Shown one piece after another: positions 1 to 39,000 of a DNA stretch of 39,000 nucleotides. The stretch covers positions 1 to 39,000 of the forward strand of contig DZBD01000005.1 of assembly GCA_022729795.1 (NCBI GenBank), written 5' to 3'. Within the stretch, counting starts at the first letter, position 1, and each line of letters opens with the position of its first letter. Source of the DNA: Sulfuricurvum sp. GTDB taxonomy: Bacteria > Campylobacterota > Campylobacteria > Campylobacterales > Sulfurimonadaceae. Under the pieces are notes generated by a model. That model saw only the letters and a list, made by a program, of their open reading frames with translations. It ran no database searches and was not told where the DNA came from. Made by a program: the position numbers and the translations under genes.

Positions 1-3
1 ATC

Positions 4-717
4 ATGGATGTATCTAAAATTATAGCAGACGCTCAACAACAGAGACGTGCTAACATATCAAAGAATTTTGTTAACAAAGACGTTTTAGTTGAAAAAGCTG
101 AAACCGAAGTTACAGAAGACGATATCGTAAAATCTATTATCTCCGAAGAGGTTGAAGAAAATCCTTTTGAAAAAGCTGTAGAAGCTGCGGAAGAAGATAT
201 CGAAAAGTCAGATATCTATCATGCGTTAAATGAAGGAAAAAACATAACCTTCAAGAAAACAGGAAAAGAAATCAAAGAAAGTATTGCTTCAAAAGTTCTT
301 CCTAAATTAAATGCCGATTTAGCGGTTAAACAGTCTGAAATTGATAACCTGTTAGCAGCGTGCGGGAAAGCTCCTAATAAGGATGCTGATTATTGGTATA
401 CGTCAGAATTGAACGTCGAAGTGCCTTATAAGATTTACCGTTGGGACGAAACGTATTTCAATTCAGGAGAACAAAAGAATTCAACTATTATGGAAACCCT
501 TTCTCCAAGCCAGGACGCTGAAGTTAAGGCTATCGAAGCTCTTAAGAATTATCCGGAAAATAAAGAACAAGCTGATAACAGGGAACGTTACAATACAAAA
601 GTTCGTGAGATTTGCGAAATTCTCGTAGACGTTAAGGCTTGCGAAATTATCTCTGCTATCGAAGATTCAGCTTCTGTAGATTTAACTCCAAAACAAGTAA
701 TAGCATTCTGTTTATAA
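4..717 (+). CDS. Tagged hypothetical virion/cargo protein
   Basis: A 237-residue acidic protein of unknown fold. The N-terminus reads RRANISKNFVN (residues 14-24) followed by VEKAETE (29-35). This resembles the N-terminus of the protein at 7191 (RRRNILKGFVN, then IEKA). A second acidic stretch holds ENPFEKAVE (52-60) and IEKS (66-69), close to tail motifs of the portal and the AAA+ ATPase. Residues 75-237 look like a soluble helical domain with no motif I recognise. The start at 4 is near the window edge, so a longer upstream reading cannot be excluded. An intrinsic terminator follows at 741-774, so this is the last gene of its transcript. Inference: a head-associated or packaged protein carrying the shared tag. 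Its enzymatic role, if any, is unknown. Confidence 0.6.
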   Translation: MDVSKIIADAQQQRRANISKNFVNKDVLVEKAETEVTEDDIVKSIISEEVEENPFEKAVEAAEEDIEKSDIYHALNEGKNITFKKTGKEIKESIASKVLPKLNADLAVKQSEIDNLLAACGKAPNKDADYWYTSELNVEVPYKIYRWDETYFNSGEQKNSTIMETLSPSQDAEVKAIEALKNYPENKEQADNRERYNTKVREICEILVDVKACEIISAIEDSASVDLTPKQVIAFCL

Positions 718-740
718 AATCTGTTTCATTATGTTAATTA

Positions 741-774
741 AGGAGTAGCGTTAATCGTTACTCCTTTTTTTTTT
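741..774 (+). terminator. Rho-independent terminator after the first gene
   Basis: A 10-base-pair stem (741-750 pairing with 756-765, one G-U pair) closes a five-base loop and runs directly into about ten T residues. It sits 23 bases after the stop at 717 and 31 bases before the next start, so it separates the first gene from the downstream block. Confidence 0.9.
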
Positions 775-804
775 ATCAAAGTTAATTCAAAGAAAATAAA
801 GTTT

Positions 805-1101
805 ATGAATAGTTATTTCAAAAAAGGAGATGTTGTTAAACTTCCGGAGGTTTGGGGGGATATTTTGTTTGAAATAGAATCCTTTCATGGAAACAATTAT
901 TTACCATTAGCTACCGTTCACTTCTTAAACAGACCAGCTTGTAACCGCAATCGCTGTAACTTTGACATAAGATTTACGGTTCTTATAAATTCTTCTAAAA
1001 GACCTCTGAAGAATTTAGATAAAAAATTGTTAGCTAAATTGTACGTAAAAGGAAACATTGAAGCAAAAAGGGAATTTTTAATAAGGAAAAATAATAGATA
1101 G
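805..1101 (+). CDS. Small hypothetical protein (98 aa)
   Basis: A basic 98-residue protein, N-terminal half probably beta-rich (KKGDVVKLPEVWGDILFEIE), C-terminal half helical and rich in Lys and Arg. There is no signal peptide or membrane segment and I do not recognise the family. It follows a terminator and ends one base before the next gene begins, so it is probably cotranscribed with the thymidine-hypermodification-like gene. The leader is A/T-rich with no Shine-Dalgarno sequence. An antisense reading frame over its 3' half is a shadow. Confidence 0.6.
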   Translation: MNSYFKKGDVVKLPEVWGDILFEIESFHGNNYLPLATVHFLNRPACNRNRCNFDIRFTVLINSSKRPLKNLDKKLLAKLYVKGNIEAKREFLIRKNNR

Positions 1102-1102
1102 T

Positions 1103-2098
1103 ATGTTCGACAATTACACTTGGAGTGACAAACTTCCAGATAAGAACTTAGAAGTATTCGACGAGAACTTAATGTTGTTCTTTGCAACTATGTTAGAAAG
1201 GCAAATGATATGGTACAAAAGGTTTGTTGAGAAGAAACCATCTCCTTGGACTAAAGACGATATTTTCAGAGATTATAAGTTTACGAACGTTTATAGGGAA
1301 TTAGACCGAAGCTCCCAATGGCAAATTAAGAACATAATCGTTGATAATGACATGACCTTAGAAAATTACATTTGGAAGATTATGGTATTCCGTTATTTCA
1401 ACAATCCGGAAACGTTTGAATTCGCTAAAGCAACAAGAGGTTGGAAACAAGGTATTCCGGACTTAGAAGATTACGACCCTGAAAAATTTCTAAATATGTT
1501 AAAAGACGTCAGGGATTCCGGAGACAAACCGTTCACGAATGCTTACTACATTAATTCAGGAGCTGCGCCAGGAAAGACAAGGGATTATTGCTACTCTCAT
1601 ATAACTCTCGTACATTTAAAAGAAAACATTGTAAAACTGATTAAAACCGTCAAAAACGCAGATACTCCGGAAGTGATAATTAAGTACATAAAAACCTTTC
1701 CTAGCGCATCAGATTTTATAGTTCATGAATTCTACCAAGACTTCACCTATATTCCTAAATACAGCAAAAGAGGTGACTTCATGAATTTCGACCAAAATGA
1801 TTTTACGAACGTTGGGCCAGGAGCGAGTTTAGGTTTGCGGTTGATATTTCCTTCAATGAATAAGAAAGATTGGAAAGAGGGGATAAAAATATTGAGAGAT
1901 TTAGCGGAGGAAGAATTATTCAATATGGGTGATTTTCCTTATCTGTATTGGAGTAAAAAGAAAGAAAGATATTACGTAAACTTTCAGTGTAACATAACTT
2001 TACATCAAATAGAAATGTGGTTATGCGAATTTCAGAAATATTGGAAGATGACAATAGGTGAAGGTAAACAACGTTCTAAATTCAAACCAAAAAGATGA
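1103..2098 (+). CDS. Thymidine-hypermodification superfamily protein (5-hmdU DNA kinase / ADDT / aGPT-Pplase-like)
   Basis: This 331-residue protein shows conserved blocks I associate with the helical superfamily first called alpha-glutamyl/putrescinyl thymine pyrophosphorylases, which includes 5-hydroxymethyl-dU DNA kinase and the amino acid:DNA transferases. Visible blocks are ERQMIWYKR with PWT (about residues 32-50), YKFTNVYRELDRSSQ (about 57-71), DFTNVGPGASLGLR near residue 240, and the C-terminal LHQIEMWLCEFQKYWKM followed by GEGKQRSKF. Known members act on 5-hydroxymethyluracil in phage DNA on the way to bulky thymidine derivatives. By eye I cannot tell kinase from transferase clade. 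Superfamily assignment is fairly secure; the exact reaction is not. No hydroxymethylase or other pathway gene lies in the window. The stop overlaps the next start by four bases, implying translational coupling. Confidence 0.7.
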   Translation: MFDNYTWSDKLPDKNLEVFDENLMLFFATMLERQMIWYKRFVEKKPSPWTKDDIFRDYKFTNVYRELDRSSQWQIKNIIVDNDMTLENYIWKIMVFRYFNNPETFEFAKATRGWKQGIPDLEDYDPEKFLNMLKDVRDSGDKPFTNAYYINSGAAPGKTRDYCYSHITLVHLKENIVKLIKTVKNADTPEVIIKYIKTFPSASDFIVHEFYQDFTYIPKYSKRGDFMNFDQNDFTNVGPGASLGLRLIFPSMNKKDWKEGIKILRDLAEEELFNMGDFPYLYWSKKKERYYVNFQCNITLHQIEMWLCEFQKYWKMTIGEGKQRSKFKPKR

Positions 2099-2403
2099 GA
2101 ATAGTTAAGTTGATGGAAATAGGATTGGAGCTTCAAGAGAATACCGATTTACAAATGATAGCTTCGGAGTTAGACGCTACATTGAAAACGTTGTTCTGTT
2201 TAGAAGATGACAACGAGAATCCTAAATTTACAGAATTCTTAGAAGACTTGAAAAGGAACGAACTGGGAATGTACTATGACGAAAATACCGTTCTGTATAA
2301 TCACAACGAAGAAAGAATAGTTTTTCATGAGACAATTTATGAAAGATATTTGATATTCGACCACACTCTCAAAAATAAAATCAAAGCTATCCTACAGTTA
2401 TAA
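2095..2403 (+). CDS. Small acidic hypothetical protein (102 aa)
   Basis: A 102-residue, mostly helical acidic protein overlapping the preceding gene by four bases (ATGA). No motif, membrane segment or family is recognisable. The overlap suggests translational coupling and a link to the hypermodification-like protein, though this is only context. The last codons contain the candidate late-promoter motif TACAGTTATAA that precedes the portal gene. Confidence 0.55.
   Translation: MRIVKLMEIGLELQENTDLQMIASELDATLKTLFCLEDDNENPKFTEFLEDLKRNELGMYYDENTVLYNHNEERIVFHETIYERYLIFDHTLKNKIKAILQL
2393..2403 (+). promoter_or_regulatory. Candidate late promoter (TACAGTTATAA) before the portal gene
   Basis: An exact copy of an 11-base motif also found at 11574, 16332 and 25128. 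It overlaps the stop of the upstream gene and ends 18 bases before the portal start. TTATAA resembles a -10 element. The usual Bacteroidota TAnnTTTG box is not visible here. The promoter function is inferred. Confidence 0.5.
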
Positions 2404-2421
2404 GTCCATAAAAAGCTATTC

Positions 2422-4122
2422 ATGGACACTACAGCCGTTGATAAAAATATAACATCTGAATTAAATCGGATTAAACAATCTTCTCAAGAGCTTTATTATG
2501 AAAAATTAAAGCTAATCGAAAAGGGGATGAAATCCGACAATCCGAAAGATATAATAGAAGCTAACAGAGCGTATTCAGAAATAGCTCCCAAAGTAGAAGA
2601 CAATAATAAATCGTTCCTGATTGACCCATTAGAATTTACAACTAATTTAGGTTACAAGGATAAAATTTATTCATTGTCTTACGGTACTTTAAAGAGGATG
2701 TCTAAAACTCCTATTATCAGCACTATCATAAAAACAAGGAAAAATCAAGTAGCGGATTTTGCTGAGCCTCAAAGTAACAAATATTCGAACGGCTTCGTAA
2801 TACGCAAAAAAGGGGCTGAAGAAAACCAATTGTCAAAAGAGGATAAGCGTTCTATTTCTCAAATAACCGACTTCTTGTTAAATTGCGGTGTAAACGGAGC
2901 TTGGGATACAGATGACTTCGATGAATTTATAAGGAAGATGATTGACGATTCTTTGACTTACGACCAAATGACATTCGAAGTTGTTAGGAATAGAAGAGGA
3001 AGAATTGAGAAGTTTATAGCGACCGACGCTGCTACTCATAGAATAGCCGATACAGCTTTCAGAGATAATTACCAAAACGATTTCATTAAGAGAGGAGCTT
3101 CTAATAGAAGTCAATTCTTCAACACTCATATGAATATTCCGGATTATAAGGGATATTCTCCTACACACGTACAGATTTACCAAAACGCTGTTGTAAACGA
3201 ATACTATCCTTGGGAACTTTGTTTTGGAGTTCGGAATCCTTCAACGTCTATTTATTCAAACGGATACGGCTTGTCGGAATTAGAAGAATTAATCAACGTT
3301 GTAACTTCAATGCTTTGGGGCGATGAATACAACCGTAGATTCTTTTCTCAAGGTTCAGCTCCTAAAGGTTTATTGCGTGTTAAAGGGAATACGAATGAAA
3401 GAGCCCTACAACAGTTTAAACAACAATGGCAAGCAATGATTTCCGGAGTAATGCAAAGCTGGAAAACACCTGTAGTAGAAGCTGATATCGATTGGATTGA
3501 TTTACAGAAGAATAATCGTGACATGGAATATACAGCTTGGATGGAATATCTAATCAAGCTATCTTGCGGAATCTATTCTATCGACCCAACGGAAATAGGT
3601 TGGGATATTTCTAAGAGTGGCGGAGGAATGTTTGAAGGAAGTCAGGAACAAAGACTTACGCATTCTAAAGACAAGGGATTGTATCCTTTGTTGAAATTCT
3701 TACAAAGGAAAATAAACAAATATATCATATCTCCTTTAGCTCCGGAATTTGAATTCGTATTCGTTGGAATCAACGGTATAACAATGGAAAAGGAATTAGA
3801 GTTAGATGTGAAGAAAGCAGGTTCCTTTACCACTATAAATGAAACAAGAGAGAAATGGGGATTAGACGCTATAGAACATGGCGATATAATCGAAAACTCT
3901 GTTTATTGGCAAGCTGTAAGCGCAGAACAACAAAGACAAGCGCAAGAAGCCGTGAATCAGGAAGCTGCAGGAAAAGAACAGTTTAATCCGTTTGACGCAG
4001 TTTTAGAACAAGAAAATCCGTTTGACGCTTATGCTGAAACGGTAGATAATGAAACAGAAAAATCTGAATTAAAAGATATTTTTGTAAAAGCATTCGATAA
4101 CTTTTTAAAAGAAGAAGAATAA
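2422..4122 (+). CDS. Portal protein
   Basis: A 566-residue portal, the dodecameric ring at the capsid vertex through which DNA passes and to which the neck attaches. Recognisable core features are GYGLSELEELINVVTSM (about residues 286-302), the following RRFFSQGSAPKGLL strand, the helical segment with WQAMISGV, and the MEYLIKLSCGIYSIDPTEIG block, as in SPP1/T4-like portals. Length is normal. The extreme C-terminus is an acidic tail with two NPFDA repeats, TEKS and IFVKAFDNF, resembling tail motifs in the first gene, the small gene at 7639 and the AAA+ ATPase. That tail is unusual and could be a packaging or assembly signal. The next gene starts one base after its stop. A candidate late promoter lies just upstream. 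Confidence 0.93.
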   Translation: MDTTAVDKNITSELNRIKQSSQELYYEKLKLIEKGMKSDNPKDIIEANRAYSEIAPKVEDNNKSFLIDPLEFTTNLGYKDKIYSLSYGTLKRMSKTPIISTIIKTRKNQVADFAEPQSNKYSNGFVIRKKGAEENQLSKEDKRSISQITDFLLNCGVNGAWDTDDFDEFIRKMIDDSLTYDQMTFEVVRNRRGRIEKFIATDAATHRIADTAFRDNYQNDFIKRGASNRSQFFNTHMNIPDYKGYSPTHVQIYQNAVVNEYYPWELCFGVRNPSTSIYSNGYGLSELEELINVVTSMLWGDEYNRRFFSQGSAPKGLLRVKGNTNERALQQFKQQWQAMISGVMQSWKTPVVEADIDWIDLQKNNRDMEYTAWMEYLIKLSCGIYSIDPTEIGWDISKSGGGMFEGSQEQRLTHSKDKGLYPLLKFLQRKINKYIISPLAPEFEFVFVGINGITMEKELELDVKKAGSFTTINETREKWGLDAIEHGDIIENSVYWQAVSAEQQRQAQEAVNQEAAGKEQFNPFDAVLEQENPFDAYAETVDNETEKSELKDIFVKAFDNFLKEEE

Positions 4123-4123
4123 T

Positions 4124-5527
4124 ATGTCAGTAAATTTAGGTCAAGTAGTAGGATTGTTTGTAGGAACTTCATCTCCTACTAACACAAATTTAATTTGGTT
4201 CGACTCAACTGTAAGCGTTAAATATCATAAGGTATATAATTTTGATTTGAACATTTGGGAGAAATTAAACAAAAGTTCTATTTCAAACAAAACATATTCA
4301 GAATTAGTTACATTAGCGACAGGTTCCGGATTATCTTTAGGGGCTCAATATTACATAACTAACTTAGATGTACTCGCTGTAGCTATTACGGCTACAAAAG
4401 TTAATTACTTTGACACTAACGACAATCTAATCGTAGATGATTTATCTTCAACAAAGAGTTATATCATATCTGCTTCTAATCTCCTTATCGACGACGTTCA
4501 AGGTGTTTACGACGAGAATACTAAAAAGGTTGTATTTAGTTTTCAATCCGATACGTTTGACGGAGAAGATTATGCTTTTGCTAAAGGAACAAGAACAAGC
4601 GTTGTTAAACTTCTTAAATACAAATGGAAAACAATTGTATCTTCTAAAGTTAATAATTCTATCGTTTGGGACGGAGGTATTTATTTCAATTTGAAAGCGG
4701 CATTATCTTATATCTTTGACAAATCTGGAGGTGTTGTTAGTTATGAAACGTTTGTTACGAGTAATACGACTCTTTCTAATCAACTTTTAGCTCTGTCTAA
4801 CAACTATCAAAATTTTGCTAATAACGCAAACCAAACGATAGAAACAGGATTATCTCCGGCAAATGTTTATTCTAAACAAATACACAACGCTCCAGATGTA
4901 GGCGCAGCTGCGGCAGATATTGCGATAAGTGATTCTCTTTATACGATTGTATCGAAAATACAAAGATATATTAATAGATTTAAGAGAGCTGACGGAATGT
5001 TAGTGACAGCGTCATTTGTTCCTTCTACAAGCGAAAATTTAAACATAATTAATACAGATACGGTTGATAACGCACTCCGTAAAGTTCAAACTAAAATAAA
5101 TTCATTTGATACTTATAAAACTTACATAGACGAAAGTTTTGGAATACGTATATTCGCTAATGACGCTCCTGGAAAAATTTTTGATTTAAGAATGACTCGA
5201 AAAAATAAAGACGTTGTTAGATTAGAGGGATTGGTAAAGGTTTATAGTGACGATTTATTTAGTAATACAGGAGCTTCTATAACGATTCCTGCGTCAGAAG
5301 AAGTTTATTTTGCTCAAGAACGATCTAACACATTTTATTGTAACGCTTATCTTTATCAAGCCAGCGGAAATTTGACTAGAAATTTTCTGGTACAAGGGTT
5401 TGCAGATAGCAATAATGTAATAATGTTCGAGATAGTTCCTGGACAAACTCCTCCTATGGATGGCCCAGAAACTTATTTTAACTATATTTTATTTTCAGCC
5501 GACTTATTGTTAAATTTAAGTATGTAA
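4124..5527 (+). CDS. Putative virion appendage/fibre protein
   Basis: A 467-residue beta-rich protein. Residues 1-35 (LFVGTSSPTNTNLIWFDS) look like a short attachment module. Residues 60-140 form a Ser/Thr-rich beta region resembling repeats in Bacteroides phage fibre proteins. A central helical stretch is followed by a C-terminal beta domain (about 340-467) that may be a knob. It has no signal peptide or catalytic motif. It sits directly after the portal, away from the baseplate genes, so a head- or neck-associated fibre is as likely as a tail fibre. I call it structural from composition, length and context; receptor binding is inference. Confidence 0.5.
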   Translation: MSVNLGQVVGLFVGTSSPTNTNLIWFDSTVSVKYHKVYNFDLNIWEKLNKSSISNKTYSELVTLATGSGLSLGAQYYITNLDVLAVAITATKVNYFDTNDNLIVDDLSSTKSYIISASNLLIDDVQGVYDENTKKVVFSFQSDTFDGEDYAFAKGTRTSVVKLLKYKWKTIVSSKVNNSIVWDGGIYFNLKAALSYIFDKSGGVVSYETFVTSNTTLSNQLLALSNNYQNFANNANQTIETGLSPANVYSKQIHNAPDVGAAAADIAISDSLYTIVSKIQRYINRFKRADGMLVTASFVPSTSENLNIINTDTVDNALRKVQTKINSFDTYKTYIDESFGIRIFANDAPGKIFDLRMTRKNKDVVRLEGLVKVYSDDLFSNTGASITIPASEEVYFAQERSNTFYCNAYLYQASGNLTRNFLVQGFADSNNVIMFEIVPGQTPPMDGPETYFNYILFSADLLLNLSM

Positions 5528-5545
5528 TTTTTTTCAATTTTAAAT

Positions 5546-6121
5546 ATGTGTAAAATCGTACATTTAACGTCGGAGAGATTCGATATAGGGGCAAATCGTT
5601 TTAAACATCTTCTCAAGGAAGAACTAAAACAAAGAGGAATAGAAGTTGTATTAGATTATTCCTATGATATTTTCAATGTATTTAAGAAACATAATACATA
5701 CGGAATATCTATAGCAATAGATTTTTACAAAGATAACAGCGAAGGAAAAGGGATAATTATTAATAAACAATGTTCTGAAATATCTAAAGCATTCTCTTAC
5801 AATTTGTCAAACATATTAGACGAAACATTACCTACTATAAAATGGAGAGGTATAAGTTTCGTTAAATCAGACGATAAAATTTGGTATAACTTTTTCAACA
5901 GAGTAAGTTCGGAAACAAAGGTGATTTTGAAACTATGTACCAAAACTAAAAAACAAGAGTATTTTGACTACAATTCTTCAGTCGATAAGATTGTAGAACT
6001 TTTTTCGGAAGAAATAGTTCGTTGTTTACGTTCTGATTACAATTATATAACTTATCAAAAAATGGTAGAATTATCAAGAAAGAAAAAAAATTTGGTTAAA
6101 TATGGAGTGGTTAAGGGGTAA
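5546..6121 (+). CDS. Degenerate amidase_3-like protein (lysis cassette)
   Basis: A 191-residue protein whose layout resembles N-acetylmuramoyl-L-alanine amidases of the amidase_3 type: a helix ending KQRGIEVVL, then the strand GISIAIDFY where active enzymes read SIHAN, a Ser-containing helix (CSEISKAFS), a WRGISFV segment, and a VILKLCTKTKKQEYF stretch where enzymes read VLVExGF. The metal-binding His and Glu expected at these points are absent, so if related it has probably lost zinc catalysis. The two downstream genes encode membrane proteins typical of lysis cassettes. Its 3' end overlaps the next gene by 20 bases. The assignment is tentative; an unrelated fold is possible. Confidence 0.35.
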   Translation: MCKIVHLTSERFDIGANRFKHLLKEELKQRGIEVVLDYSYDIFNVFKKHNTYGISIAIDFYKDNSEGKGIIINKQCSEISKAFSYNLSNILDETLPTIKWRGISFVKSDDKIWYNFFNRVSSETKVILKLCTKTKKQEYFDYNSSVDKIVELFSEEIVRCLRSDYNYITYQKMVELSRKKKNLVKYGVVKG

Positions 6122-6623
6122 TGTAATCGCACTTATAGGTGTTCTGTTCGGTGCAGGAAGCGTTGGTTATTTATTGATTTCTAAAATCATAGAAAGGAAG
6201 AAATTCAATCAGGAAGTTAGAACAGCGACTTCAGAAGCTGACATTAAGGGTGATGAGTTTTGGAAGAAGCGTTACGACGTTTTGGAAAACGAAAATAAAC
6301 AAAAGGATGAATGGTGGCAAGCCAGATACAATAATCTCTCAGCGGAACTTAACAACGAAAAAGGTTTAACGAACGAAATAATAAAAAGTTTCCGGAACGA
6401 ACTTTTTGAAATACGTAAAGAATACGAATCTCAAAAAGAATACGAACAAAAGAAGTATAAGAAATTACGAGAGGATTACGATAGGCTCGAAAAGGAATCA
6501 GAGGAAAAGATAAATTTATTGCTGAAAAGAATAGGACAACTGGAAACAATGATAGATGATTACTTGATGAAAATTTGTAACAACGTTAATTGCCCAAACA
6601 GGAACAATCGTGAAAACGTTTAA
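6102..6623 (+). CDS. Membrane-anchored coiled-coil protein (holin/spanin-like)
   Basis: 173 residues with one N-terminal transmembrane helix (about residues 7-27, VIALIGVLFGAGSVGYLLIS) followed by a long, highly charged coiled coil (about 40-155) and a short tail with two cysteines (CNNVNC). This layout is seen in holin-like or inner-membrane spanin-like proteins beside phage lysis genes. No lipobox is present. It overlaps the upstream gene by 20 bases and the downstream one by 14, so the three are coupled. The lysis role is inferred from topology and neighbours. Confidence 0.5.
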   Translation: MEWLRGNVIALIGVLFGAGSVGYLLISKIIERKKFNQEVRTATSEADIKGDEFWKKRYDVLENENKQKDEWWQARYNNLSAELNNEKGLTNEIIKSFRNELFEIRKEYESQKEYEQKKYKKLREDYDRLEKESEEKINLLLKRIGQLETMIDDYLMKICNNVNCPNRNNRENV

Positions 6624-7179
6624 AACAGTACTTATAACGATTGTCGCTATCGTTTTGATTCTTAGCGGTTACTTCCTTAGAACGTCGTTAGAAAAGTCAT
6701 GCGTACCGACCGAAATCATTGTAAGAGATACAGTTCCTTTTACGGTTAAAGATACAATTGAAGTTCCGAAGCCTTACGAAGTTGAAGTTCCTGGCGATAG
6801 CGTTATTGTTGAATACGTACAAGACGTAGATACAGCAAAAATACTTTACGATTATTTAACAAAGAAAAGTTATAAGTTAGATTTTTCAAACGATTCTATC
6901 GGTAAAATAATTGTAGACGTTAAGATACATAAAAACAGTATAACAGAATCTTCAGCAGACTTAGCGATAAAGAGAATAAGAATTCATACAATAGAAACGA
7001 AAACAGTAGAAGTTGTCAGACCTATTCAGTTTTATGGGACAATAGGTTCTTCGGTTGATTTTAAATTCCAACAAATTGGAGTCGGAGTTGACTTAGGGCA
7101 AAAGTATATGATTGGAGTTTCCGGAGTAAGGTTCGAAAACAACTTAGGATTAATGATAAATACAGGTATAAAATTTTAA
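6610..7179 (+). CDS. Single-pass periplasmic protein, spanin-like (DUF6808-like)
   Basis: 189 residues with an N-terminal transmembrane helix (about 5-24), then a Pro/Val-rich beta segment (VRDTVPFTVKDTIEVPKPY) and a C-terminal region that looks like a small beta-sheet (GTIGSSVDFKFQQIGVGVDL). The layout resembles DUF6808-type proteins in Bacteroides phage and prophage lysis regions. The start appears to be GTG at 6610, inside the previous gene. Inference: an envelope-spanning lysis or outer-membrane-disruption factor acting with the two upstream genes. Confidence 0.5.
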   Translation: MKTFKTVLITIVAIVLILSGYFLRTSLEKSCVPTEIIVRDTVPFTVKDTIEVPKPYEVEVPGDSVIVEYVQDVDTAKILYDYLTKKSYKLDFSNDSIGKIIVDVKIHKNSITESSADLAIKRIRIHTIETKTVEVVRPIQFYGTIGSSVDFKFQQIGVGVDLGQKYMIGVSGVRFENNLGLMINTGIKF

Positions 7180-7190
7180 ATAAAAGTGAT

Positions 7191-7613
7191 ATGCAAAACT
7201 TTGTAAACATCGGCGAAATAAGGAGGAGAAACATCCTTAAAGGATTTGTAAACATCGGCGAATCTGAAAATATTGAAAAAGCTAAAAGCAGTGTATATGC
7301 CGACGATGCTGAAAACCGAAAGTTGAATCGTGTAGGACAACATTACGGTTCTAAGAAACAAGAAGATTCTAAAGGTGACAAAAGTCCTGCTAAAAAAGAG
7401 GATGAAACTCCGGAAGATTCTAAACCATCCTTAGAAGACCATGCAAAGTCAACCGATTCAGAAGTTCTTAAAAAGGTTGTTGCAAACGAAAAGTCAGACT
7501 CCGCACTCGTAGCTGCCGCCAAGAGAGAACTTACAGCTCGTGGCGAAGCTCATGCTCATAATACTCCGGAAAAGAAAGGTGAGAAAAGTATTGAGAAAAA
7601 ACATCAAGAGTAG
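7191..7613 (+). CDS. Tagged small hydrophilic head/cargo protein
   Basis: A 140-residue, highly charged, probably disordered protein. The N-terminus carries RRRNILKGFVN (11-21) then NIEKAKSS (27-34), matching the tag of the first gene in the window. FVNIGE occurs twice (residues 3-8 and 19-24), encoded by an 18-base direct repeat. A short helical module follows (TDSEV near 88 to AAAKRELTARG at 108-118); a similar module lies near the N-terminus of the AAA+ ATPase (TDSL to VAYDELEKRG). The gene precedes the MuF-type head gene. No enzymatic motif is visible. Inference: a virion-internal or assembly protein. An AGGAGG string at 7221-7226 lies inside the gene and does not appear to serve a start. 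Confidence 0.6.
   Translation: MQNFVNIGEIRRRNILKGFVNIGESENIEKAKSSVYADDAENRKLNRVGQHYGSKKQEDSKGDKSPAKKEDETPEDSKPSLEDHAKSTDSEVLKKVVANEKSDSALVAAAKRELTARGEAHAHNTPEKKGEKSIEKKHQE
7200..7262 (+). repeat. 18-bp direct repeat, 45-bp spacing
   Basis: TTTGTAAACATCGGCGAA occurs at 7200-7217 and again at 7245-7262 in the same reading frame, giving FVNIGE twice. The copies are identical. It may be a local duplication of the tag region that generated a second N-terminal copy. Confidence 0.9.
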
Positions 7614-7638
7614 TTTGGACTGCTGAATAATTTTAACA

Positions 7639-7836
7639 ATGTCTAAAAAAGATTCACATTTCATAAAATCTCCATTTAAAGCTGTTACGGAATACGAGAA
7701 CGAATTTGTAAAAGCCTTTAATGAGAATATAGCAGGAGCTGTAACAGAAGTGCTTAAAAACATAGCAACAGTTACAGCTTCGGCTGTAAAGAACGGATTA
7801 TCACTACAAAATAGTAACAATGATATTCAACAATAG
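7639..7836 (+). CDS. Small hypothetical protein (65 aa) with FVKAF motif
   Basis: A 65-residue protein between two head genes. SPFKAVTEY and EFVKAFNEN resemble the portal tail motif IFVKAFDNF and the ENPF-K-V motifs of the ATPase and first gene. The rest is an alternating hydrophobic/Ala helix (AGAVTEVLKNIATVTASAVKNG), perhaps amphipathic. It overlaps the MuF-type gene by 17 bases and fills what would otherwise be a 206-base gap, which supports a real gene. Function unknown; a small head-internal or assembly protein is plausible. Confidence 0.5.
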   Translation: MSKKDSHFIKSPFKAVTEYENEFVKAFNENIAGAVTEVLKNIATVTASAVKNGLSLQNSNNDIQQ

Positions 7837-8752
7837 TCAAATACAGGATTTGCTAAATATAATGAAGCGTTGGCAATACGTATTCATAGCAGACCAAATT
7901 GGTTTAAATTATTTAAGTCCTTCAGAAATAGCTGTATTAAAAGCTGCCGGAATAGACTTAGATAAATTCAAGAACAAAAAAGGGGTTGTAGAACACGCAT
8001 TCCTTTGGGGACTTTTAGCGGAAGCTATCGGAAGCGACCGAGCGAAGAAAATGAATTATCAACAATTCCAAAAGTTTGTATCCTCCGGAAATTTCGCTCC
8101 TTTAACAGAAGCAGAAGAGTTTGCTCTTAACCAAGTAAAAAACCGTGCCTACACGGATATCTCCGGATTAGGTAACAGAATAGCTACAGGTCTGTCAAAC
8201 AAGATAATCCAAGCAAATTTAAAGCAGCAAATCGCAGCAAGAAAGTTAATCAAAGAGAAAACAATCAAAGCGGTTGAACTTAGATACGGTGCTCGTCAAT
8301 TAGCAGCGGAGCTTGCCGAATCAACAAAAGATTGGGAAAGAGATTGGTTAAGAATATCATATTACTTATTACACGAATCTTACAATACAGGTAGAGCTGA
8401 AAGTATATTCAAGAATAACGGAGAAGACGCTGAAGTTTATTTCGACGTTCTCGACAGAGCTTGTATGAGTTGTTTGACATTATACTTAGAAGACCCTGAA
8501 GATTTAGGTAGTATGCCGAAAGTATTCAAATTAAAGGATATTTTAGCAAACGGTAATAACATCGGAAGAAAGAAAGACGATTTACTTCCTACAGTAGCTC
8601 CTGTTCATCCTTACTGCCGTTGTACTATAAATTACAAACGTCCTAACTTCGGATGGGATAGTGATTTAAGAGCGTTTGTAATTCCTCAAAAGATTCAATC
8701 TAATAACTCAAAGTTAAAAGGAGTAAAGTTAAACATAAAAATAGAAAAATAA
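7820..8752 (+). CDS. MuF-type minor head morphogenesis protein
   Basis: 310 residues. The C-terminal half carries the Mu gpF/SPP1 gp7-like signature: a helical region with ESYNTGRAE (about 186-194), then the Cys pair in DRACMSCL (C215, C218) and the HPYCRC motif (H263 to C268) that probably binds metal. MuF proteins attach to the portal inside the head and are often ejected with the DNA; family members are frequently fused to, or encoded beside, toxin-like enzymes. Here the domain is unfused, and the ADP-ribosyltransferase-like domain lies five genes downstream. The start overlaps the preceding small gene. The family call is firm. Confidence 0.85.
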   Translation: MIFNNSQIQDLLNIMKRWQYVFIADQIGLNYLSPSEIAVLKAAGIDLDKFKNKKGVVEHAFLWGLLAEAIGSDRAKKMNYQQFQKFVSSGNFAPLTEAEEFALNQVKNRAYTDISGLGNRIATGLSNKIIQANLKQQIAARKLIKEKTIKAVELRYGARQLAAELAESTKDWERDWLRISYYLLHESYNTGRAESIFKNNGEDAEVYFDVLDRACMSCLTLYLEDPEDLGSMPKVFKLKDILANGNNIGRKKDDLLPTVAPVHPYCRCTINYKRPNFGWDSDLRAFVIPQKIQSNNSKLKGVKLNIKIEK

Positions 8753-8759
8753 AATTGTA

Positions 8760-9407
8760 ATGAAAAAAGTATTAATTGTATCTCCTCATAGCGATGACGC
8801 TATGTTTAATTGTGGTAAATATATTCTTACAGGAAAATACGATGTTGAAATATTGACGGTTGAAAACGACCCTAAAAGAATTCAAGAAGACAAAAACTTA
8901 TACGGCTTCCTGAATATTCCCTTACATCATTTAGAAGTAGATTTCATTGACAATAGTTATTACGGATATTTCAAAACTTTCAAAGGAGTTAATCATAATG
9001 ACGCTCATGCTTATTTGAAGGAATACTTCGGACAAGAAGTTCTGGATGACGTTAAATCTTCTATTTTGAAGTTTGTAAGAAAGTTCCGGAAAAGAAACGA
9101 GGGTTGTATCGTTTTAGCTCCTCTTGGAATTGCTCACCCTTTTCATTACTTTGTACACGAAGTTCTTTTAGAAGAAGCCGACTTGTTTTACAGAGAGTTC
9201 CCTCACTCGTACAAGAAACGTTCTCAACAACAGTTCAATGCTTGCTTATCTCACTTCGGTCGTAAATATCAATTCGATGATTTAAACGTACATGAAGCGA
9301 AGTTTGATTTGTCAAAGAAATTCTACAAATCTCAATCAGGACTTCTGTTCTTTGAATCAGGTTACATTAAAAAACAGCTTCCGGAAGAATTTTACGTAAA
9401 ACTATAA
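8760..9407 (+). CDS. PIG-L/LmbE-family N-acetylglucosaminyl deacetylase
   Basis: 215 residues, normal for the family. The N-terminal SPHSDD (8-13) matches the PHxDD zinc/catalytic motif, with H10 and D13 as probable ligands. AHPFH (125-129) corresponds to the second HPDH zinc motif, with Phe in place of Asp. PIG-L enzymes remove acetyl groups from N-acetylglucosamine on glycolipids, small thiols, antibiotics or other glycans. A glycosyltransferase gene lies just downstream with a homing endonuclease gene between, so the two may act in sequence: GlcNAc transfer, then deacetylation. The acceptor is unknown; virion protein, host surface glycan or modified DNA base are all possible. Confidence 0.85.
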   Translation: MKKVLIVSPHSDDAMFNCGKYILTGKYDVEILTVENDPKRIQEDKNLYGFLNIPLHHLEVDFIDNSYYGYFKTFKGVNHNDAHAYLKEYFGQEVLDDVKSSILKFVRKFRKRNEGCIVLAPLGIAHPFHYFVHEVLLEEADLFYREFPHSYKKRSQQQFNACLSHFGRKYQFDDLNVHEAKFDLSKKFYKSQSGLLFFESGYIKKQLPEEFYVKL

Positions 9408-9411
9408 TCGT

Positions 9412-10116
9412 ATGAATGGGATAATTTACAAAACAACTAATTTAATCAACGGCAAAATTTACATAGGTCAACATTCTACAAATGACAAAAATTATTTAGG
9501 TTCCGGAGTAAGACTATTCTCCGCCATAAAGAAATATGGCAAACAAAACTTCATTCGAGAAACTTTGAAAGAATGTAAAACTCAAAAAGAGTTAGACGCT
9601 TTTGAGCAAGTTTACATAAAACGTTATAATTCTATAAATGAAGAATTCGGTTACAATATACTCACAGGGACAGCGAATAAGTTCGGTTCAGGTAGTCCAG
9701 CGTTATTACCTGATATTAAAGTTAAGATGAGCATTGCAATGCAAGAAAGATTGAAATCAGGTTGGAAACCTAAGCATTATCTAACAGAAGAACATTATAA
9801 GGCTCATTCTGAATTCATGAAAGAATATTTCAAAACACACGACCAACATAATAAAGGTAAGAAGATTGAAAAAGAAAAACATGCTATGTACGGTAAAAAA
9901 CATTCTTTGGAAACTAAAAATAAGATGAGCCTAAATCACGCTGATTTTTCTGGTAAAAATAATCCTATGTACGGTATTAAGATATGCGGGGATAAAAATC
10001 CAGCGTTTGGAAAGAAATGGATTACGAATGGAAAAGAAAATAAATATATAGATAAAGATGACGATATACCGTTTGGTTTTAGAAAAGGTGTAACAAGAGG
10101 AATTATAAAAATATGA
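9412..10116 (+). CDS. GIY-YIG homing endonuclease with NUMOD3-like repeats
   Basis: 234 residues. Residues 1-95 form a GIY-YIG nuclease domain: GIIYKTT and KIYIGQHS, then YLGSG, AIKKYGKQNF and the Glu-containing helix ELDAFEQVYIKRYN. The C-terminal half has NUMOD3-type DNA-binding elements (HAMYGKKHSLETKNKMS near 156, NNPMYGIK, NPAFGKKW). It resembles T4 Seg-type free-standing homing endonucleases that spread by cutting genomes lacking them. It sits between the deacetylase and the glycosyltransferase, ends in ATGA overlapping the next start, and looks like a mobile insertion that preserved translational coupling. No intron or intein boundary is visible. Confidence 0.9.
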   Translation: MNGIIYKTTNLINGKIYIGQHSTNDKNYLGSGVRLFSAIKKYGKQNFIRETLKECKTQKELDAFEQVYIKRYNSINEEFGYNILTGTANKFGSGSPALLPDIKVKMSIAMQERLKSGWKPKHYLTEEHYKAHSEFMKEYFKTHDQHNKGKKIEKEKHAMYGKKHSLETKNKMSLNHADFSGKNNPMYGIKICGDKNPAFGKKWITNGKENKYIDKDDDIPFGFRKGVTRGIIKI

Positions 10117-11570
10117 AAATAATTATAGCAACATTCGAAATAGCAAAATACGGAGGAATCGTAGAACACATAGAAGCTAAGGTAAAAGCATTCAAATCAT
10201 TAGGTCATGAAGTTGACATAGTAGAACTAAAACCATCTTCCACAACACAAAAGAAATACGACGAAGCTATAAGAAAGTTTAAGTCCGGAGAATTTCAATC
10301 TACAAAAACTTTGAACTCTCAAAACGGAGGATATGAACTTTCTGAAGCAACAGGCTATTACAAGAACAACTATTACGGTTATTTTTTACCACCTTCAAAT
10401 CGTATAGGAGTATTTGAAGAAGACGCTTTGTTACGTTGGTATGAGTTAGTTGAGGATGTAGATTTGATAATGTGGAATTTCATGCCTACAAAAAGTTCTG
10501 CTTGGAATAAGGCTGATTTTAGCTTTTGGTGGAAATTTTATGATTTACCTTCAAACATAAAACAAGTCTTTACAGCACATGATGCTTACTTCGATATCAG
10601 AGCTTCGAACGTTACAGCACTAAAGAAGAAAATACTATTCTTAGAGTGCGCACACGTTGCCGCTTATCATTGCTGCGAAAATATAGGTATTCCTCGAGCA
10701 TTACTTTTGAATCCTCGTTATTTACAGGACGATTTAGAAATGGAAATTATTCCTATGTCAGAAAGGGAAACAGACTTCTTTGCTGCTCATATCTTTAAGA
10801 GTATGAAGCATATGGAAGAACTTATACGTTGCGTACCTTATTTGAATCCAGATTCAATAGAAGACGACTCGACTTGTAGCTTCCCTTATTCGGTTGTCAT
10901 TGCAGGTTCCGGAATAGAACAAGCCTATATGGTAGCAAAGGAAAAAATCAAACCTTGTTATATTTGTAATAAGAAGACTGACCCTGATATTCCGGAATAC
11001 AGAATAGGTATTTCTAATTGGGAAATTGCTGAAAACCACGGAATGAATTACTTAGGTCAAATAAGTAGCAAAACTGTTAATAAATTTTTAAAGAACAGTA
11101 AATTCGCTGTAGACCCGAGTTGGGCTGCTCATTACGCTCAATATTGCAGAACTCATATCAACGGCTTCATAATAGAAGCTATGTTACACGGCTGTTATCC
11201 TGTACTTAGAGATTACAGCAGTTTAAGCAAAAATACAACCGATTCAGACCCACTGTTCGAAAGTATAAGAGCGATTTATATTCCTTGGGATGCAACTCCT
11301 AAACAGTTTGCTAAAGCATTACGAAAGGCTTGTAATAAGATTTCAGAAGAACAATATTTAGAAGATACGCTTCACAACTTCGAAATTGTCAAAACTCTTT
11401 TCAACGCAAAAGAAAATGTTGAGGAGATAGTTAGATTAGCTGAAGGCGGAAAGAAATTAGTTCGTAAGGAATTAGAGATAGGTCAAGATTCAGAAAATGT
11501 AAAAAGAATCTCCGAAGAAATAATGACAGGGTTCTTCAAAATCGAACTACCAATAATTTGGGAAACTTAA
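10113..11570 (+). CDS. GT-B fold glycosyltransferase (GT4-like)
   Basis: 485 residues. The N-terminal Rossmann-like half begins MKIIIATFEIAKYGGIVEHI with a Gly-rich loop and SLGHEVDIVEL, typical of GT4-type enzymes. The C-terminal half has a VVIAGSG strand, NYLGQIS, and GFIIEAMLHGCYPVLRD (351-367), corresponding to the donor-binding E-x7-E region although the second Glu is not preserved. A CYIC pair (C282, C285) may bind metal or form a disulfide. There are no membrane segments, so it acts in the cytoplasm on a soluble acceptor. With the PIG-L gene it suggests a phage-encoded sugar modification. Donor and acceptor are unknown. It overlaps the homing endonuclease gene by four bases. Confidence 0.75.
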   Translation: MKIIIATFEIAKYGGIVEHIEAKVKAFKSLGHEVDIVELKPSSTTQKKYDEAIRKFKSGEFQSTKTLNSQNGGYELSEATGYYKNNYYGYFLPPSNRIGVFEEDALLRWYELVEDVDLIMWNFMPTKSSAWNKADFSFWWKFYDLPSNIKQVFTAHDAYFDIRASNVTALKKKILFLECAHVAAYHCCENIGIPRALLLNPRYLQDDLEMEIIPMSERETDFFAAHIFKSMKHMEELIRCVPYLNPDSIEDDSTCSFPYSVVIAGSGIEQAYMVAKEKIKPCYICNKKTDPDIPEYRIGISNWEIAENHGMNYLGQISSKTVNKFLKNSKFAVDPSWAAHYAQYCRTHINGFIIEAMLHGCYPVLRDYSSLSKNTTDSDPLFESIRAIYIPWDATPKQFAKALRKACNKISEEQYLEDTLHNFEIVKTLFNAKENVEEIVRLAEGGKKLVRKELEIGQDSENVKRISEEIMTGFFKIELPIIWET

Positions 11571-11573
11571 AAT

Positions 11574-11585
11574 TACAGTTATAAT
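11574..11585 (+). promoter_or_regulatory. Candidate late promoter (TACAGTTATAAT) before the ATPase gene
   Basis: The exact motif lies in the 36-base gap between the glycosyltransferase stop and the ATPase start, ending 21 bases before the ATG. It is followed by an A/T-rich leader containing TTTCATAAAAAAA; the portal copy is followed by a similar CCATAAAAAG. It probably starts a transcript for the ATPase and kinase/ART genes. Confidence 0.55.
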
Positions 11586-11606
11586 TTCATAAAAAAAATT
11601 GAAATT

Positions 11607-13136
11607 ATGGCAGCAGTAAAACAAGTAGGCGATGTTCACCCTAAAAATCCTAATTTAGTTTGGACTGAATATCAACCAGGAAAATTCGATTATAGAAACA
11701 AAAATTCGATAAAACCAGTAGGCGTAAAACCTATGGATGTTAAGCAATTATCAGTTTGGGCTCCATCCGCTAAAACAGACAGTCTGATAATAATAGCTCA
11801 ATCCCCTAAAGCAGATGCTCAAAAAAGAAAAGTCGCTTACGATGAGTTGGAAAAAAGAGGACACGATATGTCTACTATCGACACTTCCGGAACGCTCGAT
11901 AAATTCCTTAATAATCAAAATAAGGTTAATAATCTTTTAGGACGCAATAATCCTACTCCTACTCCATCTCCAGTGGTTGCCGGAGATGAAGCTCCTGTAG
12001 ACGAAGATGGAATCACCGAAGAATGGTGGTTGAATAAAACCGACGCTCGTGTAAAGAAAAATTTCAATCTTTCAACAAAGTCTGGTCGTATCAAATATGA
12101 CCACTTTCTCGACAAGATGAAAAAGAAACAGAAGAACTATAAGAATCCTGTTCGTGTTATGCAGGATTTAGCTCGTCAATACGCTTACTTCTTGAAGAAT
12201 GAAAAAGCAAGGTTTATGATTTCTGCAGGGGGTGCTGGTATTGGTAAAACTTATTTATTCAAGACTCTTTCAGAATATTTGAATATCAAACCTTTTGACT
12301 CAACAAAAGACGCTCCTGGCGATGGCGATTACGGTTACTTCGAAGCTCCCAATGTTTCTTCAGCAAAACAACTTGCCGGCATATTAAAAAGTCATAACGG
12401 TAAATTATTACTGTTCGATGACAATGACGCTGTTTTAACAGATAAGCGTTGCGCCGCAATGATGAAGAAAGCTACTGCTACAGGCGGCAAAAGAATCGTA
12501 GATGACCCTGAAGATAAAACAATCAACTTCGAATTTACAGGACGTATCATGATAATGACTAACAAAGATTTAGCTACATTATCGGAGAACGAAGATACCA
12601 AAGCTGTTATATCGAGAGCCACAGGCGGTAAATCTGAAATTTACTTAACTGTTTCTGAAACTATTGACGTTCTTAGAGACCGTTTCCAAAAAATGGAATT
12701 TGATACCGTTGACAGATTAGACGATACAAACGAAGATGTTCAAGAAAGAGCTGAAGTATTCCATGTAATAGAAAAGAATTCGAAGAACATTGACCCAGCT
12801 CAATTTACGGTTCGTAATTTTGAATCTATGATTTTAGTTCGTAGAGCCGCAGAAAATGGAAACGCTATGGCAGATGACGCTGCTATCAACGACCTTATCG
12901 GTACTCATAAACAAGATTGGGAAGAAGAAGCGGGATATTTAATTACAAAGGCTCAAAACGATGAACTGTTTGTAGAATCAGCGGAAGATTTTTCTAAAGC
13001 AGAAGAAACGGAAGAAAATCCTTTTGTTAAAATAGTTGAAGGACAAGAAGTAGAAAAAGCGGTTGAAGAAGAATTTTCAGTAAACTTCGACAACATGGAT
13101 ATTGAGAAAGCAGAAACGTTGTTATTTGGAGAATAA
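11607..13136 (+). CDS. AAA+ ATPase with head-protein-like flanking modules
   Basis: 509 residues. The AAA+ core has Walker A GGAGIGKT (208-215), Walker B LLLFDD (267-272), a sensor-1-like MIMTN (315-319) and a possible arginine finger in ISRATG (335-340). Before it come a small beta module (VWTEYQPGKFDYR, 18-30), a helical module ending ELEKRG (80-85) that is shared with the tagged protein at 7191, and a Pro/Thr linker. After it comes an acidic tail with ENPFVKIVEG (470-479), VEKAVEEE (482-489) and IEKAETL (499-505), matching motifs in the first gene, portal and scaffold. This layout is unusual for a replication or packaging ATPase and suggests a virion-associated or co-packaged motor. Its substrate is unknown. 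The stop overlaps the next start by one base (TAATG). Confidence 0.85.
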   Translation: MAAVKQVGDVHPKNPNLVWTEYQPGKFDYRNKNSIKPVGVKPMDVKQLSVWAPSAKTDSLIIIAQSPKADAQKRKVAYDELEKRGHDMSTIDTSGTLDKFLNNQNKVNNLLGRNNPTPTPSPVVAGDEAPVDEDGITEEWWLNKTDARVKKNFNLSTKSGRIKYDHFLDKMKKKQKNYKNPVRVMQDLARQYAYFLKNEKARFMISAGGAGIGKTYLFKTLSEYLNIKPFDSTKDAPGDGDYGYFEAPNVSSAKQLAGILKSHNGKLLLFDDNDAVLTDKRCAAMMKKATATGGKRIVDDPEDKTINFEFTGRIMIMTNKDLATLSENEDTKAVISRATGGKSEIYLTVSETIDVLRDRFQKMEFDTVDRLDDTNEDVQERAEVFHVIEKNSKNIDPAQFTVRNFESMILVRRAAENGNAMADDAAINDLIGTHKQDWEEEAGYLITKAQNDELFVESAEDFSKAEETEENPFVKIVEGQEVEKAVEEEFSVNFDNMDIEKAETLLFGE

Positions 13137-15514
13137 TGGAACTATTAGAAGCTCTTTACAGAATAGCGGAACTAAATGGGTCGGGAGATGTTCCCGACTA
13201 TGTTTTAGTTAAGGCATGTAATAATTACAAAATAAATTGTTCTTACTTCATTGAATCGGAAGATTATGATATAAAGATTTCAAAATCTATATCTGATTAT
13301 TTGAATAACAACGAACCAGAAGATGAAGTTTGTAAGGCTGTGCTTCCAGGAACTACTAAAGTTGTAGACGGAGTTGTTTATATTTATACCGCAACTCCTG
13401 GCGCAAAAACTCAATATGACTGGAGGGTTTATAGCAATCCTAACTCAGCTTTAAATACCGCAAAACAAACTTCTAAAAAAGCTGTAATTTCTCAAAGGTA
13501 TGTAAACGATTTATTTCCTTTAGAGCTCGCTTCTTTTGTTAATATCAAAAAATTAGGAGGAAGTACAGGAGCTGAACTCGTTAAGGATTCAGGAGGAGCT
13601 CAATATGTAATGAAGAAAGGTTCTAACACCTCTTCTGCACACGTAGAGTCGGAATATATAGCTAATCAACTTTATGAGATTTTAGGAGTAAGGACGCCAG
13701 ATTACGAGCTGTACGACGATAAGGGTGAAAAAGTTCTTGTAAGTAAATTCATTCATAACGCAACAGTTGTTAGTGCTTCAGATTACAATGAGCTTTCAAA
13801 GAATTTTATCATAGATGCATTTTTAGCTAATCGCGATGTTTACCAAAACGATAATTGTTTGAAAGACGCTTCTGGAAGAATATACAGGGTTGACAATGGA
13901 AGTTGTTTAAGTTTCAGAGCAGGCGGTTCTACTAAAAAATTCGACGAAGATGTAGCTAATGATTTAAAGGGCATGATTCAATACAACGGTCATGTCATAG
14001 CTAATTTGTCAGACCAAGATATCATAGACCAAATAACCGACTTACAAACTAAAAAAGATTTTACCGTAGATTTCCTTGCGGCTTCAGGACAACAGTCACT
14101 TTCCGACATTATATCTAAAAGGTTTGACAAACTTGAAGATATCAAAAAGGAATACGAGAAAAAGATTCAAAAGAAAGTAGCTAAAAGTGCTTTGAAAAAC
14201 GCTCCGAGAAATTTACTTCCGGACGCTGATATGTACAAGGAATTCGACGACGTTGAATTAGATTCCATCTTTAAAAGCGTTTCAGGTTCTTGGTATGACA
14301 AGGTAATGAACAAAACTTACAGAGGTTGGGAATTAGTTGAGAATATTTGTAAGTTAAGAGGTTTTGACGCAAGACCCGAAGTTGTTAATGAAAATACTTA
14401 TTGGCAAGAAGTTAAGAAGAATCCGGAAAATCAATTATTCAGAGGTTTAACAAAAGGAAACAAACCTTCAGAAGAATATGCCGACGATTTCAAATACGAC
14501 GATGAATGTTTTTACGGCTCTGTAGGTATTTACGGTTCTGGAATTTATTTCCACGCTAATGACAATTCAAGCGGAAAACAACATGATAAAACAGATTACA
14601 AAAATTCCAGAGCTTATGGTCATGCACTTCAGTATGCTAATTATCAAGGAACAGTAATAGATGCTCTTTTGAGTCCTAAAGCTAAAATAGCAAAATATAA
14701 GGATTTAATAAAACAACTCGAAGCGGAAGTTGTATTCGATGATTCTCAAGCAAAAGCTATACAATCTAAAATAAATTTATTGAAGATTGATTTAAAGGAA
14801 TTCGAGGATGAGTTTCATAACGTTACTTACAATACAGAAAATAATGTAAGGAACGCAATGCATTGGGACCAAAACTCCTATATTATGCACGCTATAGAAA
14901 TAGACGCTGTAAATTGGGGAGCTATCGATGAACACGGGAATCCCACTTATCCTGATTTCAATTCTTTCTTTCATGGTAAGATAAAAGGTTGGGTAGAAGC
15001 GAACGGAGGAACTGTAACCGAAAAAGCTCCTAATAGCAATGCGTTCATTTTGAAGTTACCAAATAGCAAACAAACGTTTCTACTTTCAGAATATACTTAT
15101 ATGAATAATGCAATCAAACAAAAGAATGCATTTACAAAAGCGTATAATTATCCTGTAGAAAGATTCAGAGATTGGTTTGTAACTAATCATTTTGCTATAA
15201 TCAATAAAAAAGTAGAAGAAGAAGTTTCTAATTTGGGTGACAAAATAACGGATTTAAAATCTGAAATAATGAGAGTTAAGAGCGAACTTTCAGACCAAGG
15301 AGACGAGCTTAACAAAGTAAAGAACAAAAATGTTAATCCGGATAAGGATATAATTTCTTGTTGCGTACACGCTGTTAAAACAGGTAGAGAAGAAGCATTA
15401 GGAATTTACGCTGCCGTAAAGGGATATGACGCAATAAAAGTTCCTAATGGTAACGGAATAGGAAATTCATTTATAGTTGTATTGAACAGAAGTAAGGTGA
15501 TTGTAAAAGAATAG
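13136..15514 (+). CDS. Fusion of a kinase-like and an ADP-ribosyltransferase-like domain (putative polyvalent protein)
   Basis: 792 residues. A short linker module (VCKAVLPGTTK, then TPGAKTQYDWRV, 65-98) precedes a kinase-like region at about 135-265: Gly-rich GGSTGAELV (141-149), a Lys in YVMKK (157-161), Glu171 in HVESEY, LANRDVYQNDN (230-240) resembling a catalytic loop, and VDNG (252-255) resembling DFG. It recalls the HipA/actin-fragmin-kinase fold more than classical Ser/Thr kinases. From about 430 an ADP-ribosyltransferase-like fold appears: LFRG (R436), YGSGIYF (466-472), GTVIDALLSPKAKI (505-518) and a terminal GYDAI with VVLNRS (781-786). A long helical/coiled-coil insertion (about 520-730) splits the ART parts, and I cannot assign the catalytic Glu. 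T4 Alt is a known virion-carried ART. Inference: an injected host-modifying protein. Both domain calls rest on motifs seen by eye. Confidence 0.6.
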   Translation: MELLEALYRIAELNGSGDVPDYVLVKACNNYKINCSYFIESEDYDIKISKSISDYLNNNEPEDEVCKAVLPGTTKVVDGVVYIYTATPGAKTQYDWRVYSNPNSALNTAKQTSKKAVISQRYVNDLFPLELASFVNIKKLGGSTGAELVKDSGGAQYVMKKGSNTSSAHVESEYIANQLYEILGVRTPDYELYDDKGEKVLVSKFIHNATVVSASDYNELSKNFIIDAFLANRDVYQNDNCLKDASGRIYRVDNGSCLSFRAGGSTKKFDEDVANDLKGMIQYNGHVIANLSDQDIIDQITDLQTKKDFTVDFLAASGQQSLSDIISKRFDKLEDIKKEYEKKIQKKVAKSALKNAPRNLLPDADMYKEFDDVELDSIFKSVSGSWYDKVMNKTYRGWELVENICKLRGFDARPEVVNENTYWQEVKKNPENQLFRGLTKGNKPSEEYADDFKYDDECFYGSVGIYGSGIYFHANDNSSGKQHDKTDYKNSRAYGHALQYANYQGTVIDALLSPKAKIAKYKDLIKQLEAEVVFDDSQAKAIQSKINLLKIDLKEFEDEFHNVTYNTENNVRNAMHWDQNSYIMHAIEIDAVNWGAIDEHGNPTYPDFNSFFHGKIKGWVEANGGTVTEKAPNSNAFILKLPNSKQTFLLSEYTYMNNAIKQKNAFTKAYNYPVERFRDWFVTNHFAIINKKVEEEVSNLGDKITDLKSEIMRVKSELSDQGDELNKVKNKNVNPDKDIISCCVHAVKTGREEALGIYAAVKGYDAIKVPNGNGIGNSFIVVLNRSKVIVKE

Positions 15515-15516
15515 TT

Positions 15517-15873
15517 ATGAGAGAAAGATTATTATCAGTAATAGGAGCACGGGCAAAGAATTATTTAGACCGAAAAGTTCCGAGTAGTATTATTCCATTC
15601 ACAGGTTCATTCCCATTGCTTAACAGCGTAGAATTTGAAGATTACGTAGAGTTATTGAAAACTAAAATGTATCTTACAGATTTATCTGATAAATTACAGA
15701 AAATTACTTTGTTAGGTAACAAGATGGCTCTAATGGAAGAAAGTTTCAAAGAATATTTGAAAAGAGAAAACTTAGAATTCAAAACAATGAGTTCAAAAGA
15801 AAAAACTTCTCATTTGTTAGTTTGGTTAGAAGAAGATAATTTATCAACAAACGATTTAAAAATAAAATTATGA
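15517..15873 (+). CDS. Hypothetical helical protein (118 aa)
   Basis: A 118-residue, mainly helical charged protein with no membrane segment and no motif I recognise. It starts two bases after the kinase/ART-like gene and overlaps the DUF5675 gene by four bases (ATGA), so it is translated with them. It might be a partner of either neighbour; nothing in the sequence decides. Confidence 0.6.
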   Translation: MRERLLSVIGARAKNYLDRKVPSSIIPFTGSFPLLNSVEFEDYVELLKTKMYLTDLSDKLQKITLLGNKMALMEESFKEYLKRENLEFKTMSSKEKTSHLLVWLEEDNLSTNDLKIKL

Positions 15874-16319
15874 AACTGTTAATTAAGACTTTTTACAAAG
15901 GAGAAAAATATACGTTAAGCAAATTATCTATTGACGGTGTGAAGATGTGCGATATCATCGAAGATAAGGTGAGAGCTCTTCCGGCAAAATGTCTTTATAC
16001 TCCAAAAGGATTAGATTGCAAATGTAAGGAAAAAGTTTACGGAGAAACGGCTATTCCTGCCGGAACTTACAAATGTGAGTTTACGATGAGTAGTAGGTTT
16101 AAAAGAAAACTTCTTGCTATTTTAAATGTTCCTCATTTCATTGGAATAAGAATGCACAGGGGAAATACCGAAATAGATTCGCACGGCTGCACTATCGTTG
16201 GGGAAAATAAGGTAAAAGGAAAAGTCATTAATTCTACTTATTGGGAAGAAAAATTAAATGATATATTCGAGGAAGCTTCAAATAACGGAGAGGAAATTGA
16301 AATAACAATCGAGAGATAA
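15870..16319 (+). CDS. DUF5675 family protein (possible peptidoglycan-active enzyme)
   Basis: 149 residues matching the DUF5675 layout over its whole length: YTLSKLSIDGVKMCDIIED, then GETAIPAGTYKCEFTMS, a VPHFIGIRMHRGNTEIDSHGC block and a GENKVKGKVINST turn. H96, H105 and C107 in MHRGN and SHGC resemble the His/SHGC arrangement of L,D-transpeptidase (YkuD) active sites. The family has no settled function; a role in peptidoglycan cleavage or modification at entry or lysis is plausible. Since the amidase-like gene at 5546 appears catalytically dead, this is a candidate for the active lytic enzyme. It has no signal peptide. Confidence 0.85.
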   Translation: MKLLIKTFYKGEKYTLSKLSIDGVKMCDIIEDKVRALPAKCLYTPKGLDCKCKEKVYGETAIPAGTYKCEFTMSSRFKRKLLAILNVPHFIGIRMHRGNTEIDSHGCTIVGENKVKGKVINSTYWEEKLNDIFEEASNNGEEIEITIER

Positions 16320-16331
16320 AAACTTTCTTGT

Positions 16332-16343
16332 TACAGTTATAAT
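16332..16343 (+). promoter_or_regulatory. Candidate late promoter (TACAGTTATAAT) before the protease gene
   Basis: An exact motif copy in the 50-base gap before the prohead protease, ending 26 bases before the ATG. The following leader is A/T-rich with AGTCATTAATTT and no Shine-Dalgarno sequence. Confidence 0.55.
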
Positions 16344-16369
16344 AAGTCATTAATTTACAAAAAAAATTC

Positions 16370-17824
16370 ATGAAAGTAAACGATAATATAAAATTTTGGC
16401 TTCCTGTAGAAATTCAAAAAGGTTTCAACGAACAGGGAACGGAAATAATGAAGTTAGGAGGAATTGCGTCTACTATAGACAAAGACTTCGACGGAGAATC
16501 GTTAGACCCAAGCGGATTTGATGTAACACCTCTTCTTCAAAGCGGGATTGTTAATTGGCATCATCAAGTTAAAGGTCAGCCAAAAACAATAATCGGAGAA
16601 CCAACAAAAGCTGAAATCAAACCTGAAGGACTTTACATTGAAACAGAATTATATCCTTCGAGTCAGATTGCTAAAGACGTTTGGGAACTTGCTCAAACTT
16701 TGCAAAAAGATAGCAAAACTCGTAGATTAGGATATTCTATCGAGGGAAAAGTTTTGAAAAGAAAATCTGACGACCCTAAAAGTCCTGATTTCAAGAAGAT
16801 ATTAAAAGCGAGTATAACAGGCGTTGCTATAACTCACCAACCTAAAAATCCAAAAACTTTTGCTAATATAATCAAAGGAGAAGTCGATAACGACGACATC
16901 GACGATGAGGTTGAAGAAACAGAAGAAATTGAAAAAGAAATGAATACCGAAAACGGAGCTGCTTTGAAAAAAGAGTCTGTTAATAAGGATATGAAAACTT
17001 CTTTAACAAAATCTCAAGTTTTGGAAATTTTATTCTTCGATAATCCGGATTTAAGTATAGAAAAAGGAGAGCAAATTTACAAATTAATAACAAAAATATC
17101 GGTCATGAAAAACAAAAAAAGTATTTCAACTGAAGATATTGAAAAAGCCTATGAACTTTTAGGTGTTGACAATATTGAAAAGGCGAAGGAATCCTCTGAC
17201 GAAACTCCGGAAGTTGTTGAAGAAGACAAAGATGGAGATGAAGGAAAGAAAGAATCTAAAAAAGAGCAAAAGGAAGCTGAAGAATCAAGCGACGATAATT
17301 CAGTTGAAAAAGCTGAAACTCCGGAAATAGGAAGCAACTTCTCTGAAAGATTCGACGGTATTGAAAAAGCTATTATGACATCTAATAAAAACACTAACGA
17401 GTTTATCAAAGCTGTTGGAGTTTTAGTTAAGGATACCAGAAACGCTATTCAGAAGTCGGAAGAAAGAGAAGAACAACTTCTTGATATCATTAAGGCTCAA
17501 GGTGAAAGTCTTGATATTCTTAAAGGTCAAATCGAAGAGATTGGTAATTTCACTCCTGCTCCAAAGTCTATTAAGAGTGCGCAAGTAATGGAAAGAAACT
17601 TTTCTAAAGGCGAAGAAAATGAACTGAAGGAAGATAGCAACGCTACTCTTAGTATTTCGAAAAACAAACGTGCTATTGTTGAAATTTTAGACCAAGCTTG
17701 TTTCGCTAAAGGTTACGATGCACAGTTCGGAAAGGCTTGTACTCAATTCGAATCTTCGAATGTAATCATGCCCGATGTAATCAATCGTTTGAAAAACGAG
17801 TTTAACATAAATATAGTAAAATAA
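16370..17824 (+). CDS. Prohead protease fused to scaffold-like C-terminal region
   Basis: 484 residues. Residues 1-170 are an HK97/XkdF/T4 gp21-type prohead serine protease: GGIASTIDKDFDGE (30-43), NWHH (62-65) with the catalytic His, GYSIEG (121-126) with Ser123 as probable nucleophile, and ASITGVAIT (147-155). The remaining 300 residues are acidic and helical, as expected of a scaffolding core that the protease would digest during maturation. This part holds four copies of (I/V)EKA, at 257-260, 269-272, 312-315 and 331-334, plus a related FIKAV. The gene directly precedes the capsid gene, the usual order. Self-processing at the repeated motif is possible but only inferred. The family assignment is firm. 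Confidence 0.85.
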   Translation: MKVNDNIKFWLPVEIQKGFNEQGTEIMKLGGIASTIDKDFDGESLDPSGFDVTPLLQSGIVNWHHQVKGQPKTIIGEPTKAEIKPEGLYIETELYPSSQIAKDVWELAQTLQKDSKTRRLGYSIEGKVLKRKSDDPKSPDFKKILKASITGVAITHQPKNPKTFANIIKGEVDNDDIDDEVEETEEIEKEMNTENGAALKKESVNKDMKTSLTKSQVLEILFFDNPDLSIEKGEQIYKLITKISVMKNKKSISTEDIEKAYELLGVDNIEKAKESSDETPEVVEEDKDGDEGKKESKKEQKEAEESSDDNSVEKAETPEIGSNFSERFDGIEKAIMTSNKNTNEFIKAVGVLVKDTRNAIQKSEEREEQLLDIIKAQGESLDILKGQIEEIGNFTPAPKSIKSAQVMERNFSKGEENELKEDSNATLSISKNKRAIVEILDQACFAKGYDAQFGKACTQFESSNVIMPDVINRLKNEFNINIVK

Positions 17825-17835
17825 ACAATTTTAAT
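17824..17835 (+). promoter_or_regulatory. Weak variant of the late-promoter motif before the capsid gene
   Basis: AACAATTTTAAT in the 21-base gap before the capsid ATG at 17846 resembles AACAATTATAAT with one mismatch in the TATAAT part. The spacing is shorter than at other copies, so its role is uncertain. The capsid gene may also be read from the promoter at 16332. Confidence 0.2.
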
Positions 17836-17845
17836 TTTTAAAAGT

Positions 17846-19339
17846 ATGAGCAAATTATCTATTAATCTGTCTGACTATGCTGGTGGTGCCGCTCAAGGTG
17901 CTGAGTATGGTGTGATGGGGATGGAAAATGTGGACCAACTTAACAAAGCTCTTTCGGCAGGTGACATCACTGGTCGTGAGACAACTGATATGTTGGACGC
18001 TTCTGGTGCCCCTTTGAAAGTTGAGTCTTTGGAGAAAACTCTGAAACACTTGACATTCCGTGAAACTGACATTAAACTGTGGAAAGACGTGCCTAAAAAA
18101 GCAGCTTTCAATACAGTTGAAGAGTACCAACAACAAGTATCTTACGGACAAGACCGTGGTGGCTTCAACAACGAGGGTGAACTTCCGGAAGAAGAAGACA
18201 GCGTATATGTACGTAGAGCTCAGTTGGTGAAATATCTTGGCGTTACCAAATCGGTTACTCACCAGATGACTCTCGTTAACAGTGCTATTGGCCCAGTAAT
18301 GGACAAAACTATTAAAGACGGTACTATGTGGATTCTTCGTAAGTTGAACAAATCTCTTTACTTCGGTAATGAAAATATTGTTCCTCAGGAATTCAACGGT
18401 TATATTGCACAGCAAATGCAGTCTGACGCTTGGGCGAGCTATGCCGCTTACATGGACTCTGAAAATATTGTTGACTTACGTGGTTATGCCTTGTCTGAAA
18501 CTGCTATCGAATCTGCCGCAAACAGTATCGTTGAAAACTTCGGTTTAGGTACTCAAATCTATGGCCCACCTGCAGTTCTTTCGAACTTCGTTAAGAATTT
18601 CTATGGTAATAAATTTATCCAACCCAACACAGCTGCAACTTCGAATGGAGTTATGGGTCAACGTGTTCAAGCGTTCGATTCTCAGTTCGGTCAGATTGGT
18701 TTGAACCACGACGTGTTCTTCAAAAAATTACCAAGTAAAACTCCAGCTTCTGCTGCAACTTCCGCTAAAGCTCCAACGAAACCAGCTTGGGATGCAACAA
18801 CTCCTATCGCTATCGTTACAGGTGTTGCCGGAACCAAATGGACCACTGCCGATGCAGGAAATTACTATTATGCAGTATCTGCTTTGAACCGTTTTGGTGA
18901 ATCAGACCTCGCTGTATATAGTGCTGCCGCTGCCGCTGCCGTTTCTGGTTGTGCCGTTGCTTTGAAATTTGCTGATGGTGGGGGTGCAAACGCTGCTACA
19001 GGTTATCGTATTTATCGTACCAAAGTAGGCGGTGCTGCAACAGGCGAGTTCTATCCTTTGTACGAAGTATCTACAGATGACTTGACCCGTGGTTACGATG
19101 GCGCTGGCGCTGGAATTATCCGTGACTTGAACCGTTTCTTGCCGGATTGCGACCAATGTATGTTGCTTCAGTTTGACGAAGAAGTAATTGAGTTCGCTCA
19201 ACTTGCTCCTCTTATGAAAATGGACTTAGCTGTTCTTTCTCCAGCGTTCCGCTTTATGGTGTTGCTTTACGGTACTCCATTCTTGTACGCTCCGAAAAAA
19301 CTTGTTCGCTTCATCAACGTAGGAACAACGTTAGCATAA
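17846..19339 (+). CDS. Major capsid protein with Ig/FN3-like insertion
   Basis: 497 residues, HK97-fold shell protein. Position after the protease, the mostly T/C-ending codons with raised GC, and the terminator just downstream all fit a very highly expressed gene. Residues 1-290 hold the N-arm and main folds (QVSYGQDRGGFNNEGELP near 92). Residues about 305-420 form an Ig/fibronectin-type III-like domain (GNYYYAVSALNRFGES, ATGYRIYRTKVGG), probably exposed on the capsid surface. The rest (LPDCDQCMLLQFDEEVIEF to the end) returns to the capsid core. Such surface Ig-like domains are known on other phage heads and are thought to bind carbohydrates or stabilise. Long antisense reading frames here come from the codon bias. 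Confidence 0.9.
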   Translation: MSKLSINLSDYAGGAAQGAEYGVMGMENVDQLNKALSAGDITGRETTDMLDASGAPLKVESLEKTLKHLTFRETDIKLWKDVPKKAAFNTVEEYQQQVSYGQDRGGFNNEGELPEEEDSVYVRRAQLVKYLGVTKSVTHQMTLVNSAIGPVMDKTIKDGTMWILRKLNKSLYFGNENIVPQEFNGYIAQQMQSDAWASYAAYMDSENIVDLRGYALSETAIESAANSIVENFGLGTQIYGPPAVLSNFVKNFYGNKFIQPNTAATSNGVMGQRVQAFDSQFGQIGLNHDVFFKKLPSKTPASAATSAKAPTKPAWDATTPIAIVTGVAGTKWTTADAGNYYYAVSALNRFGESDLAVYSAAAAAAVSGCAVALKFADGGGANAATGYRIYRTKVGGAATGEFYPLYEVSTDDLTRGYDGAGAGIIRDLNRFLPDCDQCMLLQFDEEVIEFAQLAPLMKMDLAVLSPAFRFMVLLYGTPFLYAPKKLVRFINVGTTLA

Positions 19340-19356
19340 ATAGTATATTCATCATT

Positions 19357-19390
19357 AAAAGGGGTGGGAGATTATGTCACCCACCTTTTT
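19357..19390 (+). terminator. Rho-independent terminator after the capsid gene
   Basis: GGTGGG (19363-19368) pairs with CCCACC (19380-19385), extended by G-U and A-T pairs, around an 11-base loop and followed by a T run. It lies between the capsid stop and the next start, so it would keep capsid mRNA more abundant than that of the connectors downstream. Confidence 0.88.
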
Positions 19391-19410
19391 TTATATAAAA
19401 TCGTAAAGTT

Positions 19411-19839
19411 ATGAAAATCAAGTTGAAAAACAACAAGTTAGGTATTGCTAACTTAATCGTACCTATCGATGGTATGATAAGTATTAATCCGGAAGGAGTT
19501 GCAGAAGTTTCTGAACAATGTGGTAAAATCCTTTTAGGTCAAATTGACAACTGGGAAGAAGTAGTCGATAAAAAGACTGCCGCTAAAACAACTTCTCCTG
19601 TCGCTGACGAAAATACGGAAGAAACCAAAGAAGATTCGAACGAAGAAGATTCGAACGAAGATAATGAAGAGCTTACAGATGAGCAAATCATCGAAGGTAT
19701 TAAATCATTGTCTTTAGAAGAAGCTATTAATTTAGCAAAAGAATCTGGTTATCCGGAAAAAGAATGGGAAAAGATGTCAACCAAAGCTAATTTAATGTCA
19801 GCTTATCTCATCAAAAAGTTCAAACAAAGTAAAAAGTAA
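19411..19839 (+). CDS. Small head-associated protein with HeH/LEM-like C-terminus
   Basis: 142 residues in three parts: a beta N-terminus (1-55, KIKLKNNKLGIANLIVPIDG), an acidic linker (about 60-95) with a perfect five-residue duplication EDSNE, and a helical C-terminus (98-142, LEEAINLAKESGYPEKEW, then LMSAYLIKKF) resembling HeH/LEM-type domains near phage head genes. Position after the capsid suggests a head-completion or decoration role. The exact function is unknown. Confidence 0.6.
   Translation: MKIKLKNNKLGIANLIVPIDGMISINPEGVAEVSEQCGKILLGQIDNWEEVVDKKTAAKTTSPVADENTEETKEDSNEEDSNEDNEELTDEQIIEGIKSLSLEEAINLAKESGYPEKEWEKMSTKANLMSAYLIKKFKQSKK
19630..19659 (+). repeat. 15-bp perfect tandem duplication
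   Basis: GAAGATTCGAACGAA occurs twice in tandem (19630-19644 and 19645-19659), giving EDSNE twice in an acidic linker. It is in frame and so changes only linker length. Confidence 0.9.
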
Positions 19840-19845
19840 TTTTGT

Positions 19846-20643
19846 ATGCCTACTATAAGATTGAAATTCAAGTATAACAAAAATTCTGATTCTATAATTA
19901 GTCCTTCAGATTTGTTAGATAAGTTTCTCTTCGGTATTCCTTTATGTTCAGAAGACGGAAAGCGTATATCTAACAGCACTATCAAATCTCACATTGACGC
20001 TGCTCAGAAGAAAATAGAAAATTTGTTTAACATAAAAATCAACAAGCGAGTAATTGAAGAAAGTAGAGATTTTGTTAGAGAGGAATTTCAATCTTGGGGG
20101 CATATAAAAACTATGTATCCGATTGTTTATATAAGCGATTTGAAGGGATACGTAAACGATGTTTGTCAAATCAATTATCCTAAGGAATGGTTATCTATAA
20201 AGAGGACGAATAACGATGAAGTTTTCAGGAACGTTTATTTAATACCAAATACAGGAAGTACGAGTGGAGCAACAATGACGCAAAACTCCATGATATATAA
20301 CGGACTTTCTCCTCACATGAATTGGTTCGGTAAAAAGTTCATTCCAAATTATTGGAGAACTAAATACATTACAGGTTGGGACGAGGTTCCGGAAGACTTG
20401 TTAAATATGATTGGAAAATTAGCTGCTATAAATGTATTGAATGTTTTAGGAGATATAATTTATGGCGTAGGTATAAGTTCTATCTCAATATCATTAGACG
20501 GAGTTTCTCAAACTACTCCGTTAACCAGAGGCGGAAATTCAAGTTTATTCGGTTCACGAATAAAACAATATACTGAGGAAATTAACAAAGATTTCCCCGA
20601 CTTAAGAAGCATTTACAGAGGAATTACTTTTGAAGTTTTGTAA
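19846..20643 (+). CDS. Head-tail connector (adaptor) protein
   Basis: 265 residues. An N-terminal helical part with STIKSHIDAAQKKIENLFNI (44-63) resembles gp6/gp15-type adaptors that bind the portal underside. A beta insertion follows (WLSIKRTNNDEVFRNVYLIP), then a C-terminal helical and Gly-rich segment (NMIGKLAAINVLNVLGD, PLTRGGNSSLFGSRIK). Conserved position between capsid and neck genes supports the connector call. The N-terminus is unambiguous because no in-frame alternative ATG lies nearby. Confidence 0.6.
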   Translation: MPTIRLKFKYNKNSDSIISPSDLLDKFLFGIPLCSEDGKRISNSTIKSHIDAAQKKIENLFNIKINKRVIEESRDFVREEFQSWGHIKTMYPIVYISDLKGYVNDVCQINYPKEWLSIKRTNNDEVFRNVYLIPNTGSTSGATMTQNSMIYNGLSPHMNWFGKKFIPNYWRTKYITGWDEVPEDLLNMIGKLAAINVLNVLGDIIYGVGISSISISLDGVSQTTPLTRGGNSSLFGSRIKQYTEEINKDFPDLRSIYRGITFEVL

Positions 20644-20645
20644 TT

Positions 20646-21470
20646 ATGAATAAGAGCATTGTAACAGGTAAAACGCCACTGGAAAAATCTGTAAGTAGCG
20701 GAAGCTCTCCGAAGATAGCTTGGCGCACCGACCGTTTCACTCAACTGATAAATAATCATGGGTATGAAGCGTATGTTGACAAAGCTATGCGCTGTCCCTG
20801 TGTAGACAAAACTTCCGGAGGAGCTCTTTCAAATTGCAAGAACTGTTTAGGAAGAGGGTACTTTTTTGTAGATAGAAAAAATACGAAAGTAATTTCTCAA
20901 TCTATGAATAACTCTAAGAAGTACGAACAGTGGAGCGAAACAAATAAAGGTATTGCAAAAATAACTGCTTACGGAATAGACCGATTGGGAATAATGGATA
21001 GGATTATCCTTTTGCCGTTAATAGCTTATTATTATGAAATCCTCAAACCTGTAGAATACGACGATGAGTTGTTAGCTTATCCTATTTACGAACCAATCGA
21101 AGTTGAGCAAATATTCCTATTCAAAAGCTCCGGAGAGAAGTTGATTCCTTTAACTTCAGAACAATATACGGTAGATGGTAACAAAATAGTATTTAGCAAA
21201 GATTTAGAGGATTTAGTTCCTAGCGATGATATAAACGACTTAGCTGCTAATTTAAGTGTTGCTATTCGCTATTCTTACCATCCTGTTTATCATGTAATTG
21301 AAATTAACAGAGAACTAATGATGGTAAACGACGTTAACAAATGTCAATTAAACAAAACAGGTTTAAAGAACATGCCTATAAATGTAATGGCTAAAAAAGC
21401 TCATTATATATTCGATGCTCAAAAGTTTGATTCTGAATTATTAGAAAATACCGTATATCCGACTCCATAA
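20646..21470 (+). CDS. Neck/connector protein with Cys4 zinc-binding motif
   Basis: 274 residues. Near residues 50-72 the sequence CPCVDKTSGGALSNC followed by KNCLGRGYF holds CxC and CxxC pairs that probably bind zinc, resembling a rubredoxin/DnaJ-type knuckle. The rest is beta-rich. It starts two bases after the adaptor and overlaps the next gene by one base, inside a tight neck-gene cluster. I infer a head-completion or tail-connector role from position. Confidence 0.55.
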   Translation: MNKSIVTGKTPLEKSVSSGSSPKIAWRTDRFTQLINNHGYEAYVDKAMRCPCVDKTSGGALSNCKNCLGRGYFFVDRKNTKVISQSMNNSKKYEQWSETNKGIAKITAYGIDRLGIMDRIILLPLIAYYYEILKPVEYDDELLAYPIYEPIEVEQIFLFKSSGEKLIPLTSEQYTVDGNKIVFSKDLEDLVPSDDINDLAANLSVAIRYSYHPVYHVIEINRELMMVNDVNKCQLNKTGLKNMPINVMAKKAHYIFDAQKFDSELLENTVYPTP

Positions 21471-22276
21471 TGGCTAATCCTATAACAATAGACCTATCTG
21501 GATTACAAGCTCAATTCGGAATATCAGCTAAACACGTTGATATACTTACAGAAGTTTGTTTAGATGAAGTATCTGCTGTTATACATATGAATTGGGAAAC
21601 GCTTGCTAAAAGAAGTTTACATTCAACGCTTCCGGAATACTTAACAAATCTCAAGAGATATAATTCCGGAAAATTCGCAAGACAAATAGTTTTAACAGGA
21701 ATGCTTCCTGTAATGTTAGAGAGCGGAGCTTCCGCTTTTGACATAAAAACGTTCTTCGAAAAATCTAAAAAAGTTAAATATACTGTTCCGAGATACAACG
21801 CTAAAGGTAAAATGATAAGTCCTGGCGGAGATTGGTATCTAACAGTACCGTTCAGAATAGGAACGCCAGGAACTGTAGGACAAGCAGGATTCACTAATCA
21901 GATGCCTCCGGAAATTTATCAACTAATGATCAAGCGAGCAGCATTAAGTTCTTTGTCGTCAAGAGAAGTTCCGTCTCCTCATAATATTCCTGGTTCAAGA
22001 GCAGCTATAACTATCCCAAGTTCCGGAGTTGTAATAAATGAATACGTTCATAAACATTCTATTTATGAAGGTTTATATAAAAAGACAGCGGCATACGGTA
22101 AAACAACTCAAAATACATACGGAACTTTCCGTAGAGCAGGAGCTAATTCAGACCCTAACAGTTGGTGGCATAAAGGATTACAAGCTCTTAAATTAGCAGA
22201 AAAGGCGGTAGCAATGACCGACGTAAATACTATTGTAGAAAATGAAGTTACAAATTATTTAGAAAAGATATTATGA
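21470..22276 (+). CDS. Neck/tail-completion protein (HK97 gp10-like)
   Basis: 268 residues. The N-terminal helix with VSAVIHMNWETLAKRS is followed by GKMISPGGDWYLTVPFRIGTPG and a C-terminal TYGTFRRAGANSDPNSWWHK with LKLAEKAV. The WWHKG-type ending and central basic segment are typical of gp10-like neck proteins that link tail to head. The gene overlaps both neighbours by one to four bases. Neck role moderately supported, exact homologue not established. Confidence 0.6.
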   Translation: MANPITIDLSGLQAQFGISAKHVDILTEVCLDEVSAVIHMNWETLAKRSLHSTLPEYLTNLKRYNSGKFARQIVLTGMLPVMLESGASAFDIKTFFEKSKKVKYTVPRYNAKGKMISPGGDWYLTVPFRIGTPGTVGQAGFTNQMPPEIYQLMIKRAALSSLSSREVPSPHNIPGSRAAITIPSSGVVINEYVHKHSIYEGLYKKTAAYGKTTQNTYGTFRRAGANSDPNSWWHKGLQALKLAEKAVAMTDVNTIVENEVTNYLEKIL

Positions 22277-22953
22277 GTGCAATAATCATACCTGAATTAA
22301 TAATTCACAGAACGTTAACAAAACTTTTAGAATTCATAACAAAAGATTGTGAAGACGCAACCGACGAAAAAGATACTTTGCTTTATAAGCTATTAGGTGA
22401 AGACGAAGATAAAAATATTCTGAAAATGAATAGAGTTATTTTTTATGACCAAGCTAAACATATATTCACAAAGAAGGATAAAATAAAAGTGAATTATGGT
22501 TACAATATGGAATCGTCGGATGATTTGGCTCTACACATAATACTTCCTTCAGAAAACGGAAGAGATGCGGCTATCGGAGGAGACGAGGGGTATGACCCAG
22601 ATAATTTTGAACCTACTATAGAAGTTCCGGAAAGACCGTATGAAATAAAATATACTCAGTTGTTCGACGCTAATTATCAGATAATGATAACTTCTTCAAA
22701 TCAAACGGAGATTATGATAGTTTATCATATATTGAAATCTTGCTTGTTAATTTCTATGAATTATTTAGAGTTAAACGGTTTGCGAACATCTAAAGTTTCA
22801 GGAGGAGATTTGTTAATTCAACAAGAATATGTTCCTAATCATATTTTCAGTAAGGTTATAAATCTATCATTTGCGTATGAACTTACTGTACCCGCGATGA
22901 TTAAAAATGAGGATTGGGAAAATCTGATATTCTCTGGAAGTGTAACAATATAA
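22273..22953 (+). CDS. Probable tail terminator/neck protein
   Basis: 226 residues of mixed alpha/beta. It lies between the neck genes and the sheath, where tail-terminator proteins (T4 gp15-like) are normally encoded. A YEIKYTQLFDANYQIMIT strand pair followed by the helix EIMIVYHILKSCLLISM fits that fold. An acidic loop (about 95-115) is probably exposed. The sequence alone does not prove the assignment. The T run after the stop has no stem, so I do not call a terminator. Confidence 0.5.
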   Translation: MSAIIIPELIIHRTLTKLLEFITKDCEDATDEKDTLLYKLLGEDEDKNILKMNRVIFYDQAKHIFTKKDKIKVNYGYNMESSDDLALHIILPSENGRDAAIGGDEGYDPDNFEPTIEVPERPYEIKYTQLFDANYQIMITSSNQTEIMIVYHILKSCLLISMNYLELNGLRTSKVSGGDLLIQQEYVPNHIFSKVINLSFAYELTVPAMIKNEDWENLIFSGSVTI

Positions 22954-22964
22954 TTTTTTTTAAC

Positions 22965-22976
22965 AACAATTATAAT
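22965..22976 (+). promoter_or_regulatory. Candidate late promoter variant (AACAATTATAAT) before the sheath gene
   Basis: This variant of TACAGTTATAAT lies in the 48-base gap before the sheath ATG, ending 25 bases upstream, the same spacing as the exact copies. The A-rich leader has no Shine-Dalgarno sequence. Confidence 0.4.
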
Positions 22977-23001
22977 AAAACAAATTAAAAAATAAATAAT
23001 T

Positions 23002-24606
23002 ATGTCAACAGTTGTAAAAATAGGAGGTAAAAGTTACATTGAGCCAGGAGCTTATGCTTTTACAAAGTACAATCCGACGTCTGTGAATAATGTTTCTAAC
23101 TTCGGAAATGTTCTTATTATAGATACAGTAGGATATGGTTTGAACTTGAACAACGCTATTGAATTAACAGGCGGTTCCGGAATTGACGGAGAATTGAACA
23201 AAGGTATTAAATCCGTTTATGAATTCACAGATATTCAAAGTTTCCGTAAATTCACAGGCGGTGGTAAATTAACAAACCTTGTTAGAAAAGTATTTGACCC
23301 AATGTCTGATACTAATTTAGAAGGTACTCCTGGTGCTCCGAAAGTTTATTATGTAAGAGCAGCTACAACAGTTGCCGCTAAATGTGTAATCCCAGCCGCA
23401 ACGGGAGTAGCTGCAGGAGCAATAACTTTAGTTTGTAAAAACGAAGGAATAAGCGGTAATACTTATTTATCTTCTGTTTTGAAGGCTGGATATTTAGCTC
23501 AGGTTGAGAATACTTCAAGCACTTCTAGGAGACTTAAGATTTCTAAAGGTACATTTGAAGGTCAAGATTCTAATGGAGAACCATACGGACAATATTCTTT
23601 AGTTGATTCAACTCCGGAAGTTGTATTTTATAGCGAAGAATACACAACTGTAGGACAATTATACGAAGCATTGTTGAAAGATAGTAACATATCTTCTCAT
23701 TTTGTAATTAGTGTTCCTCAATCTTTCGATAGAGCTTTATTAGTAGGAGTTTCAGGAACATATGATTTCGAAGACGGAGCTTCATCATATACAGGTCAAT
23801 TAGATAATGTATTTGAAGCAATTACAGAATTAGATTATAACTTCGTTTTGTCGTTAGAAGTAGCAGATTCTGTAAATAATTCGGCTATACTTACTCATTT
23901 GAGAACAAACGCAAAATTTCAAGCCGTTATGTTCTGCGCTCAAGAAGATTCTGAAGTAGCTTCTGCGGTAACAGATTCAGAATATTATAACAACGAACAA
24001 GTTGTTCAAACGATTGGTTCTCCGATTGTTCCTAAAAAAATAACTTCTGGAAATAAAACTTTAGACCCTGTTTATCTTACAGCTTCTGTTTTAGGATTAG
24101 TTGCTGGAGCAGCTCCTCAAACACCTTTGACTTTTAAAAGAGTTGGATACAGTAATTTCTTAAAGGATTACACTAAAAAAGAAAGAGAACAACTTTTGCA
24201 AGGCGGTGTGATGCACGTTCGTAACATAAGCGGATATTGGTGTGTAAATCAAGGCATTACTACTGTTCAAGATAATTTGAATACCGTTGCTTTAGATGGT
24301 CAAACTCGTGAGTTGTCTATCGTAAACATCAAAGCTCAAATCAACAAAGAACTCATATTAGAAGGAGAAAAAAGATTCGTAGGTAATACAATCGCTCAAT
24401 CTTCTCCGGAAAGTATTAAGAACTTCACTGAAACAAAACTCGCTTCGTTTATTGCAACTCCAGGAAATGATAATTTGATTATGTCTTGGAAGAATGTTAA
24501 AGTTACTGTAGCGAACGGTGATTCAACCGTTACTTACGACTTCGTTCCTAATGTTCCTTTGAACAAAGTATTCTTCATTGGTAATATGTTAGATTTCAAA
24601 TTTTAA
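23002..24606 (+). CDS. Contractile tail sheath protein
   Basis: 534 residues, typical sheath length. The N-terminus (VKIGGKSYIEPGAYAFTKY) and C-terminal domain (VRNISGYWCVNQGITTVQDN, NIKAQINKELILEGEKRFVG, then MSWKNVKVTVANGDSTVTYD) match contractile sheath proteins, whose C-terminal strand interlocks neighbouring subunits. It directly precedes the tail tube gene, as usual. It establishes the myovirus-type tail. A promoter-like motif and long leader suggest a strong separate transcript. Confidence 0.92.
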   Translation: MSTVVKIGGKSYIEPGAYAFTKYNPTSVNNVSNFGNVLIIDTVGYGLNLNNAIELTGGSGIDGELNKGIKSVYEFTDIQSFRKFTGGGKLTNLVRKVFDPMSDTNLEGTPGAPKVYYVRAATTVAAKCVIPAATGVAAGAITLVCKNEGISGNTYLSSVLKAGYLAQVENTSSTSRRLKISKGTFEGQDSNGEPYGQYSLVDSTPEVVFYSEEYTTVGQLYEALLKDSNISSHFVISVPQSFDRALLVGVSGTYDFEDGASSYTGQLDNVFEAITELDYNFVLSLEVADSVNNSAILTHLRTNAKFQAVMFCAQEDSEVASAVTDSEYYNNEQVVQTIGSPIVPKKITSGNKTLDPVYLTASVLGLVAGAAPQTPLTFKRVGYSNFLKDYTKKEREQLLQGGVMHVRNISGYWCVNQGITTVQDNLNTVALDGQTRELSIVNIKAQINKELILEGEKRFVGNTIAQSSPESIKNFTETKLASFIATPGNDNLIMSWKNVKVTVANGDSTVTYDFVPNVPLNKVFFIGNMLDFKF

Positions 24607-24626
24607 TTAAAAAAATTATTACAAAA

Positions 24627-25112
24627 ATGGAAAATAAAACAATGACAGCGCCATTAGCTATAATTCAGATAAATGGCGTAACAGTAGGAAAGATGAAGAA
24701 CATTCGTGTAAGCGAATCTTTACAGAGAGGACGTGTTGTAGGAATAGGTTCTTTAACTCCAAGCGAACTTCCGGCATTAGGTTGGACAGGTACTCTTTCG
24801 TGTAGCTCTTACAACATTGACTTCAAGAAATTATTGAACGTTTCTTCTCAAGGCATGTATCGTGAAGCAGGTTCAGTTGAAGCTTGGGCGAATTCTATTT
24901 TACTTCAGGAAGCTGGACTTGAAATCAGTATCTTGAGAAAAAAGAAACAAGCTGCCTTAGGTGTTGCGGGAACTTCTTCTAAATTCGAAACTTTTGCTAA
25001 AGTAGGAGCTGCTTTTGCAACAAGAGAAAACTTCGACATACAGGAAGGACAAATCTCCGGAAGAGACACTGAATTCGAATATCTTGAACCGATACTCTAC
25101 ACTATTGCGTAA
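24627..25112 (+). CDS. Tail tube protein
   Basis: 161 residues, T4 gp19/Mu gpM-like in size. GVTVGKMKNIRVSESLQRG near the N-terminus and the GYxxY-like alternating beta pattern fit the tube fold. It follows the sheath by 20 bases and is followed by an intrinsic terminator, so sheath and tube form one high-output unit. Function is to form the inner tube through which DNA passes after contraction. Confidence 0.85.
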   Translation: MENKTMTAPLAIIQINGVTVGKMKNIRVSESLQRGRVVGIGSLTPSELPALGWTGTLSCSSYNIDFKKLLNVSSQGMYREAGSVEAWANSILLQEAGLEISILRKKKQAALGVAGTSSKFETFAKVGAAFATRENFDIQEGQISGRDTEFEYLEPILYTIA

Positions 25113-25127
25113 TCAGCGGTAACAAAT

Positions 25128-25138
25128 TACAGTTATAA
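25128..25138 (+). promoter_or_regulatory. Candidate late promoter (TACAGTTATAA) immediately before a terminator hairpin
   Basis: An exact motif copy between the tube stop and the hairpin at 25143. If TTATAA acts as a -10 box, transcription would start near 25145, so the hairpin would form the 5' end of the next mRNA while terminating the incoming one. Confidence 0.45.
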
Positions 25139-25142
25139 AAAG

Positions 25143-25174
25143 AGCATAACCTTATTTAAGGGTTATGCTTTTTT
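25143..25174 (+). terminator. Rho-independent terminator after the tail tube gene
   Basis: AGCATAACC (25143-25151) pairs with GGTTATGCT (25161-25169) around a short loop and runs into a T tract. It separates abundant sheath/tube transcripts from the chaperone and tape-measure genes. Confidence 0.9.
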
Positions 25175-25201
25175 ATTGTTAAACTAAAACAAAATTGTAA
25201 A

Positions 25202-25576
25202 ATGATTGCAAGACAACATTCCTTTGAATTCAAGGGAGAAAAAATTGTAGTAAACTTCCCTACAGTAGGACAGTTAATCGACATGGAGTCTATGAAACAA
25301 CTCCTAACAGGTAACAGATATGCAGCTATGGCATCATCTAATTTAAAGTCAATGAACTTTTCTTTAAACTTAGTAGACGCCATTGTTTTCTTTCAGGTTA
25401 TGAGCCCGAAAGTTAAGCGTATGATTGAAATAGATGATTATACTAAATTAGACCCTATCATAGCAAAAGAATTAGTTGAAATATATCAAAAAGATATTTT
25501 TGCACCTTGGTATTACGAAATACTAAAAGAACTATATTCTTATGGCGACGCTGATTCAACCGAAAAAGAATCTTAA
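25202..25576 (+). CDS. Tail assembly chaperone, upstream part
   Basis: 124 residues, between tube and tape measure where lambda G/GT-type or Mu gp41/42-type chaperones lie. The sequence has an N-terminal beta segment (HSFEFKGEKIVVNFPTVGQLID) then helices, as in that family. The next reading frame overlaps by 35 bases in the +1 (or -2) frame, the classical layout for programmed frameshifting, although the second frame also has its own ATG. Chaperone role inferred from order and overlap. Confidence 0.65.
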   Translation: MIARQHSFEFKGEKIVVNFPTVGQLIDMESMKQLLTGNRYAAMASSNLKSMNFSLNLVDAIVFFQVMSPKVKRMIEIDDYTKLDPIIAKELVEIYQKDIFAPWYYEILKELYSYGDADSTEKES

Positions 25577-25847
25577 ACAGGAAGTAAGACATCTTGTTTT
25601 TGAATGGAGTAAATTTCCTATAGATTATTGGTGGAGAAAAAAGTATAACGTCCCATTTGGTTCTAAACAACATAGGGAAATGTCTTTCTTTGATATGTTG
25701 TTCGAATTCGAAGAAAATAAAATGTTATTCGACAAGAAAATCGATTTAGAAGTCGATGAAGACGAAGAATACGAAGTTATGTCTCAAGATGAGATTGACA
25801 AAGAATATGAAACAATAGATATAGAAGATTTACCAGAAGACTTATAA
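25542..25847 (+). CDS. Tail assembly chaperone, downstream part
   Basis: 101 residues overlapping the upstream chaperone by 35 bases in another frame. FEWSKFPIDYWWRKKYNVPFG followed by REMSFFDMLFEFEE resembles the second chaperone of Bacteroides-type myophages; the C-terminus (70-101) is strongly acidic. It may be translated from its ATG at 25542 or as an extension of the upstream protein by frameshifting. The overlap contains a GAAAAAGAA run and a TCT-TAA stop context, but neither is a textbook slippery site. It starts the short run to the tape measure gene. Confidence 0.65.
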   Translation: MATLIQPKKNLKQEVRHLVFEWSKFPIDYWWRKKYNVPFGSKQHREMSFFDMLFEFEENKMLFDKKIDLEVDEDEEYEVMSQDEIDKEYETIDIEDLPEDL

Positions 25848-25848
25848 T

Positions 25849-27768
25849 ATGCCGGATATAACAGTAAACATACGAGGAAATGCTGAACAACTTAGAAGGG
25901 AACTTAACGACGTGTCAAACGTCGGAGGTTCCCAAGGTGTTGTTAACAGACAAGATGTATTTGAACAATTCTCTGAAAGAAAAGAAAATAAGGGTAAATT
26001 CAACGACCGTTACTATGAAGATTTAGCTCGACAGAGAATGAATGACGCTCAAGCTGAAATAGCAAGGCGTTACGATGAAAGAAGAGCTGACCTTCAAGGT
26101 AAAACAGAGGGAAGGTACGATGAAGTAGACCGTAGAGTTGAGGAAGCAAGAAAGATTGCTGAAGGTAGTTATTCAAATCCTAATGACCCTTTAGTTAAAG
26201 GAATGCTTGACCAACAGATGGAAGGTATGCGTGAGCGTATGTATCGTGAAGTTGGAGGAAAAGTTGACCGAGAAGAAGAGTCGTTAAATCAACAAGAAAA
26301 AGAAGAAAAACAAAACGTTGAAAAAGAGTTAATCGAAGCTATCCGGAATTTAGCTGACGAATATCAAAACCAAGCTTCTGAAGGCAGCGATAGTTATATT
26401 GGTAAACTTCGTGAAGAAAAAAGAAGATTACTAACAGAACGAGATTCAGCTTCCGACGAGGACGAAGCACTTGATAGACAAAGGGAGATTGATTCTTTAA
26501 ACGAAAGATTATCTCCATTCGACGGAAGAACAGGTCGTGAACAAGAAGTAGACCCTTATGGATTAAAGATATTAGGACTCACTACAAGCGGAGGAAACGC
26601 AGTTCGTGCGTTAGGTGAAGGAAATATAGGAGGAGCGGTTCAAGGTGTTTCAGGAGGCATAGCTTCAGCTGTAGGTGGAAAAGCAGGTATGGCTATCGGA
26701 GGAGTTGGAGGAACTGTCGGAATGATTTGGGAGTTAATCGAAATGTTCGCTGACGCTGACGGTAAATTAAGAGAATTTACAAGAAGTAGAGCCGTATCGG
26801 GAGGGAAGTTAGGAACTGAAGGTTTTGATGCTTTAAAACAAACCTTAGAGCAGGGAGCGTTCGGAATGACTAATCAGGATATAGGATTATCCGAACAAGA
26901 CTTTGTTAAGATGGCAGCTGAATCTATATCAAAAAGAGGAACGTCTGAAAATTGGTACCAAGAAGCTATGGGTCAAGTAGCTATGGAAAAATCTTTGAAC
27001 TTAAAAGAGGGTTCTTTACAAGAAGGAGGACAATTCGATAGATACGGTAAAACGGTTACAGACTCAGTTGCTGGAATGGTTACTATGTTAACCGAAATGA
27101 CTAAAGCTGGAATTAATACAGGTGTATCTGAAACCGACTTCACAAGGGTTCAAGAAAAATACGACATACAACAAGGTGTAATGAGGAATTATATGGGTAT
27201 GTCAGACAAACCTTCATACGCTGCCGCAAATACTATGTTAGGAGCAATGTCGTCTATCGGAGGAATAACTCAAGATTCGAGAATAGGAGGAGAAATTCAA
27301 GCTATGCAAGGTATGGTTCGGAATCCTATGAATGACAGGATGAGAGCTCTCGTTATGGATACGGCTTCAGAAATACTTCCGGAAGCTGGCGGTAAATTGA
27401 GTGCTATAGATATGTTGATGAAAAAACCCGAGAATGAAAATAAAGTTATTCAAGCCGTCATGGAAAGAATAACGAAACAGTTCGGAGGAATGGATACTGA
27501 GATGGGATATTTTGCTATGAAGGCTGCTTTACCAAACATTTCCCCAGACCGATTAATGGAAATATCAAAAGGTATAGCAGGAGGAAAAGCAGGTGAAATT
27601 CTTAAAACAGGAGGAGCAGCAGGAGCTTTTGCCGGAATTAGAAAAGAAGATTACATAAAACAAGCTGCAACTCTTGTAACAGGAGTTGCCGAAGCTAAAG
27701 TAGCGGTTGTAGATGCTATCAAGGGATTAGGAACATTATTTGGAGGAAAAAGCAACGATTCAAAATAA
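25849..27768 (+). CDS. Tape measure protein
   Basis: 639 residues. Residues 1-235 are highly charged helical/coiled coil (ARRYDERRADLQGKTEGRYD and similar). A Gly/Ala-rich hydrophobic stretch (about 250-297) follows, as in tape-measure proteins that can insert into membranes. The C-terminal half is helical with many Gly and Met. Position after two tail chaperones and before the hub fits. Using roughly 1.5 angstrom per residue, a 639-residue measure implies a tail of about 95 nm, an estimate only. Confidence 0.75.
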   Translation: MPDITVNIRGNAEQLRRELNDVSNVGGSQGVVNRQDVFEQFSERKENKGKFNDRYYEDLARQRMNDAQAEIARRYDERRADLQGKTEGRYDEVDRRVEEARKIAEGSYSNPNDPLVKGMLDQQMEGMRERMYREVGGKVDREEESLNQQEKEEKQNVEKELIEAIRNLADEYQNQASEGSDSYIGKLREEKRRLLTERDSASDEDEALDRQREIDSLNERLSPFDGRTGREQEVDPYGLKILGLTTSGGNAVRALGEGNIGGAVQGVSGGIASAVGGKAGMAIGGVGGTVGMIWELIEMFADADGKLREFTRSRAVSGGKLGTEGFDALKQTLEQGAFGMTNQDIGLSEQDFVKMAAESISKRGTSENWYQEAMGQVAMEKSLNLKEGSLQEGGQFDRYGKTVTDSVAGMVTMLTEMTKAGINTGVSETDFTRVQEKYDIQQGVMRNYMGMSDKPSYAAANTMLGAMSSIGGITQDSRIGGEIQAMQGMVRNPMNDRMRALVMDTASEILPEAGGKLSAIDMLMKKPENENKVIQAVMERITKQFGGMDTEMGYFAMKAALPNISPDRLMEISKGIAGGKAGEILKTGGAAGAFAGIRKEDYIKQAATLVTGVAEAKVAVVDAIKGLGTLFGGKSNDSK

Positions 27769-27771
27769 GTT

Positions 27772-29001
27772 ATGACTGAGAATAATAAAGAAGAAAAATT
27801 TGTTACGTTAATTCACAGAGATTCCGACGTGTTAACTTTGACTGAATTTATGGACAAAGAAATGATTTATGAAATAGAACCAAAGGATTTATTTGAAATC
27901 AATAGAGAATTTATTTGGTTACAGATGAATAAAGATACTTTTTCATCTTATGCTGAAGGAAGTGTTCCAAAATCGAGTGCGGAATTAAAATTAGATATGT
28001 TTCTTCCAAGACCTTGTAATTTGAATATTCCAGCAAAGAACGTAAAAAAGGAGCTTTTAATTTCTCAAACTAATCTACAAACTAACGAAGATGAATTTTT
28101 TGCATTCAGCGACGAAAATATACAAAAAAGTTTTTTGAACAATTTCACAGCTATTGTAGAAGAAAATAATTCATATTCTAAAAATAATTACAATTGCACT
28201 GTTCTCATTTATTGCAAGGCTCTTAATGTAAATTTGTTCAAGGGTGGTATTGTAATGGGAGATAAACTCCTGGATGTTTCAAATTACGTTGTAGGATTAA
28301 ATACTTTTGTTGATAAAAACGGAGGTAATTTTACAATAAAACTTCCATTCCTTACAAAGGATAAACAGAATTTAACAGTTGGTCTTTCTGACGACCCTTT
28401 CTTTTATGAAATACCTAGAATTCAGGATAATTTGAGTTCTTACAAAAAGTCAGATTTCAATTCTAATATAGACTATTTTTCTAATGTAATTCAAAGTAAC
28501 GACTTGGTATTCATAAAATTCGATAGTATAAAAAGAAAAGATGAAACCATACAAATAGAAGCTTCAGACCTTCCTAACGAAAATTTTGATATGATTGCTT
28601 TGGTTGATGAAATAACCGTTTCTAAATCAGCTCAAAATTCAGATGTTAGTGTAGAAATTATAGGAAGAGATTTGATGAAATTGTTAATCGACGATTCGAG
28701 TAATTTCTTTCAAGTTTCAACAACAAATTCTCCTGAAAGTATATTTTGTAATACTCACAGTTTCGGCGACGCTTCATCTGTAGATAAAACAGGAAAAGGT
28801 TATCCCGACCCTATAAAAAGAGTTAGAAGATTAGTTGGAGAAATAGACGTTTTTTCAAACAGGACGAATATGAGTTTGTCATTTATATTGAAAGGAGTTA
28901 TTTCTCAATTAGCAAATATTGAAATAATTAACAACGCTTTTTTCGATTCTTGGGGAAGTAAAAGAACTACATTCAAAGAATTAACACCTATTAAAAAATG
29001 A
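27772..29001 (+). CDS. Baseplate hub protein, N-terminal half
   Basis: 409 residues. Beta-rich regions with VDEITVSKSAQNSDVSVEII followed by GRDLMKLLIDDS match the first half of gp27/Mu gp44-type hub proteins; in such proteins the GRDL segment is followed by the second hub half. Here the reading frame ends soon after (about residue 409) and the rest appears in the next gene behind an M23 peptidase domain. The genes overlap by four bases (ATGA). I interpret this as a split hub. The alternative is two separate baseplate proteins. Confidence 0.65.
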   Translation: MTENNKEEKFVTLIHRDSDVLTLTEFMDKEMIYEIEPKDLFEINREFIWLQMNKDTFSSYAEGSVPKSSAELKLDMFLPRPCNLNIPAKNVKKELLISQTNLQTNEDEFFAFSDENIQKSFLNNFTAIVEENNSYSKNNYNCTVLIYCKALNVNLFKGGIVMGDKLLDVSNYVVGLNTFVDKNGGNFTIKLPFLTKDKQNLTVGLSDDPFFYEIPRIQDNLSSYKKSDFNSNIDYFSNVIQSNDLVFIKFDSIKRKDETIQIEASDLPNENFDMIALVDEITVSKSAQNSDVSVEIIGRDLMKLLIDDSSNFFQVSTTNSPESIFCNTHSFGDASSVDKTGKGYPDPIKRVRRLVGEIDVFSNRTNMSLSFILKGVISQLANIEIINNAFFDSWGSKRTTFKELTPIKK

Positions 29002-30566
29002 ACAAATTTTATAGCGGTTTCGTAGGTAATTTATCGACTTTAAAAGTCACAAGTCCTTTTGGAGTTAAGAGAAAAAATCATACTCATTCCGGATTAGATA
29101 TAGGTATTCCTGTAGGTACTCAACTGTTAGCTCCTTTCGACGGATTCGTTTACAATAAATCTGTAATTAAAGGAGGGGGGTTATCGTTGTATTTACAAAG
29201 CGATGAGAATCCTAATTTAATGGTTGTTTTAATGCATTTAAAATCAGTTTCTGTAAATAATGAAGATAAGTTTACATCAGGAAAATTATTAGCTCTTTCC
29301 GGAGGACATCCTTCAGATAAACCAAATTGCGGAAGAAGTACTGGTCCACATTTACATATAGAAGTTAGATTAAACAGAATACCTTACGACCCAACACCTT
29401 TCTTTTCAGATGTTCTTTCAACAAAGTCCGGTAAACAATTTTTTGGTTCTATTCCTCCGGAAGTTTATACAACAGAATTAAGTGCCGCTACATTAAAATC
29501 TATATCTAATTTCTTAAACAATCCTAATGAATCTTTAAATGAATTAGTTGATGAAAATTCTACTGAATACGAAGAAGAAGTTAAGAATACTAATGTAACA
29601 GAAGATTTAGCTCCTGGTATTTGGCAAATAGTTAAATTACTCATAGATTCTTCGGTTGTAGATAAACAGGTTGCTAATTCTGATATAAGTTTAGAAGAAG
29701 GAAGTTTGTTAAATTTCTTCCGTAAAGTTTGTCAAGAACCATTAGTGGAATTAATGAGCGACACTTACGGAAGTCAATTTTATTTTATAACAAGAAGACC
29801 ACCTACAGACCAAATTGGTTACCAAAAGGCTTATGATTACAATGGAATAACTAATCTTTCTGATTTAGATATAATAACTACAAATCTTAAGTGGCATTCC
29901 GAAGGTGGTTATTCTTGGTATCAATTTTTACCTACAGCTGAAATGTTAGGAATAAAGGAAGCAACCCAGTTTGTACCAGCAGTATTCTTTTCTGAATACG
30001 CTTCTATTTGGGGTTCAAAACCTTTGATTGTCGAAAGTAATTATTACACCTACAAAGAAAGTGGAAAATGGAATAAGGGGGACGATAGTAACAAAAATTT
30101 TCAAATATACAATGCTATAGAAGATTTCAAATATCTGATTCAAAGTAACGCTTATCTTCCGTTTACAAGGGAAGGAGTTATCGTTACAACTTTAAACAGG
30201 CAATTGAAAAGAGGAATGTTCGTTACATTACCAAACAGAGAAATATACCATATAGATTCTGTTAACCACGATTACAGTATATCTGAAAATGTAAATGCTA
30301 CAACCACAATGAATGTTTCAAGAGGAATCGTTTCTGATTATATATACGGCAAGAAAATTAAAAACAGATTAATAAGCTATTTTAATGTGATAGATTTTGG
30401 AGACAATAGTAGTGAAATAAATTATTCGAATTGGAGAGAAATAGTTTCAAAGTGGAAAGTTAATCCAGAAGTATTCGGATTCTTTTTAGCAAGACAACAA
30501 TTCCAAAAGTTTGAATTCGAAAAATCAAAATGCGAAGTTACAGCTAATTTGAAAATGAAATCATGA
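28998..30566 (+). CDS. M23 (LytM) peptidase fused to the C-terminal half of the baseplate hub
   Basis: 522 residues. Residues 15-140 are an M23 metallopeptidase: SPFGVKRKNHTHSGLDIG with H30 and D34, a His at 80 (VLMHL) and GPHLHIEV with H118 and H120 as the zinc-site set, so it should cut peptidoglycan cross-bridge peptides. After a Glu-rich linker (about 180-205), IWQIVKLLIDSSVVDK and DTYGSQFYFITRRPP begin the second half of a gp27-like hub, with late beta segments (RQLKRGMFVTLPNREIYHID). This places the cell-wall enzyme at the tail tip, useful at infection. It overlaps both neighbours by four bases. Confidence 0.8.
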   Translation: MNKFYSGFVGNLSTLKVTSPFGVKRKNHTHSGLDIGIPVGTQLLAPFDGFVYNKSVIKGGGLSLYLQSDENPNLMVVLMHLKSVSVNNEDKFTSGKLLALSGGHPSDKPNCGRSTGPHLHIEVRLNRIPYDPTPFFSDVLSTKSGKQFFGSIPPEVYTTELSAATLKSISNFLNNPNESLNELVDENSTEYEEEVKNTNVTEDLAPGIWQIVKLLIDSSVVDKQVANSDISLEEGSLLNFFRKVCQEPLVELMSDTYGSQFYFITRRPPTDQIGYQKAYDYNGITNLSDLDIITTNLKWHSEGGYSWYQFLPTAEMLGIKEATQFVPAVFFSEYASIWGSKPLIVESNYYTYKESGKWNKGDDSNKNFQIYNAIEDFKYLIQSNAYLPFTREGVIVTTLNRQLKRGMFVTLPNREIYHIDSVNHDYSISENVNATTTMNVSRGIVSDYIYGKKIKNRLISYFNVIDFGDNSSEINYSNWREIVSKWKVNPEVFGFFLARQQFQKFEFEKSKCEVTANLKMKS

Positions 30567-31426
30567 ACAAATTAAATAAAAAATTATCTTCTGCCGGAGT
30601 AGGATTCATTGTAATTCCGGAAGATGTAGATAAAAAAACATACGTAAAAAATTGTTACAGAACTTGTAGAGTATCTATAAACGGAGGTTATGGACACGGA
30701 ATTTACAGGGGAATACATATTCCTATGGATGTTATTCAACAAATAAAATTTCCGGACGATTATAAGAGCTTCGGTTCAGCTGTAGTTTGGGTTAAGGATG
30801 GTCAAAGCGGTCAACCTGTTGTTATAGCTTGTTTAGTAGAAGAAGACGATTATTATTCTTTAGGTTCTAATAAGTTCCGAAAGGTTGTTAAAAACGGAAA
30901 CAACATTGTAGATTTATTTATGGACGGAAATAAATCAAGTTTACAAATAAATATAACAGACGATGGTAATAATCCATCTGAAGTAATAGTTAAGTTGGGA
31001 GGCAAGAATAAGAAGTCTGTTTTCAAAATACTTAGCGATAATGAAATAAACCTTTCGGCTGATAATAAAATCAATTTACTTACGGATAATGAGATTTACT
31101 TAGAATCCTCACTTGAAGATAAAATAGTTTCTTTGAAATTCAATCAAGACGGAATATTATACAAGGATTCATTTGAAAATGAAATAGCTGTAAAAGATGG
31201 TGAAATAAATATAAAGTCAAAGAAGATTAATTTTGGAGAGGGTAAATCTCAAGTTGTCTTAGGAAATGAACTTATTAAACTTTTGGAAGATTTATGTTCA
31301 GCTTGCTCGTCTATTACTGTACCGACGCCAGTTGGCCCAAGCGGAATTCCTGTAAACGCTGCACAGTTTACAGTTATTAAAGGACAGTTAAAAAGTACTT
31401 TATCGGATTTAACTTCAACAGATTAA
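30563..31426 (+). CDS. Baseplate spike (gp5/gpV-like)
   Basis: 287 residues. An N-terminal OB-like barrel (CRVSINGGYGHGIYRGIHIP, then AVVWVKDGQSGQPVVIACL) is followed by a repetitive beta segment (about 125-220: KSSLQINIT, KILSDNEINLSADNKINLLT and so on), typical of trimeric spike beta-helices, and a short helical/Pro-rich end. It follows the hub gene as in T4 (gp27-gp5) and Mu. No lysozyme domain is present; the cell-wall enzyme is in the preceding gene. Confidence 0.75.
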   Translation: MNKLNKKLSSAGVGFIVIPEDVDKKTYVKNCYRTCRVSINGGYGHGIYRGIHIPMDVIQQIKFPDDYKSFGSAVVWVKDGQSGQPVVIACLVEEDDYYSLGSNKFRKVVKNGNNIVDLFMDGNKSSLQINITDDGNNPSEVIVKLGGKNKKSVFKILSDNEINLSADNKINLLTDNEIYLESSLEDKIVSLKFNQDGILYKDSFENEIAVKDGEINIKSKKINFGEGKSQVVLGNELIKLLEDLCSACSSITVPTPVGPSGIPVNAAQFTVIKGQLKSTLSDLTSTD

Positions 31427-31427
31427 A

Positions 31428-32156
31428 ATGTCAATACCAAGCGCATTAATCCAACAGACTCAAGATATACTTTTATCGTTAGGGAAAACAGCTGTTCATT
31501 CCTTAGCTCCTAACGATTATGAATACTATTTATGTTCCTTTGAATTATATGATAGTAGCATTAATATGATAGGTTTGTTTTCATTCTCAGTTATGCCTAA
31601 CAATATAATGGAGTCTGAAACTCAGATTGCTAATATAACGAAAACAAATCGTTCCTTAGTTACTTCCTTCAATACTTCATTTGTTCCTAAAGATATATCG
31701 CTACAAGGTAATTTCGGTAGAAAGTTAAGAATGATAATAGGTGATAAGGAAGTTGGAAAATTAGGAAAGGATTTAGAATTTGGTAATTTAGTGAGTCAAA
31801 AAGGTCAGAAAAGTATCTTCGTTAAAACAGGATATGGAATGACAAAGACTCTTGAAAAAATTATAAAAGCCTCTTGGAAGTTAGACGCAAGCGGATTACC
31901 CTGTTTTTTAGTTTTCAGAAATTATTCGTTGAATCATCACTACATAGTAGAAGTAATGCAACATTCCTTTTCTCAAAGTGTTGACATGAATATGATTTGG
32001 AATTATTCTTTAGAATTAAAGGCGGTTGCAGACGCTAAAGTTCTTTTCAAACAAGAAAATAAAAATATATTAAAATCTAAAGCGTTCAAGAACGCTGCAG
32101 CATTAGGTTTGAATAAAATGATTTCTTCTGTAAAAAGAAGTATAATGAGATTTTAA
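31428..32156 (+). CDS. Baseplate/tail-tube-initiator-like protein
   Basis: 242 residues. A beta-rich core with LFSFSVMPNNIMESETQIA, then VPKDISLQGNFGRKL, resembles tube-like or distal-tail fold proteins of baseplates. The C-terminus (about 205-242) is basic and helical. It lies between spike and wedge genes. Specific homology not established; a role in joining tube to hub is inferred. Confidence 0.45.
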   Translation: MSIPSALIQQTQDILLSLGKTAVHSLAPNDYEYYLCSFELYDSSINMIGLFSFSVMPNNIMESETQIANITKTNRSLVTSFNTSFVPKDISLQGNFGRKLRMIIGDKEVGKLGKDLEFGNLVSQKGQKSIFVKTGYGMTKTLEKIIKASWKLDASGLPCFLVFRNYSLNHHYIVEVMQHSFSQSVDMNMIWNYSLELKAVADAKVLFKQENKNILKSKAFKNAAALGLNKMISSVKRSIMRF

Positions 32157-32157
32157 T

Positions 32158-33051
32158 ATGGAACAATATATAATAAAATTTGAAGAAACAACGAAATTCC
32201 CTTTAATGAGTTTGCTCGAAAGGATGAATGATTTCGTAAATAATTCTCTTCCGGAAATAGAAGATTACTTTTCAGGTTCTGTTGAAACTATTGATAGTTT
32301 TCATTTGAAGGAATTAAAAGAACTTATTCAAAAATTTGTAGATTTGATAATGACGTTCAATAAATTTTCTGTAAAATTATCGAACGTTGGATTTTGGGAG
32401 CTCGCTGAGTATTGTACCGATTTACAGTCTTTCTTAGAAAAGGTTTCAAAGATGCCTAAATTCAAAAAAACTTCTTTTAATTACGGAAGTTTTGTTGACA
32501 AAACTCAATCTATAAGGAACGTCGGCGGACAAATGACCTTTGAAAAGATTTCAGAAGAAATGAATTTACCTTCAGAGAATTGGATTGATTTTATGATTAA
32601 AAATCAGATAAACGAACAAGACTGGGATATAAGCGAATTGAAATCTATAAAGGTATTTACACCAAACGAAAGGTTGAACGTTGAAAGCGTATTAGACCAG
32701 CCGATAGGAGAAAGAGTTTACGGTATAGATGTAAATAAACAAATAGATTTCGAAGACAATGATTTATCTTTGTTAAAATACTATGACAATGTAATACAGA
32801 AATGCGATATATTAGGAGGATTAATGAAAGGCGACGTTCCGGAATTTCCTAATTTTGGATTAAGTGATTTGATATCGAACGTAAATCAATTCATTTATCC
32901 TAAAATATCAAACGAGATAAAAGACATATTCTTACAAAACGATTTGTTCGAATCTGTAGATGTTAAGGGTTTCAACTATGAATCTTCGGATGTTAAAATA
33001 GAATTTGAAGTTAAAACGAAATACGATTATAAAACAGAAATAAGCATTTGA
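32158..33051 (+). CDS. Baseplate wedge protein, LysM-like plus gp25/XkdS-like
   Basis: 297 residues in three parts. Residues 1-100 are helical. Residues about 120-170 look like a LysM/gp53-type module (MTFEKISEEMNLPSENWIDF, then IKNQINEQDWDISELKSIKV). From about 190 the sequence resembles XkdS/gp25: RVYGIDVNKQIDFEDNDLSL, GDVPEFPNFGLSDLI, and a final domain IYPKISNEIKDIFLQNDLFE with beta strands to the end. T4 encodes these as separate proteins, so the fusion is notable. The gene precedes and overlaps baseplate J by four bases, the usual gp25-gp6 order. Confidence 0.6.
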   Translation: MEQYIIKFEETTKFPLMSLLERMNDFVNNSLPEIEDYFSGSVETIDSFHLKELKELIQKFVDLIMTFNKFSVKLSNVGFWELAEYCTDLQSFLEKVSKMPKFKKTSFNYGSFVDKTQSIRNVGGQMTFEKISEEMNLPSENWIDFMIKNQINEQDWDISELKSIKVFTPNERLNVESVLDQPIGERVYGIDVNKQIDFEDNDLSLLKYYDNVIQKCDILGGLMKGDVPEFPNFGLSDLISNVNQFIYPKISNEIKDIFLQNDLFESVDVKGFNYESSDVKIEFEVKTKYDYKTEISI

Positions 33052-34253
33052 TTATGATAACTAAAATAACAAATATAGACGAATTGAAACAAATGTTTTT
33101 AGAGATATTTCTCAACAAAACAGATAAGGTTACGGACATATCTAAAGAATCTGTTCTTAATGCTATTGCTTTCAGTTGCGCTAAATTAGCTCAAAAATGT
33201 TTGGTTAACTTAGCGGTTATCGAATCTTATTTATTTCCAGACACTGCTTACGGACAGTATTTAGATGAAATAGCTAAAAGACAAGGTGTATCTCCTAGAT
33301 TCTCAGCTTCCGGAAGTTCTACTTATTTAAGGATTGTTGGAGACCCAGGAACTAACTACAATAAGAATTTAGACATTCGTTTTCATTCTACTTCCGGAAT
33401 TCAATTTTCTTTGGAAAATAGCTTTGTAATGCCTGATTCAGGATATGTTTATGTTAAAGTCAAAAGTGAAGACGTTGGATTGAAAACAAACGTTGACCCG
33501 ATATCTTTAAATAGGATGACTCCGTTCGTTTTAGGACATATCTCTTGCACAAACGAGTACAGGGCGATAGGAGGTTCAGATTCTGAGAATGATGAATTTT
33601 TCAGAATAAGAATTAAGGAAAGTGTAGATAAATTGTCAAGAGGAACTTTGTCATATTTAGAACAAGTCTTAATGAGCATAAACAGCGAAGTTCTGAAGGT
33701 ATTCAAAGGGGGTTTGGATTATAATGGTAAAATGAACATTACGGTTGTGTCTGTAAGTGGAAAAGATTTCTCTGCGGAGGAGTTTGAAGTTATGCTTTCT
33801 AAATCAGAACAGTACTTGAGTTTAAGCGATTTGTTAAGCGACTCAAACGATTATTCTTTGAAATTAAACAACCCTACTTGGCAATTTGTAGACGTTGATT
33901 TTAGAATCAATTTAGACCCTGCTTTTGATGTAGATGTAATTAGGAGAGAGATTCAGATTCAAATCAATAAACAAGTAGATTATAGATTTTGGAATCAAGG
34001 TGATAAGGTTGAATGGGAAAATTTACTATATTCAATCAAAAATATTGAAGGTGTGAGATACGTTCCAGATTCTTATTTTTCTCCGCATATTGACATAAAG
34101 GTTGATAACAATAAATTACCAAGAATAAGAGGTTTTGTTATGAGAGATTTAGAGGGTAATGTTATTTCTGACAATAACAACGTATTAGATAATTTCTTTT
34201 ATCCCAACTCGATTGATTATTCTTTCATTGATTCTATTTTAACAACGATATAA
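33048..34253 (+). CDS. Baseplate J-like wedge protein
   Basis: 401 residues matching the baseplate_J family (Mu gp47, T4 gp6): an N-terminal AFSCAKLAQKCLVNLAVIES helix, TAYGQYLDEIAKRQGVSPR (about 63-81), a beta domain with GGSDSENDEFFRIRIKESVD and NGKMNITVVSVSG, and a C-terminal IREIQIQINKQVD-like region with EGVRYVPDSYF. It forms the ring that holds the wedge together. The start overlaps the upstream gene. Two ATG codons (33048 and 33054) are close; either is possible. Confidence 0.85.
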   Translation: MIMITKITNIDELKQMFLEIFLNKTDKVTDISKESVLNAIAFSCAKLAQKCLVNLAVIESYLFPDTAYGQYLDEIAKRQGVSPRFSASGSSTYLRIVGDPGTNYNKNLDIRFHSTSGIQFSLENSFVMPDSGYVYVKVKSEDVGLKTNVDPISLNRMTPFVLGHISCTNEYRAIGGSDSENDEFFRIRIKESVDKLSRGTLSYLEQVLMSINSEVLKVFKGGLDYNGKMNITVVSVSGKDFSAEEFEVMLSKSEQYLSLSDLLSDSNDYSLKLNNPTWQFVDVDFRINLDPAFDVDVIRREIQIQINKQVDYRFWNQGDKVEWENLLYSIKNIEGVRYVPDSYFSPHIDIKVDNNKLPRIRGFVMRDLEGNVISDNNNVLDNFFYPNSIDYSFIDSILTTI

Positions 34254-34254
34254 T

Positions 34255-34557
34255 ATGACAACTAATTGTGAAGTAGTAACAGACACTATTATAACAAATG
34301 GGAGCGATTTGGTTATAACTTGTAAACCTAATTTAAGGGATGATGGGAAAAATTATCCTGATTTATATAAGGTAGATTTGTTGACTGAACCTAAAATTAT
34401 AAACAGTGTTTCCGGAAAAGAGGGTGAATTATTGGCGTTCTTAAAAGAATCTGAATCCGAAATTCATATAAATGAAAGAGGAGAATTAATTACTGATTTA
34501 AAAGAATCAGATTCTAATTATTACATAGAAGCTACAACAGGACAATTAAAATACTAA
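34255..34557 (+). CDS. Small baseplate-region protein with module shared with the next gene
   Basis: 100 residues. Its N-terminus (TDTIITNGSDLVITCKPNL) resembles the N-terminus of the next protein (NDTIQNIGDELIISLKPKV), and so may be a short attachment module. The rest is beta-rich and acidic. Function unknown; the location after baseplate J suggests a baseplate component. Confidence 0.5.
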   Translation: MTTNCEVVTDTIITNGSDLVITCKPNLRDDGKNYPDLYKVDLLTEPKIINSVSGKEGELLAFLKESESEIHINERGELITDLKESDSNYYIEATTGQLKY

Positions 34558-34559
34558 AA

Positions 34560-36272
34560 ATGGCTCTTAACGATACAATTCAAAATATAGGCGACGAACT
34601 CATAATTTCTTTGAAACCTAAAGTTTCAGGGAAAATAGCGTTATCAGGTTATACCGACAATTTAGTCGGACTCACCGTAAATAGAAGTGTTTATAGAGAA
34701 TTCAGAATTTTAACTGAAGGTATATTCACTCAAGACTGGCAAGAGCTTACGAATGAAAATTTGTCTAAATTCTCAGAAGTAGTTGTTTATAATTTCATGA
34801 TAGAAGTTAAGTATACAAGAACAGGTTCAGATAATACAGGTTCTATACAATTTGTTAATTTTAATTTAACAGGAGATTTTAGTTCTACAGACGAATATTT
34901 ACCTACTGTTAAAAAAAGTATATTCAAAAATTCTTACAATTCTGAAGATTTAAGTATAATAGAAAACAACCTTTTCAAAAAGTTATACAAGAACGGAATA
35001 GTAGCTAAATATGTTAAAAGGGGTGATAATAATGATAAGACGGAAGACTCCGGATTCTTTGTTTTATTTTCTTCTATAGCTAAATTTTTTGCTATGATTT
35101 TAAAATTCATGTTTAGATTCAAAGATTTCAATTCAGATTACGAATTATTGTACGAGAATGTTAAACAGAAAGGATTGTTCATAAACGAAAATAACATAGA
35201 TTTAACGTCCTTAAAATATCTTTCAGAACACTATTACGACGAGATTAGAAGAAGAGGAACTAAAATGGTTTTCTTAAAGAAAGGAACGTTGTTGAAGGAT
35301 GGTACTGAAAACGAATTTGACGGGGAATTAATAAGACTATTCAATGTTAATCCAAATGATGAAATTATACAATCAAATCTAAACAAAAAATACACTAATT
35401 GGTGTTTAGGGAATAACTCTCCGCTATATAGAGGATTCAGCGGAGATGTTAATAAAATGTTCGGATACAGGTATGATTTTTTACAAGCCGCAGATGTTTA
35501 CAAGGAATCTTCAGACCATACTGAATTCGGATTTTATTTGAGAGACAATTCTTCTGTTGAATATGATGCTCTAGAATTACAAACTGTTTATTACGAAGAA
35601 TCAGAAGAGGGTGACGATACAGGTTTTCATTTTTATACAGGTAATAACACTTTAGCATCTGTTGTTTTCGGAAGAAATCAAAATGAAAATTTGTCTAATA
35701 AATTCATAAAGGTAGATTGTAATTTAAGTTATCAAATATCTTTTTCTGTTAAATTTTTAGGTCATGGAACAGGAAATGTTAATAATAATTTAATTTCTTT
35801 TGGAATAGAAGGATTTGATAAGAATGGAATAAAATTAAACAATGCTTTCACTACAATAGATAGAAATTTAATAAAATCCGATTTCTTTTCAAATAATGTT
35901 GAGGATTATATTTTATCTCAATGGTATGAAATGAAATTCATATTACATAACACGTTATGTAACTCAGATATTTCAAAAAACAATGAATTACGTTTTAATA
36001 CAAATTTTATCAAAAATATACTTCCAAAGTTGAAAATACAGGGGAATGAATTTAGTTTTGAAATTAAAGATTTAACTGTTAAACCAATTACATATGGAAG
36101 CGGGATATTGAACGACTCAAGGAATACACCTATGTGTTTTATTCACTCTTCTAATTTCTCTTACATTTATGTTAAAAATAACAATAAGAACGTTACTAAA
36201 GAAGAAACAGAACGTATTTCTAACAAATATCTTCTTCCTTATAATTCTAACAATTTCTTTACACACTTATAA
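34560..36272 (+). CDS. Large baseplate wedge/tail protein
   Basis: 570 residues. After the shared N-terminal module, a helical region (FFAMILKFMFRFKDFNSDYE, then SLKYLSEHYYDEIRRRGTKM) recalls tail-protein-I/gp7-like wedge proteins of large myophages. The C-terminal half is beta-rich (about 330-570). It lies directly after baseplate J, as tail protein I or wedge genes usually do. Assignment by order and partial pattern only. Confidence 0.5.
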   Translation: MALNDTIQNIGDELIISLKPKVSGKIALSGYTDNLVGLTVNRSVYREFRILTEGIFTQDWQELTNENLSKFSEVVVYNFMIEVKYTRTGSDNTGSIQFVNFNLTGDFSSTDEYLPTVKKSIFKNSYNSEDLSIIENNLFKKLYKNGIVAKYVKRGDNNDKTEDSGFFVLFSSIAKFFAMILKFMFRFKDFNSDYELLYENVKQKGLFINENNIDLTSLKYLSEHYYDEIRRRGTKMVFLKKGTLLKDGTENEFDGELIRLFNVNPNDEIIQSNLNKKYTNWCLGNNSPLYRGFSGDVNKMFGYRYDFLQAADVYKESSDHTEFGFYLRDNSSVEYDALELQTVYYEESEEGDDTGFHFYTGNNTLASVVFGRNQNENLSNKFIKVDCNLSYQISFSVKFLGHGTGNVNNNLISFGIEGFDKNGIKLNNAFTTIDRNLIKSDFFSNNVEDYILSQWYEMKFILHNTLCNSDISKNNELRFNTNFIKNILPKLKIQGNEFSFEIKDLTVKPITYGSGILNDSRNTPMCFIHSSNFSYIYVKNNNKNVTKEETERISNKYLLPYNSNNFFTHL

Positions 36273-36282
36273 CAATTATAAT
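36270..36282 (+). promoter_or_regulatory. Candidate late promoter variant (TAACAATTATAAT)
   Basis: This variant lies at the end of the wedge gene and in the short gap before the next start, ending 21 bases before the ATG at 36304. An identical 13-mer occurs inside a coding region at 38718-38730, so the A-variant is less specific than TACAGTTATAA. Confidence 0.35.
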
Positions 36283-36303
36283 TTAACAAAATACTAAAAA
36301 TTT

Positions 36304-37644
36304 ATGTCTAAATTAAATTTCAGCGAAAATCTATTCCTCGATGTTAATGAATTAAATAGATTCAGAAAATTCATAGAGGATGAAGGTTACAAGAAGATAT
36401 TCAAATCGTATGTAGAAACTTACGGAATAGTGAAAGACAAAAATAATTCTAATTTTAAGGTTACGGCTAAAAACAATACTACTGTTTCGGTATCATCCGG
36501 ATTAGCTATAACAGATAATTTAGATTTTATCTTGTCAGAACAAACGGAAGATTTAAGTATTACTCAGAACGCAAATCCTACTTGGATTGTTTTGAGTAGA
36601 AGTACTACTAACAAAGAAGTTGGGACTGCAAGCATAAGTTATAACGGAACTCTCACAGGAACAAATACGAAATTTACGGAAGTTCTAAGAGGACAACCGA
36701 ACTTTTCAACAAAGGTTAAATTACATTCCGATTCTAATACAGCCGAATATGAAGTTTTAAAAGTTGTTGACGATACGAATGTCATATTAATAGGTTCTTT
36801 TGTTCCGGAATCAGGTTTGAAGTATTCTGCAATAGGTTCTTTCACTCCTGGTTTTGAACCATCGGAATCTAACAAGTACATATATAGTTACGATTCTTTT
36901 AATTTACAAGCTATTAATTCTTCTGATGAACCTATCTTACAAGCCGGACAATATCTTTTAGCTAAAGTTTATTATACGAATGGAAATATCGTTGTTCAAG
37001 ATAAGAGGATTTCTTTCTTTAATCAAATTTTAAGAGAATCTACAAGTTTCTCTAACATATTTTCAACGTTGATTAAAACAGATAGGTTGTTAGAAAATCA
37101 TATACAATTAAAATTGAATCATGGTTATAAAGTTAATTCGTTTGCCGTAAATAATGACAATATGAAAATAACTTCCGGATACAGTAATTGCGTTTCTTCA
37201 ATAACCGACGGAATATTCAAAAACTTTTTGTTATATAATTTAAAGAACATGAAGTGTTCCAAAATATCTAACAACGTAGGTTCGTTTGTTTATTTTTATG
37301 ATTTTGATACTTCTTTGTTTGACGGAGACGACGATTTGATTATTGTCCCTGATTTCTCATCTATAGAATACAAAATATCATTTTCTGGAGCAGACGCTTC
37401 AGACCCTATATATCATAAGCAAGAAATTTGCAACAATGATTGTAGGATAGTTTTACCGTTAAAGTATGGACAATCTACTGTAAAAATTGAATATAGATTG
37501 ATTCACGATTACAAAAATTCAACGGTATTTAAAAATTTAAGAACTGCTAATTTCGTAAACATTAATAACGTCGTAGAGACACTTTCAGATTCCGATTTCT
37601 CTGTGAATTTGATAGCTACTGAAACGACAAGAAATTATTCATAA
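36304..37644 (+). CDS. Baseplate/fibre-network structural protein
   Basis: 446 residues. It begins FSENLFLDVNELNRFRKFIE, then a beta region with SSGLAITDNLDF (about 62-73), a GTLTGTNTKFTEVLRGQPNF motif and KVKLHSDSNTAEYEVLKVVD, which look like beta-sandwich or fibre-attachment segments. No catalytic motif, signal peptide or membrane segment. Structural role inferred from position among baseplate genes. Confidence 0.5.
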   Translation: MSKLNFSENLFLDVNELNRFRKFIEDEGYKKIFKSYVETYGIVKDKNNSNFKVTAKNNTTVSVSSGLAITDNLDFILSEQTEDLSITQNANPTWIVLSRSTTNKEVGTASISYNGTLTGTNTKFTEVLRGQPNFSTKVKLHSDSNTAEYEVLKVVDDTNVILIGSFVPESGLKYSAIGSFTPGFEPSESNKYIYSYDSFNLQAINSSDEPILQAGQYLLAKVYYTNGNIVVQDKRISFFNQILRESTSFSNIFSTLIKTDRLLENHIQLKLNHGYKVNSFAVNNDNMKITSGYSNCVSSITDGIFKNFLLYNLKNMKCSKISNNVGSFVYFYDFDTSLFDGDDDLIIVPDFSSIEYKISFSGADASDPIYHKQEICNNDCRIVLPLKYGQSTVKIEYRLIHDYKNSTVFKNLRTANFVNINNVVETLSDSDFSVNLIATETTRNYS

Positions 37645-37645
37645 T

Positions 37646-38485
37646 ATGAATTTATATTTAACAGGCGCAGATAATTCGCTTATAGAATCTGGAAATAATT
37701 CTCCTCAGAATAATCCGGATAATAGTTTAGGAGGTTACGTTTCTTCAACATTAGCTCCGAGCGGTAATTTGAACGAGATGTTCGATTTGATTACCAATTT
37801 TACCGAAGAAGATAAGACGGAGACTTTCTGCTTTTGTTTGAAAAATAACTTAACAGATGTTACAGATGTTAAAGCTACAATTTTAACTACCAATCGAAAT
37901 ATCGGTAAATTCAAGGTTGGTGTTTCGGATATAGATGAAAATTTGTATACGGAAAAAATATCTAACAAATATCATATTCCGCAAAGCGTTGTTTTTGTGG
38001 AAGCTAATTTGTATAAAGCGTTCGTAGATGTTGAAATAGTTACATTAGGCTCTATAGGAGAGGAATTCGCAATCATGCCCTTTGACGTTCTGGGAGAGAT
38101 TAAGGAATTTAGTTACGACGGAGTATTCGATGCTTTAGCAAAAGGATTTAAGGAGTCAGGAGGTTTGTATTCCGTTAAAAGGTTGAACGAAAAAAATCTT
38201 AGAATAGAAAGGGTTGACGAAACAGTAGAATCTTTTGAATGTGAATTAATTACAACAGATGGTTTAGATTTAAGATTTTCTAAAACATTTGGTAACGAAG
38301 TGAATCAAGAGTTAGTTATAGACGCAGATTTCAAAGCCGACGAAATGAAAGCTATTTGGATTCAAAGAACTGTTGAAAAACAAACCTTGTCTGATTTACA
38401 GGTTTTGAATAATTATGACAATAAAACTGTTTCAGAAAAGTTGGAAGAAATTGAATTAATAATAAGTTACAATACACAACCATGA
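37646..38485 (+). CDS. Tail/baseplate structural protein (fibre-adaptor-like)
   Basis: 279 residues. The N-terminus (MNLYLTGADNSLIESGNNSP, then SLGGYVSST) recalls a family found beside tail-fibre genes of Bacteroides phages. The rest is beta-rich, ending in a helical segment. It starts one base after the previous stop and overlaps the next gene by four bases. A role connecting fibres to baseplate is plausible but not shown. Confidence 0.5.
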   Translation: MNLYLTGADNSLIESGNNSPQNNPDNSLGGYVSSTLAPSGNLNEMFDLITNFTEEDKTETFCFCLKNNLTDVTDVKATILTTNRNIGKFKVGVSDIDENLYTEKISNKYHIPQSVVFVEANLYKAFVDVEIVTLGSIGEEFAIMPFDVLGEIKEFSYDGVFDALAKGFKESGGLYSVKRLNEKNLRIERVDETVESFECELITTDGLDLRFSKTFGNEVNQELVIDADFKADEMKAIWIQRTVEKQTLSDLQVLNNYDNKTVSEKLEEIELIISYNTQP

Positions 38486-38922
38486 GTTACGAATCAGTAA
38501 AACAGAAAATTTTAAATAGTTTAGTCAACAGACCTGCAGGTACTCAGATTCAGCCGACTAAACAACAAGAATACGAATTAGATTTTCTTGAATATGTAAA
38601 GAGTTTAGAATCTATTTCTAATTCAGCTTTTATAGGTTTTGCTGAAGCGAATACTATTCCAATTCAACCTAATGACGCTAATGTATTTTATGTATCGTTA
38701 ATCAATCATAATACAACTAACAATTATAATAATTTTAGAAATTCGTTAGGAAATGTTATTTCTTTATCGGCAGATTCTAATACGGTTTTTTCATTTGTTA
38801 TATTAAATTGGAATAAAGTTTATTGGAGTGGTCAAAAAATAGATATTCCAGCAACATATTTAGCAACAAAAACGTATGTAGATTCTTCTATAGATTTAGC
38901 TATCGTATTAGGATTAGAATAA
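38482..38922 (+). CDS. Small tail-fibre-associated protein
   Basis: 146 residues. The N-terminal region (residues 1-43, SYESVKQKILNSLVNRPAGT, then QQEYELDFLEYVKSLE) is helical, perhaps for trimerisation or attachment. The remainder is Asn/Thr-rich beta, ending LATKTYVDSSIDLAI, which recalls phage fibre linker repeats. It is probably part of the fibre assembly. Function inferred. Confidence 0.5.
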   Translation: MSYESVKQKILNSLVNRPAGTQIQPTKQQEYELDFLEYVKSLESISNSAFIGFAEANTIPIQPNDANVFYVSLINHNTTNNYNNFRNSLGNVISLSADSNTVFSFVILNWNKVYWSGQKIDIPATYLATKTYVDSSIDLAIVLGLE

Positions 38923-38944
38923 TAATTAACAATAAAATAACAAA

Positions 38945-39000
38945 ATGGCAACAACACAAGAATTACTCGACCTTAAATACGGTCGGCAGTTACTCGAAGA
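38945..39000 (+). CDS. 5' end of a gene cut by the window edge
   Basis: An ATG at 38945 opens a frame that runs to the window end: MATTQELLDLKYGRQLLE. The leader ACAAAATGG is A-rich and typical of this phage, and a weak TAACAATAAAAT motif lies at 38927-38938. Too short to assign; a further fibre or tail gene is likely from position. Confidence 0.6.
   Translation, partial: MATTQELLDLKYGRQLLE

What the first reader, a model, noticed from the sequence alone, without database searches (positions are those of the whole stretch)
13136..15514. Kinase-like and ADP-ribosyltransferase-like domains on one phage polypeptide
The protein has a Gly-rich loop, Lys, Glu, LANRDV and VDNG in kinase order, followed by LFRG, YGSGIYF and a C-terminal GYDAI/VVLNR pattern as in ART folds, with a long helical insertion between ART parts. 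Known: polyvalent phage proteins join several host-modifying enzymes and are often linked to MuF or head genes; T4 Alt is an injected ART. Two nucleotide-dependent protein-modifying activities in one candidate cargo protein would be unusual.
Basis: partly seen in the sequence, partly recalled or inferred. Interest (0 to 1): 0.75.

Follow-up and report, generated by a model that had tools for sequence, protein, structure and literature searches.

The report
Phage head protein joining two enzymes
A phage gene beside the capsid genes encodes one protein with a HipA/CtkA-like kinase followed by an ADP-ribosyltransferase-like domain, and the same pairing recurs in many unrelated phages, which suggests a common but little-noticed kind of protein that phages carry in the virion and use on the host at infection.

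Summary
ORF 13136-15514 (792 aa) encodes a kinase domain (residues about 124-347; closest solved structure CtkA, Z 13.4, then HipA-type kinases, PI4KII-alpha and actin-fragmin kinase) and an ADP-ribosyltransferase-like (ART) domain (about 398-792) split by a 215-residue, mostly helical insert. All kinase catalytic residues are invariant in 12 homologues. ART residues R436 and Y471 are invariant, but the usual catalytic Glu is Asn or His. The gene sits between MuF and the capsid protease and major capsid protein in a syntenic block. Its N-terminus carries three conserved K-A/S sites of a motif enriched in head proteins, so virion packaging is likely but inferred.

The pairing is not a rarity. 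The kinase, which passes no Pfam cutoff in the proteins scanned, has 474 matches in IMG/VR. 27 of 40 complete non-redundant ORFs carrying it also carry an ART, against 5 of 60 other large ORFs in the same loci. Nine cultured or plasmid elements show it, one annotated as virion-associated. ARTs of two classes lie on either side of the kinase.

Best reading: a head-packaged, two-enzyme effector of the polyvalent-protein kind, new as a kinase-ART lineage. Activity, targets and any coupling are untested.

The parts
13136..15514 (+). Kinase + ART-like protein, 792 aa (P0001)
   Evidence: ORF; 12 full-length homologues aligned; AF2 model pLDDT 82
13136..13339 (+). N-terminal segment, residues 1-68, with three conserved [ILVF]xK[AS] sites (24-27, 48-51, 65-68); candidate head-protease prosegment
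   Evidence: Sites kept in 11/12, 11/12 and 12/12 homologues; same motif enriched in protease/scaffold ORF and tails of other head proteins; cleavage is inferred
13334..13429 (+). Tag-like stretch KAVLPGTTKVVDGVVYIYTATPGAKTQYDWRV, residues 67-98
   Evidence: Resembles by eye the tag KAHQVGDIHPNGKWVWTEIKPGKFDWRV shared by other head-region genes; weaker evidence
13505..14176 (+). HipA/CtkA/AFK-type kinase domain, residues 124-347; K160, E173, D234, N240, D253
   Evidence: VIA: CtkA Z 13.4, 7wcf 11.5, PI4KII-alpha 11.4, AFK 10.8, HipT 10.4; catalytic residues invariant
14327..14695 (+). ART, first half (residues 398-520): strand-1 R436, strand-2 Y471
   Evidence: hhalign with compact ARTs prob 96, E 1.5e-9; alignment A6
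14696..15349 (+). Insert inside the ART (residues 521-738), long helices plus a small alpha/beta part
   Evidence: AF2 secondary structure; absent from compact relatives
15350..15511 (+). ART, second half (residues 739-792): GYDAI and NSFIVVLNR; N777 where active ARTs have Glu
   Evidence: Alignment A6; N/H/P at this site in the family
11607..13136 (+). AAA-type ATPase-like protein, directly upstream in the relatives; shares head-type sites and tag
   Evidence: phrog_1250 E 3.8e-10; synteny; motif
15517..15873 (+). 118-aa protein found directly downstream in all nine relatives examined; no head-type sites; candidate chaperone or immunity partner
   Evidence: Synteny in nine of nine loci; role is inference
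7820..8752 (+). MuF-like head protein
   Evidence: C-terminal cysteine/histidine pattern by eye; conserved upstream of P0001; no Pfam hit
16370..17824 (+). Head maturation protease fused to a scaffold-like tail
   Evidence: phrog_1028 E 4e-34; 10 K-A/S sites against 1.8 expected
17846..19339 (+). Major capsid protein
   Evidence: phrog_752 E 3e-82, SU10_MCP

Best explanation
P0001 is a head-packaged, two-enzyme phage effector. It is made late with the capsid proteins. Its N-terminal segment targets it to the prohead and is probably trimmed by the head protease at K-A/S sites. It is stored in the capsid and ejected with the DNA. In the host, an ATP-dependent HipA/CtkA-type kinase phosphorylates one or more host proteins, while an ART-fold domain uses NAD+ to modify a host target or to consume NAD+. 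Shown here: kinase fold and intact kinase active site; homology to ART-fold domains with R and Y kept; head-gene synteny; recurrence of the kinase-ART pair. Inferred: packaging, trimming, ejection, both activities and host targets.
For: Kinase fold with catalytic K, E, D, N and D invariant in 12/12 family members and 46/46 cluster representatives (N, W and D of NWD were part of the search pattern). ART: hhalign E 1.5e-9 to compact ARTs; one compact relative matches Pfam PARP at E 8.6e-5; 48 of the 50 structural neighbours of the compact model are ART-fold entries such as ParT, MbcT, Tpt1, PARPs, exotoxin A domain III and an ART-fold anti-CRISPR. The same ART is fused to MuF (PF04233) in L112 and L113. 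Gene order MuF..AAA-P0001-118aa..protease-MCP is conserved. K-A/S sites are conserved and enriched in head proteins. The kinase-ART relative in Yersinia phage fHe-Yen8-01 is annotated 'phage particle associated protein'. 27/40 kinase ORFs carry an ART against 5/60 control ORFs, p 5e-10.
Against: No experiment on this protein. The canonical ART Glu is N/H/P in this family. ART structural Z values are individually low (4.6-6.5) and Foldseek alone found no significant PDB match. The head-protease motif is my own derivation, and its enrichment in P0001 as a whole is borderline (6 against 2.7, p 0.05). Host targets are unknown.
Confidence: 0.68

Rival explanations
1. The kinase is the only working enzyme; the ART-like domain has lost catalysis and serves as a binding or structural module.
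For: Glu position is N, H or P in the window family; large insert in the ART fold.
Against: R436, Y471, D765, N784 and R785 are invariant. RES-type ARTs with R-Y-N are active as NAD+ phosphorylases (PMC9503650). Relatives of the same ART class keep Glu (L090, L101, L111, L113).
Confidence: 0.25
2. The ART domain is a RES-like NAD+ phosphorylase or NADase that depletes NAD+ or makes ADP-ribose-1''-phosphate, rather than modifying a macromolecule.
For: R-Y-N residues as described for RES ARTs (PMC9503650); RES-type toxins ParT and MbcT are among the top structural neighbours.
Against: ParT itself modifies a protein; Pfam similarity of the class is to PARP; Z values do not separate RES from PARP.
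Confidence: 0.25
3. The protein acts in the producing cell on phage head assembly (for example phosphorylating capsid or scaffold) and is not injected.
For: Located inside the head module; constant neighbours are a AAA-like ATPase and a small protein.
Against: Related phages carry the pair outside the immediate capsid genes, and ART/kinase architectures vary greatly, which is typical of host-directed effectors.
Confidence: 0.15
4. The pairing merely reflects that giant polyvalent proteins collect many domains.
For: Many kinase ORFs are over 2000 aa and hold other enzymes; the size-matched control is weaker (27/40 against 4/21, p 4e-4; strict 22/40, p 0.013).
Against: Small proteins hold the pair with few other recognised enzymes (792, 874, 883, 929, 953 aa); two ART classes, on either side of the kinase.
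Confidence: 0.3

Closest known systems
Phage polyvalent proteins (Iyer et al. 2017, PMC5512222)
   Same: Several unlike catalytic domains, including ARTs or kinases, on one phage polypeptide encoded with portal-terminase head genes; proposed to be injected.
   Different: That paper's kinases are described as Ser/Thr/Tyr-type with a conserved His and Asp and no C-terminal subdomain; HipA is not mentioned, and the passages read describe no kinase-ART pairing. P0001 has none of the hub domains by Pfam.
CtkA of Helicobacter pylori and HipA/HipT kinases
   Same: Closest solved kinase fold (Z 13.4; HipT 10.4); same order of G-loop Ser, Lys, Glu, catalytic Asp, metal Asn and Asp.
   Different: No HipB-type antitoxin gene found; fused to an ART; scores below the Pfam HipA_C cutoff.
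T4 Alt and MuF-ART fusions
   Same: ART encoded with head genes; Alt is packaged and injected; the same ART class as P0001's is fused to MuF in L112 and L113.
   Different: Alt is R-S-E without a kinase; P0001 has R and Y with N in place of Glu and an internal insert.
PARP / RES / Tpt1 branches of the ART superfamily
   Same: YGxGIY and last-strand patterns; structural neighbours PARP13/14, ParT, MbcT, Tpt1.
   Different: R instead of the PARP His; N instead of Glu; about 215-residue insert.
ADP-ribosyltransferase proteins of Pseudomonas phage Dolphis, Yersinia phage fHe-Yen8-01, Aeromonas phage ST4 and others
   Same: The same kinase domain plus an ART on one polypeptide.
   Different: Their ART is ADPrib_exo_Tox type (R-S-E); the kinase is not annotated; proteins are 1177-2222 aa.

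Membership tests
Polyvalent proteins | Two or more unlike catalytic domains on one polypeptide | tested here: met
   Kinase and ART-like domain
Polyvalent proteins | Encoded with phage portal-terminase head genes | tested here: met
   Portal, protease and MCP by PHROGs; synteny
Polyvalent proteins | Linked to hub domains such as MPTase, ArdC or DdrB-ParB | tested here: not met
   No such Pfam match in P0001; HExxH stretches seen by eye in relatives L056, L071, L097. This is a frequent but not a universal feature of the class.
Polyvalent proteins | Injected with the DNA | not testable with these tools
   Only a homologue annotated particle-associated
HipA/CtkA-type kinases | Kinase fold closest to CtkA/HipA/AFK | tested here: met
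HipA/CtkA-type kinases | Catalytic Lys, Glu, Asp, Asn, Asp and Ser in G-loop | tested here: met
   Invariant
HipA/CtkA-type kinases | Pfam HipA_C gathering score | tested here: not met
   14 bits against 30.5; best HipA_C E 6.8e-4 among 16 relatives
HipA toxin-antitoxin kinases | Adjacent antitoxin, usually DNA-binding | tested here: inconclusive
   118-aa neighbour always present but no HTH family match
Polyvalent-protein kinase family of PMC5512222 | His...Asp active site, Glu before strand 2, conserved Gln | tested here: inconclusive
   Pattern here is N-[WR]-D without the His; no polyvalent-kinase match among Pfam hits; their alignment was not available
ART superfamily | ART fold | tested here: met
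   48 of 50 VIA rows for the compact relative are ARTs, Z 4.6-6.5; linked to the window by hhalign
ART superfamily | R or H in strand 1 and S/T or Y in strand 2 | tested here: met
   R436 and Y471 12/12
Active R-S-E or H-Y-E ARTs | Glu in strand 5 | tested here: not met
   N 8, H 3, P 1
Pfam PARP / ART-PolyVal / ADPrib_exo_Tox | Gathering score reached | tested here: not met
   No match for P0001; best PARP 22.6 bits against 26.7, and ART-PolyVal E 0.12, in relative L056
T4 Alt-type injected ART | Virion packaging and host RNAP modification | not testable with these tools
   Needs virion proteomics and enzymology

The most novel reading that the evidence does not exclude
The kinase and ART are functionally coupled rather than merely co-delivered: one enzyme makes or controls the substrate of the other (for example, the kinase installs a phosphate that the ART then ADP-ribosylates, or phosphorylates the ADP-ribosyl mark or the ART itself), giving a two-step host modification not yet described. 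The recurrence of the pair with two different ART classes on either side of the kinase fits this. So, weakly, does a phosphatase-kinase gene in proteobacteria that lies next to draT/draG in 14 of 80 loci.
Probability: 0.15. Interest if true: 0.85.

Novelty: new variant of a known kind. Interest (0 to 1): 0.62.

Why it matters
It exposes a HipA-like kinase family in phages that public family models miss and ties it statistically to ARTs, giving a defined, testable set of virion effectors. Cultured phages of Pseudomonas, Yersinia, Enterobacter, Aeromonas, Morganella and Gordonia carry it, so virion content, kinase activity, NAD+ use and host targets can be tested now in ordinary laboratory strains.

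Tried and rejected
Pfam, PHROGs and PDB sequence searches with P0001 gave no match above cutoff; weak coiled-coil and HNF_C hits were discarded. A tape-measure PHROG hit (E 9e-4) matches helical stretches only. Foldseek against PDB with the compact ART model found nothing significant; the VIA re-alignment and BFVD comparison carried the assignment. Searching bacterial genomes with the whole protein found no relatives (1 of 298 genomes of the phylum, the window's own), so no sign of a widespread prophage. One weak ART call (L042) was removed after reading its sequence, giving 27 rather than 28 of 40. A link of the cellular phosphatase-kinase to ADP-ribosylation genes in general was not shown: only 14 of 80 loci have draT/draG, mostly in a few alphaproteobacterial groups.
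Full report
1. The gene. The window is one whole 39,000-base contig of a 2.25 Mb genome bin. It carries a phage structural module: portal 2422-4122, MuF-like 7820-8752, head protease with scaffold-like tail 16370-17824, major capsid protein 17846-19339, then tail genes. ORF 13136-15514 encodes P0001, 792 aa. A 99% identical copy and 13 further loci with full-length homologues (36-52%) lie in IMG/VR. None was found in 84,980 bacterial and archaeal genomes at that sensitivity, and only the window's own genome matched among 298 of its phylum.

2. Kinase. The AlphaFold2 model (12 sequences, mean pLDDT 82, pTM 0.45, so domain orientation is not reliable) matches kinases. By VIA-align the best is Helicobacter CtkA (Z 13.4, 204 residues, model 124-347), then 7wcf (11.5), PI4KII-alpha (11.4), actin-fragmin kinase (10.8) and Legionella HipT (10.4). 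Sequence models see it only weakly: HipA_C in 7 of 16 relatives (best E 6.8e-4), HipA_2 in 4, Act-Frag_cataly in 2. G142-S143, K160, E173, D234, N240 and D253 are invariant in the family. The equivalent residues are invariant in 46 of 46 non-redundant kinase clusters, one lacking the G-loop letters (N, W and D of NWD belonged to the search pattern and are not independent). So this is very probably an active kinase.

3. ART. Residues 398-520 align by profile with compact ART domains of other phage proteins (hhalign prob 96%, E 1.5e-9). The last 55 residues align with their C-terminal GYDAIE...VVLNRG strands. The compact version (L056, model pLDDT 79, pTM 0.73) found no significant Foldseek PDB match. 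In the VIA re-alignment 48 of the 50 listed rows are ART-fold proteins (ParT, MbcT, Tpt1, PARP13/14, tankyrases, exotoxin A domain III, an anti-CRISPR that I know to be an ART; Z 4.6-6.0). The two others are a cyanophage pre-ejectosome protein, which is the top row (Z 6.5), and one unrelated row. Each Z is modest; it is the uniformity of the list that persuades. BFVD gives six matches at E below 1e-3, to uncharacterised or unnamed phage proteins, and weaker ones to proteins named ART-PolyVal or PARP. The L056 segment matches Pfam PARP at E 8.6e-5, under the curated cutoff. R436 and Y471 are invariant. The position of the catalytic Glu holds N (8), H (3) or P (1) in the window family, while relatives L090, L101, L111 and L113 have E. 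R-Y-N is how RES-type ARTs, which are NAD+ phosphorylases, are described (PMC9503650). The insert at about 521-738 is confirmed; it is mostly helical with a small alpha/beta part.

4. Is it cargo? The order MuF-like, PIG-L-like, glycosyltransferase-like, AAA-like, P0001, 118-aa protein, protease, MCP is largely conserved in nine related contigs (some genes are missing where a contig ends or varies), and the AAA / P0001 / 118-aa trio is present in all nine. The pattern [ILVF]xK[AS] is enriched in the protease/scaffold protein (10 against 1.8 expected) and in tails of other head-region proteins, and occurs at a conserved MCP N-terminal site. P0001 has three such sites in residues 24-68, conserved in 11, 11 and 12 of 12 homologues, in a part that includes a low-confidence stretch (38-67). 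They are followed by a stretch resembling a tag shared by neighbouring head-region proteins. T4 Alt and internal proteins are the known precedent for capsid-targeted, protease-trimmed, injected enzymes (established knowledge; PMC5512222 for Alt). The same ART class is fused to MuF in L112 and L113. The related kinase-ART protein of Yersinia phage fHe-Yen8-01 is annotated as particle-associated. Packaging is therefore likely; trimming and ejection are inference.

5. How widespread? tblastn with the Phendrix kinase finds the domain in Gordonia, Morganella, Yersinia, Enterobacter, Pseudomonas, Aeromonas and Actinomycetia phages and three plasmid records. In Mecenats66, fHe-Yen8-01, Dolphis, Touem01, phiT5282EW and a phage-like plasmid of P. 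juntendi an ADPrib_exo_Tox ART lies on the same polypeptide above the Pfam cutoff. ST4 is weaker (E 0.013), though annotated as ADP-ribosyltransferase. Phendrix carries the window-type ART (own HMM E 8e-4) and DSL-LC01 an ART by eye. Phage Forza has the kinase in gp78 and an ART in gp80. A scan of IMG/VR gave 474 loci. Among the best 80, 40 complete non-redundant ORFs were examined. 27 carry an ART by profiles made here, against 5 of 60 other ORFs of at least 600 aa in the same loci (p 5e-10) and 4 of 21 of at least 1000 aa (p 4e-4). With a strict threshold it is 22 of 40 (p 4e-7 and 0.013) (one weak call removed). Four of the five control ORFs with an ART lie in a locus whose kinase ORF itself showed none. 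Pfam independently names 20 matches, 16 ADPrib_exo_Tox and 4 PF01129 (possibly overlapping), in 24 of the ART segments. On a kinase tree, ART class changes at least 11 times and ART side at least 15 times (states include 'none'; quick tree, many weak forks, so counts are indicative). Two ART classes, N- or C-terminal, around one kinase family point to repeated pairing, though general domain-collecting by polyvalent proteins is not fully excluded.

6. Mechanism and novelty. Most likely P0001 is a packaged effector delivering a kinase and an NAD+-using ART-fold enzyme to the host at the start of infection. Host targets are unknown. The 118-aa neighbour lacks the head-type motif and may hold the protein inactive or protect the producer (inference). 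The polyvalent-protein idea (PMC5512222) and head-packaged phage ARTs (PMC9503650) are known. In the passages read I found no HipA/CtkA-type kinase family and no kinase-ART pairing described, but supplementary files could not be read. I rate it a new variant of a known kind.

Noticed in passing
L027:8344-9621; L115-L194: A cellular relative of this kinase is fused to, or lies next to, a dual-specificity-type phosphatase (HCRGGLGRAG) in many proteobacteria; in 14 of 80 loci it sits beside draT/draG, the ADP-ribosylation switch of nitrogenase.
   Followed up: partly
L025:25-9660: A 3211-aa Streptomyces protein with toxin-like layout carries the same kinase at its C-terminus.
   Followed up: no
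L026:7576-11976: Phage-like plasmid of Pseudomonas juntendi: NUDIX, kinase and ART on one protein next to a minor head protein.
   Followed up: no
window 11607-13136 and L005:4802-5392, 11013-12086: A roughly 25-residue tag (VGDIHPNGKWVWTEIKPGKFDWRV) shared between unlike head-region proteins (blastp E 7e-8 and 3e-6), preceded by K-A sites: candidate capsid-targeting signal.
   Followed up: partly
window 9412-10116: GIY-YIG-like homing-type nuclease gene with repeats, inserted in the head module and not found in the related contigs compared.
   Followed up: no
window 8760-9407 and 10113-11570: PIG-L-like deacetylase and glycosyltransferase-like genes kept inside the head module of related phages.
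   Followed up: no
L056:11024-11686: Top structural match of the compact ART model is a cyanophage A4 pre-ejectosome chain (9k3a_B, Z 6.5, residues 1267-1602), hinting at an ART-like domain in an ejected protein.
   Followed up: no
window 15870-16319: DUF5675 protein between the 118-aa gene and the protease; function unknown.
   Followed up: no
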